The translations under genes were made by a program, and so were the position numbers. A DNA stretch of 64,000 bases from Eubacteriales bacterium (GTDB taxonomy: Bacteria; Bacillota; Clostridia; Lachnospirales; Lachnospiraceae), in contig JAUNJF010000007.1 of assembly GCA_030533405.1 (NCBI GenBank), forward strand, positions 1-64,000. The letters run 5' to 3'. The notes beneath the pieces are model-generated. The model worked only from the letters and a program-made list of their open reading frames with translations, was not told the origin of the DNA and did not search any database. Below are positions 1 through 64,000 of this stretch, piece by piece (position 1 is the first letter of the stretch; each line of letters opens with the position of its first letter).

Positions 1-33
1 TACAAACAAGAGTATCCATTTATTAATCTTACA

Positions 34-59
34 CTTTCCTTACAGAGTTGTAAGGAAGG
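34..59. other. Hairpin downstream of the blaR1-like gene
   Basis: CTTTCCTTACA at 34-44 pairs with TGTAAGGAAGG at 49-59 around a GAGT loop. It lies about 90 bases after the stop of the M56 peptidase gene. Neither side has a clear T-run, so it may be a weak terminator or an mRNA 3' stabiliser. Apart from this I see nothing in bases 1-148. Confidence 0.4.
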
Positions 60-148
60 GAAAACAAATCATGATATTGCATAACTTCTTGTAATCATAA
101 TGCTTTCATATCAAATGATTTTGCACTTTTTATTGCTTGTTTTTCACA

Positions 149-2017
149 TTAATAATTGACCTCTAATCCCTTAGCAGCCAACATTTCATACAATGCCTTT
201 CCATCTTCCTCCGACATACGGTAGCCAACGCTTTCAATGATAATCAATGGACAACTATCATTGGCCAATACCATTTGAATATCTCTACCATTATCCTCGC
301 CTGTTAACACCACATCATAGGGTCCACCACAGTCATAGCCTTTATCCTGTGTTCTCTTTAACACGGTACGTAGCTTCTCCATATCCTCATCAGATAGAGA
401 ATAAGATACTCCATTTGCATCCACTGCCTTAACACCAGTTAGTCCATCACACTCTGTAATTTCGTAATCTTCTATTGCCATCATGCTTTTCACAAGATCT
501 GCCAGTTTTTCTGATTTCATAAAAAAGGTAGTTTCCGTATCCTTCTTACTTGCATCATCCATTACACCAACACGAACAGTATTGTCACTATATAAATGAA
601 TATTCATAATACTATAGCTATCATCATCTTTTCCAAATAATAAAGTAAGCTCTGACTCATACCAATATCCATCTGAACCAACCGTATATTCATCCTCGCT
701 GTAATAGGCCTCCTGCTTCATCATGTCCAAAAGATTATATATATCATCCGCGGTTCCCTGAAACGGAGTAAGCATTACAATATCCTTACGTAACTTCGCC
801 GCAACAGCTCTGCAGTCTTGACACAACATCAATGGAACAGACGCATCAAACGGAACCTCTTCATAACTAACACTCTCACCTTTTCCTTCGTACATCTTAG
901 TCTCTGTATCAAATCTGTAATCTTCAAATTCTTCTAACCATTCAGGAAATGTTACGTGTTTATGTTCTTCCGTAGTTTTTTTTATAGAAGTAACATCATT
1001 TCCACCCTGCATATTAGTACTGTTAGCTACATCAAGTTCCTTCTTATTATTCTGCGCCACATCTGCACGTCTCTCCTTCTTAGGATTTGTACCAAGACAT
1101 ACACCAACTCCTATAACTGCAATCAACGACATAAGTAAAATCCAGAAGGTTGGTTTCTTGTAGTTCAACACAGATTTTACTCTTGCCTTAACGCCCACCT
1201 CTCCAAATGCCACAGGACAAGCACTTATCATTCTTCTCGACACACTGCAATTCAACAGCACCTGGCAATAGTTGGCTCTCCATTCTTCATCTTCTCCACG
1301 AGTCGCCTGCTCATCACATGCATACTCAATATCTCTGCATAGAAGAATATATGCCACCCAGCAAAGAGGGTTGAACCAATATATTGCAAGGGTCAAAAAT
1401 CCCAATGGCTTCCATAAATAATCTCTTCGCTTCAAATGTGTCTTCTCATGCTTCAAAATACTCTCAATTGCCTGATCTGATAATCCGCATGGCAAATAAA
1501 TTCTAGGTCTTACAATTCCAAGAATAAATGGTGTATCAATCGCCTCACATTCATATATCCTATTATATAACGGAACTGACATACGAACCTTACGCTTCAT
1601 TGTCACGAATGTGATAACTCCATACAAAGCCAGCACAGCCATTCCAATTGCCCACACACAACATGCCAACCCAAGATATACCTGAATTGGATTCACACTC
1701 GAACCATCTTCCGGATTCGTGCCAAAGGATTTATCCATAATCGGATTCACTCTCTTATCTATAGTAGCAATACCTGATTCCACATGTGGATGCTGCTCCA
1801 ATCCAATCGTAACAGGCACCGGCTCACCACTTGGTATCAAACTGAATATACTCTCAACCTGAAAAGGCAACACCAATCGCAAGCCAACCACTGCCCATAA
1901 CAGACACACCGACCATTTAGGCATCTTCCTAAAAAGAAATCGTATTGCAATCACTACAAGAATCAAAACACTTACTGTAATCGAATTGTTAATAATCTGA
2001 ATATATAACTGTTCCAT
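149..2017 (-). CDS. BlaR1/MecR1-like M56 family membrane metallopeptidase
   Basis: Polytopic membrane protein of 622 aa. The N-terminal part has several hydrophobic segments (about residues 5-22, 35-52, 115-140, 205-225). The zinc-protease motif HEKTH lies at about 190-194, followed by a region typical of M56 peptidases ('EYACDEQA'). A further hydrophobic stretch near 290-310 precedes a long, charged, presumably extracytoplasmic tail. The tail shows no penicillin-binding SxxK/KTG arrangement that I can recognise, so the sensed ligand need not be a beta-lactam. In this family the activated protease leads to removal of the partner BlaI repressor. The start codon is 2 nt after the stop of the repressor gene, whose last codons carry the AGGAGA ribosome site, so translation is probably coupled. 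Family call is firm; ligand is unknown. Confidence 0.85.
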   Translation of the reverse strand: MEQLYIQIINNSITVSVLILVVIAIRFLFRKMPKWSVCLLWAVVGLRLVLPFQVESIFSLIPSGEPVPVTIGLEQHPHVESGIATIDKRVNPIMDKSFGTNPEDGSSVNPIQVYLGLACCVWAIGMAVLALYGVITFVTMKRKVRMSVPLYNRIYECEAIDTPFILGIVRPRIYLPCGLSDQAIESILKHEKTHLKRRDYLWKPLGFLTLAIYWFNPLCWVAYILLCRDIEYACDEQATRGEDEEWRANYCQVLLNCSVSRRMISACPVAFGEVGVKARVKSVLNYKKPTFWILLMSLIAVIGVGVCLGTNPKKERRADVAQNNKKELDVANSTNMQGGNDVTSIKKTTEEHKHVTFPEWLEEFEDYRFDTETKMYEGKGESVSYEEVPFDASVPLMLCQDCRAVAAKLRKDIVMLTPFQGTADDIYNLLDMMKQEAYYSEDEYTVGSDGYWYESELTLLFGKDDDSYSIMNIHLYSDNTVRVGVMDDASKKDTETTFFMKSEKLADLVKSMMAIEDYEITECDGLTGVKAVDANGVSYSLSDEDMEKLRTVLKRTQDKGYDCGGPYDVVLTGEDNGRDIQMVLANDSCPLIIIESVGYRMSEEDGKALYEMLAAKGLEVNY

Positions 2018-2019
2018 GC

Positions 2020-2388
2020 TTATCTCCTTTCCTGTCTAATCTGATCAATCATAGCCTGAATCTCATCCACTTCCTGCTCTGACAATGACTTACGAGATGT
2101 AAATGCTGCCAAAAAGCTTGGTAAAGATCCTGCAAAAGACTCCTCAATTATCTTCTCGCTCTGAGCAGCTCCAAACTCCTCCTTGGTCATTAACGAGGTA
2201 ACGCATCCATTCTCATTCTGAAATATTCCTCGCTCACAAAGTCTCTTCAGCATTGTATAGGTTGTTGACTTCTTCCATTCTAATTGTTCCTGACAAAGCT
2301 TTACCAGTTCACCCGAACCAAGTGGCTCATTATTCCATATAATATCTGCAAACTTCGATTCAATTGTTCCCAATTTCAAATCTTCCAT
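2020..2388 (-). CDS. BlaI/MecI/CopY family transcriptional repressor
   Basis: A 122-aa winged-helix repressor of the usual BlaI length. The N-terminal half has the family pattern 'ESKFADIIWNNEPLGSGEL' followed by 'KKSTTYTMLKRLCERG' (recognition helix and wing). The C-terminal half is the dimerisation region that the partner protease would inactivate. It is the first gene of a two-gene operon with the M56 peptidase (2 nt apart), so it probably represses its own operon. Two dyad operators with arms GTCTA/TAGAC lie upstream at 2410-2428 and 2444-2460. The start is preceded by AAGGAG at a normal distance. No beta-lactamase gene is adjacent, so regulated targets beyond this operon are not visible here. 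Confidence 0.88.
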   Translation of the reverse strand: MEDLKLGTIESKFADIIWNNEPLGSGELVKLCQEQLEWKKSTTYTMLKRLCERGIFQNENGCVTSLMTKEEFGAAQSEKIIEESFAGSLPSFLAAFTSRKSLSEQEVDEIQAMIDQIRQERR

Positions 2389-2409
2389 AATAATCTCCTT
2401 TTTGATATT

Positions 2410-2428
2410 GGTCTAATATCTGTAGACC
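2410..2428. promoter_or_regulatory. BlaI-type operator 1
   Basis: GGTCTA at 2410-2415 and TAGACC at 2423-2428 form a perfect dyad with a 7-base spacer. It lies 22 bases upstream of the repressor start codon and downstream of the proposed -10. Repressor binding here would block elongation or initiation. Confidence 0.7.
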
Positions 2429-2442
2429 TCTCTTTATTTGTT

Positions 2443-2471
2443 AGTCTACTATCATTAGACCAAATTGTCAA
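2443..2471 (-). promoter_or_regulatory. Promoter of the blaI-like operon with overlapping operator 2
   Basis: On the minus strand TTGACA (2466-2471) is 17 bases from TAGACT (2443-2448). A second dyad, GTCTA-N7-TAGAC at 2444-2460, sits across the spacer and -10. The two operator centres are 33 bases apart, about three helical turns, so two repressor dimers would bind the same DNA face. Confidence 0.65.
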
Positions 2472-2533
2472 GGGGGCAGTCCATTTATTTTTGATATTTT
2501 ACAAAACAGGAGCTATTGTTAATTTCCTATAAC

Positions 2534-2569
2534 CAAAAAAAGGGTTCCAAGCCGAAGCCTGAAACCCTT
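2534..2569 (-). terminator. Rho-independent terminator of the str operon
   Basis: Read on the minus strand: a long GC-containing stem (AAGGGTTTCAGGC pairing with GCTTGGAACCCTT) with a TTCG loop, followed directly by a run of seven T. It lies 24 bases after the tuf stop. Confidence 0.93.
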
Positions 2570-2592
2570 GAAAATACTAGATTTGTCTATAA

Positions 2593-3780
2593 TTACTCGA
2601 TGATTGTAGCAACACGACCAGAACCTACTGTTCTACCACCTTCACGGATAGCGAATGTAAGACCCTGCTCCATAGCGATTGGATGAATCAATTCGATTGT
2701 CATCTCTACGTTATCACCAGGCATGCACATCTCTGTACCAGCTGGAAGGTTACATACACCAGTTACGTCTGTTGTTCTGAAGTAGAACTGTGGACGATAG
2801 TTGTTGAAGAATGGAGTATGACGTCCACCTTCATCCTTTGTTAATACGTAAACCTGAGCTGTGAACTTTGTATGGCATGTAACTGTACCTGGCTTAGCAA
2901 GTACCTGTCCACGCTGAATCTGATCACGGTTGATACCACGAAGAAGAGCACCGATGTTATCACCAGCCTGAGCCTCATCAAGAAGCTTACGGAACATCTC
3001 GATACCAGTTACAACTGTCTTCTGAACTTCTTCCTTAACACCAACGATCTCTAACTCATCATTTAAGTGAAGAGTACCACGCTCTACTCTACCAGTAGCA
3101 ACAGTACCACGACCTGTGATTGTGAATACGTCCTCTACAGGCATCAAGAATGGCTGATCTGTAGCACGCTGTGGATCTGGAATGTACTCATCAACTGTAG
3201 CCATTAACTCCATGATCTTGTCGCCCCACTCGCCGTTTGGATCCTCAAGAGCCTTAAGAGCTGAACCCTTAATGATTGGACAATCAGTGAACTCATACTC
3301 CTCTAACTGCTCTGTGATCTCCATCTCTACTAACTCAAGTAACTCTTCATCATCTACCATATCACACTTGTTCATGAATACAACGATGTAAGGTACACCT
3401 ACCTGACGAGATAATAAGATGTGCTCTTTTGTCTGAGCCATAACACCATCAGTTGCAGCTACAACTAAGATAGCGCCGTCCATCTGAGCTGCACCAGTGA
3501 TCATGTTCTTAACGTAGTCAGCATGTCCTGGACAGTCAACGTGTGCGTAATGTCTGTTATCTGTCTCATACTCAACGTGAGCTGTAGAAATTGTGATACC
3601 ACGCTCTCTCTCTTCTGGAGCTTTATCAATGTTCTCGAAATCTGTAGCTTCGTTACCAGCTACTCTCTCAGATAAAACCTTAGTAATAGCAGCTGTTAAA
3701 GTTGTTTTACCATGGTCTACGTGTCCGATTGTACCAATGTTACAATGTGGTTTGTTTCTTTCAAACTTAGCTTTAGCCAT
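2593..3780 (-). CDS. tuf: Elongation factor Tu
   Basis: EF-Tu of 395 aa, the normal length. It delivers aminoacyl-tRNA to the ribosome as a GTP complex. The G-domain motifs are intact: GHVDHGKTT (P-loop, about 18-26), the switch I region with [13 protein letters not shown] (G3, about 81-88), NKCD (G4) and GSALK (G5). Domains 2 and 3 follow ('[13 protein letters not shown]', 'GRTVGSGRV'). It is the last gene of the rpsL-rpsG-fusA-tuf operon and also has its own near-consensus promoter at 3833-3861. The start is preceded by GGAGG at 9 nt. Codon choice is strongly biased, as expected for a very highly expressed gene. Confidence 0.99.
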
Positions 3781-3832
3781 TTTTTATAATCCTCCTTAAT
3801 TTCCGCCTCTTGGGCGTTAATCGCTAATACTG

Positions 3833-3861
3833 ATTATATTAGAAACAACTAATATTTTCAA
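3833..3861 (-). promoter_or_regulatory. Internal promoter for tuf
   Basis: TTGAAA (minus strand, 3856-3861), 17-base spacer, TATAAT (3833-3838). It lies about 55 bases upstream of the tuf start codon, so tuf can be transcribed independently of the upstream str genes. Confidence 0.75.
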
Positions 3862-3913
3862 GTATTTTCTTTCATATTATACGTTCAGTTTAAAAACCGA
3901 ATCATTTATACGT

Positions 3914-3944
3914 AGGATAACAACCAAATCATGGCTGTTATCCT
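3914..3944. other. Hairpin between fusA and tuf
   Basis: AGGATAACA at 3914-3922 and TGTTATCCT at 3936-3944 are a perfect 9-bp inverted repeat with an inner CCA/TGG pairing. It lacks a T-run on the minus strand, so it is more likely a partial terminator or processing site between fusA and the tuf promoter than a full stop. Confidence 0.55.
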
Positions 3945-3983
3945 GTGTTTGCTTTTAAATATTGCTTATTAGCAATGTGGAAA

Positions 3984-6104
3984 TTAGTTACCCTTCTTAG
4001 CAGAGATAACCTTATCCTGAATGTTCTTTGGAGCTGGTTCATACTTCTCGAAGAACATAGAGTAGTTACCACGTCCCTGTGTAGAAGAACGAAGCTCTGT
4101 AGAGTAACCAAACATCTCTGAAAGTGGTACTAATGCACGTACAATCTTACCACCACCAAGATCATCCATACTCTGGATCTGACCACGCTTAGCGTTCAAT
4201 GATCCGATAACATCACCCATGTACTCTTCTGGCATAGTTACTTCAACCTTCATGATAGGCTCAAGTAATACTGGAGCAGCTTTCTCCATAGCCTGTTTCA
4301 TAGCCATAGAACCTGCAATGTGGAATGCCATTTCATTTGAATCGACTTCATGGTAAGAACCATCATATACGTTAGCATAGATACCAACAACTGGGAATCC
4401 TGCTAATGTACCAGCCTTTGTAGCTTCCTCGATACCTTCACCAACAGCTGGGATGTACTCCTTAGGAATAGCACCACCGACTACTGTAGACTCAAACTTG
4501 AATAACTCTTCACCGTTTGCATCCATAGGCTCGAATTTAACCTTACAGTGACCGTACTGACCACGACCACCTGACTGCTTAGCATACTTGCTATCAATAT
4601 CAACTGGCTTTGTGATTGTCTCTTTGTAAGCAACCTGAGGTGCACCAACGTTTGCCTCAACCTTGAACTCACGAAGTAAACGGTCAACGATAATCTCTAA
4701 GTGTAACTCACCCATACCAGCGATGATAGTCTGACCTGTCTCCTGGTTAGTATGAGCACGGAATGTAGGATCCTCTTCAGCCAACTTAGCAAGAGCCTCA
4801 CCCATCTTACCCTGATCATTCTTTGTCTTAGGCTCGATAGCAAGCTCGATAACTGGCTCTGGGAATTCCATAGACTCAAGGATAACTGGATGCTGCTCAT
4901 CACAGATTGTATCACCAGTAGATGTGAACTTAAATCCAACAGCTGCTGCGATATCTCCAGAATATACCTTTGAAATCTCTGAACGGTTGTTAGCATGCAT
5001 CTGTACGATACGACCAACACGCTCTTTCTTTTCTTTTGTAGCATTCAATACATATGAACCTGAGTTACATGTACCTGAGTAAACACGGAAGAATGCTAAT
5101 TTACCAACAAATGGGTCAGCCATGATCTTAAATGCCAAAGCTGCAAATGGTTCATCATCAGATGACTTACGTGTTACTTCGTTACCATCCTCATCAACAC
5201 CAGTGATATCTGGTACGTCAACTGGAGCTGGCATATACTCAACAACACCATCTAATAATTTCTGAACACCCTTGTTTCTGTATGCTGATCCACAGAATAC
5301 AGGAACTGCTTCGTTTGCGATTGTACCCTTACGAAGAGCAGCCTTCATTGCATCAATAGATGGCTCCTCACCCTCAAGATACTGCATCATAAGGTCGTCA
5401 TCTAACTCACAACACTTCTCAACAAGGTTCTCATGCCATTCATCAGCTAAGTCCTTTAAGTCATCAGGAATTGTTGTAATTTCGATATCCTCACCCTTAT
5501 CATCTTTATAAAAATATGCTTCCATCTCGAACAAATCGATTAATCCAGCAAAATCATCCTCTGCACCAATTGGAATCTGTACAGGGATTGCATTCTTACC
5601 AAGACGATCAATGATAGTCTGTACAGACATGAAGAAGTCTGCACCCATCTTGTCCATCTTATTAATGAAAGCCATACGTGGAACGTTATATGTGTCAGCC
5701 TGACGCCATACGTTTTCTGACTGTGGTTCAACACCAGCCTTAGCATCAAATACACCAACAGCTCCGTCCAATACACGAAGTGAACGCTCTACCTCAACAG
5801 TAAAGTCTACGTGTCCTGGAGTATCAATGATATTGACACGATGCTCTAAAGCACCTTTTTTTGGCTTATGATGATCCTCAAGTGTCCAGTGACATGTTGT
5901 AGCAGCTGAAGTAATTGTGATACCACGCTCCTGCTCCTGCTCCATCCAGTCCATTGTAGCTGCACCTTCATGAGTCTCACCAATCTTATAGTTAACACCG
6001 GTATAGTATAAGATACGCTCTGTAAGAGTTGTCTTACCAGCATCAATATGAGCCATAATACCGATATTTCTAGTTCTCTCTAATGGATATTCTCTTCCAG
6101 CCAA
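3984..6104 (-). CDS. fusA: Elongation factor G
   Basis: EF-G of 706 aa, the ribosomal translocase GTPase. G-domain motifs visible: AHIDAGKTT (about 17-25), RGITI (switch I), DTPGHVDF (G3), NKMDK (G4). Domain II follows, then domain III-IV ('[14 protein letters not shown]', typical for EF-G domain IV) and domain V ('LNAKRGQI'). No GTPase or translocation motif is missing, so this is a canonical housekeeping EF-G, not a tetracycline-protection paralogue. It follows rpsG by 50 bases in the str operon. Start is preceded by an AGGAGG-type site. Codon usage is strongly biased. Confidence 0.98.
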
Positions 6105-6154
6105 GATTGTTTCCTCCTTATCTTAGTCTAAATCGAAGTCTATCACGATTCTGA

Positions 6155-6625
6155 TTAGAATCTGTAATGAGCAAATGCCTTGTTTGCATCTGCCATCTTG
6201 TGCATATCTTCTTTCTTCTTTACAGATGCTCCTGTATTGTTCATAGCATCTAATAACTCTTTAGCAAGTCTCTCTTCCATTGTCTTCTCACTTCTGTTAC
6301 GAGAATATAATGTTAACCAACGAAGTGCTAAAGCCTGTCTTCTATCAGGTCTTACATCGATAGGTACCTGATAAGTAGCTCCACCGATACGTCTTGCCTT
6401 TACCTCTACAACTGGCATAATGTTGTTAAGAGCCTCTTCGAATACTTCCAAAGCTGGCTTACCAGTCTCCTCTGCAACACGCTCGAATGCGCCGTATACG
6501 ATCTTCTGGGCTACACCCTTCTTACCATCTAACATAATGTTGTTGATAAGCTTAGTAACCACTTTACTATTATAAATTGGATCCGCTAATACGTCTCTCT
6601 TTGCAATATGTCCTTTACGTGGCAC
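6155..6625 (-). CDS. rpsG: 30S ribosomal protein S7
   Basis: S7 of 156 aa, the primary 16S rRNA binder that nucleates assembly of the 30S head. It begins [20 protein letters not shown], as Firmicute S7 does, and carries the conserved '[21 protein letters not shown]' region, not quoted in full, near residues 76-96, and a basic C-terminus ('[15 protein letters not shown]'). It is second in the str operon, 249 bases after rpsL, an unusually long gap filled with hairpins. In E. coli S7 represses its own operon by binding the rpsL-rpsG spacer; whether it does so here is open. Confidence 0.98.
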
Positions 6626-6874
6626 GGTACTTCCCTCCTATTATTATTCTATTCTGGAAAAAATATACATAATTTTTTCTTTTCCAGATTTGGGAGATTA
6701 TCTCCCTGACTAAACCGATATCCGATCGGTCTAAAGGTACTCACGTTCCGCTTGGTGGCAATCACTTGCCCGCTTGGGGAACCTGTTCGTGCAGGTTTTG
6801 CATATCTTTCTATTGTAATCAATGAAAAACATTGCCATTACCAGCACTATTAATGATTGTTTGACTTACTGTTC
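6626..6874 (-). promoter_or_regulatory. Structured rpsL-rpsG intercistronic region
   Basis: This 249-base spacer holds four consecutive short hairpins: GGGAGA/TCTCCC (6692-6706), ACCGAT/ATCGGT (6714-6730), GGCAA/TTGCC (6757-6770) and AACCTG/CAGGTT (6780-6797). A direct repeat CCGCTTGG flanks the third one. No ORF or T-run terminator is evident. It could be an S7-binding autoregulatory target, a transcription attenuator or an inserted repeat; the sequence alone does not decide. Confidence 0.5.
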
Positions 6875-7294
6875 CTATTTCGCATCTTTAGGTCTCTTAG
6901 CGCCGTACTTAGAACGAGCCTGACGTCTCTTTGCTACGCCTGCTGTATCCAAAGTACCACGAATGATGTGATATCTAGTACCTGGTAAGTCCTTTACTCT
7001 ACCACCACGGATAAGAACAACACTATGCTCCTGAAGGTTGTGACCTTCACCTGGGATGTAGCTAGTAACTTCGATACCATTTGATAAACGTACTCTGGCA
7101 ATCTTTCTAAGAGCTGAGTTAGGCTTCTTAGGAGTAGCTGTCTTAACTGCTGTACAAACACCACGCTTCTGTGGAGCTGCTGTATCAGTAGGTTTCTTCT
7201 TTAAAGAGTTGTAACCCTTCTGAAGAGCTGGTGCAGTAGACTTCTTCTCTACAGTCTGTCTTCCCTTACGAACTAACTGGTTAAATGTTGGCAT
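6875..7294 (-). CDS. rpsL: 30S ribosomal protein S12
   Basis: S12 of 139 aa, part of the decoding centre. The conserved segments '[11 protein letters not shown]', '[16 protein letters not shown]', '[15 protein letters not shown]' and '[17 protein letters not shown]' are present. The lysine in 'TPKKPNSA' that is mutated in streptomycin resistance is wild type. It is the first gene of the str operon here, with a perfect promoter about 90 bases upstream; rpoC is not adjacent because an unrelated divergent gene follows. The start is preceded by AGGAGGTG at an ideal distance. Confidence 0.99.
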
Positions 7295-7382
7295 GTTTTC
7301 ACCTCCTGTTTGATTATTTGATAAGGAATTGCTTCCTTTGTTTTGGGTGCACGAATCCCGTAGTCTTCACGCACACGATGAT

Positions 7383-7411
7383 ATTATAGCCAAGTGGTTT
7401 TATACTGTCAA
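7383..7411 (-). promoter_or_regulatory. str operon promoter (consensus sigma-A)
   Basis: Minus strand TTGACA (7406-7411), 17-base spacer, TATAAT (7383-7388): a perfect consensus match. The predicted leader to rpsL is about 80 bases and contains a small AAGGAA/TTCCTT hairpin near 7320-7335. Bases 7412-7630 beyond it carry no gene, only the likely promoter of the divergent CPBP gene. Confidence 0.92.
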
Positions 7412-7503
7412 GACATTTTTTTCTAATTTATATACACCGTTTTCCAATCAACTTTCCATATATATCCATTTATAAATAGAAACTAGCAACTTGACCATAG
7501 ATA

Positions 7504-7512
7504 TGGTATACT
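7504..7512 (+). promoter_or_regulatory. Probable extended -10 promoter of the CPBP gene
   Basis: TGGTATACT at 7504-7512 is an extended -10 (TGn plus TATACT). No good -35 is seen at 17 bases. It lies about 120 bases before the start codon at 7631. Confidence 0.4.
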
Positions 7513-7630
7513 AATATTAATTCATTTATGCAATTCTATGTTATTTTCTGAAATTGATGAACAAAGAATCGTTTTTCTTTTATTTCTTTATTAACATGCA
7601 TTTTGATGAACACGATACGGAGGATATTCT

Positions 7631-8287
7631 ATGGAACCAATGAGTAAAAAAGAAGCCAATTCCATAATTATGTATATACTCTCCACACTTGTCATGTATT
7701 TAGTCACCATGAAGATTATGGGCCTTTTTATGGAGCACATTCCGAGATACCTATGCACGCGAACCATCGAGACCATTTCTATCTTTTTATTGATTTTTTT
7801 CTTAGAATACACGGATTTACAGATATACACAACTGGATTAGTCGGTACCAAAGAGGAAATCAAGCGTACTTTGATTCGATGCAGTCTAATCTGTATCGGA
7901 ATCATCATTGCATTTGTGATTGTCAGACTCATTATGGAAAGTCACAATCCAAAGATTGCAAACAGAGCATGGTTCAAACCGTATTTTCATCTGTACATGC
8001 GGTGGTATTATCCATTTGTTTCCATATTACAGGAAATTCTTTCCAAATCCATTATGCAGGAAAGCCTGAAACGATTATTTGGGGAAGAAGAAGCAAAATT
8101 GTCATTGATTGCCTGTTGCTTTATATTTGCACTCTTCCACGTAAATTATCAGCTCTACTATATTATTGGTGCTGGATTATTAAATTACGTTACTGGACGC
8201 ATTTACGAAAAAGATCACACTATATGGGGCTGTAGCATGATTCACTTCTGCGTTGGCTTTCTACCAAGAGCAATGGGATTAAAATAA
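7631..8287 (+). CDS. CPBP family intramembrane protease-like protein
   Basis: A 218-aa membrane protein with about six hydrophobic segments. The C-terminal half carries CPBP (CAAX protease and bacteriocin-processing) motifs: motif 1 near 134-139, 'FALFH' at 166-170 (FxxxH), and a third motif with His205 in 'MIHFCVGF'. Motif 1 is usually EExxxR; here it reads QEILSK, so the first Glu is Gln and the Arg is Lys. Either catalytic activity is altered or the protein is a non-peptidase member. It is monocistronic, with ACGGAGGA before the start and a strong terminator right at its stop. Substrate unknown. Confidence 0.7.
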   Translation: MEPMSKKEANSIIMYILSTLVMYLVTMKIMGLFMEHIPRYLCTRTIETISIFLLIFFLEYTDLQIYTTGLVGTKEEIKRTLIRCSLICIGIIIAFVIVRLIMESHNPKIANRAWFKPYFHLYMRWYYPFVSILQEILSKSIMQESLKRLFGEEEAKLSLIACCFIFALFHVNYQLYYIIGAGLLNYVTGRIYEKDHTIWGCSMIHFCVGFLPRAMGLK

Positions 8288-8326
8288 AGGTTGGTTTGAT
8301 GAATTTTCAAACCAACCTTTTTCATT
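8287..8326 (+). terminator. Terminator of the CPBP gene (bidirectional)
   Basis: AAGGTTGGTTTG pairs with CAAACCAACCTT around a 9-base loop, followed by TTTTTCATTT. The opposite strand also ends in T-rich sequence, so it can serve the converging ABC-exporter operon. Confidence 0.9.
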
Positions 8327-8377
8327 TATTTACCACAACCCTGCGGCAATACATTTTGACAACAAACCATGCGAAAC

Positions 8378-9625
8378 TTAGTTATGTCTAAGTGCTTCAA
8401 TCGGACTCAGTTTAGCAGCCTTTCTTGCTGGATATACACCAAACAAAATACCAACAGCAGAAGAGAACAATGTTGCACCAAGCACTGTTTGTATACTAAG
8501 CGCTGGCGAGAATTTCAATTCTGGGGGTACAGCCATACCTATAATGGCAGAAATCACCCAAGCACCTGCTACACCTACGATAATTCCAATGATACCACCA
8601 AGCATGGTAATAAATGCAGACTCCGCAAGAAACTGTACAGTAATCGATCCTGTTTTTGCACCTAATGCTTTTCGAATACCAATTTCTCTTGTACGTTCTG
8701 TAACAGATACCAGCATAATATTCATAACACCGATACCACCTACCAACAAAGAAACGGAAGCTACAAATGCAACAAACACCGTAATCAGTTTCATAACACC
8801 ATTAATGGTCTTCATGGTATCCTCAAAACTACTATACATATAAACGTTTTCACCCTTACAGTGATGCTTTGTTTCCAAATAATGAATGACTTCGTCACAT
8901 ACTTTTTGTCCTTCTGCATCGTCCTCTTTTAACACATAAAACTCTGATATATAATCTGTCACATCGTATCCTGTTGCCTTTGTAATTGCCTGCGGTGGAA
9001 CAATAAGTTGAACCGAAGGGATTTCCACATATCCCTCAACCATAGCGGATAAATCATCTGATTTTGCCACACCAACGACTGTCAAGGTCATACTTGCACC
9101 TCCCCAGCCCTTCATTTCAACATCAATATCTTTTCCCACAACATTGGTTGACCCAAACAACTTCATCGCATCACTTTCAGTCAATACGCAAACACCCTTT
9201 CCTTCTTGCGCCTGTGCTTCTGTAAATTGTCCACCTTTCACAAATTCATAATCCATAAATTCGAATCCATCTGGGTTAATCGCAACTACCACTGCATCAA
9301 ATTGATTACGTTTCGTTTGTGTCTGTCCCTGATAATACTCCTGCACACACACTGCCTTTACGCCATCTATTTGTCGAATATTATCTAAGTCATCTTGCGT
9401 TATAATATACTTTTCTTCATATTGAAGTAATTGAAAATAAATTTGACCATTACCAATACTACCAAGTTCCGAAGAAATCATCTTTGTTGCACCATTTCCA
9501 ATAGACATAATCAAAATGACAGAAGAAATACCAATAATAATACCAAGCATGGTAAGCAGAGTTCGACCTTTATTTGCGGCGATATTTTTAAACGCCATTT
9601 TTATATACTCAAATAATTGCGTCAT
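8378..9625 (-). CDS. MacB-like ABC transporter permease (FtsX/MacB fold)
   Basis: A 415-aa permease with the MacB/FtsX topology. The first membrane helix is within residues about 15-45 ('GRTLLTMLGIIIGISSVI'), followed by a roughly 230-residue extracytoplasmic MacB-type periplasmic core domain. Three C-terminal helices complete it ('FVAFVASVSLLVGGIGVMNIMLVSV' region, then two more). The cytoplasmic coupling sequence 'TERTREIGIRKALGA' is diagnostic, and the C-terminus 'YPARKAAKLSPIEALRHN' is typical. It forms a tripartite-like exporter with the adaptor (12 nt upstream) and the ATPase. In Gram-positive bacteria such systems export peptides, bacteriocins or drugs; substrate unknown. Confidence 0.92.
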   Translation of the reverse strand: MTQLFEYIKMAFKNIAANKGRTLLTMLGIIIGISSVILIMSIGNGATKMISSELGSIGNGQIYFQLLQYEEKYIITQDDLDNIRQIDGVKAVCVQEYYQGQTQTKRNQFDAVVVAINPDGFEFMDYEFVKGGQFTEAQAQEGKGVCVLTESDAMKLFGSTNVVGKDIDVEMKGWGGASMTLTVVGVAKSDDLSAMVEGYVEIPSVQLIVPPQAITKATGYDVTDYISEFYVLKEDDAEGQKVCDEVIHYLETKHHCKGENVYMYSSFEDTMKTINGVMKLITVFVAFVASVSLLVGGIGVMNIMLVSVTERTREIGIRKALGAKTGSITVQFLAESAFITMLGGIIGIIVGVAGAWVISAIIGMAVPPELKFSPALSIQTVLGATLFSSAVGILFGVYPARKAAKLSPIEALRHN

Positions 9626-9637
9626 ATGCGCCTCCTA

Positions 9638-11149
9638 TTACATTCCTGGCATCATTGGATTTGCCGCTGCACTTCCAACATACTGATCTCCCGGTTTCAT
9701 ACCAGAAGTCACCTTTGTGATAACCTTATCTCCTTCAGCAACTCCTTCTAATATCTCATAATACTCGTCTGAATAGATTCCAATCTTGACATCTTTTCGC
9801 TCAATCAAGTTTTCTGCATTTACAACATATACATAATCACCATCAATATCACTACACAACGCACTATATGGAACGGTTAATGTCTGCTCTGACTTACCAA
9901 CAAAAATGTATGTTTTTGCGTTAACACCAATATAAATGTCATCATCTGGATTGTCTAATAAAATACGCCCCTTAATCTGTCCAGCTGTGCCACCATCTGT
10001 CATTCCATTCGATGCCATACGGCTAATAAAATCTATCGTACCAGTATATTCATGTCCCGAAACAACAACTCGAACCTTCTGACCCTCGTTTACAGAGCCT
10101 AAATCATCCTTTGAAATCACAAATTCCACACCAATTTTGTCAGCATCAATAATTGTAAATAATGTCTGTGTCTCATTTGCATAAGAACCCTTTACAATAT
10201 CAATTGATGCAACAATACCCTTTTTCTTTGCAACAATACCTGCACCTGCTGCATCATAGGATTCCTGTGCACTATTTACATTCATTTCAGATAATCTGTT
10301 TGCTGCACTTACCTGTGCCTTCGTACTCTCTGAAACCGTAACATCTTCATTTGCCATTGCAATCGATTCCTGTTCTGCAAGCTTCGACTGTTTTGTTGCA
10401 AGACTCTCTGATTTACTCTTTAAGTCAGTCATTGCCTTTTTGTATTCCTGTTCCTCTTTCTCCGTCAATCCACTCTGTGGAACTGGAGTTGTCTCTTCAA
10501 TTTCTTCATCATCCATTTCATCTTCATCCTGCATATCATCTTTATCTACAGAAGACGGAGTTGTCATAGGTGCGGTCTGCTTCATTTTATTTTCATATGT
10601 TTCAACCGTTGTATTTAACTTTTCAATATCTGCCTTTAGCGTTTTAATTTCAGCTTCTAATTCTTTCGCTTTTTGCTTCGCCTGATACGCTTTATTTGCT
10701 GCTTTATTTGCCTGTTCAAAGCTCTCATTTCCCATCGCACGTTCAGATTGCGCCTGAATCTTTACCTTTTCTAAATTATCACCTAGTTCCGTAGGATCAT
10801 ATTTTAATAACACATCACCCTTTTGTACAGTCTGACCGACTTCCACACAAATATCTTTAACCTTTGCAGTCACTGGCGATGTATATGCTAACACATCTAC
10901 ACCTACAACCGTTCCAGATGTCGTGATTTCCTGCTGAATATCCTGTCGGGACACTTCATATAAGTCATCTGCTCCTCCATTCATCGCATTCATCTGCTCC
11001 TGCATTGCAGTCGACATTCCGCTAATCACTTTTCCAAGACTAATCACCAATGCAATACATAAAACAACACTAATTGAAACAATAATAATCAGTGCCTTCT
11101 TGTTGCCCTTTTTCTTTGGCTGTTTTCCATCCACTTGCATATTTTCCAT
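9638..11149 (-). CDS. MacA/HlyD-like efflux adaptor (membrane fusion protein)
   Basis: A 503-aa adaptor with one N-terminal membrane anchor (about 20-42). A split biotinyl-lipoyl domain follows ('DVLAYTSPVTAKVKDICVEVG' region, returning at 'KKKGIVASIDIVKGSYA'), with a long alpha-hairpin between its halves. C-terminal beta-barrel and membrane-proximal domains end it ('LTVPYSAL...DYVYVV...GLxxGDxVI' pattern). Odd: the coiled-coil hairpin is interrupted near residues 190-220 by a Pro/Thr and very acidic stretch ('SSVDKDDMQDEDEMDDEEIEE' region), which would break the helix at the tip. Its ribosome site GAGGAGA is supplied by the 3' end of a dispersed repeat. It pairs with the MacB-like permease downstream and the ATPase upstream. 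Confidence 0.88.
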   Translation of the reverse strand: MENMQVDGKQPKKKGNKKALIIIVSISVVLCIALVISLGKVISGMSTAMQEQMNAMNGGADDLYEVSRQDIQQEITTSGTVVGVDVLAYTSPVTAKVKDICVEVGQTVQKGDVLLKYDPTELGDNLEKVKIQAQSERAMGNESFEQANKAANKAYQAKQKAKELEAEIKTLKADIEKLNTTVETYENKMKQTAPMTTPSSVDKDDMQDEDEMDDEEIEETTPVPQSGLTEKEEQEYKKAMTDLKSKSESLATKQSKLAEQESIAMANEDVTVSESTKAQVSAANRLSEMNVNSAQESYDAAGAGIVAKKKGIVASIDIVKGSYANETQTLFTIIDADKIGVEFVISKDDLGSVNEGQKVRVVVSGHEYTGTIDFISRMASNGMTDGGTAGQIKGRILLDNPDDDIYIGVNAKTYIFVGKSEQTLTVPYSALCSDIDGDYVYVVNAENLIERKDVKIGIYSDEYYEILEGVAEGDKVITKVTSGMKPGDQYVGSAAANPMMPGM

Positions 11150-11159
11150 TTTCTTTTAT

Positions 11160-11222
11160 CTCCTCATATAATATGTTGCGGCACGATTCATTCCATGAAT
11201 CCTGCCATATCATTCGGAACAT
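11160..11222 (-). repeat. Palindromic dispersed repeat ('SD-repeat') copy 1
   Basis: On the minus strand this copy has the shared core GGCAGGATTCATG, then AATGAATCGTGCCG, then ACATATTATA and a GAGGAG ribosome site 9-10 bases before the adaptor ATG. The core folds into a hairpin (GGCA.GATTCAT pairing with ATGAATC.TGCC). Related copies are at 25574, 25668 and 34387. Confidence 0.8.
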
Positions 11223-11355
11223 TCCACTTCGTGGGGTCTACGTTCCTCTTCGGTCCGCGCATAACAGATGTCCACTGGACATCTTGCGCCCCTCCTTGGC
11301 ACATATCGTTCGGAACATTCCTATGTTATGAACTTCGTTCATAACAGTTCCTCAC
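11223..11355. other. Hairpin-rich spacer between exporter ATPase and adaptor genes
   Basis: No ORF with a ribosome site is seen. The spacer is packed with small inverted repeats: CCAC/GTGG with a TTCG loop near 11224-11236, AGATGTCC/GGACATCT near 11276-11294, and TGTTATGAAC/GTTCATAACA near 11324-11346. The string TTCGGAACATTCC occurs twice, near 11212 and 11310. It probably belongs to the same mobile-repeat insertion as the adjacent palindrome. Confidence 0.5.
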
Positions 11356-12144
11356 TCAAATAATATCATCGCCGTACAATATGATTACATCATCATCCAC
11401 AGCATCAGTTTCCATAATTGGCATTACATTTTCTGTGTCTTCAATTGGTTCCGCATCATCATTCTTTACGGAATCCGACTCGATTTTTCCATCCATAATT
11501 CGAACGACACGTTTTGCATTTGCTGCAATTCCATCATCGTGTGTAATCAACACAATCGTATTCCCCTGATCATTTAAATCATTTAATATCTTCATAATAT
11601 CCTGTGTTGATTTTGAATCCAAATTACCCGTCGGCTCATCCGCCAAAATAAGTGGTGGTGCCGCTGCTATGGCTCTTGCTATTGCAACTCGTTGCTGCTG
11701 ACCACCTGACATCTCAGATGGTTTATGTTTCATACGTTGTTCTAGTCCAACCTTTTTGAGTGCTTCCTTTGCCAAACGTCTTCTTTCACTTCGCTCCACA
11801 TGCCGATAAATCAGCGGAAGCTCCACATTTTCTATTGCAGTTAAATTCGGTATTAAATTAAATCCCTGAAAAATAAACCCAATATAATTATTCCGAACAT
11901 CCGAAAGTTCGTTGTCGGATAAATGCGAAACATCACGTCCATTTAATATGTAAGTTCCCTCTGTCGGGACATCCAGGCAACCTAACATATTCATCAATGT
12001 GGATTTACCAGATCCTGAATGACCGATAATCGCTACAAACTCACCTTCATGCACCTGAAAACTTACACCATCCAACGCACGAACTTCGTTCTCGCCAGGA
12101 TTATATATCTTGTACATATCCTGAACATCAATCAAAGTATCCAT
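11356..12144 (-). CDS. ABC transporter ATP-binding protein (MacB/LolD type)
   Basis: A 262-aa ATPase. Walker A GHSGSGKST lies at about 42-50, the Q-loop in 'FIFQGFNLIPNL', the signature MSGGQQQRVAIARA at about 145-158, Walker B 'LILADEPTGNLDS' and the switch His in 'LITHD'. This pattern is typical of the ATPases that partner FtsX/MacB-fold permeases. It carries a roughly 35-residue acidic C-terminal tail ending 'YGDDII' that standard family members lack. It is first in the ATPase-adaptor-permease operon, but a 206-base repeat-rich spacer separates it from the adaptor gene. Confidence 0.93.
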   Translation of the reverse strand: MDTLIDVQDMYKIYNPGENEVRALDGVSFQVHEGEFVAIIGHSGSGKSTLMNMLGCLDVPTEGTYILNGRDVSHLSDNELSDVRNNYIGFIFQGFNLIPNLTAIENVELPLIYRHVERSERRRLAKEALKKVGLEQRMKHKPSEMSGGQQQRVAIARAIAAAPPLILADEPTGNLDSKSTQDIMKILNDLNDQGNTIVLITHDDGIAANAKRVVRIMDGKIESDSVKNDDAEPIEDTENVMPIMETDAVDDDVIILYGDDII

Positions 12145-12204
12145 AATACTCCTCTCTGTTATTCTATAACTAAATCATCCATTCTTTATCTTGATATAAA
12201 CCAC

Positions 12205-12248
12205 AAAAGGTTTGTACCATTGTAATAATACAATAGTACAAACCTTTT
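12205..12248 (-). terminator. Terminator of nfo
   Basis: Long imperfect stem (AAAGGTTTGTAC pairing with GTACAAACCTTT, inner ATTGTA/TACAAT) ten bases after the nfo stop. T-rich sequence on both sides lets it act in both directions and separates nfo from the ABC-exporter operon. Confidence 0.85.
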
Positions 12249-12257
12249 TTCAAGCCC

Positions 12258-13166
12258 TTATTTTTTACTTTCTTCTAGTATCTTTTCAAGCAACCTCGGA
12301 TCAAACACACCGCTTCGAATCATTTCTATTTCATGTTTGTATGGTGCATACGACTTCTTTGCATCAGATGGATCTTTCACATAAGGTGTCTCCAATATTT
12401 TCGGAACATTCTCAAAATCCTTATGATTCACAACATTTAATAATGCTTCAAATCCCACATGACCAAATCCAAAGTTTTCATGCCGATCCTTTCTTGCACC
12501 TGGAACATTCTTACTATCATTAATATGGAACACCGCAATCTGATCCTTTCCAATCAATCGATCGAACTGCTCCATCACACCATCAAAATCATGAATGATA
12601 TCATAACCCGCATCACTGGTATGACAGGTATCAAAACAAACGCGAAGCTTGTCGTTATATTTTACTTTATCATAGATTCTTGCAAGCTCTTCAAAACTCC
12701 TACCCACTTCGCTGCCCTTGCCTGCCATCGTTTCTAACGCCACATAAACGTCGGTGTCCGCTGTTAATACTTCATTTAAACCTTTTACAATCTGATCAAT
12801 TCCCGCATCCACACCTGCATCTACATGCGAACCTGGATGTAATACCATAATCTTTGAACCCATTGCAGATGTTCTCACCAATTCTTTTTCCAAAAATTCA
12901 ACCGCTAATTCATAGGTCTCCTTTTTGACAGTATTTGCAAGATTAATAATATATGGTGCATGTACAACGAATTCCTCAATACCATGCTCCTTCATCAATG
13001 CCTGCGCTTCCTCAATGTGAAGCTCAGACACTTCTTTTCTTCTTGTATTTTGCGGTGCACCAGTATACAGCATAAATGTATTCGCACCAAATGCGATTGC
13101 TTCCTTTACAGAACCAAGCATCATTTCCTTACCAGACATTCCTACATGACAACCTAACTTAAGCAT
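12258..13166 (-). CDS. nfo: Deoxyribonuclease IV (endonuclease IV)
   Basis: AP endonuclease of 302 aa with the TIM-barrel, three-zinc fold; it cuts 5' of abasic sites in base-excision repair. Metal-binding segments are visible: '[12 protein letters not shown]' (His near 70), 'MVLHPGSHV', '[10 protein letters not shown]' (Glu), '[14 protein letters not shown]', 'VFHINDSKN' and '[14 protein letters not shown]'. A GTG 15 bases upstream (13181) would add five residues, but AAGGA lies just before the ATG at 13166 and family members begin 'MLKIGxHVxMSG', so I choose the ATG. It is the last gene of the long minus-strand cluster, 118 bases after deoC, and ends in a strong terminator. Confidence 0.95.
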
Positions 13167-13284
13167 TGTTTCCTTATGCACAGGACAATATCGCCCTACA
13201 CACTCTCCTTTCTACATCGCGTTTCATATCCCCACCTGCGTCTCCACAACATAGAAATGTGGGGGATTACTTGCATCGCTTCCA

Positions 13285-13992
13285 TTACTTTGCAGCCTCC
13301 ACAATTGCAATGGTTGCTGACGTTCCAAGGCGGTCTGCACCTGCCGCAATCATGGCTTTTGCTGTCTCATAATCACGAATTCCGCCAGAAGCTTTTACCT
13401 TTACGCGATTCCATGTCTTACCTGTCTCTTTTTCCAACTGTGTTGTCTTTTCATCTACTGTCTTACGCATCAAGGCAACATCTTCAACCGTTGCTCCACC
13501 TGTACTAAATCCTGTTGATGTTTTCACAAAATCCGCACCAGCTTCTACTGCAACCTCACATGCCTTCACCTTTTCTTCATCTGTCAAAAGACATGTTTCA
13601 ATAATAACCTTTAAAGTCACATTTTTACCTACTGTATTATTAGCACAAACTTCTTTTACTTCCGCAATATCCTGTTTCACAAATTCCCAATCATCATCTT
13701 TCACTGCACCAACATTGATTACCATATCAATCTCATCTGCACCATCTTCAATTGCAGTCAAGGTTTCAAGTTTCTTTGCCATCGTACTCATAGCCCCAAG
13801 AGGAAATCCAATTACTGTACATACCTCTACATCGCTATCCAACAACACACAGGAAACCTGTTTTGTTCTTGCACTATTCACACAAACCGAAGCAAACTGA
13901 TACTGAAGTGCCTCTCTGCAAATTACATTTACATCTTCCTCTGTTGCATCTGCCTTTAAAATCGTATGATCGAAATATTTGTTAAACTCCAT
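13285..13992 (-). CDS. deoC: Deoxyribose-phosphate aldolase
   Basis: A 235-aa class I aldolase that cleaves 2-deoxyribose 5-phosphate to glyceraldehyde 3-phosphate and acetaldehyde, for deoxynucleoside salvage. The family patterns '[11 protein letters not shown]', '[11 protein letters not shown]', '[10 protein letters not shown]', '[14 protein letters not shown]' (Schiff-base region precursor Lys), '[17 protein letters not shown]' (Schiff-base Lys) and '[13 protein letters not shown]' are complete. It follows rnhA by 28 bases. The spacer to nfo has a weak CCCCAC/GTGGGG hairpin. No other deo genes are adjacent. Confidence 0.97.
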
Positions 13993-14020
13993 CTTTCTTT
14001 TCCTCTTTTCTTTCCTCTTT

Positions 14021-14659
14021 TCATATCCCTAACGCTTCTTTCGCTAACTGATCCGCCTTCTCGTTATATTCCACACCTGTATGTGCAGCTACTTTTTGAA
14101 AATGAATCTGTATCTTCTCTCTACGTTCTTCTATAAATGTCTTATACGCAATCGTTCCTTCTTTATTCGCTTTCCAGATACCAGTTGCCCATTTCTCAAT
14201 TCCTTCATAATCATAATAAATGGTAATCTCCGGATAGCCATTTTGAATTGCCCAATCAATTGCGCACTGACTTCCCAATATCTCACCAGCAACATTTCGC
14301 ATGCCAACCAATGCCTCATCATTCCCGCTTCCATTCAGTTCCACGGTAGAATCTTCAAACACCAACACACAGCCATACGCGTACCGTTTCATGCTATGCT
14401 CATAACTACCATCCACATATGCAACCAAATGCGCTTTGCTACTGACAGCCACTGTTTCCTGTGACTGCGTTATATTGGTATTATGTTCTATTACACTGTG
14501 TGTTCCAGCCATCGAAATAAATGCTTCTGCTTCCTCAATGGTTGCAAACCCTTTATAGACTGCGCCCGAAAAATGATCAATCTGCGCCTTACAATCATCC
14601 CATGTAAAATAAATACCTGGTGTCTTTCCCTTTGCCACCGCATAATATTTTTTTGCCAC
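14021..14659 (-). CDS. rnhA: Ribonuclease H1 with N-terminal hybrid-binding domain
   Basis: A 212-aa RNase H. Residues 1-50 are the caulimovirus-viroplasmin-like hybrid-binding domain ('[20 protein letters not shown]' and '[12 protein letters not shown]'). A short linker leads to an RNase HI catalytic domain from about residue 78. The four acidic active-site residues are visible: Asp in 'VAYVDGSY', Glu in 'NVAGEI', Asp in '[11 protein letters not shown]' and Asp in '[11 protein letters not shown]'. It would remove RNA from RNA-DNA hybrids. It sits between the GH3 beta-glucosidase and deoC with 27-28 base gaps. Confidence 0.95.
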
Positions 14660-14686
14660 AAGACACCCTCCCTTCTAATGATTGTA

Positions 14687-16978
14687 TTATTCGGTTTCTA
14701 ATGCATTTAATTTTTCAACCATATCATCAATCAATTCTGGTGAAATATTTCCATCTGAGAAAGTAATCATCGCACGAAGTGGTGTATACTTCGCCATAGC
14801 CTCACTCATCTCTTTTGTGATTGCCTCAGCTGTTGCACTATCCTCGTCAAGTTCAGCACCACCCATGCCGTCCTGACTATCAAATGGTTTCAAAATTTCT
14901 TTCGCTTCTGGACAATCTGGAATCTCTGACATAATCGTGTTTGGTGTGTAAACAACTGGTATTTTCTTTGTTCCTGTTACAACAATCTCCTCTGAAAGAA
15001 CAATGTCTTCCACAGACTTTCCAATCATAATCTCAAATGCACCAGACTCTACATACCAATCCTGAATCTCTGGCTCATAATATGCAAATGCTCTTTGCTC
15101 TAACACAAACGTAACGGTCTTTGTCTCACCTGGATTTAAGGAAATCTTTTCAAAGCCCTTTAATTCTTTCAATGGACGAATTGCTGTACTTTCTTTGTCT
15201 GCCACATAAAGCTGTACAACCTCTTTTCCTGCCACTTTACCTGTATTGGTTACATCTACACACACCGTTACTTTCTCATTATCCTTAATATCTTTCTGAT
15301 CTACTTTTAAGTTACTATACTCAAATGTCGTATATGAAAGTCCATGACCAAATGGGAACATCACTGCCATATTTTTCTTATCATAATAACGATATCCTAC
15401 AAAAATGCCCTCAGCATAGTGTACGGTATCTTTGCAACCAAAACCTGTTAAATAAGAAGGATTATCTTCTAACTGGTATGGGAATGTTTCTGCAAGCTTA
15501 GCGCTTGGATTTACATCTCCAAATAAAATATCAACGACTGCACCACCAACTGCATCACCACCAAGATAAGCCTCTACAATACCTTTCACTTCATTTACCC
15601 ATGGCATTTCAATTGGCGAACCATTGTGAAGTACCACAATGGTATTTGGCTGTACCTTCAAAATCTCATCAATCAAATGGTTCTGACATTCTGGCATACG
15701 CATATGCTCACGATCAAATCCCTCTGATTCAAACAAGTCTGGAAGGCCTGCAAACACAACAGCAACCTCAGCCTTAGACGCAACCTGAATTGCTTCTGCC
15801 TCCAATGCTTCATCAACTGCATCCACCTTATCATCAAAGCCCTGCGCAAATGTCACATTTTCAATACCAGCTTCCTTCACTGCATCTAATGCAGAAGTAA
15901 TCAAAGCAGAATTGATGTGTGAACTACCACCACCCTGATATCTTGGTTTCTGCGCATATTTTCCAATAAATGCAACATTCTGATTCTTTGTAAGTGGTAA
16001 AATATCATCCTCATTTTTGAGAAGTACGATACATTCCTGTGCAATCTGTCTTGCAAGATTATGATCTGCTTCTAAATCAAATACTGCCTGTTCATCGATA
16101 TGATCCAAATAGCGATAAATAACATTCAAAATTCGTTCACATGTCTCATCTAAAACCTGTTCAGAAAGCACACCATCTTGTACTGCTTTTCGAATCTGCG
16201 CATCACGATGTCCTGCAGATGCTGGCATTTCCAAATCGAGTCCTGCCTGTAATGCACGCACACGATTGTTCACCGCACCCCAGTCACTCACATAAATTCC
16301 ATCAAATCCCCAGTCATTTCTAACAAGATCTGTCAAGATTTCCTTATTCTCTCCAACATACTCCCCATTTACGCGATTATAGGATGTCATAATTGTCCAT
16401 GGCTTTGCATTTTTAACAGCGCCTTCAAATGCCGCAAGATAAATTTCACGAAGTGCACGCTCGTCCATCACAGCATCCACTGTCATTCGGCGTGTTTCCT
16501 GATTGTTTGCCATAAAATGCTTAATACTCGTTCCAACATGCTTGCTCTGTACACCATTGATATGTGCAGTTGCAATTTCTGTTGCCAAATATGGATCCTC
16601 TGAATAATATTCAAAATTACGTCCACATAATGGCGAACGCTTAATGTTCACAGCTGGGCCCAAGATCACACTAACACCCTCTGCCTGACACTGATTACCA
16701 AGTGCCTGTCCCATTTTTCCTATCAATTCACGATTGAATGATGTTGCTGCACCACAGCCTGCTGGGAAACACACTGCTTTAATACTTTCGTTAACACCTA
16801 GATGATCAGCCTCCTGATCCTGTTTACGAAGTCCATGAGGACCATCTGAAACCATAACATCTGATATCCCCAAACGTTCAACCGCCTTTGTGTGCCAGAA
16901 ATCGTTTCCTGAACAAAGACCTGCCTTCTCCTCCAATGTCATTTCTCCAACTAATTTTTTGATTTGTTCTGCATTCAT
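14687..16978 (-). CDS. Glycoside hydrolase family 3 beta-glucosidase
   Basis: A 763-aa cytoplasmic GH3 enzyme (no signal peptide), similar in layout to clostridial bglB-type beta-glucosidases. The N-terminal (alpha/beta)8 domain has the substrate-binding 'SDGPHGLRKQ', 'KHFMANNQETRR' and the nucleophile Asp at about residue 232 in 'YVSDWGAV'. The C-terminal alpha/beta domain has 'VFAGLPDLFESEGFDRE', in which the Glu is a candidate acid/base. A fibronectin-III-like domain follows ('FPFGHGLSYTTFEYSNL'). About 75 further residues form an acidic, unassigned tail. It would hydrolyse cello-oligosaccharides taken up by the cell, complementing the cellobiose phosphorylase at 55 kb. It lies 15 bases after the preceding small gene. 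Confidence 0.93.
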   Translation of the reverse strand: MNAEQIKKLVGEMTLEEKAGLCSGNDFWHTKAVERLGISDVMVSDGPHGLRKQDQEADHLGVNESIKAVCFPAGCGAATSFNRELIGKMGQALGNQCQAEGVSVILGPAVNIKRSPLCGRNFEYYSEDPYLATEIATAHINGVQSKHVGTSIKHFMANNQETRRMTVDAVMDERALREIYLAAFEGAVKNAKPWTIMTSYNRVNGEYVGENKEILTDLVRNDWGFDGIYVSDWGAVNNRVRALQAGLDLEMPASAGHRDAQIRKAVQDGVLSEQVLDETCERILNVIYRYLDHIDEQAVFDLEADHNLARQIAQECIVLLKNEDDILPLTKNQNVAFIGKYAQKPRYQGGGSSHINSALITSALDAVKEAGIENVTFAQGFDDKVDAVDEALEAEAIQVASKAEVAVVFAGLPDLFESEGFDREHMRMPECQNHLIDEILKVQPNTIVVLHNGSPIEMPWVNEVKGIVEAYLGGDAVGGAVVDILFGDVNPSAKLAETFPYQLEDNPSYLTGFGCKDTVHYAEGIFVGYRYYDKKNMAVMFPFGHGLSYTTFEYSNLKVDQKDIKDNEKVTVCVDVTNTGKVAGKEVVQLYVADKESTAIRPLKELKGFEKISLNPGETKTVTFVLEQRAFAYYEPEIQDWYVESGAFEIMIGKSVEDIVLSEEIVVTGTKKIPVVYTPNTIMSEIPDCPEAKEILKPFDSQDGMGGAELDEDSATAEAITKEMSEAMAKYTPLRAMITFSDGNISPELIDDMVEKLNALETE

Positions 16979-16993
16979 AACCCTTATAACCTC

Positions 16994-17344
16994 CTACATT
17001 AAAAATGATTGTTTTCTTGCTTGTTCCCACTCCTCATAACGACTCTCATACTGTTCATTCAGCCAGGCAATCATTTGCTCTTTCCCCTCCATATCAAATG
17101 GAAATGTAGCCTTTGTCTTTAACGCATCATCTGTTGCCTCAAAACAATATGGTTCCGGCCAAATAATTGCTTCAAATACTGCCGGACTCTTTTTTTCTGG
17201 CGGCGTCAACGCACAATCCTCCATGGGATCACGTGCCAATCGGAATCGCATGCCTCTATGACTTCCCAAATACGGCTGTGCATGTTCGTACCATGTAATA
17301 CCATAAGAATCTTTATTCTCTATTTTAACAATTTCTTTCCTCAT
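16994..17344 (-). CDS. Uncharacterised small protein (116 aa)
   Basis: I do not recognise a family. The protein is soluble, rich in aromatic residues and Glu, with 'YGITWYEHAQPYLGSHRGMRFRL' around residues 14-36 and 'FEAIIWPEPYCFEATDD' around 60-76. A helical, charged C-terminus follows ('NEQYESRYEEWEQARKQ'). A TTG at 17353 is possible but has no spacing for a ribosome site; the ATG at 17344 has GGAG just upstream, so I choose it. It lies 11 bases after the coiled-coil membrane gene and 15 before the GH3 gene, so it is transcribed with both. Confidence 0.65.
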   Translation of the reverse strand: MRKEIVKIENKDSYGITWYEHAQPYLGSHRGMRFRLARDPMEDCALTPPEKKSPAVFEAIIWPEPYCFEATDDALKTKATFPFDMEGKEQMIAWLNEQYESRYEEWEQARKQSFLM

Positions 17345-17355
17345 AATCTCCAACC

Positions 17356-18534
17356 TTAATTCTCTACCTGAATATGGTAAATCTCCAACTCACGTTTTAC
17401 CTGATCCCGCAAACTTGGATCTTTTCGCAACATATCCTTGATATCACGAAGTCCATTTAAACGCAATTGCTCATTATAAGCAATCTGTTCACGCAACTTT
17501 TGCCTTCTGACATTTAACGAATGCTTTACCTCTACCATCTCACGATTATCAATCAAAGCAATTGATTGTTTTGTCCAAATGTCCGGATCCTTTACTCCGT
17601 AAGAAAACAGCAATTTTGATAATTGATCATTATACTCTTTCAAATCACCAACCGATTGTTGATATTTTCTTACTTCATCTACCATAATCATATACTGATC
17701 ATATAAATATTCCAATTCGCGTAAACTTTTAATCTTATATTTTCCATATATATATTCCAAGGTCGATGTATTATTGATATATTTTATTTTTACTTTGTTC
17801 ATTAAGTTAATCGCACGGTTTTCCTTTATTTCACTTAATTTAAACTCATACGACAATCGACGATACACCACAATCGACATGGCAGCGACACTCGCTACAA
17901 CTAACAAAATAAGCAAAATTGGTAAAATCAAAATATTATCTGTTAACACTCCAACAATTGCCAATGTGAGCACAGAAAGCACAGAAATAATACCAAAGCC
18001 CGTGATAAATGTACGCAACTTCATCTGTCGATCATCAATGCTGTCCTGCAAATATTCCAAAGAATTTTTTTCAGCCTCTAAATGTTTTAAATCGCGCTTT
18101 ATTTTCATATCCATCTCTTCCAGATTCTTAATCTGTAAAAAGATTTCAGATAAATTCTTTTCCATTCCCTGAATCATTCTGAAATTTTCATCACTGATGC
18201 GATCATCAGAATGTAAAAACTGAGAAGTTTCTGTTTCCAGAAATGAAATCTTTTTGGCAATATCAACAATCTCTTTTTTTGAGGTTACTGGTAAATCCTC
18301 AATCAGCTGAATATCCTCAAAATAAGAGGTTACCATCTCGTATTCCACCCGCAAATCTTCCATCTGATAGGTTGCATCTACAATTTGATCACATTTAAAT
18401 GCAACATCATCCTGTGGCTCATCGCCCTTTGATTGCTGTTTTGCCAGGAAGCTGTCGATACTCTCATATTCAAATGTTTCTTCCGTTACCTCGGTCCTTG
18501 AAAAAAAGTCCTTCACGGCGCTCCATAATCCCAT
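17356..18534 (-). CDS. Coiled-coil protein with a central double-membrane hairpin
   Basis: A 392-aa protein that I cannot assign to a named family. Residues about 50-170 are predicted coiled coil (heptad-like Leu/Ile with Glu/Lys). Two adjacent hydrophobic helices follow (about 172-193 and 198-220), and a second long coiled coil covers about 225-380. With no signal peptide, both coiled coils would lie on the cytoplasmic side, anchored by a hairpin. The N-terminus 'MGLWSAVKDFFSR' looks like an amphipathic membrane-association helix. It is the fourth gene of the cluster with the ASKHA-fold ATPase, 25 bases after the TPR-like gene. Its likely role is a membrane anchor or scaffold for that set; this is inference. 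Confidence 0.75.
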   Translation of the reverse strand: MGLWSAVKDFFSRTEVTEETFEYESIDSFLAKQQSKGDEPQDDVAFKCDQIVDATYQMEDLRVEYEMVTSYFEDIQLIEDLPVTSKKEIVDIAKKISFLETETSQFLHSDDRISDENFRMIQGMEKNLSEIFLQIKNLEEMDMKIKRDLKHLEAEKNSLEYLQDSIDDRQMKLRTFITGFGIISVLSVLTLAIVGVLTDNILILPILLILLVVASVAAMSIVVYRRLSYEFKLSEIKENRAINLMNKVKIKYINNTSTLEYIYGKYKIKSLRELEYLYDQYMIMVDEVRKYQQSVGDLKEYNDQLSKLLFSYGVKDPDIWTKQSIALIDNREMVEVKHSLNVRRQKLREQIAYNEQLRLNGLRDIKDMLRKDPSLRDQVKRELEIYHIQVEN

Positions 18535-18559
18535 TTTTTTCTCCTCGCTTTACAGCACA

Positions 18560-19393
18560 CTATACCGTCTGTTCTCGAAACTCTTCCTTTAATTTTTCAA
18601 TTACAGTATCCATTCTTTTATTAAAATCTGTCAGATTATTTTTCTCATAATGATACATCGCCTTTTGCATACGATGATACACCGCAGAACCTACTACATC
18701 CGTTTGTGCATCCTCAATCGCATCATACAGATTCAGCAACATACCATCCACCTGATAGTACTTTGCTAAAATCTCAATATCCTCTTTGCTTCGCATTGTT
18801 GCCTGCAACAAAAGATACTCATATATACTTCTTGGATTATTTGTTAACTCATATGCCTTCAAATAGCATTTTGATGCCTCTTCCAACTCAAAGTTGTACG
18901 CCAACGCAACAGCACGATTATGATAAATACTTCCCAAAAAGTCATCCTGATTGAGTGTTGCAACCTCCTCAAGAATTTCATCATAGATTGCAATTGCCTT
19001 TAAATACTTGTGATATCGCAAAAATCCATCCGCCTGCATCTTGCGAAATTGCGGTCTAGGAAGTCCTTTCATACGCTCCATCTGGAAAATGAAATCCTTT
19101 ACTTCCTGAATCGTATAATACTCCTTATAGGTTAAAATCGCCGCCAGTAAATCCGTCAAATCCGTCGACTCTTTCTCCTTAATCTCACGAAGCTGCGTAG
19201 CAAGCTGCTGTAATCCCAATTCCTGTTCAATCCAATGAAACATTGGCATCGCAATATATTCCTCAGCAATCAAAGCAACATTATTGTATATATAAAAACA
19301 CAATTCCTCATACGAAAAAACTTCGATTTTGGTATTTGGAAAAATATATGAAGTTGTCGCTTCCTTTGTTTCACATAGGATTACTCTACTCAT
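18560..19393 (-). CDS. Uncharacterised helical (TPR-like) protein
   Basis: A 277-aa, almost all-helical protein. The region 140-200 has TPR-like helix pairs ('FLRYHKYLKAIAIYDEIL' then 'YHNRAVALAYNFELEEASKCYLKAYEL'), which usually serve protein binding. The N-terminal 50 residues look like a small beta-containing domain ('MSRVILCETKEATTSYI'). A longer reading frame starts at 19459, but the ATG at 19393 has AAGGAG eight bases upstream and gives only an 8-base overlap with the ATPase gene. I choose this start. The overlap indicates translational coupling with the ATPase, so the two products probably act together. Confidence 0.75.
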   Translation of the reverse strand: MSRVILCETKEATTSYIFPNTKIEVFSYEELCFYIYNNVALIAEEYIAMPMFHWIEQELGLQQLATQLREIKEKESTDLTDLLAAILTYKEYYTIQEVKDFIFQMERMKGLPRPQFRKMQADGFLRYHKYLKAIAIYDEILEEVATLNQDDFLGSIYHNRAVALAYNFELEEASKCYLKAYELTNNPRSIYEYLLLQATMRSKEDIEILAKYYQVDGMLLNLYDAIEDAQTDVVGSAVYHRMQKAMYHYEKNNLTDFNKRMDTVIEKLKEEFREQTV

Positions 19394-20645
19394 AGAATTT
19401 TCTCTCCTTGCGGTATATCTTATTCGTTGTTGGATATATTTTCCCAAATCCCACATCACGAATTACAATAGCACCCATACGCTCATCGAACAGTTCCACT
19501 TCCACCGATAACTTCGTTGTCTTCGGCGGGCGCTTTGGAAGTCCATGAATCTCTATAATCTCTTTTTCAACCTCTTTGGTTATTTTATCTCGGTACACCA
19601 TTTCAATTCGATTGGTATCATCCAAAAAAACAGTAACCTTTCCATTCATGTTGTACCACTCTCTTCCGCCAATTGCGATTGGATGAAAATGATTCCGACC
19701 ATCCACATCTCCAATATTGACACCAATATCAAACGGAATACTTCCCTGTGTTGCCAAAACACTACCAGAAACAGCTTCGTATGCTCCAAGCTTTGCATGA
19801 TAACATGCACCTTTTGTATAAATATTTTGTCCCATAAACACACGTTTTCCGTCACACAAAATCTTTTTCGACTCTACAATCCAATCATCATTAAATCCTG
19901 GTCCCGTCAAATATACAGTGGAAATATAGGTTTCTCTCATTTTTACCTTTGCAACTTCTGCAAACTTCTTATCCAACTCCTCAATATCTTCAAAGAGCAT
20001 CGCATATTGAATATCTTCTTTTAAATCCTGTCTGCTCAAATAGAAGAAGCGATTCCCACCTCTTTGTACTTTATCTATTCTATAATATTCCAAGCCATCA
20101 AAACCGTACTCAAACATTGCTACACTGTTGTTTCGAAGCGTTTCATCCTGATTCATCACATATTGGAAAAATGCATTTTCGTGACTCATAACATAAAACT
20201 GTTCATCACTCAAAGACAGTTCTTTTTTCAATTTCTGAAGCACATCATATACTTTTGGATGATACTGTTCTAATGCAATTGTCAGTCCACACAGCTGATA
20301 ATCCTCCGAACGCGAAATAAACTCCTCGATATACAATTTCAAAAGTTTTAACAACAATTCATCATATGTATAAATATCTGATCCAACAAAAACGGATACA
20401 TCCGAATCAATATGACCTACAATGTCCTCAATCATGACACCTTCCGTTTGAAATCTAACCTGACTGACATGATTTCCAACATACCATTTTTCTTCTTCTA
20501 ATGAATAGAACATAACATTAGGTAACTGATATGTTTCTGTATTATTCAATTGGTAAATAGACTCTGGCTCATTCTTATCTTCTCGAAAAAAACTTATCTG
20601 AATATTTTTTTTACATAAGTCAAGCCCTAAATAAATCTCTTTCAT
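19386..20645 (-). CDS. Actin/Hsp70-fold (ASKHA) ATPase-like protein
   Basis: A 419-aa protein with the order of ASKHA nucleotide-binding motifs. Phosphate-1-like 'YLGLDLCKKNIQIS' lies at 5-18, an Hsp70-like 'GLTIALEQYHPKVYDVLQKL' helix region at about 120-139, phosphate-2-like 'VAMFEYGFDGLEYYRI' at 175-190, an adenosine-like 'VYLTGPGFNDD' at 244-254, and a connect-2-like 'KGACYHAKLGA' at 278-288. The phosphate-2 Asp of Hsp70 (FDLGGG) is Glu here (FEYGFD). The C-terminal 90 residues form beta-rich sequence unlike DnaK substrate-binding domains. No DnaJ or GrpE gene is near. It lies 4 bases after the 1190-aa gene and overlaps the TPR-like gene by 8. Fold assignment is from motifs only; family name and function unknown. 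Confidence 0.7.
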   Translation of the reverse strand: MKEIYLGLDLCKKNIQISFFREDKNEPESIYQLNNTETYQLPNVMFYSLEEEKWYVGNHVSQVRFQTEGVMIEDIVGHIDSDVSVFVGSDIYTYDELLLKLLKLYIEEFISRSEDYQLCGLTIALEQYHPKVYDVLQKLKKELSLSDEQFYVMSHENAFFQYVMNQDETLRNNSVAMFEYGFDGLEYYRIDKVQRGGNRFFYLSRQDLKEDIQYAMLFEDIEELDKKFAEVAKVKMRETYISTVYLTGPGFNDDWIVESKKILCDGKRVFMGQNIYTKGACYHAKLGAYEAVSGSVLATQGSIPFDIGVNIGDVDGRNHFHPIAIGGREWYNMNGKVTVFLDDTNRIEMVYRDKITKEVEKEIIEIHGLPKRPPKTTKLSVEVELFDERMGAIVIRDVGFGKIYPTTNKIYRKERKFYE

Positions 20646-20649
20646 TTGT

Positions 20650-23600
20650 CTACTCCATTATCTCCAGGTTTTCCTCTACAATAGCCGCTAGTTTCAAGTA
20701 TTTATCAATCTTGTTAATCAGAATCTGGCTCTCACCAATCTCCTGATTAAATAACATCGAATTCAGCATTTCAAAGCGATTTTCGTATTCTTCCGTCTCA
20801 CCCTTTGCCTTCATTCCTTCACTTTCATAAATCTTTGTATGTTCCATATTTTCTGGTTCCATTTCATATAATAAATTCTCCCCATGGAACAACACAAATT
20901 CCTTTAAATAATAACCTGGTAACACTTCCATCATTCTGGCATGTTTATTGCACTCAGGCTTTTCTACACCACACTGTATACCATAACGGAAACGAATCTG
21001 TTTACCCGCTTTATCCTTTGTAACAACATATGTCATCAAATATAAATCCTTTGGTAGTTTGATATAACGCTTGAAGCTTCTAAAAAACGGAAGCAATATT
21101 CCACGCTTCACAAAATGCTCCAACTGCGCTTTTACCCATGTCACTTCCTCTTTATCCAATCTTGGCTTCCGACTGTAATAAAGTAGTTGTGCCGCATAAA
21201 GCGTATCATCCGATAAACTCTCCGCCATCATTTGGCGATACAATGCATCAAAAAATGCATCTGCTAATTCCACATCCTCAACAACATATGCAAATGAAGC
21301 ACGTTTGAAAAACGCCTTAATTACAATGCCACGTCGTTTTTTCTCTGTATATTCAGCAAACAAACGAAAAATCTCCGGATACCACTGTTCTGTATATAAT
21401 GTTTGACAAAGGATATTCTCTTCTAAATTATCCAATCTGGAAATCTTACCATTCGCGCGTTTCCACAGCTTCAACATATCCTTTACACTACTTTGGTAAT
21501 GATCCACCAAATATGCAAGAATCATTGGCGTTTCCTGTCTCGTACGATATAAATATACAGCAATTGCAATCAACATATCTTCAGATGCATACTGTGGAAG
21601 TTCTCTCAATCGTTCCACAAGATGCACCAAATAATTCACTTCTACGCCCTGATATCCAAATCGTCTCAACGCATCAAATGCTTTCTCAAAATAATCACAT
21701 TCCAACAAATAATTGATAAACGTTGCACCTTCTTTTGGATTCACGTATTCCATATCTACACGATTTAAATAACTACGCAAAATATCTTTGTCTAAATGAT
21801 CATGATAATACCGAACAATACTGTAAATTGCCTGTTGTTTGATTTCATCACTAATTTCTTCAAAACTTAATAAATCTCTTGCAATATTGACATCTCTTGC
21901 CTTGGATGCCCCATATGCACCTAAAATGTCATACTGATATAATACAAAGCGATAATCATCTGCTGCATATTGACCAAGCAATTCCATATATTGATCTTCA
22001 TCCACCAATTTTTGAAGCTTATATGGAATCGTGCTAACATAACAATTCTGATTCCGATCTACCAATGCAACAACTGCAGACTCCGTAATCATATCCACAT
22101 ATGCTACATGATTAATCACTGGATAAGTTTTTGCCTGTGCCAGTTCTCTATGTGAAATCACAACGGATGTAATATTGTCATTTGCTACAGTCAATTTACG
22201 CTTAAATATGACCTTGGTCAGACTACCTGCAAAATTAGGTCGCACAGTCTGCGGACACAAAAATTCAGTATAAAGCACACATAAATCATCCGACATGGCA
22301 CCCTTTACAATCTGGTCTTCCATAAATGCTTCCATGTTTGGAAGATATTCCTCATATTGTGACAGATACTGTCTGCGATTCACGACAACATTCGCGTACA
22401 AATACGCATACTCTTCATCGGACAATGCACTCTTATAATTAAAATAACGAAGCACCGATTCTGGAATTAAACCATATTTTGTCTTATCCATACTTCGAAG
22501 ATAGTGTTCTTGTATACCCACCAATTTATATCCACATTTAATGCCTTCCAAATAATATGGATAATAACTTAAATCCGTCTTGTCACCTTTTAATAGTAAC
22601 CCACAAATTACCTTAATCACTTCTGGCTTTTTATTCATTTCGTAAATCGTTTTGAGAAGCGAAAAAATTTGTATTGAGAAATCCCGCTCTCTCATTGCCA
22701 ATTGTACAAATTCTTCCTTAACTTCTGCTGCCAGATAATTGTTTTTCAATCCAAACCGAATGGCTGCAATTTCCACCTCTGTCAGTTTTCGAAGCATCAA
22801 CGGATCCGCATTTATCAAATCACAAATCTCGATCGCAAGTAATGGACTGTTATAACCTCCCATCACCAATCCTTCAATTTGTGAAAACATCCACTGCTTA
22901 TTTTTTTGGTAACGATCATCTAAATAAATCAACAACCAAAAATAAAACAACTTGTCTTTTTCTTTCTCTAACGCCTGCTCAATCTCTTCACATGCACTGA
23001 CCACCTGACGGGTATCACCAGAAAACACTGCCTTCAAATACATATAATAACAATGCTCTCTTTTACCTTCTTTGGCACGATCAAAATCCTCTTCCATGCG
23101 TCGAATTTCTTCTCTGGCAATATCCTTTTTCCCGGCCAAAATATTCATATGTAACAAGCCTAATTTGTACAATCCAACCTCTGGCTCATAAGAAATCAAC
23201 GCCTGCAGGCACGTTCTTGTCTTCTCAATAAACTGCTCTAACGAAACCAACCCAATTCGATAATCCAGATAATTATGAATCAACGCTACCTTTTCCAGTT
23301 TCTTCAAACGTCTGTCATGATCCTTATGCACCAAAATTCTAGACGCATCCTCTGGTTTTTTTACAATCACTTCCACAGAAATAGTCTGATAGGTACTCTC
23401 CAAAATCACATGCCCAATCTGCACCTCATTTTCATCCATACATTCTGGATCCAGTGTGTATTCAACAATACCCTTATCACCATCAAACTCTAAACTATTC
23501 ACACTTTCTCTGTGAACGGTAATGAATTTCGCATCTGTTCTCACCTTCATATTGCAATAACCCCAGGTATTTTTATGCAATATTAACTGATGTTCCTCAC

Positions 23601-24222
23601 GCATTTTCGGAAACTGAAATTGAAACCGACTATGCTCCACTTGTAATGTCAGCGCACGTTTCTTATGAATGTAAACCAAAAATTCCTCTAATGCCTGATT
23701 CAAATCAACAGAATCCTTTAAAGCTCTATATACCGTTACATAATCTGACTGCCCTGCAAGCATTGTTCTCTCAAACTCATCCGATTGGAAAATAGAAAGT
23801 GCTTTATTCCAATCTCGTTCTGCCAGGGCACAAAACTTCATCAAATCCTCTAACGCAACACCATTCACATCAATAAACGGTGCCACTACCTCAATATTAT
23901 AAGGAATCTCGCGTTCCATTCCATTCCCAATAATATGAAGCTTTCCCTCATAAACAGAGCCTCGTTTTTTTCCACAGGCATCAAACTGAAAACGAATCTC
24001 ACTTCGTCTTCCCACCAAACTATGGTTTTCTAAACACAACAAATAAGCATCATCATACACCATCATTTTCATTGGTATATCATTAACCGATTCTACCTGA
24101 ATACTTCCAGTGTAAATGCTGCCTGCCTCTATCTTTAATTGTAAGTAGCTCTTCGAAAATGTAAGCTTTGGGTATTCCACATAAAAATCACCCTTCGCAT
24201 ACTGTTCAACCTTGCTCTTCAT
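20650..24222 (-). CDS. Giant uncharacterised helical-repeat protein (1190 aa)
   Basis: A very large cytoplasmic protein without signal peptide or membrane helices. The first 110 residues look like an all-beta sandwich ('YPKLTFSKSYLQLKIEAGSIYTGSIQVE' region). Residues about 200-290 are a second beta sandwich. The remainder, about 300-950, is a long array of helix pairs resembling TPR/HEAT-type solenoids ('YDILGAYGASKARDVNIARDLL', 'YLLECDYFEKAFDALRRFGYQG'). The C-terminal 200 residues are mixed. I tentatively recall a clostridial domain of unknown function (DUF5717) of this size; not verified. It is the first gene of the cluster, 4 bases before the ASKHA ATPase, so it is the obvious candidate partner or substrate-recognition platform. 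Confidence 0.7.
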   Translation of the reverse strand: MKSKVEQYAKGDFYVEYPKLTFSKSYLQLKIEAGSIYTGSIQVESVNDIPMKMMVYDDAYLLCLENHSLVGRRSEIRFQFDACGKKRGSVYEGKLHIIGNGMEREIPYNIEVVAPFIDVNGVALEDLMKFCALAERDWNKALSIFQSDEFERTMLAGQSDYVTVYRALKDSVDLNQALEEFLVYIHKKRALTLQVEHSRFQFQFPKMREEHQLILHKNTWGYCNMKVRTDAKFITVHRESVNSLEFDGDKGIVEYTLDPECMDENEVQIGHVILESTYQTISVEVIVKKPEDASRILVHKDHDRRLKKLEKVALIHNYLDYRIGLVSLEQFIEKTRTCLQALISYEPEVGLYKLGLLHMNILAGKKDIAREEIRRMEEDFDRAKEGKREHCYYMYLKAVFSGDTRQVVSACEEIEQALEKEKDKLFYFWLLIYLDDRYQKNKQWMFSQIEGLVMGGYNSPLLAIEICDLINADPLMLRKLTEVEIAAIRFGLKNNYLAAEVKEEFVQLAMRERDFSIQIFSLLKTIYEMNKKPEVIKVICGLLLKGDKTDLSYYPYYLEGIKCGYKLVGIQEHYLRSMDKTKYGLIPESVLRYFNYKSALSDEEYAYLYANVVVNRRQYLSQYEEYLPNMEAFMEDQIVKGAMSDDLCVLYTEFLCPQTVRPNFAGSLTKVIFKRKLTVANDNITSVVISHRELAQAKTYPVINHVAYVDMITESAVVALVDRNQNCYVSTIPYKLQKLVDEDQYMELLGQYAADDYRFVLYQYDILGAYGASKARDVNIARDLLSFEEISDEIKQQAIYSIVRYYHDHLDKDILRSYLNRVDMEYVNPKEGATFINYLLECDYFEKAFDALRRFGYQGVEVNYLVHLVERLRELPQYASEDMLIAIAVYLYRTRQETPMILAYLVDHYQSSVKDMLKLWKRANGKISRLDNLEENILCQTLYTEQWYPEIFRLFAEYTEKKRRGIVIKAFFKRASFAYVVEDVELADAFFDALYRQMMAESLSDDTLYAAQLLYYSRKPRLDKEEVTWVKAQLEHFVKRGILLPFFRSFKRYIKLPKDLYLMTYVVTKDKAGKQIRFRYGIQCGVEKPECNKHARMMEVLPGYYLKEFVLFHGENLLYEMEPENMEHTKIYESEGMKAKGETEEYENRFEMLNSMLFNQEIGESQILINKIDKYLKLAAIVEENLEIME

Positions 24223-24254
24223 TTGTTTCCCAACTTTTTCTTTTTTATTCTCTC

Positions 24255-24284
24255 TTGATGTTTCCGCCTAATAAATGATATAAT
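24255..24284 (+). promoter_or_regulatory. Probable promoter of the aminotransferase gene
   Basis: TTGATG (24255-24260), 18-base spacer, TATAAT (24279-24284), about 90 bases before the start codon. The divergent promoter of the 1190-aa gene cluster must also lie in this 153-base gap; several TATAAT-like strings occur there but none has a clear -35. Confidence 0.55.
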
Positions 24285-24375
24285 AATTACCACATATTAA
24301 TAGTAAAACATATAGTTAGATATATTATATCAAATTATTACAAAGATTGAAAGATAAAATAAAAACGGAAAGAAG

Positions 24376-25476
24376 GTGTACGAATTGGTAATCGCAGATG
24401 AATCCTTCCATGGTAGCGATTTGGAAATTATTGCAGACCGCTACGGAATTGACATGAATCGAATTGTACCACATGCCTCAAATGTGAATCCACTTGGAAT
24501 TTCCAGTCTTGCCAAGCAGGCATTGATGGATAATATTGATGCAATTTGCTCCTATCCGGACCCAAACTATACAACACTTAAGAATGCCATTTCTAATTAC
24601 ACTGGTGCATCCGCCGACCATCTTATACTCGGTAACGGCACCTCTGAATTAATTCGATTGGTATTTAAAATATTAGCACCAAAAAAGACTATGATTATTG
24701 GTCCAACTTACTCAGAATACGGAAAGGCAGCCAAACAAACAGGGAGCGATATACACACTTATATGCTAAAGGAATCTGACGGATTTGAACTCGATCCACA
24801 GCAATTGGCATCTGCGCTTGATGCTTCCTTTGATTTACTTGTAATTTGTAATCCAAACAATCCTACAGGAAAAGCAATTCCTAAAAACAAGTTAGAACAA
24901 ATCATAACAGATTGCCAGAGCAAAGGTATTCTTGTTACAGTGGATGAAACCTATGTAGAGTTCGTAGATCAAATTGATTTGATTTCTGCTGTTTCACTTA
25001 CAGATACATACAAGAATCTTATTGTATTTCGCGGCATCTCCAAATTTTTCTCATCTCCTGGACTTCGATTGGGATATGCAATCACAACGAATCCACAATT
25101 TTTGGATGCTGCCAGCAACGACAAAACACCTTGGAGCATTAATTCCTTAGTCAGTGTTGCCAGTGTCATGTTCTCAGATGAGCATTTTATTAATTTGAGT
25201 CGCACGCTCATTCAAACAGAGCGTAATTTAATATATTCAGCGCTCTCGGTTCGAAAAACCATCAAGGTCTATAAACCAGATGCGAACTTTGTGCTGATTC
25301 GCTTATTAAAAGAAGGACAAACCGCCAGCGAAGTATTTGATTACTGTATCAAACGCGGCATCATGATTCGTGATTGTACAGACTATGAAGGACTCGGTGA
25401 AAAATATATTCGATTCTGTTTCTTAAAACCAGAGGAAAATGACAATGTTGTCAACACGATATTAGAAATTGTTTAA
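24376..25476 (+). CDS. Histidinol-phosphate aminotransferase / threonine-phosphate decarboxylase-like PLP enzyme
   Basis: A 366-aa class I/II aminotransferase. The N-terminus 'HGSDLEIIADRYGI' resembles CobD and clostridial HisC-like proteins. The central part has 'LILGNGTSELIRLV' (PLP phosphate binding), 'VICNPNNPTGKAI' (Asn and Pro around the cofactor), 'VDETYVEFV' (Asp) and the Schiff-base Lys in 'FRGISKFFSSPGLRLGYA'. The C-terminal Arg that binds substrate carboxylate is in 'KYIRFCFLK'. The start is uncertain: GTG at 24376, or TTG at 24385 with AAGGTG at better spacing. No his or cob genes are adjacent, so its substrate cannot be fixed. It is monocistronic, ending in a repeat-derived terminator. 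Confidence 0.8.
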   Translation: MYELVIADESFHGSDLEIIADRYGIDMNRIVPHASNVNPLGISSLAKQALMDNIDAICSYPDPNYTTLKNAISNYTGASADHLILGNGTSELIRLVFKILAPKKTMIIGPTYSEYGKAAKQTGSDIHTYMLKESDGFELDPQQLASALDASFDLLVICNPNNPTGKAIPKNKLEQIITDCQSKGILVTVDETYVEFVDQIDLISAVSLTDTYKNLIVFRGISKFFSSPGLRLGYAITTNPQFLDAASNDKTPWSINSLVSVASVMFSDEHFINLSRTLIQTERNLIYSALSVRKTIKVYKPDANFVLIRLLKEGQTASEVFDYCIKRGIMIRDCTDYEGLGEKYIRFCFLKPEENDNVVNTILEIV

Positions 25477-25482
25477 ATGAAA

Positions 25483-25568
25483 TAGATAATTGTGAAATTC
25501 ATTTTAAGTTGTAGATAAGTTAATATTGTATTATACATATTAACAATCCCTTGAATTTCACAATTATT
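25483..25568. repeat. TA-flanked palindromic MITE copy 1, acting as terminator
   Basis: Left arm TAGATAATTGTGAAATTCA (25483-25501) pairs with TGAATTTCACAATTA (25552-25566), followed by a T-run, seven bases after the aminotransferase stop. Diverged from the copies at 35731 and 54064 but with the same ends. It probably terminates transcription of the aminotransferase gene. Confidence 0.7.
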
Positions 25569-25573
25569 TTTTT

Positions 25574-25626
25574 GGCAGGATTCATGTAATGAATCGTGCC
25601 GTTACATTATTTTAGGAGAAACACAT
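25574..25626 (+). repeat. SD-repeat copy 2
   Basis: GGCAGGATTCATG, then AATGAATCGTGCCG, then ACATTATTTTAGGAG, then an ATG at 25627. Nearly identical to copy 3, which begins 94 bases downstream; the two form a tandem duplication that includes the first codons of the following reading frames. Confidence 0.85.
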
Positions 25627-25686
25627 ATGAAACTTTGTTTCATATCTGAAATGTGTTTCGACGTCTTGGCAGGATTCATGCAATGA
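25627..25686 (+). CDS. Short ORF (19 aa) upstream of the lysozyme gene
   Basis: ATG with the AGGAG of SD-repeat copy 2 seven or so bases upstream. It encodes MKLCFISEMCFDVLAGFMQ and stops inside the palindrome of copy 3, 34 bases before the lysozyme start. Its first codons (ATG AAA CTT TGT TTC) mirror the lysozyme start (ATG AAA CAT TGT TTC), so it arose as part of a 94-base tandem duplication. It may be a leader ORF or just debris; expression is not shown. Confidence 0.4.
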   Translation: MKLCFISEMCFDVLAGFMQ

Positions 25687-25720
25687 ATCGTGCCGTTACA
25701 TTATTTTAGGAGGAACACAT
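25652..25720 (+). repeat. SD-repeat copy 3
   Basis: Begins GTGTTTCGACGTCTTGGCAGG and ends in AGGAGG just before the lysozyme ATG at 25721. The TGTT.CGACG.C.TGGCAGG part is also in copy 4 at 34387, so conservation extends about 20 bases to the left of the hairpin. Confidence 0.85.
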
Positions 25721-27562
25721 ATGAAACATTGTTTCAACATCATATTATTTATTTTAATTGCCTGTTGTCTGTTAAGAAATCCCATCTATGCACAGGCAAG
25801 CGAAGTCAACGACGATCCCGGTACCGGACGCCTTTCCGGATCCAATATTCCTAATGAATGGTACGAGGGAACCGACACGCCTTCCCTTGCACGATATGGC
25901 GCAGGTGAGAGCGAAAGCTTCACTACCATCTCACCATACACCAACAAGACCTATACACACCAAGGCATTTTTAGTAACCGTCGTCTGCAACATGGTGTCG
26001 ATGTAAGCCAATGGCAACGAACCATCGACTGGAATAAAGTAAAGGCTGCTGGCATCGATTTTGCATTTATTCGTGTCGGCTATCGAGGATATGGACAGTC
26101 TGGTACTTTACAATATCCTTATACAGATGCAAACGGCAATTACAAATATGGAACCGAAGATCCATACTATCATCCAAATATGAAAGGTGCCCTAGATGCT
26201 GGATTAAATGTTGGAATTTACATTTTTTCACAGGCAATCACAGTAAAAGAAGCACAGGAAGAAGCAGAATACATTCTAAAACACATTGGTAATTACAAAG
26301 TGACAATGCCATTAATCATGGATTACGAGTATGCTTCTGACTCTTCAACAGGAGGTCGAATCAAAACAGCAAACCTTTCAAAGGATGAAGCAACTAAAGT
26401 CTGTATGGCATTTTGTAAAACGATCGCAGATGCAGGCTATACCCCAATGGTATACGCCAATAAAAACATGCTTAACAATCAGCTCAACGCATCTACAATT
26501 AGTGAAAAATATCCGATTTGGCTCGCTAACTACACAACCAATACCACATACGATGGAACCTTTCAATTTTGGCAATATGCAAGCGACGGAAAAGTAGATG
26601 GCATCGAAGGCCGAACAGACATGAACTTCTTCTATGGTGATGTCATCAGTGCAAAAGCTGTAGCAGATCAAGTATATACTGGCGAAGCCGTAAAACCTAA
26701 CATTACCGTCACCTGTGGTGATGCAGTATTAAAAAAAGGAACTGATTACACGCTTTCCTTTAAAAACAACAAAGAAGTCGGTGTTGCTACTGCAACCATC
26801 ACAGGCAAAAATACATATGTCGGAACCAAAACGATTTCCTTTAAAATCCTGCCAAATCAGGTAACAGGATTTAAAGCAAAAAAACACAATACCAAATCAC
26901 TCACATTAACTTGGGATCGCATTCCAAGTGGTGGAGGCTATCAGCTATACCGTTCTACTGCTTTAAACGGAACCTACGAAAAAATTGCAACACTTAAGAA
27001 TACAACCACATCATTTGAGGATATCAACCTAAAACCTGGCCAATGCTATTACTATAAAATAAGAAGTTACAACAAAATAAATGGCATCGGATACATTGGT
27101 AGCTTTACACCAAAGAGAGCCATTTGTACAAAAATCAACTATATAAGAAACGGTATCATAAACGAAGATCTTACGCTTCACAGTCAATCATCAACTGGTA
27201 GTTCTGTTGTAACAACATTAAAAAAGAATCAGACCGTTTCTGTTCGATACTACACAAAAGATGAGCAGGGAAAAGGCTGGTATAAAGTAACCTATCAAAC
27301 AAAAACAGCAAGTTTTACTGGATTTGTTCGTGCAAACAAAATCACGATAACAAAAGTTGGCGTCATCACAACCTCCGATGTAAATTTTAGAAAATCCTAT
27401 ACGACACAATCAAAAATTTTCTTTACCTTAAAGAAGGGGACTACTGTTACCGTACTCGGCACAAAAAAAGTAAATGGCATCATCTGGTACAATATAGTTG
27501 CAAAGAAAAACAAAAAGAAATACACTGGATGGGTATCCTCTCCATATGTAAAAATTCAATAA
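25721..27562 (+). CDS. Secreted GH25 lysozyme with Ig-like, FnIII-like and SH3b domains
   Basis: A 613-aa secreted muramidase. A signal peptide covers residues 1-27 (cut near 'YAQAS'). The GH25 domain, about 88-305, has 'GVDVSQWQRTIDWNKVKAAGIDFAF' (first catalytic Asp; string split for length), 'MDYEYAS' (Asp and Glu on the barrel floor) and 'FWQYASDGKVDGIEGRTDMNFF'. An Ig-like repeat of the 'YTGxAVKPxITV' type follows (about 315-375), then a FnIII-like module (about 378-460). Two SH3b-type wall-binding domains end it ('TLHSQSSTGSSVVTTLKKNQTV' and 'VNFRKSYTTQSKIFFTLKKGT' regions). It would cut peptidoglycan glycan strands during growth, or in competition or spore-related lysis. It is monocistronic, with its ribosome site inside SD-repeat copy 3. 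Confidence 0.93.
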   Translation: MKHCFNIILFILIACCLLRNPIYAQASEVNDDPGTGRLSGSNIPNEWYEGTDTPSLARYGAGESESFTTISPYTNKTYTHQGIFSNRRLQHGVDVSQWQRTIDWNKVKAAGIDFAFIRVGYRGYGQSGTLQYPYTDANGNYKYGTEDPYYHPNMKGALDAGLNVGIYIFSQAITVKEAQEEAEYILKHIGNYKVTMPLIMDYEYASDSSTGGRIKTANLSKDEATKVCMAFCKTIADAGYTPMVYANKNMLNNQLNASTISEKYPIWLANYTTNTTYDGTFQFWQYASDGKVDGIEGRTDMNFFYGDVISAKAVADQVYTGEAVKPNITVTCGDAVLKKGTDYTLSFKNNKEVGVATATITGKNTYVGTKTISFKILPNQVTGFKAKKHNTKSLTLTWDRIPSGGGYQLYRSTALNGTYEKIATLKNTTTSFEDINLKPGQCYYYKIRSYNKINGIGYIGSFTPKRAICTKINYIRNGIINEDLTLHSQSSTGSSVVTTLKKNQTVSVRYYTKDEQGKGWYKVTYQTKTASFTGFVRANKITITKVGVITTSDVNFRKSYTTQSKIFFTLKKGTTVTVLGTKKVNGIIWYNIVAKKNKKKYTGWVSSPYVKIQ

Positions 27563-27573
27563 ACAAAATATGC

Positions 27574-27612
27574 AATCGGGTAAATGTGAATAAACATTTA
27601 CCCGATTTTTCT
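27574..27612 (+). terminator. Terminator of the lysozyme gene
   Basis: AATCGGGTAAATGT pairs with ACATTTACCCGATT, followed by TTTTTC; 12 bases after the stop. Confidence 0.93.
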
Positions 27613-27641
27613 TTACAAACCATACCTTTTTTCCTTATAAT
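27612..27641 (+). promoter_or_regulatory. Promoter of the 215-aa membrane protein gene
   Basis: TTTACA (27612-27617), 18-base spacer, TATAAT (27636-27641), 34 bases before the start codon. Confidence 0.65.
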
Positions 27642-27674
27642 ATGACACGATAAATTATTTAAAGGAGAATTAAC

Positions 27675-28322
27675 ATGACACTAAACGATGAAAATCAGGA
27701 AAGTGGTTTATCTTTCCGCGAAGAACCTATAGGCGACGGTCTTTCTTTTAAAGAAGAACCTACACCAAGCGGTTTATCCTTCAAAGAGGACACTTCCGCA
27801 ACAGATTCCTCTTTCCAGGAAGAGCCTACTACTAGTACATATACTGCACCTGAATCTACTTCCTACGAAGCAGAGGTACCAACTGCATACGCACCAGAAT
27901 TTGATGAGCCTTATGTTTCTTCAGCTTCTACTTCTGCATATGCATCCAATATTACATTTAAAGAATTCTACAAGGATTATTGTTCTGCAACAACCAAAAA
28001 GAATATTAATGGTTCTGCCATTACGCTTTATATCTGTTCTGGTATCACACTGATTGCATCCATCCTTGCAACAGCACTTGGTGTAAATATTATGGCTGCT
28101 GCGCTTGATGCAGTGCTTATGCTCGGATTGGCTTTGGGAATCCATATTGGAAAAAGCCGTGTCTGCGCTGTTATTGTATTGATTTATTCACTCATCAATT
28201 GTATTTATACAATGACTCAAACAGGTCGTCCCGGCGGTTGGTTAATCATCATTGCTGGTGCTTATGCAACCATCGCAACCTTTTCTGCTCGTAAGGAATA
28301 TAAAGAGTATATTGGTAAATAA
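27675..28322 (+). CDS. Membrane protein with N-terminal GLSFKEEP repeats
   Basis: A 215-aa protein of unknown function. Residues 8-55 contain an imperfect 11-13 residue repeat: GLSFREEP, GLSFKEEP, GLSFKEDT and SSFQEEPT. An acidic, Ser/Thr/Pro/Tyr-rich linker continues to about 90. The C-terminal half has four hydrophobic segments ('LYICSGITLIASILATALGV', 'AALDAVLMLGLALGIHIG', 'VCAVIVLIYSLINCIYTM', 'WLIIIAGAYATIATFSA'). The repeat region would be disordered, and cytoplasmic if the first helix runs inward to outward. AAAGGAG precedes the start. It sits alone between the lysozyme and the thrS T-box. Confidence 0.75.
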   Translation: MTLNDENQESGLSFREEPIGDGLSFKEEPTPSGLSFKEDTSATDSSFQEEPTTSTYTAPESTSYEAEVPTAYAPEFDEPYVSSASTSAYASNITFKEFYKDYCSATTKKNINGSAITLYICSGITLIASILATALGVNIMAAALDAVLMLGLALGIHIGKSRVCAVIVLIYSLINCIYTMTQTGRPGGWLIIIAGAYATIATFSARKEYKEYIGK

Positions 28323-28339
28323 TTCAGCAACAATTTTAG

Positions 28340-28368
28340 TTGACTTTCTTTATATGATACGATACAAT
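28340..28368 (+). promoter_or_regulatory. Promoter of the thrS T-box transcript
   Basis: TTGACT (28340-28345), 17-base spacer, TACAAT (28363-28368). The transcript would start near 28376, just before Stem I of the T-box. Confidence 0.8.
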
Positions 28369-28396
28369 ACTAGCTATATCTAAATATATCAATGCA

Positions 28397-28633
28397 ATGA
28401 TGAGGACAGTAGCTATGATTGTAATTCTCAGAGAGGACTTGACTTGCTGAAACAAGCCCGTTTTACCCATAGTCGAAAACCACCTCTGAGCAGCCGTTAA
28501 TACCGGCCGGTGACTCCGATATCGTCATAACGAAGTGCTTGCAACACATATAATATGTGATTGCTCGAACTAGGGTGGAACCGCGAATAATTATCGTCCC
28601 TGGCAAATAATATGTTTGTCAGGGATTTTTTTA
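28397..28633 (+). promoter_or_regulatory. T-box riboswitch, threonine specifier (ACC)
   Basis: Stem I is closed by GAGG (28402-28405) with CCTC (28483-28486). AGTA is at 28408-28411, CTATG/CATAG pair above the internal loop, and ACC (Thr codon) is at 28479-28481 in the 3' side of the specifier loop. The T-box sequence AGGGTGGAACCGCG is at 28572-28585. The competing terminator is CCCTGGCAAA (28598-28607) with TTTGTCAGGG (28615-28624) plus a T-run. Uncharged tRNA-Thr would stabilise the antiterminator and switch on thrS. In the 370-base gap before thrS I see nothing else. Confidence 0.95.
28598..28632 (+). terminator. Regulated terminator of the T-box leader
   Basis: CCCTGGCAAA / TTTGTCAGGG stem followed by seven T. 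Its 5' arm overlaps the sequence that pairs with the T-box motif (AGGG with CCCT), the mutually exclusive arrangement of T-box leaders. Confidence 0.92.
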
Positions 28634-28692
28634 TTTCTGCAAACATTTTCAAACTACACTTTTTAATATAAGAATTTGAAAGGAGAATGATT

Positions 28693-30720
28693 ATGAAAAT
28701 CACATTAAAAGACGGCTCATCAAAAGAATATGATGGAGCAATGAGTGTATTAGATATCGCAAAAGATATCAGTGAAGGTTTAGCACGTGTCGCATGTGCT
28801 GGCGAAGTAGACGGAAAGGTTGTTGACCTTCGTACAATCGTAGACGCAGATTGTAACTTAAACATTTTAACATTTGATGATGACAATGGTAAAAAAGCAT
28901 TCCGTCATACTGCTGCTCACATTTTGGCACAGGCAGTTAAAAGACTTTATCCAGATGCAAAATGTACAATTGGACCAGCAATCGATGATGGTTTCTACTA
29001 CGATTTCGACATGCCTTCATTAAGTCGTGAAGAGCTTGATCAGATTGAAGCCGAAATGAAGAAAATCGTAAAGGAAAATATACCTATTACAAGCTATACG
29101 CTTTCTCGCGAAGAAGCAATCAAACTCATGACAGAGAAAGACGAACCATACAAGGTTGAATTAATTAATGATTTACCAGAAGACGCTGTATTAAGTTTCT
29201 ATGAGCAGGGTGACTTCACAGATCTTTGTGCCGGTCCACACCTTATGAGCACGAAGCCAGTGAAATTCTTCAAGCTTACATCTTCATCAGGTGCATACTG
29301 GAGAGGTAATTCCAACAACAAGATGTTGACTCGTATTTATGGTACAGCATTTACAAAGAAAGACGACCTAAATGCGCGTCTTGAGTTCTTAGAGAACATT
29401 AAAAAACGTGACCACAACAAATTAGGTCGTGATTTGGAATTATTTACAACAGTTGATATTATTGGTCAGGGACTTCCTTTGATGATGCCAAAGGGTGCTA
29501 AAATCATCCAGACAATGCAACGTTGGATTGAGGACTTAGAGGATAACGAATGGGGTTATGTTCGTACAAAAACTCCTTTAATGGCAAAATCTGATTTATA
29601 TAAATTATCAGATCACTGGTATCACTACAAAGACGGTATGTTCGTTTTAAATGACGACGGAAGCGATTATGCAACTGCTGAGGAAGAAGAAGCTGCAAAG
29701 AAGGCCGCTGCTGAAAATGCGTCAGAAGAAGCTTCTGATAGCAAAGAAATCATGGCCCTTCGTCCTATGACATGTCCATTCCAGTATTTCGTATACAAAG
29801 CAAAACAGCACAGCTACCGTGATCTTCCATATCGTATGGGTGAGACATCTACACTCTTCCGTAATGAGGATTCTGGAGAAATGCACGGACTTACTCGTGT
29901 TAGACAGTTTACGATTTCAGAAGGACATTTAATCTGTACACCTGAGCAGATTAAAGAAGAGTTTAAGAACTGTGCTGCATTAGCAAAGCACTGCTTAACA
30001 ACACTTGGTGTAGAAGAAGACGTAACTTACCGTATGTCAAAATGGGATCCTAACAATACAGACAAGTATCTTGGTACTGCCGAGGATTGGGACCGCGTTC
30101 AGGACGCAATGCGTGAGATTTTAGATGAAATCGGCATCGAATATACAGAAGAAGAAGGCGAAGCTGCTTTCTATGGTCCAAAGCTTGATATTCAGGCAAA
30201 GAACGTATACGGAAAAGAAGATACTATGATTACAATCCAGCTTGATATGTTCCTTGCAGAGCGTTTTGATATGTACTATGTAGATAAAGATGGTGAGAAG
30301 AAACGTCCATACATCATCCACAGAACATCTATGGGTTGTTATGAGAGAACACTTGCATGGTTAATTGAGAAGTATGCTGGTGCCTTCCCAACATGGTTAG
30401 CACCTGAACAGGTTCGTATTCTTCCAATTTCTGAGAAATTCCATGAATATGGTAACGAGATTTTGAAAGAACTCAAGAAAAATGGTGTTCTTGCTACAAT
30501 GGATGAACGTGCTGAAAAGATTGGTTACAAGATTCGTGAAGCAAGATTACAAAAGATTCCATATTTACTTGTTGTTGGCGCAAACGAGGAAGAAACAAAA
30601 ACTGTTTCTGTTCGTAAACGTGGTGAAGATGGCGATTTAGGTTCTATGGAATTAGATACTTTCGTTGATAAACTCTGTAAGGAGATTCGCACAAAGAGTC
30701 TTACACAGATGGATGCATAA
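28693..30720 (+). CDS. thrS: Threonyl-tRNA synthetase
   Basis: A 675-aa class II synthetase. An N-terminal TGS domain (1-62) is followed by the editing domain with HTAAH at 72-76 and 'DLCAGPHL' (zinc/editing site). The catalytic core holds motif 2 'LFRNEDSGEMHGLTRVRQFT' and motif 3 'SMGCYERTLAWLIEKY', and an anticodon-binding domain runs from about 565. Zinc ligand positions are Cys in 'RPMTCPFQ', His in 'SEGHLIC' and His in 'IIHRTSMG'. Odd: an Ala/Glu-rich low-complexity insert ('AEEEEAAKKAAAENASEEA') lies at about 328-353 just before the zinc Cys. The motifs 'TCPFQ' and 'GCYERTLAW' also differ from the common 'NCPxH' and 'GSxERF'. ATG at 28693 has AAGGAG at 8 bases; the ATG two codons upstream is too close. 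Confidence 0.97.
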   Translation: MKITLKDGSSKEYDGAMSVLDIAKDISEGLARVACAGEVDGKVVDLRTIVDADCNLNILTFDDDNGKKAFRHTAAHILAQAVKRLYPDAKCTIGPAIDDGFYYDFDMPSLSREELDQIEAEMKKIVKENIPITSYTLSREEAIKLMTEKDEPYKVELINDLPEDAVLSFYEQGDFTDLCAGPHLMSTKPVKFFKLTSSSGAYWRGNSNNKMLTRIYGTAFTKKDDLNARLEFLENIKKRDHNKLGRDLELFTTVDIIGQGLPLMMPKGAKIIQTMQRWIEDLEDNEWGYVRTKTPLMAKSDLYKLSDHWYHYKDGMFVLNDDGSDYATAEEEEAAKKAAAENASEEASDSKEIMALRPMTCPFQYFVYKAKQHSYRDLPYRMGETSTLFRNEDSGEMHGLTRVRQFTISEGHLICTPEQIKEEFKNCAALAKHCLTTLGVEEDVTYRMSKWDPNNTDKYLGTAEDWDRVQDAMREILDEIGIEYTEEEGEAAFYGPKLDIQAKNVYGKEDTMITIQLDMFLAERFDMYYVDKDGEKKRPYIIHRTSMGCYERTLAWLIEKYAGAFPTWLAPEQVRILPISEKFHEYGNEILKELKKNGVLATMDERAEKIGYKIREARLQKIPYLLVVGANEEETKTVSVRKRGEDGDLGSMELDTFVDKLCKEIRTKSLTQMDA

Positions 30721-30740
30721 AGGTTAGAAAGGAATTACAA

Positions 30741-31868
30741 ATGAATCCAATTAATAGATCCTTATTAAAAGAGAACGCAAAAGCTGTTCTTCGTAGAAAT
30801 TTTTGGATGCCTGTACTTGTATGCTTTGTTGCTAGCTTTTTAGGTGGTAACTGGACCGGCTTACAAGTCGGCTCCTCTGGTGGTGCAAGTTTTCGTATTC
30901 CAAGTACCAGCTCAAGAAACTATTCAAATTATTCAGGAGATTACAACTATTCCTCAGATGACTCCGCAAAGCTTCTTCTGGAAGCTGTAGAAAAAGGAAT
31001 TCAGGAATCCAACAAAGGTAGCGACTTTTACTATGACTATGATGATTCTTTATCAGAATCCGATAACATAAAAGCCTTTTATAATGATTGTTTGGATTAT
31101 TTTAACATCACATCAGAAGATGTTGTTGGATTTCTTTTGATGGTATTTGGTATTGTATTAATCGTCTTCGCAATCATTTGGTTAATTATGGCTGTTATTA
31201 CCTTTGCAATTGGCTCCTTTGTCGGTGCACCAGTTGGTGTGGGTTATCGTAAATACTTCATGAACAACCGCGAAGGAACTGCTAAATTTGATGATTTGTT
31301 TTCTGCCTTCTCAGGCGGTCATTACATGGATGTCGTAAAAATAATGTTCAAAACAAACATCCGCATTTGGGGTTGGAGTTTACTATTTTACTTCCCTGGA
31401 TTAGTAAAATTTTATCAATATTATTTAGTATCTTACATCGCAGCAGAGAATCCAACACTTACGCCTGAAAGAGTCAGAGAACTCAGTCGTGAAATGACAA
31501 ATGGACATAAATGGCAAATCTTTGTTTTAGAACTTTCTTTCTTAGGATGGGCTATGCTATTTGTACTCATTGAAGTATTATTAGCACTTATTTCCTGCGG
31601 ATTATTAGCAATTCCTGGTATATTGTTAATGTATCCACTTGTTGCATATCGTTGTGCAACTATAGCAGAATTATACGCAGAGCGTAGAGAATATATGATT
31701 CATGCTGGATTTGCAAACGCAGTTGAACTTCCTGGATTTGTAGAACAGACCGTTCAAACAACTGTTGTAAATAGTGCAGTAGATACTTCGTTTACAGAAA
31801 CACCTGTCGCTGGTATAGAGAGTCATGACACATCTGTTGACGACCAAAACAAGTGGGATGGGCAATAA
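30741..31868 (+). CDS. DUF975 family membrane protein
   Basis: A 375-aa membrane protein. The N-terminus 'INRSLLKENAKAVLRRNFWMPVLV' is the DUF975 signature. A first hydrophobic helix is interrupted by a long Ser/Tyr/Asp-rich loop (about 45-115), then four or five more helices follow ('VVGFLLMVFGIVLIVFAIIW', 'ITFAIGSFVGAPVGVGY', 'LELSFLGWAMLFVLIEVLL', 'LLAIPGILLMYPLVAYR'). The C-terminal 60 residues are hydrophilic. It lies 20 bases after thrS with its own AAAGGA site, so it is probably co-transcribed under T-box control. Function unknown. Confidence 0.85.
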   Translation: MNPINRSLLKENAKAVLRRNFWMPVLVCFVASFLGGNWTGLQVGSSGGASFRIPSTSSRNYSNYSGDYNYSSDDSAKLLLEAVEKGIQESNKGSDFYYDYDDSLSESDNIKAFYNDCLDYFNITSEDVVGFLLMVFGIVLIVFAIIWLIMAVITFAIGSFVGAPVGVGYRKYFMNNREGTAKFDDLFSAFSGGHYMDVVKIMFKTNIRIWGWSLLFYFPGLVKFYQYYLVSYIAAENPTLTPERVRELSREMTNGHKWQIFVLELSFLGWAMLFVLIEVLLALISCGLLAIPGILLMYPLVAYRCATIAELYAERREYMIHAGFANAVELPGFVEQTVQTTVVNSAVDTSFTETPVAGIESHDTSVDDQNKWDGQ

Positions 31869-31910
31869 TTGCGAAACTCAATTTAAGTTGTTGAAAGTTT
31901 CACAATTATC
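31866..31910. repeat. Short palindromic MITE copy 2
   Basis: TAATTGCGAAACTCAATTTA (start) to GAAAGTTTCACAATTATC (end), a 45-base hairpin that begins at the stop codon of the DUF975 gene. It is about 90 percent identical by eye to the copy at 54064 but lacks the outermost GG/CC ends. It may provide a 3' end for the thrS-DUF975 transcript. Confidence 0.7.
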
Positions 31911-31946
31911 TGCTTTTATATAATAAAAGGAGAGGAAAAAGGGAAT

Positions 31947-33719
31947 ATGGCAGAAAAAAAAGTTATGCTTGGCAACGAGGCAATTGCCCGTGGAGCATAT
32001 GAGGCGGGAGTTAAGGTATCCGCAGCGTATCCTGGTACACCAAGCACAGAAATTAGTGAAAATGTTGTAAAATATCCGGAGATTTACTGTGAGTGGTCTC
32101 CAAATGAAAAGGTTGCAATGGAGGTTGCAATCGGAGCATCCATTAGCGGTGTTCGTTCTATGGCTTCTATGAAGCATGTAGGTTTTAATGTAGCAGCAGA
32201 TCCAATGTATACCGTATCTTACATTGGTGCAAACGGCGGTTTGGTTGCAATCGTTGCTGATGACCCTGGTATGTACAGCTCGCAAAACGAACAGGACACT
32301 CGCCAGATTTGTCGTGCAGCGCAGGTTCCTGTATTAGAGCCATCAGACTCACAGGAAGCAAAGGATTTCATGAAATTAGCATTTGATCTTTCTGAGGAAT
32401 ATGATACACCTATCGTTCTTCGTACAACAACCCGTCTTGCACACTCTCAGGGTGTCGTTACATTAGAAGATCGTGTTGTTCCTGAAGACAAAGCTTATGA
32501 AAGAAATATTGCCAAAAATGTTATGATGCCAGGTAATGCGATTAAGCGTCATATCTTTGTAGAAGATCGTTTGAATCGTATGGCTAAGGATGCATGTACA
32601 CTCAAGGTTGCAAAAACTGGTGCATCCAAAGATATTCCATTAAACCGTGTAGAAATGAATGATACCAAAATTGGTTTTATCACAAGTGGTATCCCATATA
32701 CATATGTAAAAGAGGCTTGTCCAAACGCATCTGTATTAAAACTTGGTTTGGTGCATCCTCTTCCAAAAGATTTGATACTCGATTTTGCTTCTAAAGTTGA
32801 TAAGCTCTACATTTTTGAAGAGCTTGAACCAGTTATCGAAGAACAGGTTCGCGCCTGGGGTATCGAGTGCGTTGGAAAGGAAGCCTTTACTGTTCAGGGT
32901 GAATACAGTGCAAACATGATTCGTGAGGTTGTTTTAGAACAGGATTTACACTTAAACGAACCAGCACAGGTTGCAGGCCGTCCACCACTTCTTTGTCCAG
33001 GTTGTCCTCACAGAAGTGTTTACTCTGTACTTAAGAAGTTAAAGATTCATGCAGCAGGTGATATCGGATGTTATACACTCGGCGCAGTAGCTCCATTAAG
33101 CGTTGTTGACACTACCATTTGTATGGGTGCTTCTATTTCATCCCTTCATGGAATGGAAAAAGCAAAGGGCAAAGAATATATTAAGAACTGGGTTGCTGTA
33201 ATTGGTGATTCCACATTTATGCACACTGGTGTCAATTCTTTGATGAATATGGTCTATAATCAGGGTACCGGAACAGTTATCATTTTAGATAACTCGACAA
33301 CTGGTATGACTGGTCACCAGGATCATGCAGCAACTGGTAAAACATTAATGGGACAAACTGTTCCTGCTATCAACATTTATCAGCTTTGTAAAGCCATTGG
33401 TATTGAACATGTAACAGAAATCAATGCCTTTGATATTGATGGTCTTGAGAAATTAATCAAGGAAGAAGTTGCAAGAGAAGCGGTATCCGTTATCATTACA
33501 AAGTCTCCTTGTGTATTGTTGAAGGAAGTACACTTCCCGAATGTATGTAAACCGCTCTCTGACAAATGTAAGAAATGTGGTAAATGCTTGCAGCCAGGCT
33601 GTCCAGCTCTTACTAAAAATGTAGACGGCACAATCACAATTGATCAGACAATGTGTAATGGCTGTGGTCTATGTAAACAGATGTGTCCATTTGATGCAAT
33701 TGAGGAGGTGGCTCGATAA
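31947..33719 (+). CDS. iorA: Indolepyruvate ferredoxin oxidoreductase, alpha subunit
   Basis: A 590-aa subunit that oxidatively decarboxylates aryl pyruvates from aromatic amino acids to aryl-acetyl-CoA, reducing ferredoxin. The N-terminal pyrimidine-binding domain has 'YPGTPSTEI'. The thiamine-diphosphate-binding domain has 'LCPGCPHRSVYSVLKK' and 'IGDSTFMHTGVNSLMNMVYN' (string at the length limit), with 'DNSTTGMTGHQDH'. Two C-terminal [4Fe-4S] motifs are complete: CKKCGKC with CP, and CNGCGLCKQMCP. It overlaps iorB by one base (TAATG), so the subunits are made in equal amounts. Anaerobic lifestyle marker. Confidence 0.97.
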   Translation: MAEKKVMLGNEAIARGAYEAGVKVSAAYPGTPSTEISENVVKYPEIYCEWSPNEKVAMEVAIGASISGVRSMASMKHVGFNVAADPMYTVSYIGANGGLVAIVADDPGMYSSQNEQDTRQICRAAQVPVLEPSDSQEAKDFMKLAFDLSEEYDTPIVLRTTTRLAHSQGVVTLEDRVVPEDKAYERNIAKNVMMPGNAIKRHIFVEDRLNRMAKDACTLKVAKTGASKDIPLNRVEMNDTKIGFITSGIPYTYVKEACPNASVLKLGLVHPLPKDLILDFASKVDKLYIFEELEPVIEEQVRAWGIECVGKEAFTVQGEYSANMIREVVLEQDLHLNEPAQVAGRPPLLCPGCPHRSVYSVLKKLKIHAAGDIGCYTLGAVAPLSVVDTTICMGASISSLHGMEKAKGKEYIKNWVAVIGDSTFMHTGVNSLMNMVYNQGTGTVIILDNSTTGMTGHQDHAATGKTLMGQTVPAINIYQLCKAIGIEHVTEINAFDIDGLEKLIKEEVAREAVSVIITKSPCVLLKEVHFPNVCKPLSDKCKKCGKCLQPGCPALTKNVDGTITIDQTMCNGCGLCKQMCPFDAIEEVAR

Positions 33720-34291
33720 TGACAGAAACAAAGAATATTATGATTGTTGGTGTGGGCGGTCAGGGAACCTTGCTCACAAGCCGTATCCTTGGTGGTATCA
33801 TGATTAAAGGTGGCTATGATGTTAAATTATCCGAAGTACACGGCATGTCACAACGTGGCGGTTCTGTTGTTACCTATGTTCGCTATGGCGAGAAGGTAGC
33901 AGAGCCAATCGTGGAAGAAGGACAGGCAGATGTACTTATCGCTTTTGAACGTTTAGAAGCACTTCGCTATGCACACTTTTTAAAACCAGATGGAGTTTTG
34001 ATTGTTAATGACCATCGCATGGATCCAATTACTGTTGTAACAGGTGCAGCGGAGTATCCTGAAAATATCATTGAAAATCTTTCAAAAACATACAAAGTAT
34101 ATTCTATCAATGCAGCAGAAGAGGCATTAAAGCTTGGTAACTCACGTGTATTTAACAATATCGTGTTAGGACTTGCTGCAAAGTATATGGATTTCACAAA
34201 GGAAGAATGGTTAGAGGTAATTGCAGCAACTGTTCCACCTAAAACCATTGAGATTAACCAGAAAGCATTCTTAGTTGGTTACGAGGGGTAA
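33719..34291 (+). CDS. iorB: Indolepyruvate ferredoxin oxidoreductase, beta subunit
   Basis: A 190-aa gamma-domain-type subunit. The N-terminal 'NIMIVGVGGQGTLLTSRILGG' motif (split across the length limit) and 'SEVHGMSQRGGSVVTYVRYG' are typical of 2-oxoacid:ferredoxin oxidoreductase gamma/beta chains. Its start codon overlaps the iorA stop and its ribosome site GAGGAGG lies inside iorA. Together with iorA it forms the complete two-subunit IOR. A terminator follows 38 bases later. Confidence 0.96.
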   Translation: MTETKNIMIVGVGGQGTLLTSRILGGIMIKGGYDVKLSEVHGMSQRGGSVVTYVRYGEKVAEPIVEEGQADVLIAFERLEALRYAHFLKPDGVLIVNDHRMDPITVVTGAAEYPENIIENLSKTYKVYSINAAEEALKLGNSRVFNNIVLGLAAKYMDFTKEEWLEVIAATVPPKTIEINQKAFLVGYEG

Positions 34292-34329
34292 TTACTCTAA
34301 CCACGTACCAATGTTTATTGTGAAACATA

Positions 34330-34374
34330 AGAGTCCGGATTTGCAAATTTTTTGCAGCTCGGGCTCTTTCTTGT
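34330..34374 (+). terminator. Terminator of iorAB
   Basis: AGAGTCCG pairs with CGGGCTCT (one G-U), with an inner TTGCAAA/TTTTGCA stem, then TTTCTTGTT. Confidence 0.82.
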
Positions 34375-34386
34375 TCATTTTTATTT

Positions 34387-34449
34387 CTCCCCGTATAATA
34401 TGTAGCGGCACAATTCATTTCATAAATCCTGCCATGTCGTCGGAACACA
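34387..34449 (-). repeat. SD-repeat copy 4
   Basis: Minus strand: TGTTCCGACGACATGGCAGG, the hairpin core with ATTTATGAAATGAATTGTGCCG, ACATATTATA and GGGGAGA, then an ATG opening a 24-codon ORF that runs back through the iorAB terminator. Orientation is opposite to the flanking genes, so its ribosome site serves no recognisable gene here. Confidence 0.8.
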
Positions 34450-34560
34450 ATCCGCCAAAAAACACTTCACATATTCCCAAAAATATACTATACTTATGAT
34501 TCGTGTCGCCTTACTAAATTCGACATTACAATATAAGCAAAATGATAAGGAGCAAATAAA

Positions 34561-35244
34561 ATGCATAATTTTACCGCAGAAGAGCTTGCAGCTATAAAAC
34601 CGATTTTAGAAAAAGAAAGAACGCTTCACTTAAAAGTAATTCGTTCTCTCTTCCATACATTAGACACCAAATTCAATCTGTACGGGGCAGATTTACCTGT
34701 TACACTTGACTATGACACGGAAATCCGAGGCGCATATATACCAACCTCTGATTCTGTGATTGAAGGCTTTTCCTTTTCCCTATTGCATATTGGATATGCC
34801 TTGAAAAATTCTCTATCCAAAGAGGATAGAAATGAATTATTTAAAATAGAATATGCGCACTATATGGCAGCACATCTTCCAATTCCAGATGAACATAAGG
34901 CAACCGAGAACGATCCAAATCGTGCATGGAAATATTGTTATTCTTTGATTACAACTCCAAATAACACAAGCAAAACAAAAACAGCCACAGCTTCTGTTGC
35001 AGATGCTGCAACAGAGTTAAAAGCGGCTGTCCATTCCAATCTGAATCTTTTACGCGAAGTAAAACGTGCAAAAGAAAATCGGACAATTGTCTTTAACATA
35101 GGAGACCAGATTACTCATCCAAAATACGGAGAAGGCATTATCGAAAACATTACTCAAACATCAAACTCTGTTCAACTTACTCTACGTTTTGGAGAAGAAA
35201 CAAAGATTATCGATCAACAATGGATTATTAAAAATGCGCGATAA
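34561..35244 (+). CDS. Uncharacterised protein with C-terminal Tudor/KOW-like domain
   Basis: A 227-aa protein. Residues 178-227 ('IGDQITHPKYGEGIIENI' and 'LTLRFGEETKIID') match the small beta-barrel found at the C-terminus of UvrD/PcrA helicases and CarD-like proteins, which contacts RNA polymerase or nucleic acid. The N-terminal 140 residues are not recognised; 'FKIEYAHYMAAHL' at about 100-112 faintly resembles an HExxH helix with the first His lost. A Thr/Ala-rich linker separates the parts. It is monocistronic with AAGGAG before the start, and convergent with the next gene, with which it shares a hairpin. Confidence 0.65.
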   Translation: MHNFTAEELAAIKPILEKERTLHLKVIRSLFHTLDTKFNLYGADLPVTLDYDTEIRGAYIPTSDSVIEGFSFSLLHIGYALKNSLSKEDRNELFKIEYAHYMAAHLPIPDEHKATENDPNRAWKYCYSLITTPNNTSKTKTATASVADAATELKAAVHSNLNLLREVKRAKENRTIVFNIGDQITHPKYGEGIIENITQTSNSVQLTLRFGEETKIIDQQWIIKNAR

Positions 35245-35261
35245 ACACACTAACCAAATTC

Positions 35262-35290
35262 AATGTATGAATTAACAATGCTCATACATT
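35262..35290. terminator. Shared convergent hairpin
   Basis: AATGTATGA (35262-35270) and TCATACATT (35282-35290) form a stem overlapping the stop of the minus-strand acetyltransferase gene. T-runs are short, so efficiency is doubtful. Confidence 0.45.
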
Positions 35291-35700
35291 ACAGAAACAC
35301 AATCCTTTTCTAGCCCTATTTTTTTATAAAATTCTAAATTATAATCAATGGAAATTAACTGAATACACTGTATTCCCTTTTGGGTAAGCTCTGTTTTCAG
35401 TTTCTCCATGATTTGTCTTCCAACTCCCTGTTTTTTTCGTTCAGGAATCACAAACAACTCCGATACAAAAAAGAAATCTTCATCCGCATATGGATCGACA
35501 TATCCAAGCGCACCGCCAATGATAACACCATCCTCAACAGCAGCAATTCCCATAGCTTCGAAATTCCCTAAAATCGCATTTACTCTTCTCTTCGACTTTT
35601 CTTTTGTCCACATTTCGTTCCATGGATCTTCTGCATAAGCCTTTGCCATAGCCGCTGCCAATCCCTCCAAATCTTTTTCTTCCGCAATTCTATACTCCAT
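35272..35700 (-). CDS. GNAT family N-acetyltransferase
   Basis: A 142-aa single-domain GNAT. The fold runs from 'YRIAEEKDLEGLAAAMAKAY' through the beta-4 strand 'FFFVSELFVIPERKKQGVGRQI' (split for length; acetyl-CoA loop R-K-K-Q-G-V-G) to 'LEFYKKIGLEKD' near the C-terminus. Substrate cannot be told. A TTG two codons upstream is possible; the ATG at 35700 has GGGAGG at eight bases and is preferred. Isolated gene between a convergent neighbour and a MITE. Confidence 0.88.
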   Translation of the reverse strand: MEYRIAEEKDLEGLAAAMAKAYAEDPWNEMWTKEKSKRRVNAILGNFEAMGIAAVEDGVIIGGALGYVDPYADEDFFFVSELFVIPERKKQGVGRQIMEKLKTELTQKGIQCIQLISIDYNLEFYKKIGLEKDCVSVMYEHC

Positions 35701-35730
35701 TTTCAAATCCTCCCTTATAAATATCTATGT

Positions 35731-35941
35731 TAGGTAATTGCGAAACTCTCAATTATGTAGATTCAAGTTGTACAATATAAACAACAATCTAAGTTGGGAT
35801 ATTTGCAAATGTGAGTACTTAGGTAGCGTTCTTTGCTACCTTATGTACTGCTACATTTGCAATTAAGTGAAAACGCCCCAACTTGGATTTGTTTATATTT
35901 TACAACGTTCAAACACCTTAATTGAGTTTCGCAATTACCTA
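35731..35941. repeat. Full-length palindromic MITE (211 bp) with perfect terminal inverted repeats
   Basis: Ends TTAGGTAATTGCGAAACTC and its exact reverse complement (19 bp, counting one flanking base on each side). The arms stay complementary, with gaps, to an apex hairpin AGGTAGC/GCTACCT at 35821-35841, so the whole element folds into one long hairpin. TA at each outer edge suggests TA target duplication, as made by IS630/Tc1-mariner transposases. No ORF inside. Confidence 0.85.
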
Positions 35942-35965
35942 ATAATATGTAGATTCTAAACCATC

Positions 35966-36847
35966 TTACGCATGTGAAAACTCCGGAAAATATAATTTTG
36001 CATCCTCAATGCAAGCAAGTCCTTCCCCGATACAATAAAGACGATAGTCATCTGCTCCGTCATATTGCTCCTGATCAAACAGATGCGCATTTTCCTTATC
36101 TGGCACAAATCCCAACTGTAGTTTTAATCCCTGCAAATCAAGTTTCTTCAAAACATCCTCCATTGTCACCTTCTTTTTTGAAATAATGCTCTGCAAATGT
36201 TTTGTATCCCCATCCTGTTCTATTACCACAAAACAATCAAGCTTCTTTGAATAATAAACGTCCTCAAATCCCGCCGTATAAAACATCGTTAATCCATATC
36301 GATTTACTTGTTCAAATGCTCCACATGCAGTAGCATTTTTCAAATAATCCAAATACTGCTGTTTCCATGTATCATCCTCATTATCCATCAGACAAAATGC
36401 TTCATCCGTTTTCCCATCAAATAATTCCACATCACGCTTTAATATATATCGTGTTTCTTTTCGAATTTCAAATCCCTGCTTCTCATAAAACCCCAGAGCT
36501 TCCAAGTTAGCAAAAAGATAAATGCCATCACAGTTTTCTTTGTAATCCTCAAAAATCTTCTTTACCAGTTCACTTGCCAAGCCTTTCTTTCGATGTTCCT
36601 GTGCTGTCATTACTGTTCCAATTTGAATAAAATTCCAGGTTCTTCCCTCCTGTTCAAAGGTCATAATATTAGCAGACACATTAGATAACATCTCTCCATT
36701 TTCCTCGTAGGAATAAGGAATATAATCTCCCTGAAAATATCCATTTAAAACCCAATCCTCAAAATCAAATCCAAAAGTGTTTCTTGTAAGTGTATTTAAT
36801 TCATGACGAAGTGTTTCGTCTCTCATATAGTCCTTAACAAATCTCAT
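35966..36847 (-). CDS. GNAT acetyltransferase with unknown C-terminal domain
   Basis: A 293-aa protein. The first 145 residues are a GNAT domain: 'FIQIGTVMTAQEHRKKGLASELVKKIF' region with the acetyl-CoA loop H-R-K-K-G-L-A-S, then 'LEALGFYEKQGFEIRKETRYI'. The C-terminal 145 residues ('QQYLDYLKNATACGAFEQVNRYGLTMFY' region) are a second domain that I cannot name, perhaps a degenerate second GNAT. The start follows a GGGGGT-type site. It sits downstream of the terminator of the Mor/CD3324-type regulator gene and is probably transcribed alone. Substrate unknown. Confidence 0.85.
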   Translation of the reverse strand: MRFVKDYMRDETLRHELNTLTRNTFGFDFEDWVLNGYFQGDYIPYSYEENGEMLSNVSANIMTFEQEGRTWNFIQIGTVMTAQEHRKKGLASELVKKIFEDYKENCDGIYLFANLEALGFYEKQGFEIRKETRYILKRDVELFDGKTDEAFCLMDNEDDTWKQQYLDYLKNATACGAFEQVNRYGLTMFYTAGFEDVYYSKKLDCFVVIEQDGDTKHLQSIISKKKVTMEDVLKKLDLQGLKLQLGFVPDKENAHLFDQEQYDGADDYRLYCIGEGLACIEDAKLYFPEFSHA

Positions 36848-36867
36848 CGTTTACCCCCATTTCCTTC

Positions 36868-36916
36868 ACTAAAATAAAAACTACTGTCTTTACATTAACG
36901 AAAAAGACAGTAGTTA
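36868..36916 (-). terminator. Terminator of the CD3324-like regulator gene
   Basis: Minus strand AACTACTGTCTTT (from 36916) and AAAGACAGTAGTT (to 36880), a 13-bp perfect stem, followed by TTTATTTT. Confidence 0.9.
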
Positions 36917-36965
36917 TCAACCTCATATTTAATTATACTGATTTTTGAGACACAGGTAACAAATG

Positions 36966-37253
36966 TTACCCTTCTTGTTTATTTTCTTTTTTACACTGAT
37001 ACACAATACGCCAAATACTTTTTTCCGATAAATAAAACTGCTGTGCCAAATCCGGCACACGCTCTCCACTTTGATACGCCTCAAAAATCTTCTGATTGCG
37101 CTCATAAAGCTTGGATCTGGTTTCGTTCATTTCACCCCATCCAGCTTTGGAATCCTCTTTTCTCGGAATATAGATATTCGCTCCATCTATGTATTGTTGT
37201 ATCAAACAAATAATCTCTTTTGGCAGAACCTGCTCTGCTTTCATATAGCCCAT
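36966..37253 (-). CDS. Mor/CD3324-type helix-turn-helix protein
   Basis: A 95-aa protein. Residues 5-30 ('KAEQVLPKEIICLIQQYIDG') and 'IYIPRKED' match small clostridial proteins of the CD3324 group related to the phage Mu Mor activator. A C-terminal helix-turn-helix follows ('KIFEAYQSGERVPDLAQQFY' then 'LSEKSIWRIVYQCKKE'). Likely DNA-binding regulator; target unknown. AGGAGG precedes the start at seven bases. The leader carries a hairpin and an eight-codon ORF with a strong ribosome site. Confidence 0.8.
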   Translation of the reverse strand: MGYMKAEQVLPKEIICLIQQYIDGANIYIPRKEDSKAGWGEMNETRSKLYERNQKIFEAYQSGERVPDLAQQFYLSEKSIWRIVYQCKKENKQEG

Positions 37254-37289
37254 AACGCGCCTCCTAAAATATTATTCTTTAGGGTTAGC

Positions 37290-37330
37290 ACTGGCTATTA
37301 CAATTCTATATTCAAAATGCCATAGCCAAT
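37290..37330 (-). promoter_or_regulatory. Leader hairpin upstream of the CD3324-like gene
   Basis: Arms TGGCTAT (37292-37298) and ATAGCCA (37322-37328) with flanking pairs; lies between the mini-ORF at 37332-37358 and the regulator start at 37253. Confidence 0.45.
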
Positions 37331-37331
37331 A

Positions 37332-37358
37332 CTATGCGCAATACTCAGGTGTAGTCAT
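37332..37358 (-). CDS. Eight-residue leader mini-ORF
   Basis: Minus strand AGAAAGGAG, seven bases, then ATG ACT ACA CCT GAG TAT TGC GCA TAG (MTTPEYCA). The ribosome site is one of the best in the region although the ORF is tiny. Its stop abuts the leader hairpin, the layout of a translational attenuator. Could be chance. Confidence 0.35.
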   Translation of the reverse strand: MTTPEYCA

Positions 37359-37467
37359 ATAAGATCTCCTTTCTCTCCAATCCGTTATCAGTTACCCGCA
37401 TTATATACTAATTGATATACTTCTTTCAAGTTGTTTTTATTATCTTTTTTTATCACAGATTATTGCA

Positions 37468-37896
37468 TCAATTATTTTTTTGATTGTATTGCTTTAACAT
37501 TTCAGTATAGCGAAGCCCTTCTTTTCGAAACACAAAAACTTCTAACAAAATGCAAATCACATACAAACTCAAAACAATACCTGCAAATACCAACCATGGT
37601 GTTACACCTGCAAATAATTGCATATGACAAAAAATAACCACTTCAATCGGAATAAGCAATATATAAAACAAACTTAATCTCGTCATAAATGGTTTTCTTT
37701 GGAGTTTGCGATTCATAAAACAACTAACAAAACTAATGGATGCCCATCCACATAAAACAAATAAATTGATTAGTAATGAAATGCTAACCTGTTCTTCTCC
37801 ACTAAGAACACACAACGCAACTACACAGAGTACAATCCATGAAAACGAAAAGGCTAACCCATTTCGAAAATATAACAATTGTTTTTTAATATTCAT
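37468..37896 (-). CDS. DUF3021-like membrane protein
   Basis: A 142-aa protein with four hydrophobic helices ('GLAFSFSWIVLCVVALCVLSG', split here; 'LINLFVLCGWASISFVSCF'; 'LSLFYILLIPIEVVIFCHM'; 'WLVFAGIVLSLYVICILLEV'). Size, topology and its place behind a LytTR gene match DUF3021 proteins, which are thought to be inhibitory partners of LytTR regulators. A longer frame begins at 37929; the ATG at 37896 follows AAGGAGG at a normal distance and is chosen. It lies 64 bases after the LytTR gene. Confidence 0.75.
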   Translation of the reverse strand: MNIKKQLLYFRNGLAFSFSWIVLCVVALCVLSGEEQVSISLLINLFVLCGWASISFVSCFMNRKLQRKPFMTRLSLFYILLIPIEVVIFCHMQLFAGVTPWLVFAGIVLSLYVICILLEVFVFRKEGLRYTEMLKQYNQKNN

Positions 37897-37960
37897 AATA
37901 ACCTCCTTGACATAAGTCATTTGAAACAATCCAATTCAAGAACCACATTCCCAACCCTTC

Positions 37961-38401
37961 TTAACTTTTATCAATCAGTTTTCGAAAAGCCGCTACATAT
38001 CTTCTCGAAATCACAATCACCTCTTCATTGCAAAGTGTCGCCAAAATATTACGGGTAATTTCCGGACGAAGTGTAACAATCTTTTTCACATTTACAATCA
38101 CGGATTTTGAACAACGAAAAAATGTGGTTTCTTCCAATATTTTCTCCAATTCATATAAGCGATAATTCGTAGATAGAACCTTGTCCTTCGTATACAAAAA
38201 TGTGGTCTGATCTACCGATTCAAAATACAAGATATCCTGCGTATCCACATACATGATTTGTCCATCACATTTTCCCTGAATCCGCTCTTCGTAACCTTCT
38301 ATGTGCTTCTTTAACCTTTTCACCTGCTCTGTCTCTTCCTGACAATGAATTTCCACAGATGTTTCATTAACATCCTTGCTTTTCACAATCCATATATTCA
38401 T
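37961..38401 (-). CDS. LytTR-family DNA-binding regulator
   Basis: A 146-aa regulator. A short N-terminal helical region leads to a LytTR domain from about residue 45: 'IMYVDTQDILYFESVDQTTFLYT', split here at the limit, 'RLYELEKILEETTFFRCSKSVIVNVKKI' region and 'VVISRRYVAAFRKLI'. It has no receiver domain, which fits the LytTR-DUF3021 two-gene modules in which a membrane partner replaces a histidine kinase. LytTR regulators of this type usually control their own operon. It follows the 72-aa membrane gene by 3 bases. Confidence 0.88.
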   Translation of the reverse strand: MNIWIVKSKDVNETSVEIHCQEETEQVKRLKKHIEGYEERIQGKCDGQIMYVDTQDILYFESVDQTTFLYTKDKVLSTNYRLYELEKILEETTFFRCSKSVIVNVKKIVTLRPEITRNILATLCNEEVIVISRRYVAAFRKLIDKS

Positions 38402-38404
38402 TCT

Positions 38405-38623
38405 TTACTCTTCCCTTTTGCTTAAGTTAATATCTACTGCAATCATCATCATTGTAACAATGGACGCAATCCAAATCAAGGTATCCCCTGAACCATTCAT
38501 AAACTTCCAGGATGCAATCCACAATACCGCACATAAAACGGAACCTCCCACTGCCATAACAAATCTCTTGTGATGTTTCATTGCTCTTTCATTTTGTATA
38601 ATTTGTTCATTCTGATTATCCAT
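38405..38623 (-). CDS. Small two-helix membrane protein
   Basis: A 72-aa protein with two membrane helices ('RFVMAVGGSVLCAVLWIASW' and 'TLIWIASIVTMMMIAVDI') and a hydrophilic N-terminus rich in Asn/Gln. An ATG at 38647 would add eight residues but lies before the GAAGGAGG site; the ATG at 38623 fits. First gene of the LytTR-DUF3021 module; perhaps a second membrane partner of the regulator. The upstream region has a palindrome AAGTTCAACTT at about 38668-38678. Confidence 0.6.
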   Translation of the reverse strand: MDNQNEQIIQNERAMKHHKRFVMAVGGSVLCAVLWIASWKFMNGSGDTLIWIASIVTMMMIAVDINLSKREE

Positions 38624-38804
38624 AATACAGAATCCTCCTTCTGACATCTACTTAAATAGCTGATAATCTCGCAAGTTCAACTTACTAATTTCCTTTTTCC
38701 TAATCAAACATGTTCTTCGGATAACTCTATTGTATTCATTCATTTTACATATGCAATAGGTAAGCTGGTAAGTGGTACAAATATACCCACTAAGTGACCA
38801 AAAG

Positions 38805-38836
38805 AGAAAGAACGATGTACTAATCATACATCGTTC
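38805..38836 (-). terminator. Terminator overlapping the HAD gene stop
   Basis: Minus strand GAACGATGTA / TACATCGTTC stem with a 7-base loop containing the stop codon, followed by TTTCTCTTTT. Confidence 0.8.
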
Positions 38837-39218
38837 CCATATTATAATCCGTTTCAAACTTTGTCTGACAAAATCGGTCTCTGGTCGTATTAATTGCAAT
38901 CGCAGTAACCAACCCGTCAGGTTTATTATCATTGATCAGGATTCGCTCTCCCTGTCCTGCACCAAAAATAATATGGTCATAACGCACATGGTTTTCCTTC
39001 AAAAACTTCAAGGTATGCGCCTTTTCCCACTCTCCTCGCGCTGTCAAAAAAATAATAATATCATTCTTTGGTATATTATTTAAAAACTCCTCTGCACCTG
39101 GCAAAAACTGATCATGTCCCAAAATGTAAGGACCATCATGCACTAAAATGGTCCCATCCAAATCCAAAATCCAGGTCTTTTGCATTGGAGAAATCTGTAA
39201 CTTTTCTGGCTCTAACAA
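38820..39218 (-). CDS. Small HAD-superfamily phosphatase/kinase-like protein
   Basis: A 132-aa HAD protein. Motif I 'WILDLDGTILVHDG' lies at about 15-28 (nucleophile and acid Asp), motif II Thr in 'IIIFLTARGEWE' and motif III/IV 'ILINDNKPDG'. The short cap-less layout resembles the HAD domain of polynucleotide kinase-phosphatases and capsule-type sugar-phosphate phosphatases. Start is a TTG at 39218 with GGGAGAG seven bases upstream; no ATG is well placed. It lies 15 bases after the ABC-F gene and is co-transcribed. Substrate unknown. Confidence 0.78.
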   Translation of the reverse strand: MLEPEKLQISPMQKTWILDLDGTILVHDGPYILGHDQFLPGAEEFLNNIPKNDIIIFLTARGEWEKAHTLKFLKENHVRYDHIIFGAGQGERILINDNKPDGLVTAIAINTTRDRFCQTKFETDYNMGTMYD

Positions 39219-39233
39219 ATTTTCTCTCCCTTT

Positions 39234-40790
39234 CTAAATTACGAGTTTCGAAAACTCCTCAAGATTCCATACATCCTTAACAAGTCCCTCATAAAATTCT
39301 GGTTCATGACACACTAGTAAAATAGAACCTTTATACTCCTGTAAAGCGCGTTTTAACTCAGTCTTTGCATCTACATCCAAGTGATTCGTTGGCTCGTCAA
39401 GAACTAACAGATTTGTCTCGCGATTAATCAGCTTGCAAAGACGTACCTTCGCCTGCTCACCACCACTAAGTACTTTCACCTTACTCTCAATATGCCTTGT
39501 TGTAAGGCCACATTTGGCGAGTGCACTTCGCACCTCATACTGATTGTAACCTGGAAACTCCTCCCAAATCTCATCCATACAGGAATTATTTCCCGGGTCA
39601 ACCTCCTGCTCAAAATAACCAAGTTCTAAGTAATCACCAAGCACAACCTTTCCCTCTAACGCCTTAATCTGTCCTAATACGCTCTTTAAAAAAGTGGTCT
39701 TTCCAATTCCGTTTGTTCCAACAATTGCAATACGGTCACCACGCTCCATTCGCAAATTCATCGGCTTGGACAATGGATTCCCTGCATCATATCCAATCAC
39801 AAGATCCGTCACCTCAAACAATACCTTTCCTGGCGTTCTTGCATCACGGAAATGAAACTCTGGCTTTGGTTTTTCCCTTGCCAACTCAATAACATCCATT
39901 TTATCGAGCTTCTTCTGTCTTGACATCGCCATATTACGTGTTGCAACATTTGCCTTATTACGTGCCACGAAATCCTTCAGCTGTGCAATCTCCTTTTGCT
40001 GCTTACGATATGCTGCCTCCTGCTGCGATTTCTTCATTTCGTAAACTTCCATGAACTTATCATAATCACCGACATAACGTGTCAGGCTCTGGTTATCCAT
40101 ATGATAAATGAGATTTACCACACTATTTAAAAATGGAATATCATGTGAAATCAAAATAAATGCATTCTCATACTCCTGCAAATAGCGTTTGAGCCACTCA
40201 ATATGATGTTCATCCAAATAGTTTGTTGGCTCATCCAACAACAAAATATCTGGTTTTTCCAACAATAATTTTGCAAGCAATAATTTCGTACGCTGACCAC
40301 CAGAAAGGTCTGTCACATCACGATCCAAGCCTAACTGCAACAAGTCAAATGCACGTGCAACTTCTTCAACCTTAGAATCAATGACATAGAAATCATGACT
40401 ATCTAACAAATCCTGAAGTGTCCCCATCTCCTCTAACATCGCATTCATTTCATCACCATCTGCCGACCCTAACAATTCGCAGATTTCATTGATACGTGCC
40501 TCCATTTCAAACAAAAATCCAAACGCACTTCTTAACACATCACCCACAGTCATACCCTTTGTCAAAACCGCATGCTGATCCAAGTATCCAGCGCGCACAT
40601 TTTTTGCCCACTCAACCTTTCCCTCATCTGGCATCAGCTTACCTGTCACAATATTCATAAATGTTGACTTACCCTCGCCATTGGCACCAATCAATCCAAT
40701 ATGCTCGCCCTTCAACAAACGAAATGAAACATCCGTAAAAATTGCTCTATCTCCAAATCCATGATTTAAATTTGATACTTCTAAAATCAT
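39234..40790 (-). CDS. ABC-F family ATPase
   Basis: A 518-aa protein with two ABC domains and no membrane segment. Walker A motifs are 'GANGEGKST' (about 36-44) and 'GTNGIGKTT' (about 350-358), signatures 'LSGGQRTKLLLAKLL' and 'LSGGEQAKVRLCKL', Walker B 'LLLDEPTNYLD' and 'LVLDEPTNHLD'. The linker between the domains (about 235-310) is the highly charged helical P-site tRNA interaction motif region. ABC-F proteins act on the ribosome, relieving stalling or giving antibiotic resistance. The standard-length linker gives no sign that it is a resistance type. First gene of a pair with the HAD protein. Confidence 0.94.
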   Translation of the reverse strand: MILEVSNLNHGFGDRAIFTDVSFRLLKGEHIGLIGANGEGKSTFMNIVTGKLMPDEGKVEWAKNVRAGYLDQHAVLTKGMTVGDVLRSAFGFLFEMEARINEICELLGSADGDEMNAMLEEMGTLQDLLDSHDFYVIDSKVEEVARAFDLLQLGLDRDVTDLSGGQRTKLLLAKLLLEKPDILLLDEPTNYLDEHHIEWLKRYLQEYENAFILISHDIPFLNSVVNLIYHMDNQSLTRYVGDYDKFMEVYEMKKSQQEAAYRKQQKEIAQLKDFVARNKANVATRNMAMSRQKKLDKMDVIELAREKPKPEFHFRDARTPGKVLFEVTDLVIGYDAGNPLSKPMNLRMERGDRIAIVGTNGIGKTTFLKSVLGQIKALEGKVVLGDYLELGYFEQEVDPGNNSCMDEIWEEFPGYNQYEVRSALAKCGLTTRHIESKVKVLSGGEQAKVRLCKLINRETNLLVLDEPTNHLDVDAKTELKRALQEYKGSILLVCHEPEFYEGLVKDVWNLEEFSKLVI

Positions 40791-40903
40791 ACTTTATCCT
40801 CTCGTCTTTTCTTTCATTTTCCAACTGTCACATTGTTCGACATCCTCCACATTTTAACATAGAATATGGTCCTCAACAATCATTCTTTTGTAGTAGGCGA
40901 AAC

Positions 40904-40932
40904 CTATAGGAAACTCAAGGAACTTCCTATAG
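40904..40932. other. Inverted repeat in the asnB/ABC-F intergenic region
   Basis: CTATAGGAA (40904-40912) and TTCCTATAG (40924-40932), perfect 9-bp arms with an 11-base loop, next to the asnB terminator. Could be an operator or a second hairpin of the terminator. Confidence 0.4.
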
Positions 40933-40934
40933 CA

Positions 40935-40973
40935 TAAAAAAAGTCACCCACCGCATAAATGCGATGAGTGATA
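40935..40973 (-). terminator. Terminator of asnB
   Basis: Minus strand TCACTCATCGCAT / ATGCGGTGGGTGA stem (two G-U pairs), followed by seven T. Confidence 0.9.
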
Positions 40974-40983
40974 ACAAATCGTA

Positions 40984-42837
40984 TTACGAAACAATTTCAA
41001 TTTTATACTTCTTAAGCCAATAATTTACCTGAATCATATAAGCAAGTAATTGCGGACCAGCCATCAACTGTCCGTAAAATGGTTTTCCGTAATCCGTTGG
41101 GCTCTCCATAAATGTCATTACCTTCTTGCGGTCCAACAATTGACAAATCGGATCCGTTCCATCCTCCATCAACTGTCTCATATTGTCTCGCAACAATTTC
41201 TCATAAGCAGGGTCATAGGTTTTCGGATAGGGACTCTTTTTTCGATATAACACATCATATGGCAAATGCTTCTCCCCCGCTGCCCGAAGCAATCCCTTTA
41301 CCACACCATTTTTACACTTCATTTCCCATGGAACATTCCACACATATTCAATAATCCGATGATCCGCAAATGGAACACGCGCTTCTAACCCACTTCTCAT
41401 ACTCGTGCGGTCCATTCGATCAAGCAATGTCTGCATGAACCATTTCAAATTCAAATACGCAATTCCCCGCCTTCTCTTTTCTTCTGGAGCCTCTCCCTCT
41501 AAAATCGGCGTTTCAGCTATTGTCTTTTCATATGCTGCTCTTGCATATTCCTCCAAAGGAAGTGCATGCTTTACCTCATCGTTTAACAACATTGTTCTCG
41601 GTTCCATATCCATGGACCAAGGAAAACTGTTCGCATCAAAACATTCCTTTTTATGAAACCATGGATAACCACCAAATATCTCATCCGCACACTCGCCAGT
41701 CAGCGTCACCTTATTGCGCTTCGCCACCTTTCTGCAAAAATATAACATCGATGATTCCACATCTGCCATACAAGGCAAATCCCTTGCGTCCACCGCCTCA
41801 AACAAATCATCATATAACTCTACATAATTGCATTCCAAAAAATGATGATCCGTACCTAAAAAATCTACCATTTGCTCCACAAACGGACGGTCCTGCGTCG
41901 GCTGAAATGCATTGGATTTGAAATTTATCTGATTATCCGTAAAGTCAAAGGAATATGTTGTCAGCTGTTTCCCCTGCTTTTTCAGTTCCTCGTTACAGAT
42001 TGCCGTGACCAGACTGGAATCCACACCACCTGATAAAAATGTACAAATTGGCACATCCGAAAGCATCTGCTTTTTAACCGCATCCTCAACCAACCATGCA
42101 GTGTGTTCCACCGTATCCTCATAAGATTCTTCATGTGGTTTGCTTTGCACCTGCCAATAGCACCGCTCTTTTGCCCCATTTATACTATATTCCAGATAAC
42201 ATCCCGGGCGTAGCTCCTTTACATTTTGAAATACACCCTTTCCATATGTCTTTGCAGGTCCCAAACCAAACACTTCACACAACCCTTCACGGTCTACACA
42301 CGCCTTCATGCCTGGATAAGAAAGCAATCCCTTGATTTCTGATGAAAAGATAATGCCTCCATCCTGAAAGCTGTAAAATAAAGGCTTAATACCCGAACGA
42401 TCGCGAAATAAATACAGCTGTTCCTTCCAGGCATCCCAAATCGCAAATGCAAAAATACCATTTAAACGATTAACAATATCTACTCCATAGCGCTGATACC
42501 CAGCCAAAATGACCTCCGTATCACTTGTCGTTTCAAAATGTACCCCCTTTTTCTCTAGTTCTTTTCGAATCTCCTTCATGTTGTATATTTCACCATTGTA
42601 CGAAATGGTACAGGTTCTTCCCTCTCTTTTTCGCGTCATCGGTTGTTTGCCTGACACCAAATCAATAATGGAAAGTCTCACATGCGCCAACCCACAATGC
42701 GATGTCAAATAGGTTCCATTTTCATCGGGTCCACGATGTTGTTGTACCTGATTCATCTTTTGTAGCACAGTAATCCACTTTCCAGAATTCTCTAAATAAT
42801 TGTTCTTATATCCACAAAAACCAGCTATGCCACACAT
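40984..42837 (-). CDS. asnB: Glutamine-hydrolysing asparagine synthase
   Basis: A 617-aa class II amidotransferase that makes asparagine from aspartate, ATP and glutamine. The N-terminal nucleophile Cys2 is in 'MCGIAGFCGY'; the glutaminase domain has 'RGPDENGTYL' and 'SYNGEIYN'. The synthetase domain has the PP-loop 'FLSGGVDSSLVTA' and 'CADEIFGGYPWF'. The C-terminal part has 'RMDRTSMRSGLEARVPFADH' and 'LPYDVLYRKKSPYPKTYDP', complete for the family. Odd: it lies 12 bases after dpaB, so it belongs to the dipicolinate synthase operon and is likely made in the mother cell during sporulation. Confidence 0.96.
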   Translation of the reverse strand: MCGIAGFCGYKNNYLENSGKWITVLQKMNQVQQHRGPDENGTYLTSHCGLAHVRLSIIDLVSGKQPMTRKREGRTCTISYNGEIYNMKEIRKELEKKGVHFETTSDTEVILAGYQRYGVDIVNRLNGIFAFAIWDAWKEQLYLFRDRSGIKPLFYSFQDGGIIFSSEIKGLLSYPGMKACVDREGLCEVFGLGPAKTYGKGVFQNVKELRPGCYLEYSINGAKERCYWQVQSKPHEESYEDTVEHTAWLVEDAVKKQMLSDVPICTFLSGGVDSSLVTAICNEELKKQGKQLTTYSFDFTDNQINFKSNAFQPTQDRPFVEQMVDFLGTDHHFLECNYVELYDDLFEAVDARDLPCMADVESSMLYFCRKVAKRNKVTLTGECADEIFGGYPWFHKKECFDANSFPWSMDMEPRTMLLNDEVKHALPLEEYARAAYEKTIAETPILEGEAPEEKRRRGIAYLNLKWFMQTLLDRMDRTSMRSGLEARVPFADHRIIEYVWNVPWEMKCKNGVVKGLLRAAGEKHLPYDVLYRKKSPYPKTYDPAYEKLLRDNMRQLMEDGTDPICQLLDRKKVMTFMESPTDYGKPFYGQLMAGPQLLAYMIQVNYWLKKYKIEIVS

Positions 42838-42849
42838 ATTTTTCTCCTT

Positions 42850-43434
42850 CTACCACGCTTTTAAGATTGGTTGAATCTGCTCCCCATCGAGAGCTTTCTC
42901 TAAGGTTGGTATCAACAAATCCGTATGTGCAATCAACGAATTTGTTTTTTTCACAGGATTATCCTGCCCAAAAGGAACAAAATAAATGTTTTTTGCATTC
43001 AATAATAATCCGATATTTTTCATGTTCATTCCCAGCGCATCATTGGTTGAAATAGATACCACCAACGGCTTATTATTTCTCAAATGTGCCTTTGCAGCCA
43101 TTAATACTGGCGTATCCGTTATTCCATTTGCCAGCTTTGCTGCAGTATTGCCCGTACAAGGAAAAATGACTAACACATCCAGATACCCCTTCGGCCCAAT
43201 CGGTTCCGCCTGCCCAATGGAACAAATTGGTTTTTTACCTGTTATCCGCTCTGCCTTTGCATAGTATTCCTCTGGTGTCCCAAATCGACTACTAATGGTC
43301 TGTGAAGCGTCTGAAAAAATAGGAAACACCTCTGCTCCAGCCTCTACTAAATGTTCCAGCTCCACAAATATTTTTTCAAATGTACAAAAGGATCCTGTAA
43401 ATGCAACGCCAACCTTTTTACCCTTTATCTCCAT
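42850..43434 (-). CDS. dpaB: Dipicolinate synthase subunit B
   Basis: A 194-aa flavoprotein-fold subunit (SpoVFB) needed for making dipicolinic acid, the calcium-binding spore-core solute. Family patterns: 'VGVAFTGSFCTFEK', 'FPIFSDASQTISSRFG', 'FPCTGNTAAKLANGI' and 'LVVSISTNDALGMNMKNIG'. It overlaps dpaA by 17 bases and has AAAGGAG before its start, so both subunits are translated together. Expression in the mother cell (sigma-K) is the rule in Bacillus; no promoter was verified here. Direct evidence that the organism sporulates, or descends from a sporulating lineage. Confidence 0.95.
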   Translation of the reverse strand: MEIKGKKVGVAFTGSFCTFEKIFVELEHLVEAGAEVFPIFSDASQTISSRFGTPEEYYAKAERITGKKPICSIGQAEPIGPKGYLDVLVIFPCTGNTAAKLANGITDTPVLMAAKAHLRNNKPLVVSISTNDALGMNMKNIGLLLNAKNIYFVPFGQDNPVKKTNSLIAHTDLLIPTLEKALDGEQIQPILKAW

Positions 43435-44326
43435 TACAAATCTCCTTTCCCTGTTCTATTTTACGAACCACAAAATCCACCAAACCGCTCGCTGAAATTT
43501 TAGGCGCATATTTTCCCGGCAACCCCAAACATTGTATTGCCCGAATCCCTAACCGATTCGCACATGCATAATCAATCCCACCATCTCCAGATGCGATATC
43601 AATGATTAGCGCATCCCGTCTAACATGACTCAATGCACTCTGACAAAACACCTTAGCAGGAATCGTATTATAAATATATTCAAACTGCGATATCTCTCTT
43701 TCCAATTGAGATATCGAAATAACTTGATCACCATATGCACTTGCATACGCAAGCTGTATCTCATTTCGAGCGCAAACCGTAACATTCGCACCCATTCCTC
43801 TCAGTTTTTCACATAATATTTTTGCGCATCTCCCATATCCTAATACAAGGGATTTGCTTCCATGAATATTTGTTTCTTTATTTTTTAAGGCTTCCAGAAT
43901 CGTCCCTTCTGCCGTTGCAATTGCATTAAAGATTGCAAGCGATTCGTCTCTCATAAAATCGTAGCATACAATACTTCGTTCTTTACAAAGTGACTCAAAC
44001 TGCGTCGGAATCACACCACCAAACACAACCTGATGCATCTCCAGACAGCGATAAAATGCTTCTTGTGACATGCCATGCAGTTCGCTTCCACCAGCTACTT
44101 TTCCATTTTTAAATAACGGAATCCCACCTATGATATACATAGCTTCCTCTATTGCCTCCTCTACAGAGTCAGCGCAAGTCGCAGGATTCCCTATATTTTC
44201 TTCCAATTTTTTCATTCCGTATGTGATCACCCGATACCCCTTTTCAGCCAAAATGGTAGCCATGTAGGCAATTCGAGCATCTCCACCAATCAATGCGATA
44301 TCATATTGCTTTCTGCGTTGCTCCAT
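43418..44326 (-). CDS. dpaA: Dipicolinate synthase subunit A
   Basis: A 302-aa NAD(P)-dependent subunit (SpoVFA) that oxidises the diaminopimelate-pathway intermediate to dipicolinate. An N-terminal domain with 'YDIALIGGDARIAYMATIL' is followed by a Rossmann domain with 'SLVLGYGRCAKILCEKLRGMG' (split at the limit; G-Y-G-R-C). The C-terminal 'LIDIASGDGGID' and 'LGLPGKYAPKISA' are typical. The reading frame extends to 44467, but the ATG at 44326 has AAAGGAGA upstream and matches family N-termini. First gene of dpaA-dpaB-asnB. Confidence 0.95.
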   Translation of the reverse strand: MEQRRKQYDIALIGGDARIAYMATILAEKGYRVITYGMKKLEENIGNPATCADSVEEAIEEAMYIIGGIPLFKNGKVAGGSELHGMSQEAFYRCLEMHQVVFGGVIPTQFESLCKERSIVCYDFMRDESLAIFNAIATAEGTILEALKNKETNIHGSKSLVLGYGRCAKILCEKLRGMGANVTVCARNEIQLAYASAYGDQVISISQLEREISQFEYIYNTIPAKVFCQSALSHVRRDALIIDIASGDGGIDYACANRLGIRAIQCLGLPGKYAPKISASGLVDFVVRKIEQGKEICNGDKG

Positions 44327-44488
44327 AAAGTCTTCTCCTTTCCACAAAAGACAAATATACCTTTTATGACTTACACAACTTCTACTGATAAGATATGCCC
44401 TCTTTTTTAACATGTGCCAGTCCATTTTTCGATATCTTTTCCGCACTAAGAAACAACAAAAAAACACTGGCTATTTCTACTCCTTTTC

Positions 44489-44517
44489 TTGAAGCGCAAT
44501 CTGTTATTTGTTATAAT
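44489..44517 (+). promoter_or_regulatory. Promoter of the Ig-like protein gene
   Basis: TTGAAG (44489-44494), 17-base spacer, TATAAT (44512-44517), about 65 bases before the start codon. Confidence 0.75.
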
Positions 44518-44583
44518 AAATATTAATTATACAATTGCGTAAATGTGCTTATTTAAGAATCATTTATACAAGGAGGAATCTAC

Positions 44584-44925
44584 ATGGCGAGAAAATTTAT
44601 TGAAATAGAAGATGTCCCTAAGGGATACGAGAACAAAGTTCGTCAGAATTTAAGTTTTAAAACCGGAAAATTTGTATGGCGTTGCCGATTCACAACTGCG
44701 TTGGATCCTGCCACGATTAATTCAGAAAATTTATATGTTGAGAATGCTGCAGGCACTCGCATTTCTACCAAATTCACCTACGACGATGCCAATATGGAAA
44801 TTGAAGTAGAACCTTTGGAAGCCTACGCACAAGAAGTGGATTACTATTTACATATTACAACAAAAGTAAAATCGCGTGGCGGTCAGAATCTAAAAGAACC
44901 TGTAGCCATACGATTCCGCTTGTAA
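44584..44925 (+). CDS. Single Ig-like domain protein (Big_5-like)
   Basis: A 113-aa protein that appears to be one Ig-like domain of the Big_5/SbsA type: 'FTTALDPATINSENLYVENAAGTRI' region, 'KFTYDDANMEIEVEPLEAYA' and 'DYYLHITTKVKSRGGQNLK' are the usual strand pattern. Such domains normally occur inside large secreted proteins, but this one has no signal peptide or anchor and is a stand-alone gene with its own good promoter, AAGGAGG site and terminator. A cytoplasmic or complex-bound role is possible. Function unknown. Confidence 0.7.
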   Translation: MARKFIEIEDVPKGYENKVRQNLSFKTGKFVWRCRFTTALDPATINSENLYVENAAGTRISTKFTYDDANMEIEVEPLEAYAQEVDYYLHITTKVKSRGGQNLKEPVAIRFRL

Positions 44926-44958
44926 CGCAAAGTGGATATCCCCTCTGCGTTATACTAT
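44924..44958 (+). terminator. Convergent terminator after the Ig-like gene
   Basis: AACGCA (44924-44929) with TGCGTT (44946-44951) and an inner GGATATCC, followed by ATACTATTT. It overlaps both stop codons and may act in both directions. Confidence 0.6.
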
Positions 44959-45734
44959 TTACTCTGTCTGCGATAACGATCACGATATTCCTCTACAAAG
45001 TCTTTAAAGACTTCCCATCGATCTTCGTGCTCGACAAAGTATTTTGGACAATTTTTTTCGGTCACATCATAATGTCTTATGAGGTGATCCATATCTAAAC
45101 CATAATAGTTCATTAAATGTGCCACCAGATATACACAGTTATTATATGTATCATCATTAAAACTACCTGTTTCATCTGGATGGCACATTTCTATTGAAAT
45201 ACAATATTCATTCAAGCTATTTGAACAATATGCCATCTCATTACAAGGCACGCACTGTATGATTTCCCCAGATAATCCAATAACAAACTGCGCACTTGCA
45301 AATGTTTCTTCAGTATCCTTCAGATTTTCAAAATAGTTTCGATTCTGTTCAGCTGTGGAACCTGGATTTGCTGTATAATGAATTACGATATACTGCGGTG
45401 CAGTTGTCAAAGGAAGTCCTGGTCTGGAATACCGATTTACCGTCAAAAATTCTTCTGTAATCGGCAAATCTGGAAACACTGTCGCCGCTCCAACAATCGG
45501 CTCCGCCTGTGAAGGCGTCATATCGTCCATCACAGAACCACCTTTCCACTGTAAATAAAAATGATAAAACGAAAAGCCAATTGCAACTAAAATCAAAAAG
45601 CTCGCCAACATACACATAACCACTGTGACAAAACGATTTTTGATATGCTTTACCTGATGTTTTTGAGATTTCTCTCTTCTTGCCGTTCTCTGTTCATTTG
45701 TATTTTTATAAAACTGACTATATTGTTGTTTCAT
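44955..45734 (-). CDS. Membrane-anchored N-acetylmuramoyl-L-alanine amidase (Amidase_2)
   Basis: A 259-aa protein. A basic cytoplasmic N-terminus (1-33) precedes one membrane helix (about 35-58), so it is anchored with the enzyme outside. The zinc amidase domain (about 110-250) has 'YIVIHYTANPG' (His ligand), 'AQFVIGLSGEIIQCVP' and 'IRHYDVTEKNCPKYF' (His ligand, Lys/Cys). It would cut the amide between MurNAc and the stem peptide. It overlaps the GIY-YIG gene by four bases (ATGA), so the two are translationally coupled. Sporulation or germination role possible but not shown. Confidence 0.9.
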   Translation of the reverse strand: MKQQYSQFYKNTNEQRTARREKSQKHQVKHIKNRFVTVVMCMLASFLILVAIGFSFYHFYLQWKGGSVMDDMTPSQAEPIVGAATVFPDLPITEEFLTVNRYSRPGLPLTTAPQYIVIHYTANPGSTAEQNRNYFENLKDTEETFASAQFVIGLSGEIIQCVPCNEMAYCSNSLNEYCISIEMCHPDETGSFNDDTYNNCVYLVAHLMNYYGLDMDHLIRHYDVTEKNCPKYFVEHEDRWEVFKDFVEEYRDRYRRQSK

Positions 45735-46069
45735 ATACGTTCCATCTTTTCCTTTATTTTTTCAAGGTTTCTCATACAATCTGCCATAATCTGATTACAA
45801 TTACATACAACTTGCTTGGATTGCGCCGCAACTAATTGAAGCTTGTCCTTTCGATTCAAATGCTTAATCTCGTATTCACGTTTCATCGCCTCACTTTTTG
45901 TCGCAAACACTTCATAATACACTAATCTTACTGGCAAACGTACCCTTGTGTATTTTGCACCCTTCCCCTCATTATGACACAGCATTCTTTTCTCTAATTC
46001 ATTCGTCCATCCTGTATAAAGCGTCCCGTCCTGACACTCCACCATATATGTGTATGCTGTATCTTTCAT
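45731..46069 (-). CDS. GIY-YIG domain protein (UPF0213/YhbQ-like)
   Basis: A 112-aa protein. The GIY-YIG core reads 'YTYMVECQDGTLYTGWTNEL' (Y-T-Y/Y-T-G), followed by 'RMLCHNEGKGAKYTR', 'LVYYEVFATKSEAMKREYEIK' and a Lys-rich helix, the pattern of YhbQ/YazA-type small nucleases. The C-terminal 35 residues add a helix with three Cys ('VVCNCNQIMADCM'). A frame extends to 46141 (ATG inside a perfect hairpin) and ATG 46090 is also possible; the start is uncertain. It overlaps the amidase gene by four bases. Confidence 0.8.
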   Translation of the reverse strand: MKDTAYTYMVECQDGTLYTGWTNELEKRMLCHNEGKGAKYTRVRLPVRLVYYEVFATKSEAMKREYEIKHLNRKDKLQLVAAQSKQVVCNCNQIMADCMRNLEKIKEKMERI

Positions 46070-46130
46070 ACTTTTCACCCGTTTCCTCATATATAAAGCC
46101 TTTGATATAAAAACGTATTTTCTCAATACC

Positions 46131-46151
46131 TTTATCCCCATTGGGGATAAA
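46131..46151. other. Perfect 21-base hairpin
   Basis: TTTATCCCC, ATT, GGGGATAAA. It lies between the SMC-like gene stop and the GIY-YIG gene. A second pairing, ATTGGGGA with TCCCCAAT near 46213, is an alternative. No T-run, so it may be a processing or 3'-end stabilising structure. The rest of the 46070-46278 gap shows no gene. Confidence 0.5.
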
Positions 46152-46278
46152 ACGGATGCTTCACATTCCGCTTCGCAACATGTTCAAGAACACAATCCTT
46201 TCATATCCAGTATTCCCCAATCAAAGGCTAACTTTCTTCATACCATACTATATGCAAAAACTGCTAAAATGCCACCCA

Positions 46279-49200
46279 CTAAATGAATTCAAATGTTCCC
46301 TGACTATATTCTAGGTTCTGATATTCGATTTCATCCTGTGCTACCTGGCTTCTGTAATCCACAACAACCGTTTGCTGTCTTCCATTGATTAACTGCTGAC
46401 CAAGAATATAATTTACATCAAAACGATTGGTAATCGCAGGTGTTGCACCACGCGCAGGTACAATTAACTGCACATTATTTGTCTTAAGCAATGCAAATAT
46501 CGGTTCCCAAATGTAGATATCCTTTGCTGCACCAAATGGATTATCAATAAAGATTACCTTTTTCAAAGAATCTGGCTCAGCTTCTGGTGCATACATGCCT
46601 GAAATATAATTGATAATTGATACCAAAAACTGAATATAAATACCCTGCGACTGACCTGTACTACCAACAGCCTCCTCATAACGCAAATACCGGCTCTGCT
46701 CTTTCATACGTTCTCTCTTATACAGCTTCAAACGAATGGCATTCATATCGGTAACCAGTACAGAAAACAACTTCTTTAACAAAAGCTGATTCTTCATATA
46801 ACGAATTCTCTCGTTATTATCTGTAAATTTATCAGCACCATTTACCACCTCGTCAATATAATCCGACATCCGCTGCGCAATATATTCATCCTTCACATAT
46901 GGAATCGTCAAATTAACCATTTGGATTGTTTCACCATCTAGCTGAATGCATGAAAGCTTTGGTAATTTATCCAACTCTGTACGAACATCTTTGCAACGTT
47001 CAATACATTGATTTTCAAAATTATTCTTAATTGCCTCCATATCCTCTATTCCCCGTTCTACGCGTTCCTTCTCAAGTAAAATGTAGGAAATCATTTCGCG
47101 GATACTTTCCAATAACGCCTTTGCAGCCTCATACGTTTCTGGCACTTCCACATCATCTTTGATGGAATTCGATAATTCAAATGCACCCATCACAAAGAAT
47201 GTATTTGCTGTCTGCGCCTTGTAATTCATAAGGTCCTGTTTTGCACGTGCTAATGCTTTGTTACTCTTATCATATAAAAGCAAGCTTTCCTCAAATATCT
47301 CGCGAATCTGTTGCTGTTCCTGTGTTAACACGGTCGCACCAGAACAGTCTAGCGCCTCACTTTCCACAATTCGCTTTACATCTTTATACAAATCACGAAT
47401 CACACCATGGTTCTTCACATACTGCTGATATTGCTTTTGGAATGTTTTCATTTCCTCGCGAAGATTTCGAAGAACACGATCTCCTTCTGCAATTGCCTGC
47501 GTTGCCTCTTCTCTGGTAACAGATAGTGTTAACTGTTCACCGAAACGTTCCATAAGCGCCTGTAACGCCTGTTCAATTCGACCTTCCAAACGAGTTGCTT
47601 CATGCTCCTTCTTTTTATAGTCGTCTCGAATCTGATCACATCGAACTGCAACCTGTGATACCTGCAAACTGAGTCTGCTAATAAACGTCTCCTCAATTGG
47701 ATGCAATTCATTTTTCTCACGAAGCGACTCAAGCTGCTCTAACGAAACCTTACGACGCTCTATCATTTTCAACTCACGCTGCATGCTCTGTGATAATGTC
47801 TCTACAAGCTTTTTCTTGTCTTCCAATGCAACATTTTCCTTTTCGTGCATTGCCTTCGCCGCCAAGAATTCTGCGCGAAGCTGCTCCTGCGACATTACAA
47901 CCTCTGGATACTCTTTTTCCACATAATATGGCTTATATAAGCTCTCCCAATCAGCCAAAACAACATCTATTTGCTTTTGTAAATGTGCAGTCTGCTGTTC
48001 TAGTTCATCACGCTTTAAACACACAGTCTCATATTCCATGCGTGCCTGTTCCACGGCACTCTTTAGTCTACGACTTTCTGCTGTATAGTGATCAAGCTGC
48101 TCCTTTGTAGTATCTGCCAAATCACTGACTGCCTGAATGGACGCAAGCTTAATTCGCTCTGCCCCATTCATCTCTAACTTCTCTTCAATCTGCGCAAGTT
48201 CATCTTTCGTCTTTTCGCTATGAGACTTTAAATGTTGCATTGTCTTTTTCAACTCCTCAATCTCATGCTCTAATTCAAGTACCTGCTCTCGACCTGCCTG
48301 CACTTCATTTTCTGCATTGATAAATGCAGCATCTGTAAGCTTTGCGGTATAATCCAAATCCTCATTATAGGTTTGCTCTAACTCCAAAAATCGCTCCAAC
48401 TCTTCTACCAGCTCAGCCTGTTTCTTTTCCAAACGAGTTGCCTCCATTGAAAGCGCGTCCTCTTCTACAAAGCTACTTTTATCCTTCGAAAGTAAAATAA
48501 CTCCATCCTCTTTGGTAACCACACCTGGTTGTTCTAAAACTGTCTGGTCAAAAATTGGCACAGCCTGATTCTCTAACTCTAATGTATGAATTCGTTCATC
48601 ATCTTTTACGAGTTCAAAGTTCTTTGTCACAACACCATATGGCAACAATGGATAACGATTCATCAACTCTTCACGATTACTCTTTGGCAGAGCAGACAAA
48701 TAATCGACGCCCGAAAGCGCAAAATCCCCATGACGACTTTCCAAATAATCCTTTACCTTTGAAATTCCCACTGATTCTTCAAGAATTCGTCCTTCACGAA
48801 CCTGCTCTAAATGTCTCTCTAATCGCTCTATTTCCTTTCGGTGTCCAACAATTGCCACACGCTGATTCAGCGCACGCTCTTTTATGGTCTCATACAAATC
48901 TTCTGTCTTTTTCACACCATAGATTTGTGTCATTTTTTTAAGTCGATCCTGATTCCTAGAATACTGCGCATGTTTATTCATCGCCTCCACCAGAGCCTGT
49001 TTTGCCTGCTCATAGGACTGTCTTGCCACATACATTTCCTTATCCTTGTTGCCCAATGTCTCTATGTCCTCAAAATATACACGTTCCGCCTCTTCCTTTT
49101 GCACCTGCAAGTTCTTCGCCTCTTCTTCCAACGTAACAGACAATTCTTTCAGGTCACTTAACACCAATACTGCAATGTCCTTTCGAACCTTGCGAATCTC

Positions 49201-50718
49201 CTCCATGTGTTGCTCGTATTCCTGTTGCAAACGCTCTCTTTGGCTTTCTGCTACTGCCAGTGCAACGGTTCCTTCTTCACACACATGTGTTAAAGTACTC
49301 TCCTGCTCCTTGATATCAGCTAAGGCTTTGCTTTTTTCCTGTAACTGCACACGAATTTCAACTAACTGTTTATCATCCTGCTTCTTCTTTGTCCACGCAA
49401 TTCGGTGAAGCTTTTCTAACTGATTCGACCCACTATTGCTTGCAGCCTTAATCATTGCCTGATTCTCCTCCATAGAAGCCTTGTCTTCTAAATAGCGAAG
49501 ATAATCGTTCACGCTTTCTCTCAAATCCAGCTCTGCCTTTGCATTCTCAAGTTCCTGTTCTACCTGTTTTACATGACGTTCTAACACTTCCATGTCATTT
49601 TTTACGTCCTCTAACAGATATTGATCCTTTAACACCTTCAAGCTTTCGATTCTGCGTTCTTCCAATCGATAATGCTGATCCTTCTTTTCCTTCTCTTCTT
49701 CCATTTGTGCAATCTTTGCTTCACCATCTCTTGTCAAAGATTCACCTGTCACATAAATATCTGCAAGTGTTCCAGAAACCTTGTCCTTTTCCTCATACAG
49801 CTTCAGGAAAGAAGACACACGTCCCTCCAACAAATGCATCAGTTCTGTTTCTTTATCATAATTGGCAATCTCACTTTTCTTTTTGGATAACTCAACAAGC
49901 TTGTCCTTGATATCCAACAGGGTTTTTGCCATATCTTCGTTAACATCATTCTGTTCTGTCTTTACCAAAAACGCCTTCTCAATAATCTCTTCAATCAACA
50001 AGTCCTCAACAACTTTACGCGTTGTTTTATAATGCGTCTCAAAATAAGTACGCACATGACCCTCTGTCTTGTTAATGCCTCGAATAATTTCCCACTGACT
50101 TTCAAATAATCCATACTGACTAATAAATCTTTGGTACTCTCCCTTGCGCTCAAACACGTATACCTTCAAATTCAAATTACGACGACCAAGGTCTTTCAAA
50201 TAATTCTTAAGTCCACTATATGTAATACGCTCCTTTTGATTCTGCAACGGAAGATTCACAATATCATTGTCATTATAATCACGATAGAAAATACAATAAT
50301 TAAAATATTCAATGGATGCACTCAACTTTTCACCGCCAGCTGTCTTCGACACCTCTGTAGATTCTGTACCATCCTCGGCACCCTCTCCGTCTTTTGCCTT
50401 TCTGGCACAAAAGCCAGTCGTCATATAGCGATACCCTTCTTTTACGTCCTTATCATCCAGCTTCCACTCCACAAGCGAATGAATGGTGGTATTTCCACCA
50501 CCATTACGAAATAGTTTTTCAATTGGCTGTTTTTCATCCAATGTACAGTTTGGAATCAAATTCTGTAAAAGCAACAGCATAAGCACGCTCTTTCCACCAC
50601 CATTTGCAAGGTCATATAGCGTATTTTTTCCATACATACGCATTGAGAAATCATCGTAGCCCTGTGTTCCAAAATTATATTTTACATTATTTACTCGAAT
50701 TCTATTAATATTTGGCAT
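46279..50718 (-). CDS. MukB/MksB-like SMC-type coiled-coil ATPase
   Basis: A 1479-aa protein with SMC architecture. The N-terminal head has Walker A 'LANGGGKSVLMLLLLQ' (GGGKS at 40-44). Very long coiled coils cover about 200-620 and 770-1320, around a central hinge-like region near 640-740 ('YLSALPKSNREELMNRYPLLPYG' area). The C-terminal head has a signature-like 'GSTGQSQGIYIQFLVS' at about 1352-1367 and Walker B 'KKVIFIDNPFG'. Position 1393 is Asn where ABC/SMC ATPases have the catalytic Glu. Length (MukB is 1486 aa) and the 237-aa partner gene 49 bases upstream suggest a MukBE/MksBE/Wadjet-type complex. No kleisin or Toprim nuclease gene is adjacent. Plasmid or phage defence, or chromosome organisation, are the candidates. 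Confidence 0.82.
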   Translation of the reverse strand: MPNINRIRVNNVKYNFGTQGYDDFSMRMYGKNTLYDLANGGGKSVLMLLLLQNLIPNCTLDEKQPIEKLFRNGGGNTTIHSLVEWKLDDKDVKEGYRYMTTGFCARKAKDGEGAEDGTESTEVSKTAGGEKLSASIEYFNYCIFYRDYNDNDIVNLPLQNQKERITYSGLKNYLKDLGRRNLNLKVYVFERKGEYQRFISQYGLFESQWEIIRGINKTEGHVRTYFETHYKTTRKVVEDLLIEEIIEKAFLVKTEQNDVNEDMAKTLLDIKDKLVELSKKKSEIANYDKETELMHLLEGRVSSFLKLYEEKDKVSGTLADIYVTGESLTRDGEAKIAQMEEEKEKKDQHYRLEERRIESLKVLKDQYLLEDVKNDMEVLERHVKQVEQELENAKAELDLRESVNDYLRYLEDKASMEENQAMIKAASNSGSNQLEKLHRIAWTKKKQDDKQLVEIRVQLQEKSKALADIKEQESTLTHVCEEGTVALAVAESQRERLQQEYEQHMEEIRKVRKDIAVLVLSDLKELSVTLEEEAKNLQVQKEEAERVYFEDIETLGNKDKEMYVARQSYEQAKQALVEAMNKHAQYSRNQDRLKKMTQIYGVKKTEDLYETIKERALNQRVAIVGHRKEIERLERHLEQVREGRILEESVGISKVKDYLESRHGDFALSGVDYLSALPKSNREELMNRYPLLPYGVVTKNFELVKDDERIHTLELENQAVPIFDQTVLEQPGVVTKEDGVILLSKDKSSFVEEDALSMEATRLEKKQAELVEELERFLELEQTYNEDLDYTAKLTDAAFINAENEVQAGREQVLELEHEIEELKKTMQHLKSHSEKTKDELAQIEEKLEMNGAERIKLASIQAVSDLADTTKEQLDHYTAESRRLKSAVEQARMEYETVCLKRDELEQQTAHLQKQIDVVLADWESLYKPYYVEKEYPEVVMSQEQLRAEFLAAKAMHEKENVALEDKKKLVETLSQSMQRELKMIERRKVSLEQLESLREKNELHPIEETFISRLSLQVSQVAVRCDQIRDDYKKKEHEATRLEGRIEQALQALMERFGEQLTLSVTREEATQAIAEGDRVLRNLREEMKTFQKQYQQYVKNHGVIRDLYKDVKRIVESEALDCSGATVLTQEQQQIREIFEESLLLYDKSNKALARAKQDLMNYKAQTANTFFVMGAFELSNSIKDDVEVPETYEAAKALLESIREMISYILLEKERVERGIEDMEAIKNNFENQCIERCKDVRTELDKLPKLSCIQLDGETIQMVNLTIPYVKDEYIAQRMSDYIDEVVNGADKFTDNNERIRYMKNQLLLKKLFSVLVTDMNAIRLKLYKRERMKEQSRYLRYEEAVGSTGQSQGIYIQFLVSIINYISGMYAPEAEPDSLKKVIFIDNPFGAAKDIYIWEPIFALLKTNNVQLIVPARGATPAITNRFDVNYILGQQLINGRQQTVVVDYRSQVAQDEIEYQNLEYSQGTFEFI

Positions 50719-50748
50719 ATTTCATTATCCTTTTCTATTCTTTCTCCC

Positions 50749-50766
50749 TAGGTAATTACAAAGCTT
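50749..50766 (-). other. Possible relic of a MITE end
   Basis: TAGGTAATTACAAAGC resembles the end of the MITE family (TAGGTAATTGCGAAAC) with three mismatches and no second arm. It lies between the SMC-like gene and its partner. May be chance. Confidence 0.25.
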
Positions 50767-50767
50767 G

Positions 50768-51481
50768 CTATTCCGCGTCTTTCTCCTCATTTAACAAACT
50801 GTATATCTGTCCACGATATTCTTCGAAATAATGTTCAACGATTGCATGAAAACGTTCCGTTGGATAATAGCGATGATTTACTTCAACAAATAAATTCTCA
50901 TTAACCAAAAAGTTAAACGTCAACTTTGTAAAGCTTGCCTTGGATGCTCGTGAAGCACGAATCTCTCCCTGTTCTTCTCCTGTGCTTGTTGGCAATTCAT
51001 CCCACAAAAGCGCAATCGACTGAAAACTTTCCTGTTGCTCCTCATCCATTGCATATACTGAAATATCCTTTGTAAAGACTGCTAAAGCCTTCGTTACTTC
51101 CTCTAAAACATTTTCAATCTTTATATATTCCTTAAACTGGTAGGAAGCGGAATCTGAATAAAATGCCAATAAAATCTCATAAATGATAAAATAACACAAA
51201 TATAATTCCTTATTGTACCTCACACCGATATAACGTTTTAACTCCTCGTTCGTATATCCAAAAATACGATTCCCCTCACCAGCTGACAAAAACAAACTTT
51301 CTTTATATTCGTAAATGGAAAGATTTAATTTTTTCAGCATAATTCCTACGATATCATAGACTTCCGCATTGCCATAATAATCATCATAAAGGGTACCATT
51401 TGCGCCACCCCTTTTGATTTCCTCTCCAGTTATCAGCTTTGCGTAAATATCTACTGCTTTCTCTAAGTTCTTTCTTTCCAT
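50768..51481 (-). CDS. MukE/MksE/JetB-like partner of the SMC protein
   Basis: A 237-aa, mostly helical protein whose C-terminal part reads like a winged helix: 'KLTFNFLVNENLFVEVNHRYYPTERF' region, then 'AIVEHYFEEYRGQIYSLL'. This resembles the KITE subunits (MukE, MksE, JetB) that bind the kleisin of MukBEF-type complexes; MukE is 234 aa. I recall related clostridial proteins under DUF6063, not verified. It lies 49 bases upstream of the SMC-like gene and 60 after the CpXC gene. No signal or membrane segment. The KITE assignment rests on size, context and the C-terminal pattern. Confidence 0.6.
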   Translation of the reverse strand: MERKNLEKAVDIYAKLITGEEIKRGGANGTLYDDYYGNAEVYDIVGIMLKKLNLSIYEYKESLFLSAGEGNRIFGYTNEELKRYIGVRYNKELYLCYFIIYEILLAFYSDSASYQFKEYIKIENVLEEVTKALAVFTKDISVYAMDEEQQESFQSIALLWDELPTSTGEEQGEIRASRASKASFTKLTFNFLVNENLFVEVNHRYYPTERFHAIVEHYFEEYRGQIYSLLNEEKDAE

Positions 51482-51541
51482 TTCCCTGTCCTCATTTGTT
51501 TTTCTATCATTGTGTATAGCATTTTAAGCGTTTATCCAACC

Positions 51542-52231
51542 TTACTGATTCTCCGCTTCACTACACTCCTTCATTACTTTTGCTGCCCAATGTGCCTCAA
51601 TCATTAACATACAATCATCCTGATAATTCTTCTCTGCTGTCTCCCAAAGCTTTTCCTTCATGTCTTCATACATATCCATATTAACTGTAAAGATTGTTGG
51701 TTTCATTTTGTCAAAGACAACAAGCCACTGATATTCACCCTCTGCACTCTTATCAAAGAAAATACCTACCACCTGACAGTCGTTACCAACCTTTTCCATA
51801 ATCACAGGAACATAAATGACCTTCATTGCCTCAATAAAACGATCATCAAATCCTTCGTCAAAAATCAATACCTTTTCTCTTAATTCCATATCTGTCATGA
51901 CCAAACGATATCGATATCCACCCTGTGCAAGACGAAGACGATTATCTGTCGCCAACAACTGATTAAAATCAATAATACGCTTTTTCTCTTCCTCATGAAT
52001 CTGTGGAAGAAGCCAAATCAAATATTTATTCTCCATGTCATTATATTCAAAATTATAAATAGCTGGTATCAATCTTCCACAGCCTGGACACTTGTTACGA
52101 AAGAACATTCCATCCATAATTTTTTTCTTTTCTTCCTGATCATAAGGCATTTCCAAACGTGGACGAATCTGAACCTCAATCTCTGCTTTACAATTTGGAC
52201 ACTCTAATATACGTTTTTTTATCTCTGCCAT
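51542..52231 (-). CDS. CpXC domain zinc-binding protein
   Basis: A 229-aa protein. The N-terminal 60 residues carry two Cys pairs, 'LECPNCKAEIEVQIRP' and 'RNKCPGCGRLIPAIYNFEY', the CpXC zinc-ribbon arrangement. The rest is mixed alpha/beta with 'YRYRLVMTDMELREKVLIFDEGFDDRFIEAMK' region and 'YQWLVVFDKMKPTIFTV', typical for CpXC proteins of unknown function. It is 60 bases upstream of the MukE-like gene and 62 after pyk, so it may form part of the SMC locus. A role as regulator or accessory subunit is inference. Confidence 0.8.
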   Translation of the reverse strand: MAEIKKRILECPNCKAEIEVQIRPRLEMPYDQEEKKKIMDGMFFRNKCPGCGRLIPAIYNFEYNDMENKYLIWLLPQIHEEEKKRIIDFNQLLATDNRLRLAQGGYRYRLVMTDMELREKVLIFDEGFDDRFIEAMKVIYVPVIMEKVGNDCQVVGIFFDKSAEGEYQWLVVFDKMKPTIFTVNMDMYEDMKEKLWETAEKNYQDDCMLMIEAHWAAKVMKECSEAENQ

Positions 52232-52293
52232 GTTAATTCTCCCTCAATGTTTTTCATTTTCTTCTGTTCTTTTATTTTGGAAATCACAAGTCT

Positions 52294-54033
52294 TTAGTTA
52301 GACGACACCAGTCCCTTTTCTGCATCCATTGTGACAACTGCACCCGACTTCAAAATATCTGTTGCATTTGCTGCACCCAATATGACTGGAATATCCAACG
52401 ATAATCCTACAATGCCGGCATGCGAATTATGTCCTTCATTTTCTACGATAATTCCAGATGCCTGTCTTAATTCATCCATAATATCGTTACTGGTTTCTGG
52501 CAATACAATAATATCACCCTCGTTAAAATTCTCTATGATATCCATCTCATCCTTACCCACGCAAAGACAAGCGGTTGTCTTACGATTATTCACGCCACGT
52601 CCCTTAATCAAGATATGGCCTACAACATGTACCTTAATCAAATTTGTCGTACCAGATACACCGATTGGCACACCTGCTGTAATTACAGTAATCTCACCCT
52701 GTTTTACATAGCCCTTTTTCTCAGCCTGCTCTATAGCATGCTCAAACAAATCTTCTGTATTGGTTTTTTCGTCTACCATAACTGGCAAAACACCCCACGA
52801 AAGGTTCAACTGTCTCCACACATTTTCATATGGTGAGCAACCAATAATCGGACATGCCGGACGGTATTTTGATATCATACGTGCCGTCTTACCAGATTTG
52901 GTTACTGTTACAATCGCGGTTGCATTCAAATCCATAGCCGTCGTACAGGTTGCATGCGCAATCGCATTTGTGATATCTGGATTTACCAGACTCTCTCTAC
53001 GATTAAAACGTTTTACCAGATCAATATCTGCCTCGGTTCGCTCTGCAATCTTCGTCATTGTGCGAAGCGCTTCCACCGGATACATGCCCGCTGCCGTTTC
53101 ACCAGAAAGCATAATGGCTGATGTTCCATCATAAATGGCATTTGCCACATCTGTTGCTTCTGCTCTGGTTGGTCTTGGATTCTTCATCATCGAATCCAAC
53201 ATCTGTGTTGCAGTAATAACTATCTTCTCTGCATTATATACTTTTCGGATAATCATCTTCTGTATTGATGGCACTTCCTCTAACGGAATCTCAACACCCA
53301 TGTCACCTCTGGCAATCATAACGCCATCTGACACACGAATAATCTCATCAATATTATCAACACCCTGCATATTCTCAATCTTCGCAATAATATTAATAAA
53401 ATCGCAATTATTTTCACTTAATATTTCACGAATTGCAAGGATATCATCTGCTTTTCGAACAAATGAGGCCGCAATAAAATCAAATCCCTGTTCAATACCG
53501 AAAATGATATCTGCCTTATCCTGTTCACTGACATATGGTAATGACAATTCCACATTTGGAACATTAACACCCTTATGATTCGAAATCACGCCACCATTTT
53601 CCACAATACAAATGATGTCTGTATCTGTCATGCTCTCCACACGAAGGGAAATCAATCCATCATCAATCAAAATATTACAGCCCACACGGATATCATCTAC
53701 CAATCCTTTATATGTGATAGAAACCTGTGTCTCATCACCCTCTATGTCTCTCGTGGTCAATACAAATCGCTGTCCACTCTCAATCGTAACTTTACCGTCC
53801 TTAAAATTCTTCAAACGAATCTCAGGTCCCTTCGTATCCAAAAGTGCGGCAATCGGCAATCCCAACTCCTCACGCAAACGTTTCACACGCTCTAAATTCA
53901 CCTTGTGCTGTTCATGTGTTCCATGCGAAAAATTAAATCGGGCAACATTCATGCCCTCTATCATCAGTTCTCTTAATACATTATCATCATCTGTGGCAGG
54001 TCCTAGTGTACATATAATCTTTGTTTTACGCAT
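52294..54033 (-). CDS. pyk: Pyruvate kinase with C-terminal PEP-utilising domain
   Basis: A 579-aa glycolytic enzyme making pyruvate and ATP from PEP and ADP. The barrel has 'KIICTLGPATDDDNVL', 'NFSHGTHEQH', 'ALLDTKGPEIR', the catalytic Lys in 'NIIAKIENMQG' and 'MIARGDMGVEIP', with 'TATQMLDSMMKNPRPTRAEATD' (longer than quoted limit if extended). Beyond the normal 475 residues it has the extra domain of Bacillus/clostridial pyruvate kinases related to PEP synthase, with His in 'EGHNSHAGIVG'. A TA-flanked MITE hairpin lies in its 5' leader. Start preceded by AGAGGTAAGGA. Confidence 0.97.
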   Translation of the reverse strand: MRKTKIICTLGPATDDDNVLRELMIEGMNVARFNFSHGTHEQHKVNLERVKRLREELGLPIAALLDTKGPEIRLKNFKDGKVTIESGQRFVLTTRDIEGDETQVSITYKGLVDDIRVGCNILIDDGLISLRVESMTDTDIICIVENGGVISNHKGVNVPNVELSLPYVSEQDKADIIFGIEQGFDFIAASFVRKADDILAIREILSENNCDFINIIAKIENMQGVDNIDEIIRVSDGVMIARGDMGVEIPLEEVPSIQKMIIRKVYNAEKIVITATQMLDSMMKNPRPTRAEATDVANAIYDGTSAIMLSGETAAGMYPVEALRTMTKIAERTEADIDLVKRFNRRESLVNPDITNAIAHATCTTAMDLNATAIVTVTKSGKTARMISKYRPACPIIGCSPYENVWRQLNLSWGVLPVMVDEKTNTEDLFEHAIEQAEKKGYVKQGEITVITAGVPIGVSGTTNLIKVHVVGHILIKGRGVNNRKTTACLCVGKDEMDIIENFNEGDIIVLPETSNDIMDELRQASGIIVENEGHNSHAGIVGLSLDIPVILGAANATDILKSGAVVTMDAEKGLVSSN

Positions 54034-54063
54034 AATTCCTTACCTCTTCTTTATTTGTTAACA

Positions 54064-54114
54064 TAGGTAATTGCGAAACTCAATTTAGGTTATTGAAAGT
54101 TTCGCAATTACCTA
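54064..54114. repeat. Short palindromic MITE copy 4, in the pyk leader
   Basis: TAGGTAATTGCGAAACT and AGTTTCGCAATTACCTA are perfect 17-bp ends of a 51-base element with a short loop. TA at both edges. It lies between the pyk promoter (54144-54172) and the pyk start codon, so the mRNA leader contains a strong hairpin. Confidence 0.85.
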
Positions 54115-54143
54115 TGAATTATCATCAAATTCGCACGGCATAT

Positions 54144-54172
54144 ATTATACCACACATACATGCTTTTGCGAA
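54144..54172 (-). promoter_or_regulatory. Probable pyk promoter
   Basis: Minus strand TATAAT (54144-54149) preceded by TG plus one base (extended -10), with TTCGCA at 17 bases as a weak -35. Confidence 0.55.
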
Positions 54173-54191
54173 TACTCTTTTGTGTGCCAGT

Positions 54192-54959
54192 TTATTCGTC
54201 TGCATCCTGCACAACCACAGCTTCTTCCTGCTTTCGTTTACTTGCTTCTAACGAATCTAATTTCATGCGAATCTGCTGCATGATTGTGTCGGTTTCTGCA
54301 ATACGATCAGCACATGCTAAAAGCTCTGCTGCAATCATCTCTTCATCATCCGAATCAATGTTTTTCTTATATTTTAATTCATGGTCCAGGCTCGCCCAAA
54401 AATCCATTGCCATCGTACGAATCTGAATCTCCACACGCATTGGCGTTTTTCCCTTAGAAAAGAATACCGGAATCTCAACTATCATATGATAGCTACGATA
54501 TCCATTTGGTTTTGGATATTTGATATAATCCTTAATCTTAATTAGCTTCAAATCATCCTGCATGGCAAGCATTGCTGCAATCTGATAAATATCATCCACA
54601 AACTCACAAATAATACGGACACCCGCTACATCCGAAAGATTGGACATAATCGCTTCCACCGTAAATGGCAATCCTTTCTTATAAAGTTTTTGTGCAATGC
54701 TCTCTGGTTTTTTCACACGTGATGAAATGCTGCTAATTGGATTTCGATGATATCTGACTGACATTTCATCATTTAACACCTCTGCTTTCGTACGCACTTC
54801 GCGAATCGCACATTTATACATCATCATCATTTCCTGAAAAGGTTGCGAATTCATCATAAATATCTTAAGTTTTTCCATTATATCTGCATCTAAAACAGCA
54901 AGTCTATCTTCCTGCTCCTTCTCTCTTAAACTCGGAAGCATTACTGTATTTTCCATCAT
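54192..54959 (-). CDS. Small alarmone synthetase (RelA/SpoT domain, RelQ/YjbM type)
   Basis: A 255-aa protein with only the (p)ppGpp synthetase domain: 'YKCAIREVRTKAEVLNDE', 'NPISSISSRVKKPESIAQKL', 'DVAGVRIICEFVDDIY', 'DYIKYPKPNGYRSYHMIVEIP' (near the limit) and 'VEIQIRTMAMDFWASLDHELKYK', key residues around R, D and E as in RelQ. No hydrolase or regulatory domains. The frame extends to 55004, but the ATG at 54959 has GAGGTGA in position and is chosen. It would make pppGpp or ppGpp under stress. Monocistronic; its stop is 20 bases from the pyk promoter. Confidence 0.93.
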   Translation of the reverse strand: MMENTVMLPSLREKEQEDRLAVLDADIMEKLKIFMMNSQPFQEMMMMYKCAIREVRTKAEVLNDEMSVRYHRNPISSISSRVKKPESIAQKLYKKGLPFTVEAIMSNLSDVAGVRIICEFVDDIYQIAAMLAMQDDLKLIKIKDYIKYPKPNGYRSYHMIVEIPVFFSKGKTPMRVEIQIRTMAMDFWASLDHELKYKKNIDSDDEEMIAAELLACADRIAETDTIMQQIRMKLDSLEASKRKQEEAVVVQDADE

Positions 54960-55083
54960 GTCTTTCACCTCACTAAATGTATACTTCAAAAATATAATTA
55001 ACATATTATATCATATAATCGTGACGAATTTATGAAGGTTTTCTTATTATTTACAAAACAACAAATGATTTCCTGCTCGTATC

Positions 55084-55112
55084 TTGCATACAAGCAGTAT
55101 TTATAATATAAT
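55084..55112 (+). promoter_or_regulatory. Promoter of the cellobiose phosphorylase gene
   Basis: TTGCAT (55084-55089), 17-base spacer, TATAAT (55107-55112), 50 bases before the start codon. The leader contains GGCC-TGGGG-GGCC, a small GC hairpin directly before the ribosome site. Confidence 0.7.
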
Positions 55113-55161
55113 GATTCTATGTGGCCTGGGGGGCCAACAATTTGAAAGAGAGGTATTATAT

Positions 55162-57639
55162 ATGAAATTTGGTTACTTTGATGACGCAAACAGAGAATAT
55201 GTCATCACATCTCCAAGAACTCCTTATCCATGGATTAACTACCTTGGAACACAGGGATTCTTCTCATTAATCTCTAATACTGCAGGAGGATATTCATTCT
55301 ATAAGGATGCTCGTCTTCGTAGAATTACACGTTATCGTTACAATAACGTTCCAATTGATATGGGAGGTCGTTACTTCTATATTAATGAGAACGGTACCAT
55401 TTGGAACCCAGGCTGGTCTCCAGTTAAGACAGAGCTTGACTCTTACGAGTGTCGTCACGGTATGGGTTACACAGTAATTACTGGTAAGAAAAATGATTTG
55501 AAAGCTGAAGTTACTTTCTTCGTTCCACAGGACTACAATGGTGAGGTTCAACAAGTTGTTCTTACAAACGAAAGCGCTGCTGAGAAGACATTCTCACTTT
55601 TCTCTTTTGCAGAATGGTGTTTATGGGATGCTCAGGATGATAGCAACAACTTCCAGCGTAACTTCTCTACAGGTCGTGTAGAAATTAAAGATTCTGTTAT
55701 CTATCACAAGACAGAGTACAGAGATCGTCGTGATCACTACGCTTTCTACTCTGTAAACGATACAATCGATGGATATGATACAGACAGAGATTCCTTCATC
55801 GGTCTTTACAATGGTTTCCACAACCCACAGGCAGTTGAAGCCGGTAAATCAAATGATTCATTTGCTGATGGTTGGGCTCCTATCGCTTCGCATTATAAGA
55901 AAATCACACTTGCTCCTGGCGAGTCAAAGACATTGGTATTCGTACTTGGCTACGTAGAAATGCCAGTTGATCAGAAATTCGAAGCAGATGGCAAGACAAT
56001 TAATAAGGTTAAAGCGCTTGAGATGATTGAGCAGTTCAACACACCTGAGAAATTTGCAGCTGGTATGGCTGATTTGAAGGCTTATTGGGATAAGCTCTTA
56101 GGTATCCTTAGCGTAGATACTCCAGACGATAAGGTTAACCGTATGGTTAATATTTGGAATCAGTATCAGTGTATGGTTACATTTAACCTTTCACGTTCTG
56201 CTTCTTACTTTGAGTCAGGTATCGGTCGTGGTATGGGATTTAGAGATTCCAACCAGGATGTACTTGGTTTCGTTCACCAGATTCCAGACAGAGCAAAAGA
56301 AAGAATTATCGATATCGCTTCTACACAATTCCCTGATGGTGGATGTTATCATCAGTATCAGCCACTTACAAAGAAAGGTAACGCTGACATCGGTGGCGAT
56401 TTCTCAGATGATCCATTATGGTTAATTCTTTCTGTTTCTGCATACATCAAAGAGACAGGCGATTGGACAATCTTAGATGAAATGGTTCCATATGACAATG
56501 ATATGAGCAAGGCACAGCCAATGCTCGATCACTTAAAGGTTTCTTTCTACCATATCGTAGAGAACTTGGGACCTCACGGTCTTCCACTTGCAATGCGTGC
56601 TGACTGGAATGACTGTATCAACCTTTCATGCTTCTCTGATACACCAGGCGAAAGCTTCCAGACCTATACAAATCCTAAGTTTGCAGCAGAAGGCGGTTAT
56701 TCTAAGGTTGCCGAGTCTGCATTTGTAGCTGCACTCTTTACATATGCTGGTCCTAACTATGTATCTATCCTTAAACATTTAGGTAAGGATGATGAGGCTG
56801 CTAAGGCACAGGCTGAGATCGATAAGATGATGGCAAACATGATGGAATCTGCTTGGGATGGCGACTGGTTCATCCGTGCTTACGATGCAAATGGTAAGAA
56901 GATGGGTTCTAAGGAATGTGAGGAAGGTCAGATTTTCATCGAGCCACAGGGATTTGCAATTATGTCAGGTCTTGATGAGGAAATCACAAAGAAAACGCTC
57001 AAGGCAGTGGATGAAAGACTTAACACACAGCATGGTCTTGTGTTGAACAACCCAGCATTTACAAAATATTATGTTGAATATGGTGAGATTTCTACTTATC
57101 CAGGTGGATACAAGGAGAACGCTGGTATCTTCACACACAATAATGCATGGATTATCTGTGCTGCAGCTTATGCTGGTGAAGGAGATCAGGCATTTAAGTA
57201 TTACTCAGAAATCGCTCCTGCATTTACAGAAGAAACATCCGATCTTCATAAGACTGAGCCATATGTATATGGTCAGATGATTGGTGGTAAGGATGCTGGT
57301 TCTGATATCGGTCAGACAGGTAAAAACTTTGGTCAGGGTAAAAACTCATGGTTAACAGGTACCGCTGCTTGGAACATGGTTGCCATTTCTCAGTACATTT
57401 TAGGTGTACAGGCTGACTTTGACGGATTAAAGATTGATCCTTCTATTCCAGCTGCTTGGGATGGCATGACAGCAACTCGTCAGTTCCGTGGTGCTACTTA
57501 TGACATTAAAGTTTCAAATCCAGATCATGTTTGCAAGGGTATCAAGAGTGTCACTGTAGACGGCAACGCAATTGATGGAAATGTACTTCCAGTATTTAAT
57601 GATGGTAAGTCACATAGCGTTGAAGTTGTAATGGGATAA
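55162..57639 (+). CDS. Cellobiose phosphorylase (GH94)
   Basis: An 825-aa cytoplasmic enzyme that splits cellobiose with phosphate into glucose 1-phosphate and glucose, saving one ATP. N-terminal beta-sandwich (1-270) with '[20 protein letters not shown]'. (alpha/alpha)6 catalytic barrel with '[20 protein letters not shown]', '[20 protein letters not shown]' and the general acid Asp at about 484 in '[11 protein letters not shown]'. C-terminal '[12 protein letters not shown]' and 'WLTGTAAWN' phosphate-binding region. The start with AGAGAGG upstream is chosen although the frame opens at 55084. Codon use is as biased as in tuf and fusA, implying very high expression. It complements the GH3 beta-glucosidase at 14.7 kb. 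Confidence 0.95.
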
Positions 57640-57668
57640 AACAAAAAAAAGAAAAGGAAATAAGAAAA

Positions 57669-58316
57669 ATGAAACAAACAAAAGTAAAATTTAGTTTATT
57701 GCTCTTACTCATTGTAGTAATGGGTTGCTCACTTATGGGATGCGGTACATTCCCAGCTAGTAAATATGTACAGTCTTGTTTAGATTGTAGTTTCCACGGT
57801 GAATTTGCATCTTATATGGAAATGACAAAATCATCAGAAGAAGAAGTATCTGCTGCGTACAACCAATTAATCGATTCAGAAGTATCTGCTTTATCCGGTG
57901 CATATAATGTTTCTGACGAACAGAAAGAAAAATTCAGAGCTCTTTTTATTGATATGTACAAATTATGCAAATACGAGGTTGGTGAAGCAACCAACGGCGA
58001 GAACAAATCTTACTCTGTTCCTGTAACAACATATAAATTAAAAATATTTGACGGATTAGCAGCTGAAACAGAGAAATTTGCAGCTGACTATTTCGAAAAA
58101 AATCAGGAAGCTACACCTGATGAATTATATGCAGCTGTTTTAGATAACATGTATGATATTCTTCAGGAGAAAATCAAAAATCCAGAATATGAAGAAGGTG
58201 TTACTACTACTATTACAGTAGCTCCTAGCGCTACGGATTCCAATGTTTATACAATTAGTCCTCAGGATTTACAAAACATGGTTTCCAACCTTCTTGACAT
58301 TGAAAATCAACAGTAA
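57669..58316 (+). CDS. Lipoprotein of unknown function
   Basis: A 215-aa protein. The N-terminus has a lipoprotein signal: Lys-rich start, hydrophobic 'LLLLLIVVMGCSLMG' and lipobox ending at Cys25 or so ('LMGCG'). The mature part is helical and acidic, with 'YVQSCLDCSFHGEFASYMEM' and 'FAADYFEKNQEATPDELYAAV', resembling clostridial lipoproteins of the DUF5105 kind (uncertain). It lies 29 bases after the phosphorylase gene with an AAGGAAA site and no intervening terminator, so may be read through from it. Confidence 0.75.
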   Translation: MKQTKVKFSLLLLLIVVMGCSLMGCGTFPASKYVQSCLDCSFHGEFASYMEMTKSSEEEVSAAYNQLIDSEVSALSGAYNVSDEQKEKFRALFIDMYKLCKYEVGEATNGENKSYSVPVTTYKLKIFDGLAAETEKFAADYFEKNQEATPDELYAAVLDNMYDILQEKIKNPEYEEGVTTTITVAPSATDSNVYTISPQDLQNMVSNLLDIENQQ

Positions 58317-58362
58317 ATCAAATTAATGGATTTTGTATAATACGAAAGAAAGGAGTAACAAT

Positions 58363-58536
58363 ATGGATTTATGTGAACAATGCGTACACTATGTGTACGA
58401 TGAAGAATGGGAATGTTATGAATGCGATGTCAATCTGGACGAAGATGATATGGTAAAATTCCTTCAAGGTCGCAATACAGATTGCTCCTTCTTTCGTCTA
58501 GATGATGAATATGGCGTTGTACGCCACCAAATGTAA
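58363..58536 (+). CDS. Small cysteine-rich protein (57 aa, DUF6472-like)
   Basis: A 57-aa acidic protein: 'MDLCEQCVHYVYDEEWECYE' then 'CDVNLDEDDMVKFLQG' and 'DCSFFRLDDEY'. Five Cys in a CxxC-CxxC-C arrangement suggest metal binding. I recall small Lachnospiraceae proteins of this pattern (DUF6472), not verified. The ATG at 58363 has AAAGGAG seven bases upstream; a frame from 58333 has no ribosome site. A terminator follows at once. Confidence 0.75.
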   Translation: MDLCEQCVHYVYDEEWECYECDVNLDEDDMVKFLQGRNTDCSFFRLDDEYGVVRHQM

Positions 58537-58541
58537 TAACC

Positions 58542-58574
58542 AAAGGACTGACCAATATGGTCGGTCCTTTTTTC
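58542..58574 (+). terminator. Terminator after the Cys-rich gene
   Basis: AAAGGACTGACC / GGTCGGTCCTTT with an AATAT loop, then T-run. Stem and loop are nearly identical to the acpP terminator at 58746-58778 in opposite orientation. Confidence 0.93.
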
Positions 58575-58600
58575 ATTCTTACACCTCTATAGATCTTCTT

Positions 58601-58719
58601 TCGCCCACCTATCCCAAGTTTTTTTCGAATAAGTTCATCCGCATATATCACCAGTTTTCTCTCGGTTTGTTTTTTTCAGAAACTCTAAAAAATTCTTGAA
58701 TTTGGGGGTAGGTGGGCGA
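58601..58719. repeat. Inverted repeat with G-rich arms between two mirror terminators
   Basis: TCGCCCACCTATCCCAAG (58601-58618) is inverted near 58702-58719 (TTGGGGGTAGGTGGGCGA). The inner 80 bases hold no ORF with a ribosome site. Bases 58575-58745 contain nothing else recognisable. Confidence 0.6.
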
Positions 58720-58745
58720 GATCCATAAAAGCTTCTAGAAGTAAA

Positions 58746-58778
58746 AAAAGACCTGACCATATTGGTCAAGTCCTTAAA
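58746..58778 (-). terminator. Terminator of acpP
   Basis: Minus strand AAGGACTTGACC / GGTCAGGTCTT with an AATAT loop, followed by TTTTTTT. Confidence 0.93.
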
Positions 58779-58791
58779 ATTTTATTATGAA

Positions 58792-59025
58792 TTATGCCTC
58801 AACGCCATGAGCCTTTAAGTACTCCATAACATCTTCTACTGTTGCAATGCTCTCTAACTCTTCAGCAGGAATCTCAACATCATATTCCTCTTCTAAAGCC
58901 ATTACTAACTCAAATAAATCTAATGAGTCAGCACCTAAATCCTCTTTGAAGTTAGAAGTTAATTCGATTTCGCTCTCATCAACGCTAAGCTGCTCAGCGA
59001 TAATTTCTTTCATCTTTTCAAACAT
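58792..59025 (-). CDS. acpP: Acyl carrier protein
   Basis: A 77-aa acidic ACP. The phosphopantetheine Ser is in '[20 protein letters not shown]' (DSL motif, about residue 35-37), and the helices '[13 protein letters not shown]' and '[13 protein letters not shown]' complete the four-helix fold. It carries growing acyl chains in fatty acid synthesis. It is a lone gene with a clean promoter and terminator, not next to fab genes, so either the housekeeping ACP at a separate locus or a second copy. Confidence 0.95.
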
Positions 59026-59085
59026 AATACGTTCTCCTTTTTATTCTTATTAGTCATGTCCATACAGACCTCTCTGTCACTAGAA

Positions 59086-59114
59086 AATATACTATATGAT
59101 ATAGGTACTGTCAA
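59086..59114 (-). promoter_or_regulatory. Promoter of acpP
   Basis: Minus strand TTGACA (59109-59114), 17-base spacer, TATATT (59086-59091), 60 bases before the start codon. Confidence 0.85.
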
Positions 59115-59162
59115 GCAATATAAACAATTTTTTCAAAAGTATAATATCGCTTATATTCAGCC

Positions 59163-61213
59163 TTATTCGAAACATACACGTTCGAATTCATCGATCGGCA
59201 TCGGTTTAGCAAAATAGTACCCTTGTGCCACATCGCAACTTGCAGATTTTAGGAAATCAACATGTTCTTTCGTCTCAACACCCTCTGCCACAACGGACAA
59301 TCTCAAATCCTTTGCCATCGCAATCGTATGACTAATGACTATCTTTCCTTTTTCCGTTGTTAACTTTTTATCGAGGAAATCCTTATCAATCTTAATCGTA
59401 TCAACTGGAACCTGACGAATCATATTCAAAGATGAATATCCCGAACCAAAATCATCCATTCCAAACGGAATCCCATATCCTGCAATTTTACCATGACATT
59501 ATACAATTCTATAGAATCATAGAAAAATGTCTCTGTAATCTCAAGTGTTAAATCAGATGGCAAAATGTCATATTTGCGAAGCAATCGCTTCCACACACCT
59601 ACCAAATCATTATTTCTTATATGATATCTGGAAATATTTACAGAAAGTGGAACCGTTCTCTTTCCCTCTGCCTTCCATCTAGCTAGTGTTTTACATGCTT
59701 CTTCCCACATGTACTCATCTAATCTCAAAATAAAGCCATTCTTTTCAAATAAAGGAATAAAATCATTTGGTTGTATCAATCCCTTTACAGGATGTTTCCA
59801 ACGAGCCAAAACCTCTGCACCACAAATCTGACCAGTTTCTAAGCTGAACTTTGGTTGCAAATACATAACAAACTGCTTATCCGCGATTGCCACATTCATA
59901 TCCTGCTCAATCTCTGTTGTCTTTAGCATCTCATTTCGATAATGCTCATCATAAAACTCACAAAACTTAATTGCATTGGTCTTTACAGTTCTTGACGCAA
60001 GTGTCGCACGATCACACATTAAGTTAATTGGCACTTCCCGATTTTCGATCAAATAAACACCGAAGCTTGTATTAATGTCAAACGAGAAATCATTGCGAAA
60101 GACTGCTTTTCGTATCTTCTCAATCAACTTAATGATATCACCCTTTTTCTGATACGAAGTGCAAATCAAAAACATATCAGAATGTACTCTGCAGCATACG
60201 CCATCGATTGTGATTTTATTCTTTAACACATCCGCAATATGTTTGATCACATCATCACCTGTTGACATACCAAACAAGTCATTAATCATCTTAAAACGAT
60301 CAATATCAAACGCTATGATTGCATAGGTTCGCTCATCACCTCTTAATATGTGTTCTACAGAAGCATAAAAACGATTGATATTATATAAACCTGTCAAAAT
60401 ATCATATTCGGAACGATACTGTATCACCTCATGAGATTTCACAATCTCATCCACATCCTTTAATGTTCCTATGATTCGGTTAAGATTGCCAAGCTGATCC
60501 CTAATATACTGCACACAAATACGATACCATCCAACCTTTCCGTTCACTTCACACATACGGCAGGTAATCTCACGAAAATCATCATCTCTATTTTCAAACA
60601 ATAATTTGTATGTATCCACATCCTCTGCATAAATCAATGCTTCTGTCTCAGAGAATTTTGTAAAATCAACACTCTGTATCTTACTAATTCCAAATCGTTC
60701 CTGAAACAGCGGTGAACAATAAAATTCATCATTTTCACAGTTATATTCAAATACAATTGTTTTTAACTGATTCACAACTGTCTGATACAATTCCCCAGAA
60801 AGACGCAACATCTCCTTATATTGCGCAAAAGAACGCTCCTCTGCTCGTTTTTTCGCTTCCATTAGCGAATCCGTATCCAGAACCGTACACAAAATTACAG
60901 TCTGATCATCTGTCCACTTTATTCCATTTGCCTTTATTTGAATCTTAACGTCATACGAATCATAACAACGCTCCGTTACAATCTCTTCTCCGACTTTAAT
61001 ATTCATAAAAGGACAATCCATGCAAGGTCGTTCCATCATATGAAAACCCAGATAGCAACCTACATTTTCAAGCTGTACACCAAAAACATCTTTTGCAACC
61101 TGATTTGCATATAAAACAACGAAATCCTCTTTCCGAATAATAAACATTGCCTGCCACGATATATCCATAATCTGGCGTGCAATTACGACATCCTTTTCCT
61201 TATTACGCTCCAT
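59163..61213 (-). pseudogene. GGDEF/EAL-domain protein split by a frameshift
   Basis: The upstream part (59426-61213, 595 codons) has a PAS-like domain (about 1-115, with 'CMDCPF'), a second PAS, a GGDEF-type domain (about 275-440) and most of an EAL domain. The EAL motif reads 'GAEVLARWKHP'. The frame is lost after 'LQDMGFRLE'; the rest of the EAL domain, 'MDDFGSGYSSLNMIRQVP' to 'AQGYYFAKPMPIDEFERV', continues in another frame (59163-59459). Inserting one base in the GG at about 59461-59462 restores 'GFRLGMDDFGSGYSSL'. The cyclase motif is 'VHSDMF' instead of GGDEF, so it would be at most a c-di-GMP phosphodiesterase. Recent mutation, phase-variable tract or sequencing error cannot be told apart. 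Confidence 0.85.
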
Positions 61214-61344
61214 ACATTCACCTCATTTTCACCGAAAAATACAATGAATTTACCACAAAATGTTAATTATAATTAAGTATATCATATATTAGAAACAACA
61301 TACAAGAAAATCTTACCTTCCTATTACATTCATGTCATTTTCCA

Positions 61345-61382
61345 CAAAAAAAATTAGCACATATTTACATGCGCTAATTTTC
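61345..61382 (-). terminator. Terminator of the SpoIIQ-like gene
   Basis: Minus strand AAATTAGCGCATG pairing with TATGTGCTAATTT, then TTTTTG. Confidence 0.88.
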
Positions 61383-61388
61383 TTCTTT

Positions 61389-62225
61389 CTATTCCATAAA
61401 CAAAACTGGATCTACAGGCTCATCACCCTGATACATTTGAAAGAATAAATGGCTTCCCTCATCTGCAAAACTGTCTGTCGGATTACCAATTGTTCCAACT
61501 GATTCGCCTGCCTTTACAAAATCTCCTTCTTTTACATAAATGGTATCTAGCTGTCCATATACCACACTGTAATCATTTCCTAAATACATCGTAACCATAT
61601 TACCATATGTGTTATCACTTGTTACCTTTGTTACCTTTCCTAAATACGCACTTTTTACTGTACTTCCGTTCCCAGCCTGAATGAGCATTCCTGGATTACA
61701 TCGATATTGATCCAACGTCTTAAAATAAACGGTTGTCTCCATACTAAATGGAAGAATGACGGAACCATTTACTGGCCATGCAATTGTAGATTCACTATTG
61801 AAATTCAGTTCCCCCGCATCTGCTATAACTGGGACGGATTCTTTTTTCTTCTCCTGTTTTTCAGATGTCGAATTTTCCTTTGGTTCCTCTGTCACATCTT
61901 GCGTTGCCAAATCGTCGTTATGAGGCTCAACCAATCCGTCATCTTCTAAATCAACCGCACCCCAAACCTCTGTACTTATGCCTGTTTTTGCATCATCTAC
62001 TACGTGCTTTTCTGTCTCATCCTTCTTTTCAAATAAATCCTCATCCACTCGTGCATATTCCGATAACTGATTTGATTCACTGTCTGTGTTTGCAAGCTGT
62101 TCACCGTTTTGACCCTTTGTATAAACAACTACAACTGCCAAAATCGCCACCAGACCAACAAATAGTGCTACATAAAACAGATTATCTTTTATCTTCTGTG
62201 ATAAAGAATCCTTCTGATTTTGCAT
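61389..62225 (-). CDS. M23/LytM-domain protein, SpoIIQ-like
   Basis: A 278-aa protein. A short cytoplasmic N-terminus precedes one membrane helix (about 15-37), then an acidic, Lys/Glu-rich linker (about 45-140) and a C-terminal LytM domain (about 155-275). The domain is degenerate: where active M23 enzymes have HxGxD it reads 'CNPGMLIQAG', while the late His is kept in 'GSHLFFQM'. A partly degenerate LytM domain next to spoIID fits SpoIIQ, the forespore half of the SpoIIQ-SpoIIIAH channel. A GTG at 62255 opens the frame, but the ATG at 62225 has AGAGGTG in place. Confidence 0.72.
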   Translation of the reverse strand: MQNQKDSLSQKIKDNLFYVALFVGLVAILAVVVVYTKGQNGEQLANTDSESNQLSEYARVDEDLFEKKDETEKHVVDDAKTGISTEVWGAVDLEDDGLVEPHNDDLATQDVTEEPKENSTSEKQEKKKESVPVIADAGELNFNSESTIAWPVNGSVILPFSMETTVYFKTLDQYRCNPGMLIQAGNGSTVKSAYLGKVTKVTSDNTYGNMVTMYLGNDYSVVYGQLDTIYVKEGDFVKAGESVGTIGNPTDSFADEGSHLFFQMYQGDEPVDPVLFME

Positions 62226-62279
62226 TTTCATCACCTCTATGGATAGCTTTACCACAGTATAGAATTTTTATACACCATT

Positions 62280-63758
62280 TTAATCTTTTATTTGATATGT
62301 AACACACAATGTTGTAACATTGCCAAAATTATCCCTTGCACAGTATATCACATTATACACTTCCCCTGGAACATACGACAGTGGTCTACTAAGCGTTACA
62401 TCAACATTTCCACTATTATCGCTCACCTCAACCAAAGAAAGCAAATATGCATCATCCATTAAGCGCGACACCCGAAGCTCGCCTTGCGACTCGTTCTTCA
62501 ATTGAATGATTGGCGCCTCTAAATCCACATCTACAGACAAAATAACGACCTCTGATTGATTGCCTTCTGAATCCTTTGCACGATATTTGATATGACATCT
62601 TCCCACTTTCTTATCAAATATCTCCGAAAAATCCACTAAAATAGAGGCCTTGTCCATCTCATAATTCCCGTCATATACAGTCACATTTTTTAGCAACAAA
62701 TCATGTAATTGTCTTGTAGAGTTAACATCATATGCGCTAATTTTATTTACCACCTGATCCACACGAATCACAGGTGCTTGCTCATCCTTAATAATGTATT
62801 TCGCAGTTACACTCTCTTTTACCCCTGTTTCATCTGTCACAGAAAAAGTAATCGGATATACACCACATGCCTGCCAATCCACGTCACCTTCTGTTTCTAT
62901 ACAATCTGTAATATCCTTACCCGTAGAATCTAATGCCGTAATTCCTGCCAAAATATCAAAATCCGAATATCTTTCAATCTCCCTATCATATGCTCCCAAA
63001 ATGACAGGTATATCACTCATATAAGGATTGTCTCTATCTGGATCTGTCGGATCCCAATTATTCCCTTTTCCTTTGCTATCTATAATTGCAGCAATCGGCT
63101 TTCCCATTGGTCCTAGATAATCACTTTCAAAAATGTTAACCTGCGTAAATTCATTGCAGTGCTCAAAAATCCATTTTGCATCCACAACAGACAATCGGAC
63201 ACATCCCGCTGAGACACCTCTTCCCAGCTTGTTATATTCCTCAATCTCTAAATCGCCTTTATCTTTCGTAAAATATGGAACAGAATGAAACAAAATATTC
63301 CCTGTAATTGCTGTGGCATATTGTCCATAAACACCATCCTCTAAGGCCAACCATTCCTCTCGGTCTCCCAAATCAAAGACTCCCTTTGGTGTATTATCTC
63401 CCTCTCCAACGGAACAAATCATCGCCTTCACAGGTTTGGAATAATATCCATCTGTTCCCAACTGATAAACTGTCACGACATTTTGAGACGCATTCACCTT
63501 AATTGCATATGGCAAGCCATTGTCTTTCAAATTCTCCCCATTATACATATCCTGTCGTTCTATTTGTCTTTCGCTATCTGTTCCGTTCTCCTGAATATGT
63601 TCTCCATCATACACATTCCATTCTTTCCGATCCGATTGATAACCGACCAGGGTTGCCCTTCCATCATATTCCTCCGCAATGACAAGAAGGACTAAACTTA
63701 CCACAAAAAACAATGGAACAAATGACAAAAAAGATTTGTATTTCATTGGTTCAATCAT
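62280..63758 (-). CDS. L,D-transpeptidase with Ig/cadherin-like repeats
   Basis: A 492-aa protein. An N-terminal membrane helix (about 8-28) anchors or exports it. The YkuD domain (about 84-215) has 'GNILFHSVPYF' (His) and 'GRGVSAGCVRLS' with catalytic Cys at 186, the complete HX(n)SXGC(V/I)R motif. Three Ig-like/DUF5011-type repeats follow ('DITDCIETEGDVDWQACGVYPITFSVTDETG' region, 'GRCHIKYRAKDSEGNQSE' and 'VIYCARDNFGNVTTL'). It would form 3-3 cross-links in peptidoglycan. It lies between spoIID and the SpoIIQ-like gene, so a spore-wall or engulfment role is likely, though inferred. GGAGAGG precedes the start. Confidence 0.9.
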   Translation of the reverse strand: MIEPMKYKSFLSFVPLFFVVSLVLLVIAEEYDGRATLVGYQSDRKEWNVYDGEHIQENGTDSERQIERQDMYNGENLKDNGLPYAIKVNASQNVVTVYQLGTDGYYSKPVKAMICSVGEGDNTPKGVFDLGDREEWLALEDGVYGQYATAITGNILFHSVPYFTKDKGDLEIEEYNKLGRGVSAGCVRLSVVDAKWIFEHCNEFTQVNIFESDYLGPMGKPIAAIIDSKGKGNNWDPTDPDRDNPYMSDIPVILGAYDREIERYSDFDILAGITALDSTGKDITDCIETEGDVDWQACGVYPITFSVTDETGVKESVTAKYIIKDEQAPVIRVDQVVNKISAYDVNSTRQLHDLLLKNVTVYDGNYEMDKASILVDFSEIFDKKVGRCHIKYRAKDSEGNQSEVVILSVDVDLEAPIIQLKNESQGELRVSRLMDDAYLLSLVEVSDNSGNVDVTLSRPLSYVPGEVYNVIYCARDNFGNVTTLCVTYQIKD

Positions 63759-63839
63759 TTCCTCTCCAACAATCTATACACAAAAATCATCTAAATCAAA
63801 TAAAAATATTATCCTATAAAAAAAATAAACTGTCAACTG

Positions 63840-64000
63840 CTATGGATTTTCCTGCATAGTCGATGGCTCCGATTTCATCTTCTTACAATCCGTAATCGAA
63901 ACATTTTGATAATAATAATCCAATATTTCCTTATATGTACTACCTTGTTGCGCCATATAATTCGCACCATAAATGGATAAACCCATACCATTTCCTTTTC
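63840..64000 (-). CDS. spoIID: Stage II sporulation protein D (C-terminal end, partial)
   Basis: The gene runs off the right edge; about 53 C-terminal codons are visible. The sequence 'KGNGMGLSIYGANYMAQQGS' followed by 'TYKEILDYYYQNVSI' is the end of the SpoIID/LytB domain (usual form GHGxGMSQYGAxxMAxxGxxYxEIL). SpoIID is a lytic transglycosylase for engulfment. The residues before the GxGMGxS core are outside the window, so whether it is intact is unknown. It ends with a 19-residue Ser/Lys-rich tail, 81 bases before the L,D-transpeptidase start. Confidence 0.85.
   Translation of the reverse strand, partial: KGNGMGLSIYGANYMAQQGSTYKEILDYYYQNVSITDCKKMKSEPSTMQENP

Follow-up and report, generated by a model that had tools for sequence, protein, structure and literature searches.

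Ssz1/Hsp70L1 is an Hsp70 that shows no ATPase activity in vitro, has a short substrate domain, lacks a lid and has been proposed to act as a scaffold (PMC2685646). A second point of reference is the HSP70 theme of the GAP1-N2 conflict systems, in which one neighbourhood brings together HSP70, GrpE, another HSP70-like gene and an FNIII-TPR protein (Kaur et al. 2020, PMC7159879). Two Pfam families, DUF5716 (PF18980) and DUF5717 (PF18984, PF18983), are described without a function or a relation to Hsp70, both of which are proposed in the present study; in the published literature neither was found described, and one unrelated paper surfaced.

The window (the whole stretch of 64,000 nucleotides that was analysed) belongs to a family taken here as the Lachnospiraceae, one of the main human gut families. 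It carries members of both DUF families above the curated cut-offs, encoded by genes B and A of the following set:

20650-24222, minus strand: gene A, DUF5717 protein, 1190 aa
19386-20645, minus strand: gene B, DUF5716 protein, 419 aa
18560-19393, minus strand: gene C, TPR-like protein, 277 aa from the ATG at 19393
17356-18534, minus strand: gene D, 392 aa, with a central hydrophobic stretch
16994..17353, minus strand: ORF of 119 aa, 2 bases after D, without family match
24376..25476, plus strand: class I/II aminotransferase (PF00155), divergent neighbour of A

Gene C has an alternative in-frame start, GTG at 19459, which gives the ORF as listed (299 aa). The four genes A to D had been noted in a preliminary description as packed head to tail, and the ORFs do lie at these positions, with intergenic gaps of 4 (A-B), -8 (B-C) and 25 bases (C-D) that agree with the coordinates. 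That they form one conserved unit is borne out in full for A, B and C, which sit side by side, all on the same strand, in each of 42 loci from relatives (median gaps 16.5 and -2.5; separated in none), these being a hand-picked set, mostly on long contigs, of 40 loci from the window's family outside its genus, one more of the same family (L067) and one of f129 (L068). The order A-B-C is more than coincidence. Gene D follows C in 14 of the 42 loci only, so a membrane tether provided by D is not general.

Gene B is under purifying selection. Compared with seven copies from the same genus, pN is 0.175-0.245 and pS 0.71-0.93, and omega is 0.10 in the sole pair with a computable synonymous distance, that distance being near saturation. 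DUF5716 is present in at least 293 of 299 sampled genomes of the window's family, and when 41 other short-form proteins were aligned with that of the window, identity was 19-27% for 39 of them and 43-44% for the remaining two. B thus evolves fast. Such speed is unusual in a chaperone and hints at a partner or client that varies. The preliminary description had spoken of a candidate new system, which is half right: the two DUF families are already catalogued, but where they came from had been unexplained, and an origin and a function are proposed here.

A larger form of the locus is carried by Defluviitalea, Epulonipiscium and Petrocella relatives, in other families of the order. It contains A, three Hsp70s with intact motifs (P1, P3 and P4), one of which is fused to vWA, a coiled-coil protein, X, with a GrpE domain (PF01025), a semi-degenerate Hsp70 (P2), C and, in some loci, D. 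The core genes have the same order and strand in all 39 named loci, and in 21 the whole run of genes from A to C is present; all contain X, because X was used to find them. Among the matches listed, this locus was seen within one order only. Of 245 genomes of the class, 10 matched DUF5717_N; nine belong to the same family, and the tenth match is weak and below the cut-off. The X profile matched 37 of 249 genomes of the phylum (a sample in which no larger-operon genome was matched, hence without a positive control of its own), in all cases weakly (at most 39.9 bits) and in frames of 184-273 aa, like ordinary GrpE. No J-domain was found among the larger-operon proteins scanned in Pfam, and none of the seven window genes scanned there has a J-domain or GrpE match. 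A membrane gene, M, lies upstream; in a test for kinship with ZorA/MotA, one of two copies gave weak matches, in the coiled-coil parts only, and seven copies searched against Pfam gave nothing for MotA, so that no relationship is claimed. No description of the larger multi-Hsp70 machine was found in the published literature.

The gene content invites comparison with the GAP1-N2 systems, and the locus might be an immunity device akin to them. HSP70, GrpE, further HSP70-like genes and TPR proteins occur in the larger operon, just as they do in the second of the themes described by Kaur et al. (PMC7159879), and the fast evolution of B would fit. PADLOC also gave weak matches for P4 of the larger operon (to PDC-M61B, 4.4e-7, over the Hsp70-type region), for its C (to PrimPol, PDC-M71B and PDC-M16B, 4e-6 to 0.004, over the TPR-type region) and for M of other families. 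However, the GAP1-N2 systems centre on GTPases with GAP1, and no GTPase was found among the operon proteins scanned in Pfam; the larger operon differs further in having four Hsp70-type genes, one of them vWA-fused, within one order among the matches listed. None of the four window proteins (A to D) matches a PADLOC family up to E 0.1, and B is near-universal in its family, whereas immunity genes are patchy. An immunity function is, in our estimation, very improbable.

On the evidence of profile comparisons and phylogeny, B (DUF5716) is shown to be a degenerate Hsp70 and the orthologue of slot P2 in the multi-Hsp70 operon, and its identity as an Hsp70 relative is well supported at this level. 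By itself, window B matches PF18980 (292 bits over 121-414) and gives no PF00012 (HSP70) match in Pfam up to E 0.1. Using hhalign, 41 B proteins of the window's family aligned with the P3 Hsp70s of the operon with a probability of 99.7 and E 1.4e-26 over 405 columns. The 43 proteins of the B clade (the one in the window, 41 further members from its family and L068 from f129) aligned with 10 P2 orthologues at E 3e-45 over 422 columns and with 14 P3 Hsp70s at E 6.8e-27 over 409 columns, while alignments with the P1, P4 and DnaK profiles covered the first half only. For 43 of 43 B-clade proteins the best of the four paralogue profiles was that of P2, built from 10 of 14 sequences with f125 and f142 excluded. 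Two P2 proteins match both DUF5716_C and HSP70, one at 6.2e-14 and 1.2e-5 and the other at 1.5e-26 and 1.4e-17, respectively. In the PDB, a B profile restricted to the window's family matched DnaK chains at E 2.5e-6 (first 153 columns), and one enlarged by four P2 sequences from other families plus one from f129 did so at 2e-9. Weak matches (E 0.033-0.044) were to chains titled 'Putative heat shock protein', which we take to be Ssz1. In a tree of 31 chosen rows, including 10 of the 43 B, seven of 14 P2, five of 14 P3, four P1 and three P4 sequences, and with three long-branch P2 copies of f142 excluded, the B and P2 proteins form one clade (support 100/100) next to the P3 Hsp70s. Window B is the longest branch of this tree, and long branches were also present in an earlier one, in which MreB falls outside.

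These matches uphold the Hsp70 lineage that had been suggested for B, and two objections raised at the same time are not supported. A beta-rich C-terminus was said to speak against an ordinary Hsp70, but this part of B aligns with the Hsp70 substrate-binding beta domain (its conservation is not clearly above that of the rest of the protein). The missing GrpE was the other, and the larger operon of relatives encodes a GrpE-domain protein. Hsp70 ancestry could still be mere history if B had become an actin-like filament protein or an envelope adaptor of the PilM/FtsA type, for which its ASKHA ancestry and the membrane protein gene adjoining in part of the loci could be cited. Yet B scores with the P2 and P3 Hsp70 profiles, all PDB matches of its profile with E <0.01 are DnaK or Hsp70 chains, MreB, the actin-like protein compared, lies outside in the earlier tree, the beta domain is kept, and the residues described below make binding of nucleotide for filament dynamics unlikely. 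Such a role is improbable.

The preliminary description placed Hsp70/actin-type nucleotide-binding motifs in order along B; the family was correct, and across the 43 B-clade proteins the motifs themselves are degenerate. The catalytic Lys is found in none of these 43 and in none of the 14 P2 orthologues, and it is kept in 13/13 P1, 14/14 P3 and 11/11 P4 proteins, all of which also have intact phosphate-1, phosphate-2 and adenosine motifs (B-family proteins of at least 375 aa were used, and from the earlier tree a grouping rule admitted 13 of 16 rows for P1 and 11 of 12 for P4). The first loop-1 Thr and the second adenosine Gly are each absent from all 43 B-clade proteins, and the loop-2 residues Gly, Gly, Gly and Thr occur in 2, 8, 0 and 1 of them. 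What remains is the loop-1 Asp (36/43), the loop-2 Asp (21/43) and the first adenosine Gly (42/43), with which B may bind ATP without hydrolysing it. The former adenosine site carries a signature peculiar to the B clade, with G in 42, G in 36 and F in 41 of 43 proteins at its first, third and fourth columns. The distance from the phosphate-2 to the adenosine motif is 50-74 residues in B, compared with 107-142 in the P2 orthologues and 133 in DnaK, and about 70 residues are missing from the region that holds lobe IIB. Lobe IIB is where GrpE grips Hsp70. B is also without the alpha lid, the protein stopping just past the beta domain; since the HSP70-model matches of P1, P3 and P4 also break off at about position 477-514 of 599, lid loss is not special to B.

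Compared with the DnaK-GrpE pair, B has a homologous nucleotide-domain core and substrate-binding beta domain, and the larger operon supplies a GrpE-domain protein; the differences are the loss from B of the catalytic residues, most of the lobe-IIB region and the lid, the lack of a J-domain among the operon proteins scanned, and the attachment of scaffold, TPR and in part membrane genes. Ssz1/Hsp70L1 resembles B as an Hsp70 without ATPase activity and without a lid, which for B is predicted from sequence, but it is eukaryotic, paired with a J-protein and nucleotide-binding. The earlier view, in which B would be the heart of an ATP-driven chaperone or motor, could draw on the Hsp70 lineage of B and on the genes staying together, but the Lys, the first loop-1 Thr and the second adenosine Gly are missing throughout, loop 2 is ruined and the lobe-IIB region is short. 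The term ATPase thus probably does not apply to B, and we give an ATP-driven machine hardly more than a slight chance.

The other Hsp70s and X were sought in the window's family, with no orthologue of any of them recovered. The best P1 score in 120 genomes was 191 bits, at the level of DnaK (true P1 pairs at least 626); for P3 it was 200 bits in 100 genomes (true P3 at least 928, DnaK 192), for P4 271 bits in 150 genomes (true P4 at least 857, DnaK 255), and for X, which gave 24 matches in 150 genomes, it was 41 bits, with frames of 200-276 aa, against 120-697 bits for true X. As far as profile scores can show it, the window's family has kept A, B, C and partly D, and P1, P3, P4 and X are absent in all genomes searched. 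The loss of four of the larger operon's nine genes, together with that of the catalytic residues of B, might be seen as the decay of a remnant without function. This reading is already disfavoured, as B is kept in nearly all sampled genomes of the family, is under purifying selection and has its own signature at the former adenosine site; its probability is close to nil.

We think it rather likely that the locus is a shrunken Hsp70 operon that has become an ATP-independent client-binding or adaptor complex, with B as its degenerate Hsp70. The function of the A-B-C(-D) set is inferred from sequence features. As B would be unable to run the ATPase cycle and most of its GrpE-gripped lobe is gone, the complex is expected to work without ATP. 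Within it, A would be the platform, the retained substrate-binding beta domain of B would serve as a fixed, lidless clamp for peptides or proteins or as an adaptor, and C would join partners. D, or a different anchor in loci that lack it, would tether the assembly at the inner membrane face, where it could keep clients or pass them to the housekeeping DnaK.

A rival possibility is that B acts in trans on the housekeeping DnaK, as a non-hydrolysing recruiter or regulator comparable to Ssz1, with A, C and D positioning DnaK at the membrane. The source genome does encode an ordinary DnaK and one further Hsp70, and the ancestor of B shared its operon with intact-motif Hsp70s and a GrpE domain. There is also the precedent of Ssz1, an Hsp70 without ATPase activity proposed as a scaffold (PMC2685646). 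Set against this are the lack of a J-domain among the operon proteins scanned in Pfam and the loss from B of much of the lobe that GrpE grips, and the proposal appears rather unlikely.

For the preferred reading, an ATP-independent complex around B, there is about an even chance that it represents a family-wide core machine of the Lachnospiraceae (DUF5717-DUF5716-TPR, often with a membrane coiled coil) which arose by stripping the intact Hsp70s and the exchange factor from an eight- to nine-gene machine, comprising four Hsp70-type proteins, an Hsp70-vWA fusion among them, and a coiled-coil GrpE, that survives in other families of the order. Near-universal genes of the family, without a role found in the literature, would so receive a proposed origin and a testable biochemistry. 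Related families that have the operon with or without intact Hsp70s offer a natural experiment on which components of a chaperone machine may function without ATP. In one lineage a shrunken exchange-factor lobe goes together with the lack of the GrpE-domain gene, as expected if the two are linked.

Gene A matches PF18984 (820 bits over 1-872) and PF18983 (195 bits over 881-1184), and in a relative (L062) these models hit A_N and A_C, there encoded separately. A_N, of about 390 aa, is the counterpart of the first part of A, and A_C, of about 900 aa, that of the remainder; most loci of other families have the two as individual genes, and judged by these matches, A of the window's family is a fusion of two A genes. 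For the beta-sandwich plus helical solenoid suggested in the preliminary description, the sequence of A offers only weak TPR similarity. The TPR matches of C are below threshold in Pfam, and in other families clear TPRs are present in each of the three orthologues scanned (386-390 aa); the C profile matches in 10 of 12 larger-operon loci. D has a single long hydrophobic stretch (peak 201-219) and, on visual inspection of the sequence, may be a membrane hairpin with coiled coils on either side. Its profile matches the gene at the same position in 5 of the 12 loci (124-223 bits), and it matches in 6 of the 39 named loci.

The 119-aa ORF after D probably lies outside the core system. It was found in none of the 60 loci of other genera, has no family match and is present near D in 5 of 8 same-genus loci. 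A homologue of the aminotransferase occurs within an 18-kb stretch in at least 20 of 40 loci of the window's family, in 15 of the 39 named larger-operon loci and in 7 of 8 same-genus loci; the counts of neighbours in the window's family are lower bounds, as the aminotransferase and synthetase profiles were built from one sequence each. The aminotransferase is a positional anchor shared with the larger operon and no part of the system. The synthetase used as a neighbour-gene profile is a valyl-tRNA synthetase by Pfam.

An ORF listing of the window bore out the preliminary description of four minus-strand genes, here A–D, in both lengths and gaps. By Pfam scan, A (1190 aa) belongs to DUF5717 (PF18984 and PF18983) and B (419 aa) to DUF5716 (PF18980), both families without an assigned function; the TPR matches of C were all sub-threshold, and D, a membrane coiled-coil protein, had no convincing match. 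Searches of the four proteins against NCBIfam and PHROGs gave weak, chance-like matches only, PADLOC gave none, and a literature search for DUF5716/DUF5717 found no paper on either family. A 119-aa ORF after D (window 16994–17353) is found close to D in 5 of the 8 loci of the same genus and in 0 of 60 loci of other genera.

The short form typifies the family of the window, which we take to be Lachnospiraceae (from the preliminary description and from where DUF5716/DUF5717 occur). DUF5716 is present in 293/299 genomes (292/298 genera) sampled across this family, and the four positives among 299 genomes of a phylum-wide sample all belong to it; DUF5717_N was found in 94/196 genomes of the order and 10/245 of the class. 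A, B and C are adjacent and on one strand in 42/42 relatives' loci, with D next after C in 14. Seven of 8 same-genus stretches have D at the expected position; in the remaining one the contig stops after C. Sequence divergence is high: window B is 19–27% identical to 39 of 41 other short-form proteins (43–44% to two), and window A 19–27% identical to 36 of 38 relatives' A proteins (36–37% to two). Same-genus comparison indicates purifying selection on B.

Most of the DUF5717 loci opened in the order's other families are much larger than that of the window. Carriers include Defluviitalea phaphyphila Alg1, several Candidatus Epulonipiscium and Defluviitaleaceae assemblies, and Petrocella sp. FN5. 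The genes run in the order below, in some families with D and a valyl-tRNA synthetase gene in addition.

Genes of the larger operon, in order, with Pfam E-values for example proteins
A_N, A_C: first in the operon, matching the first part and the rest of A; fused in some
P1: Hsp70, about 557 aa; HSP70 5.5e-71 and 5.1e-76 (two examples)
X: coiled coil with C-terminal GrpE domain, mostly 559–653 aa, 279 in one; GrpE 1.4e-8, 5.4e-12 and 3e-13 (three examples)
P2: 412–535 aa; DUF5716_C and HSP70 matched together (examples)
P3: Hsp70, about 545 aa; HSP70 2.6e-51 (cut copy) and 7.4e-63 (two examples)
P4: Hsp70-vWA fusion, about 692 aa; HSP70 4.5e-96, VWA 1.9e-10 (one example)
C: TPR protein, about 387 aa; many TPR models (three examples)

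Gene order and strand are the same in 39/39 named loci (all found through X), 21 of which are complete from A to C. Incomplete loci are L143 (= L056/L110), lacking P4 and C, and L162 and L168 (Petrocella), lacking a P3 call; a further gene at the place of C (L114) had no Pfam match. Two fetched loci, L054 and L063, have A_N and A_C without adjoining Hsp70s. Seven larger-operon genomes have 7–9 HSP70-model matches each, ordinary DnaK included. A divergent aminotransferase gene recurs in at least 15/39 named loci and at least 20/40 loci of the window's family, and a valyl-tRNA synthetase gene in at least 4/39 and at least 7/40; these shared genes point to one ancestral place for the short and larger forms.

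Judged from profiles and trees, B is an Hsp70 by descent. The profile of the B clade (43 proteins) aligns full-length with P2 (E 3e-45) and P3 (E 6.8e-27), the alignment with P1, P4 and DnaK being limited to the first half of B, and P2 is the best-scoring paralogue profile for 43/43 members. A weak DUF5716_C match of P3 (7.5e-10) is in keeping with P2–P3 kinship. A careful tree joins B and P2 in a single clade (support 100/100) adjoining P3, the nearest P2 copy being that of family f125 (JAQSXR010000023.1); a quick tree of 85 rows agrees, long branches calling for caution. L068, from family f129, carries A, B and C in the short form and falls within the clade of the window's family.

Loss from the larger operon is the simplest reading of the short form, since the full operon occurs in many families (the short form having turned up in that of the window and in one f129 genome), B nests within P2 in the tree, and P1, P3, P4 and X were not found in the genomes of the window's family searched. 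Profile searches there found P1 in 0/120 genomes, P3 in 0/100, P4 in 0/150 and X in 0/150; the best matches score at ordinary DnaK/GrpE level, far below true members.

The catalytic lysine of Hsp70 is found in 0/43 members of the B clade, of which 42 come from the window's family and one from f129 (motifs were counted at columns fixed in P1, P3, P4 and DnaK). Loop 1 keeps its Gly in 10/43 and its two Thr in 0/43 and 2/43, loop 2 its Gly, Gly, Gly and Thr in 2, 8, 0 and 1 of 43, and the second adenosine Gly occurs in 0/43. Retained are the loop-1 Asp (36/43), the loop-2 Asp (21/43) and the first adenosine Gly (42/43). Part of this degeneration is already seen in P2 of the larger operon (Lys 0/14; loop-1 Gly 12/14, loop-2 Asp 12/14, second adenosine Gly 10/14). 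Lobe IIB of Hsp70 takes part in GrpE binding, and the corresponding region, from loop 2 to the adenosine motif, spans 133 residues in DnaK, 107–142 in P2 and 50–74 in B. In alignments the C-terminus of B corresponds to the substrate-binding beta domain and ends before the lid. By these sequence features ATP chemistry is lost in B, which is predicted not to be an Hsp70 ATPase.

The larger machine resembles an Hsp70 engine equipped with a dedicated exchange factor and joined, in some families, by a membrane protein; all that is left in the window's family would be a platform (A), a non-catalytic Hsp70 (B), the TPR protein C and, in part, the membrane protein D. B is probably an ATP-independent clamp for clients, without a lid, or an adaptor, in either case seated on A; where there is a D, the B–A assembly would lie near the membrane. 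The window's own genome encodes two MreB-like proteins and, besides DnaK, one other Hsp70. The main rival, that B acts in trans on the housekeeping DnaK, much like Ssz1 (PMC2685646), is rather unlikely.

M, a membrane protein with a C-terminal coiled coil, read as having three TM helices, directly precedes A_N in 12 of the 21 larger-operon rows that have an upstream gene on the same strand (L148:1821–2993, L059:9828–11150, L060:4683–5975, L164:440–1768 and others); among the other nine rows, four genomes appear twice. As no D call was seen in these 12 loci, though several of the stretches end before the place of D, M may serve as the membrane anchor instead of D. Extra genes lie between core genes in L147, L148, L150, L152, L154 and L155 (several Defluviitaleaceae or Clostridiales assemblies), by eye beta-lactamase-fold, nudix, acetyltransferase and methyltransferase-like. 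In JAQSXR010000023.1 (L050/L112/L171), of the family nearest the window's by B, X is cut to 279 aa, P4 is split between two frames and C is broken into two pieces, reflecting either decay in progress or assembly error.

The nearest described neighbourhoods found are those of the HSP70/GrpE theme among the GAP1-N2 conflict systems, which are built around GTPases (PMC7159879). Elsewhere in the window, beside three ORFs without a match, are two genes resembling Wadjet type III components:
46279–50718, minus strand, JetC3-like gene (1843 bits)
50768–51481, minus strand, JetB3-like gene (341 bits)
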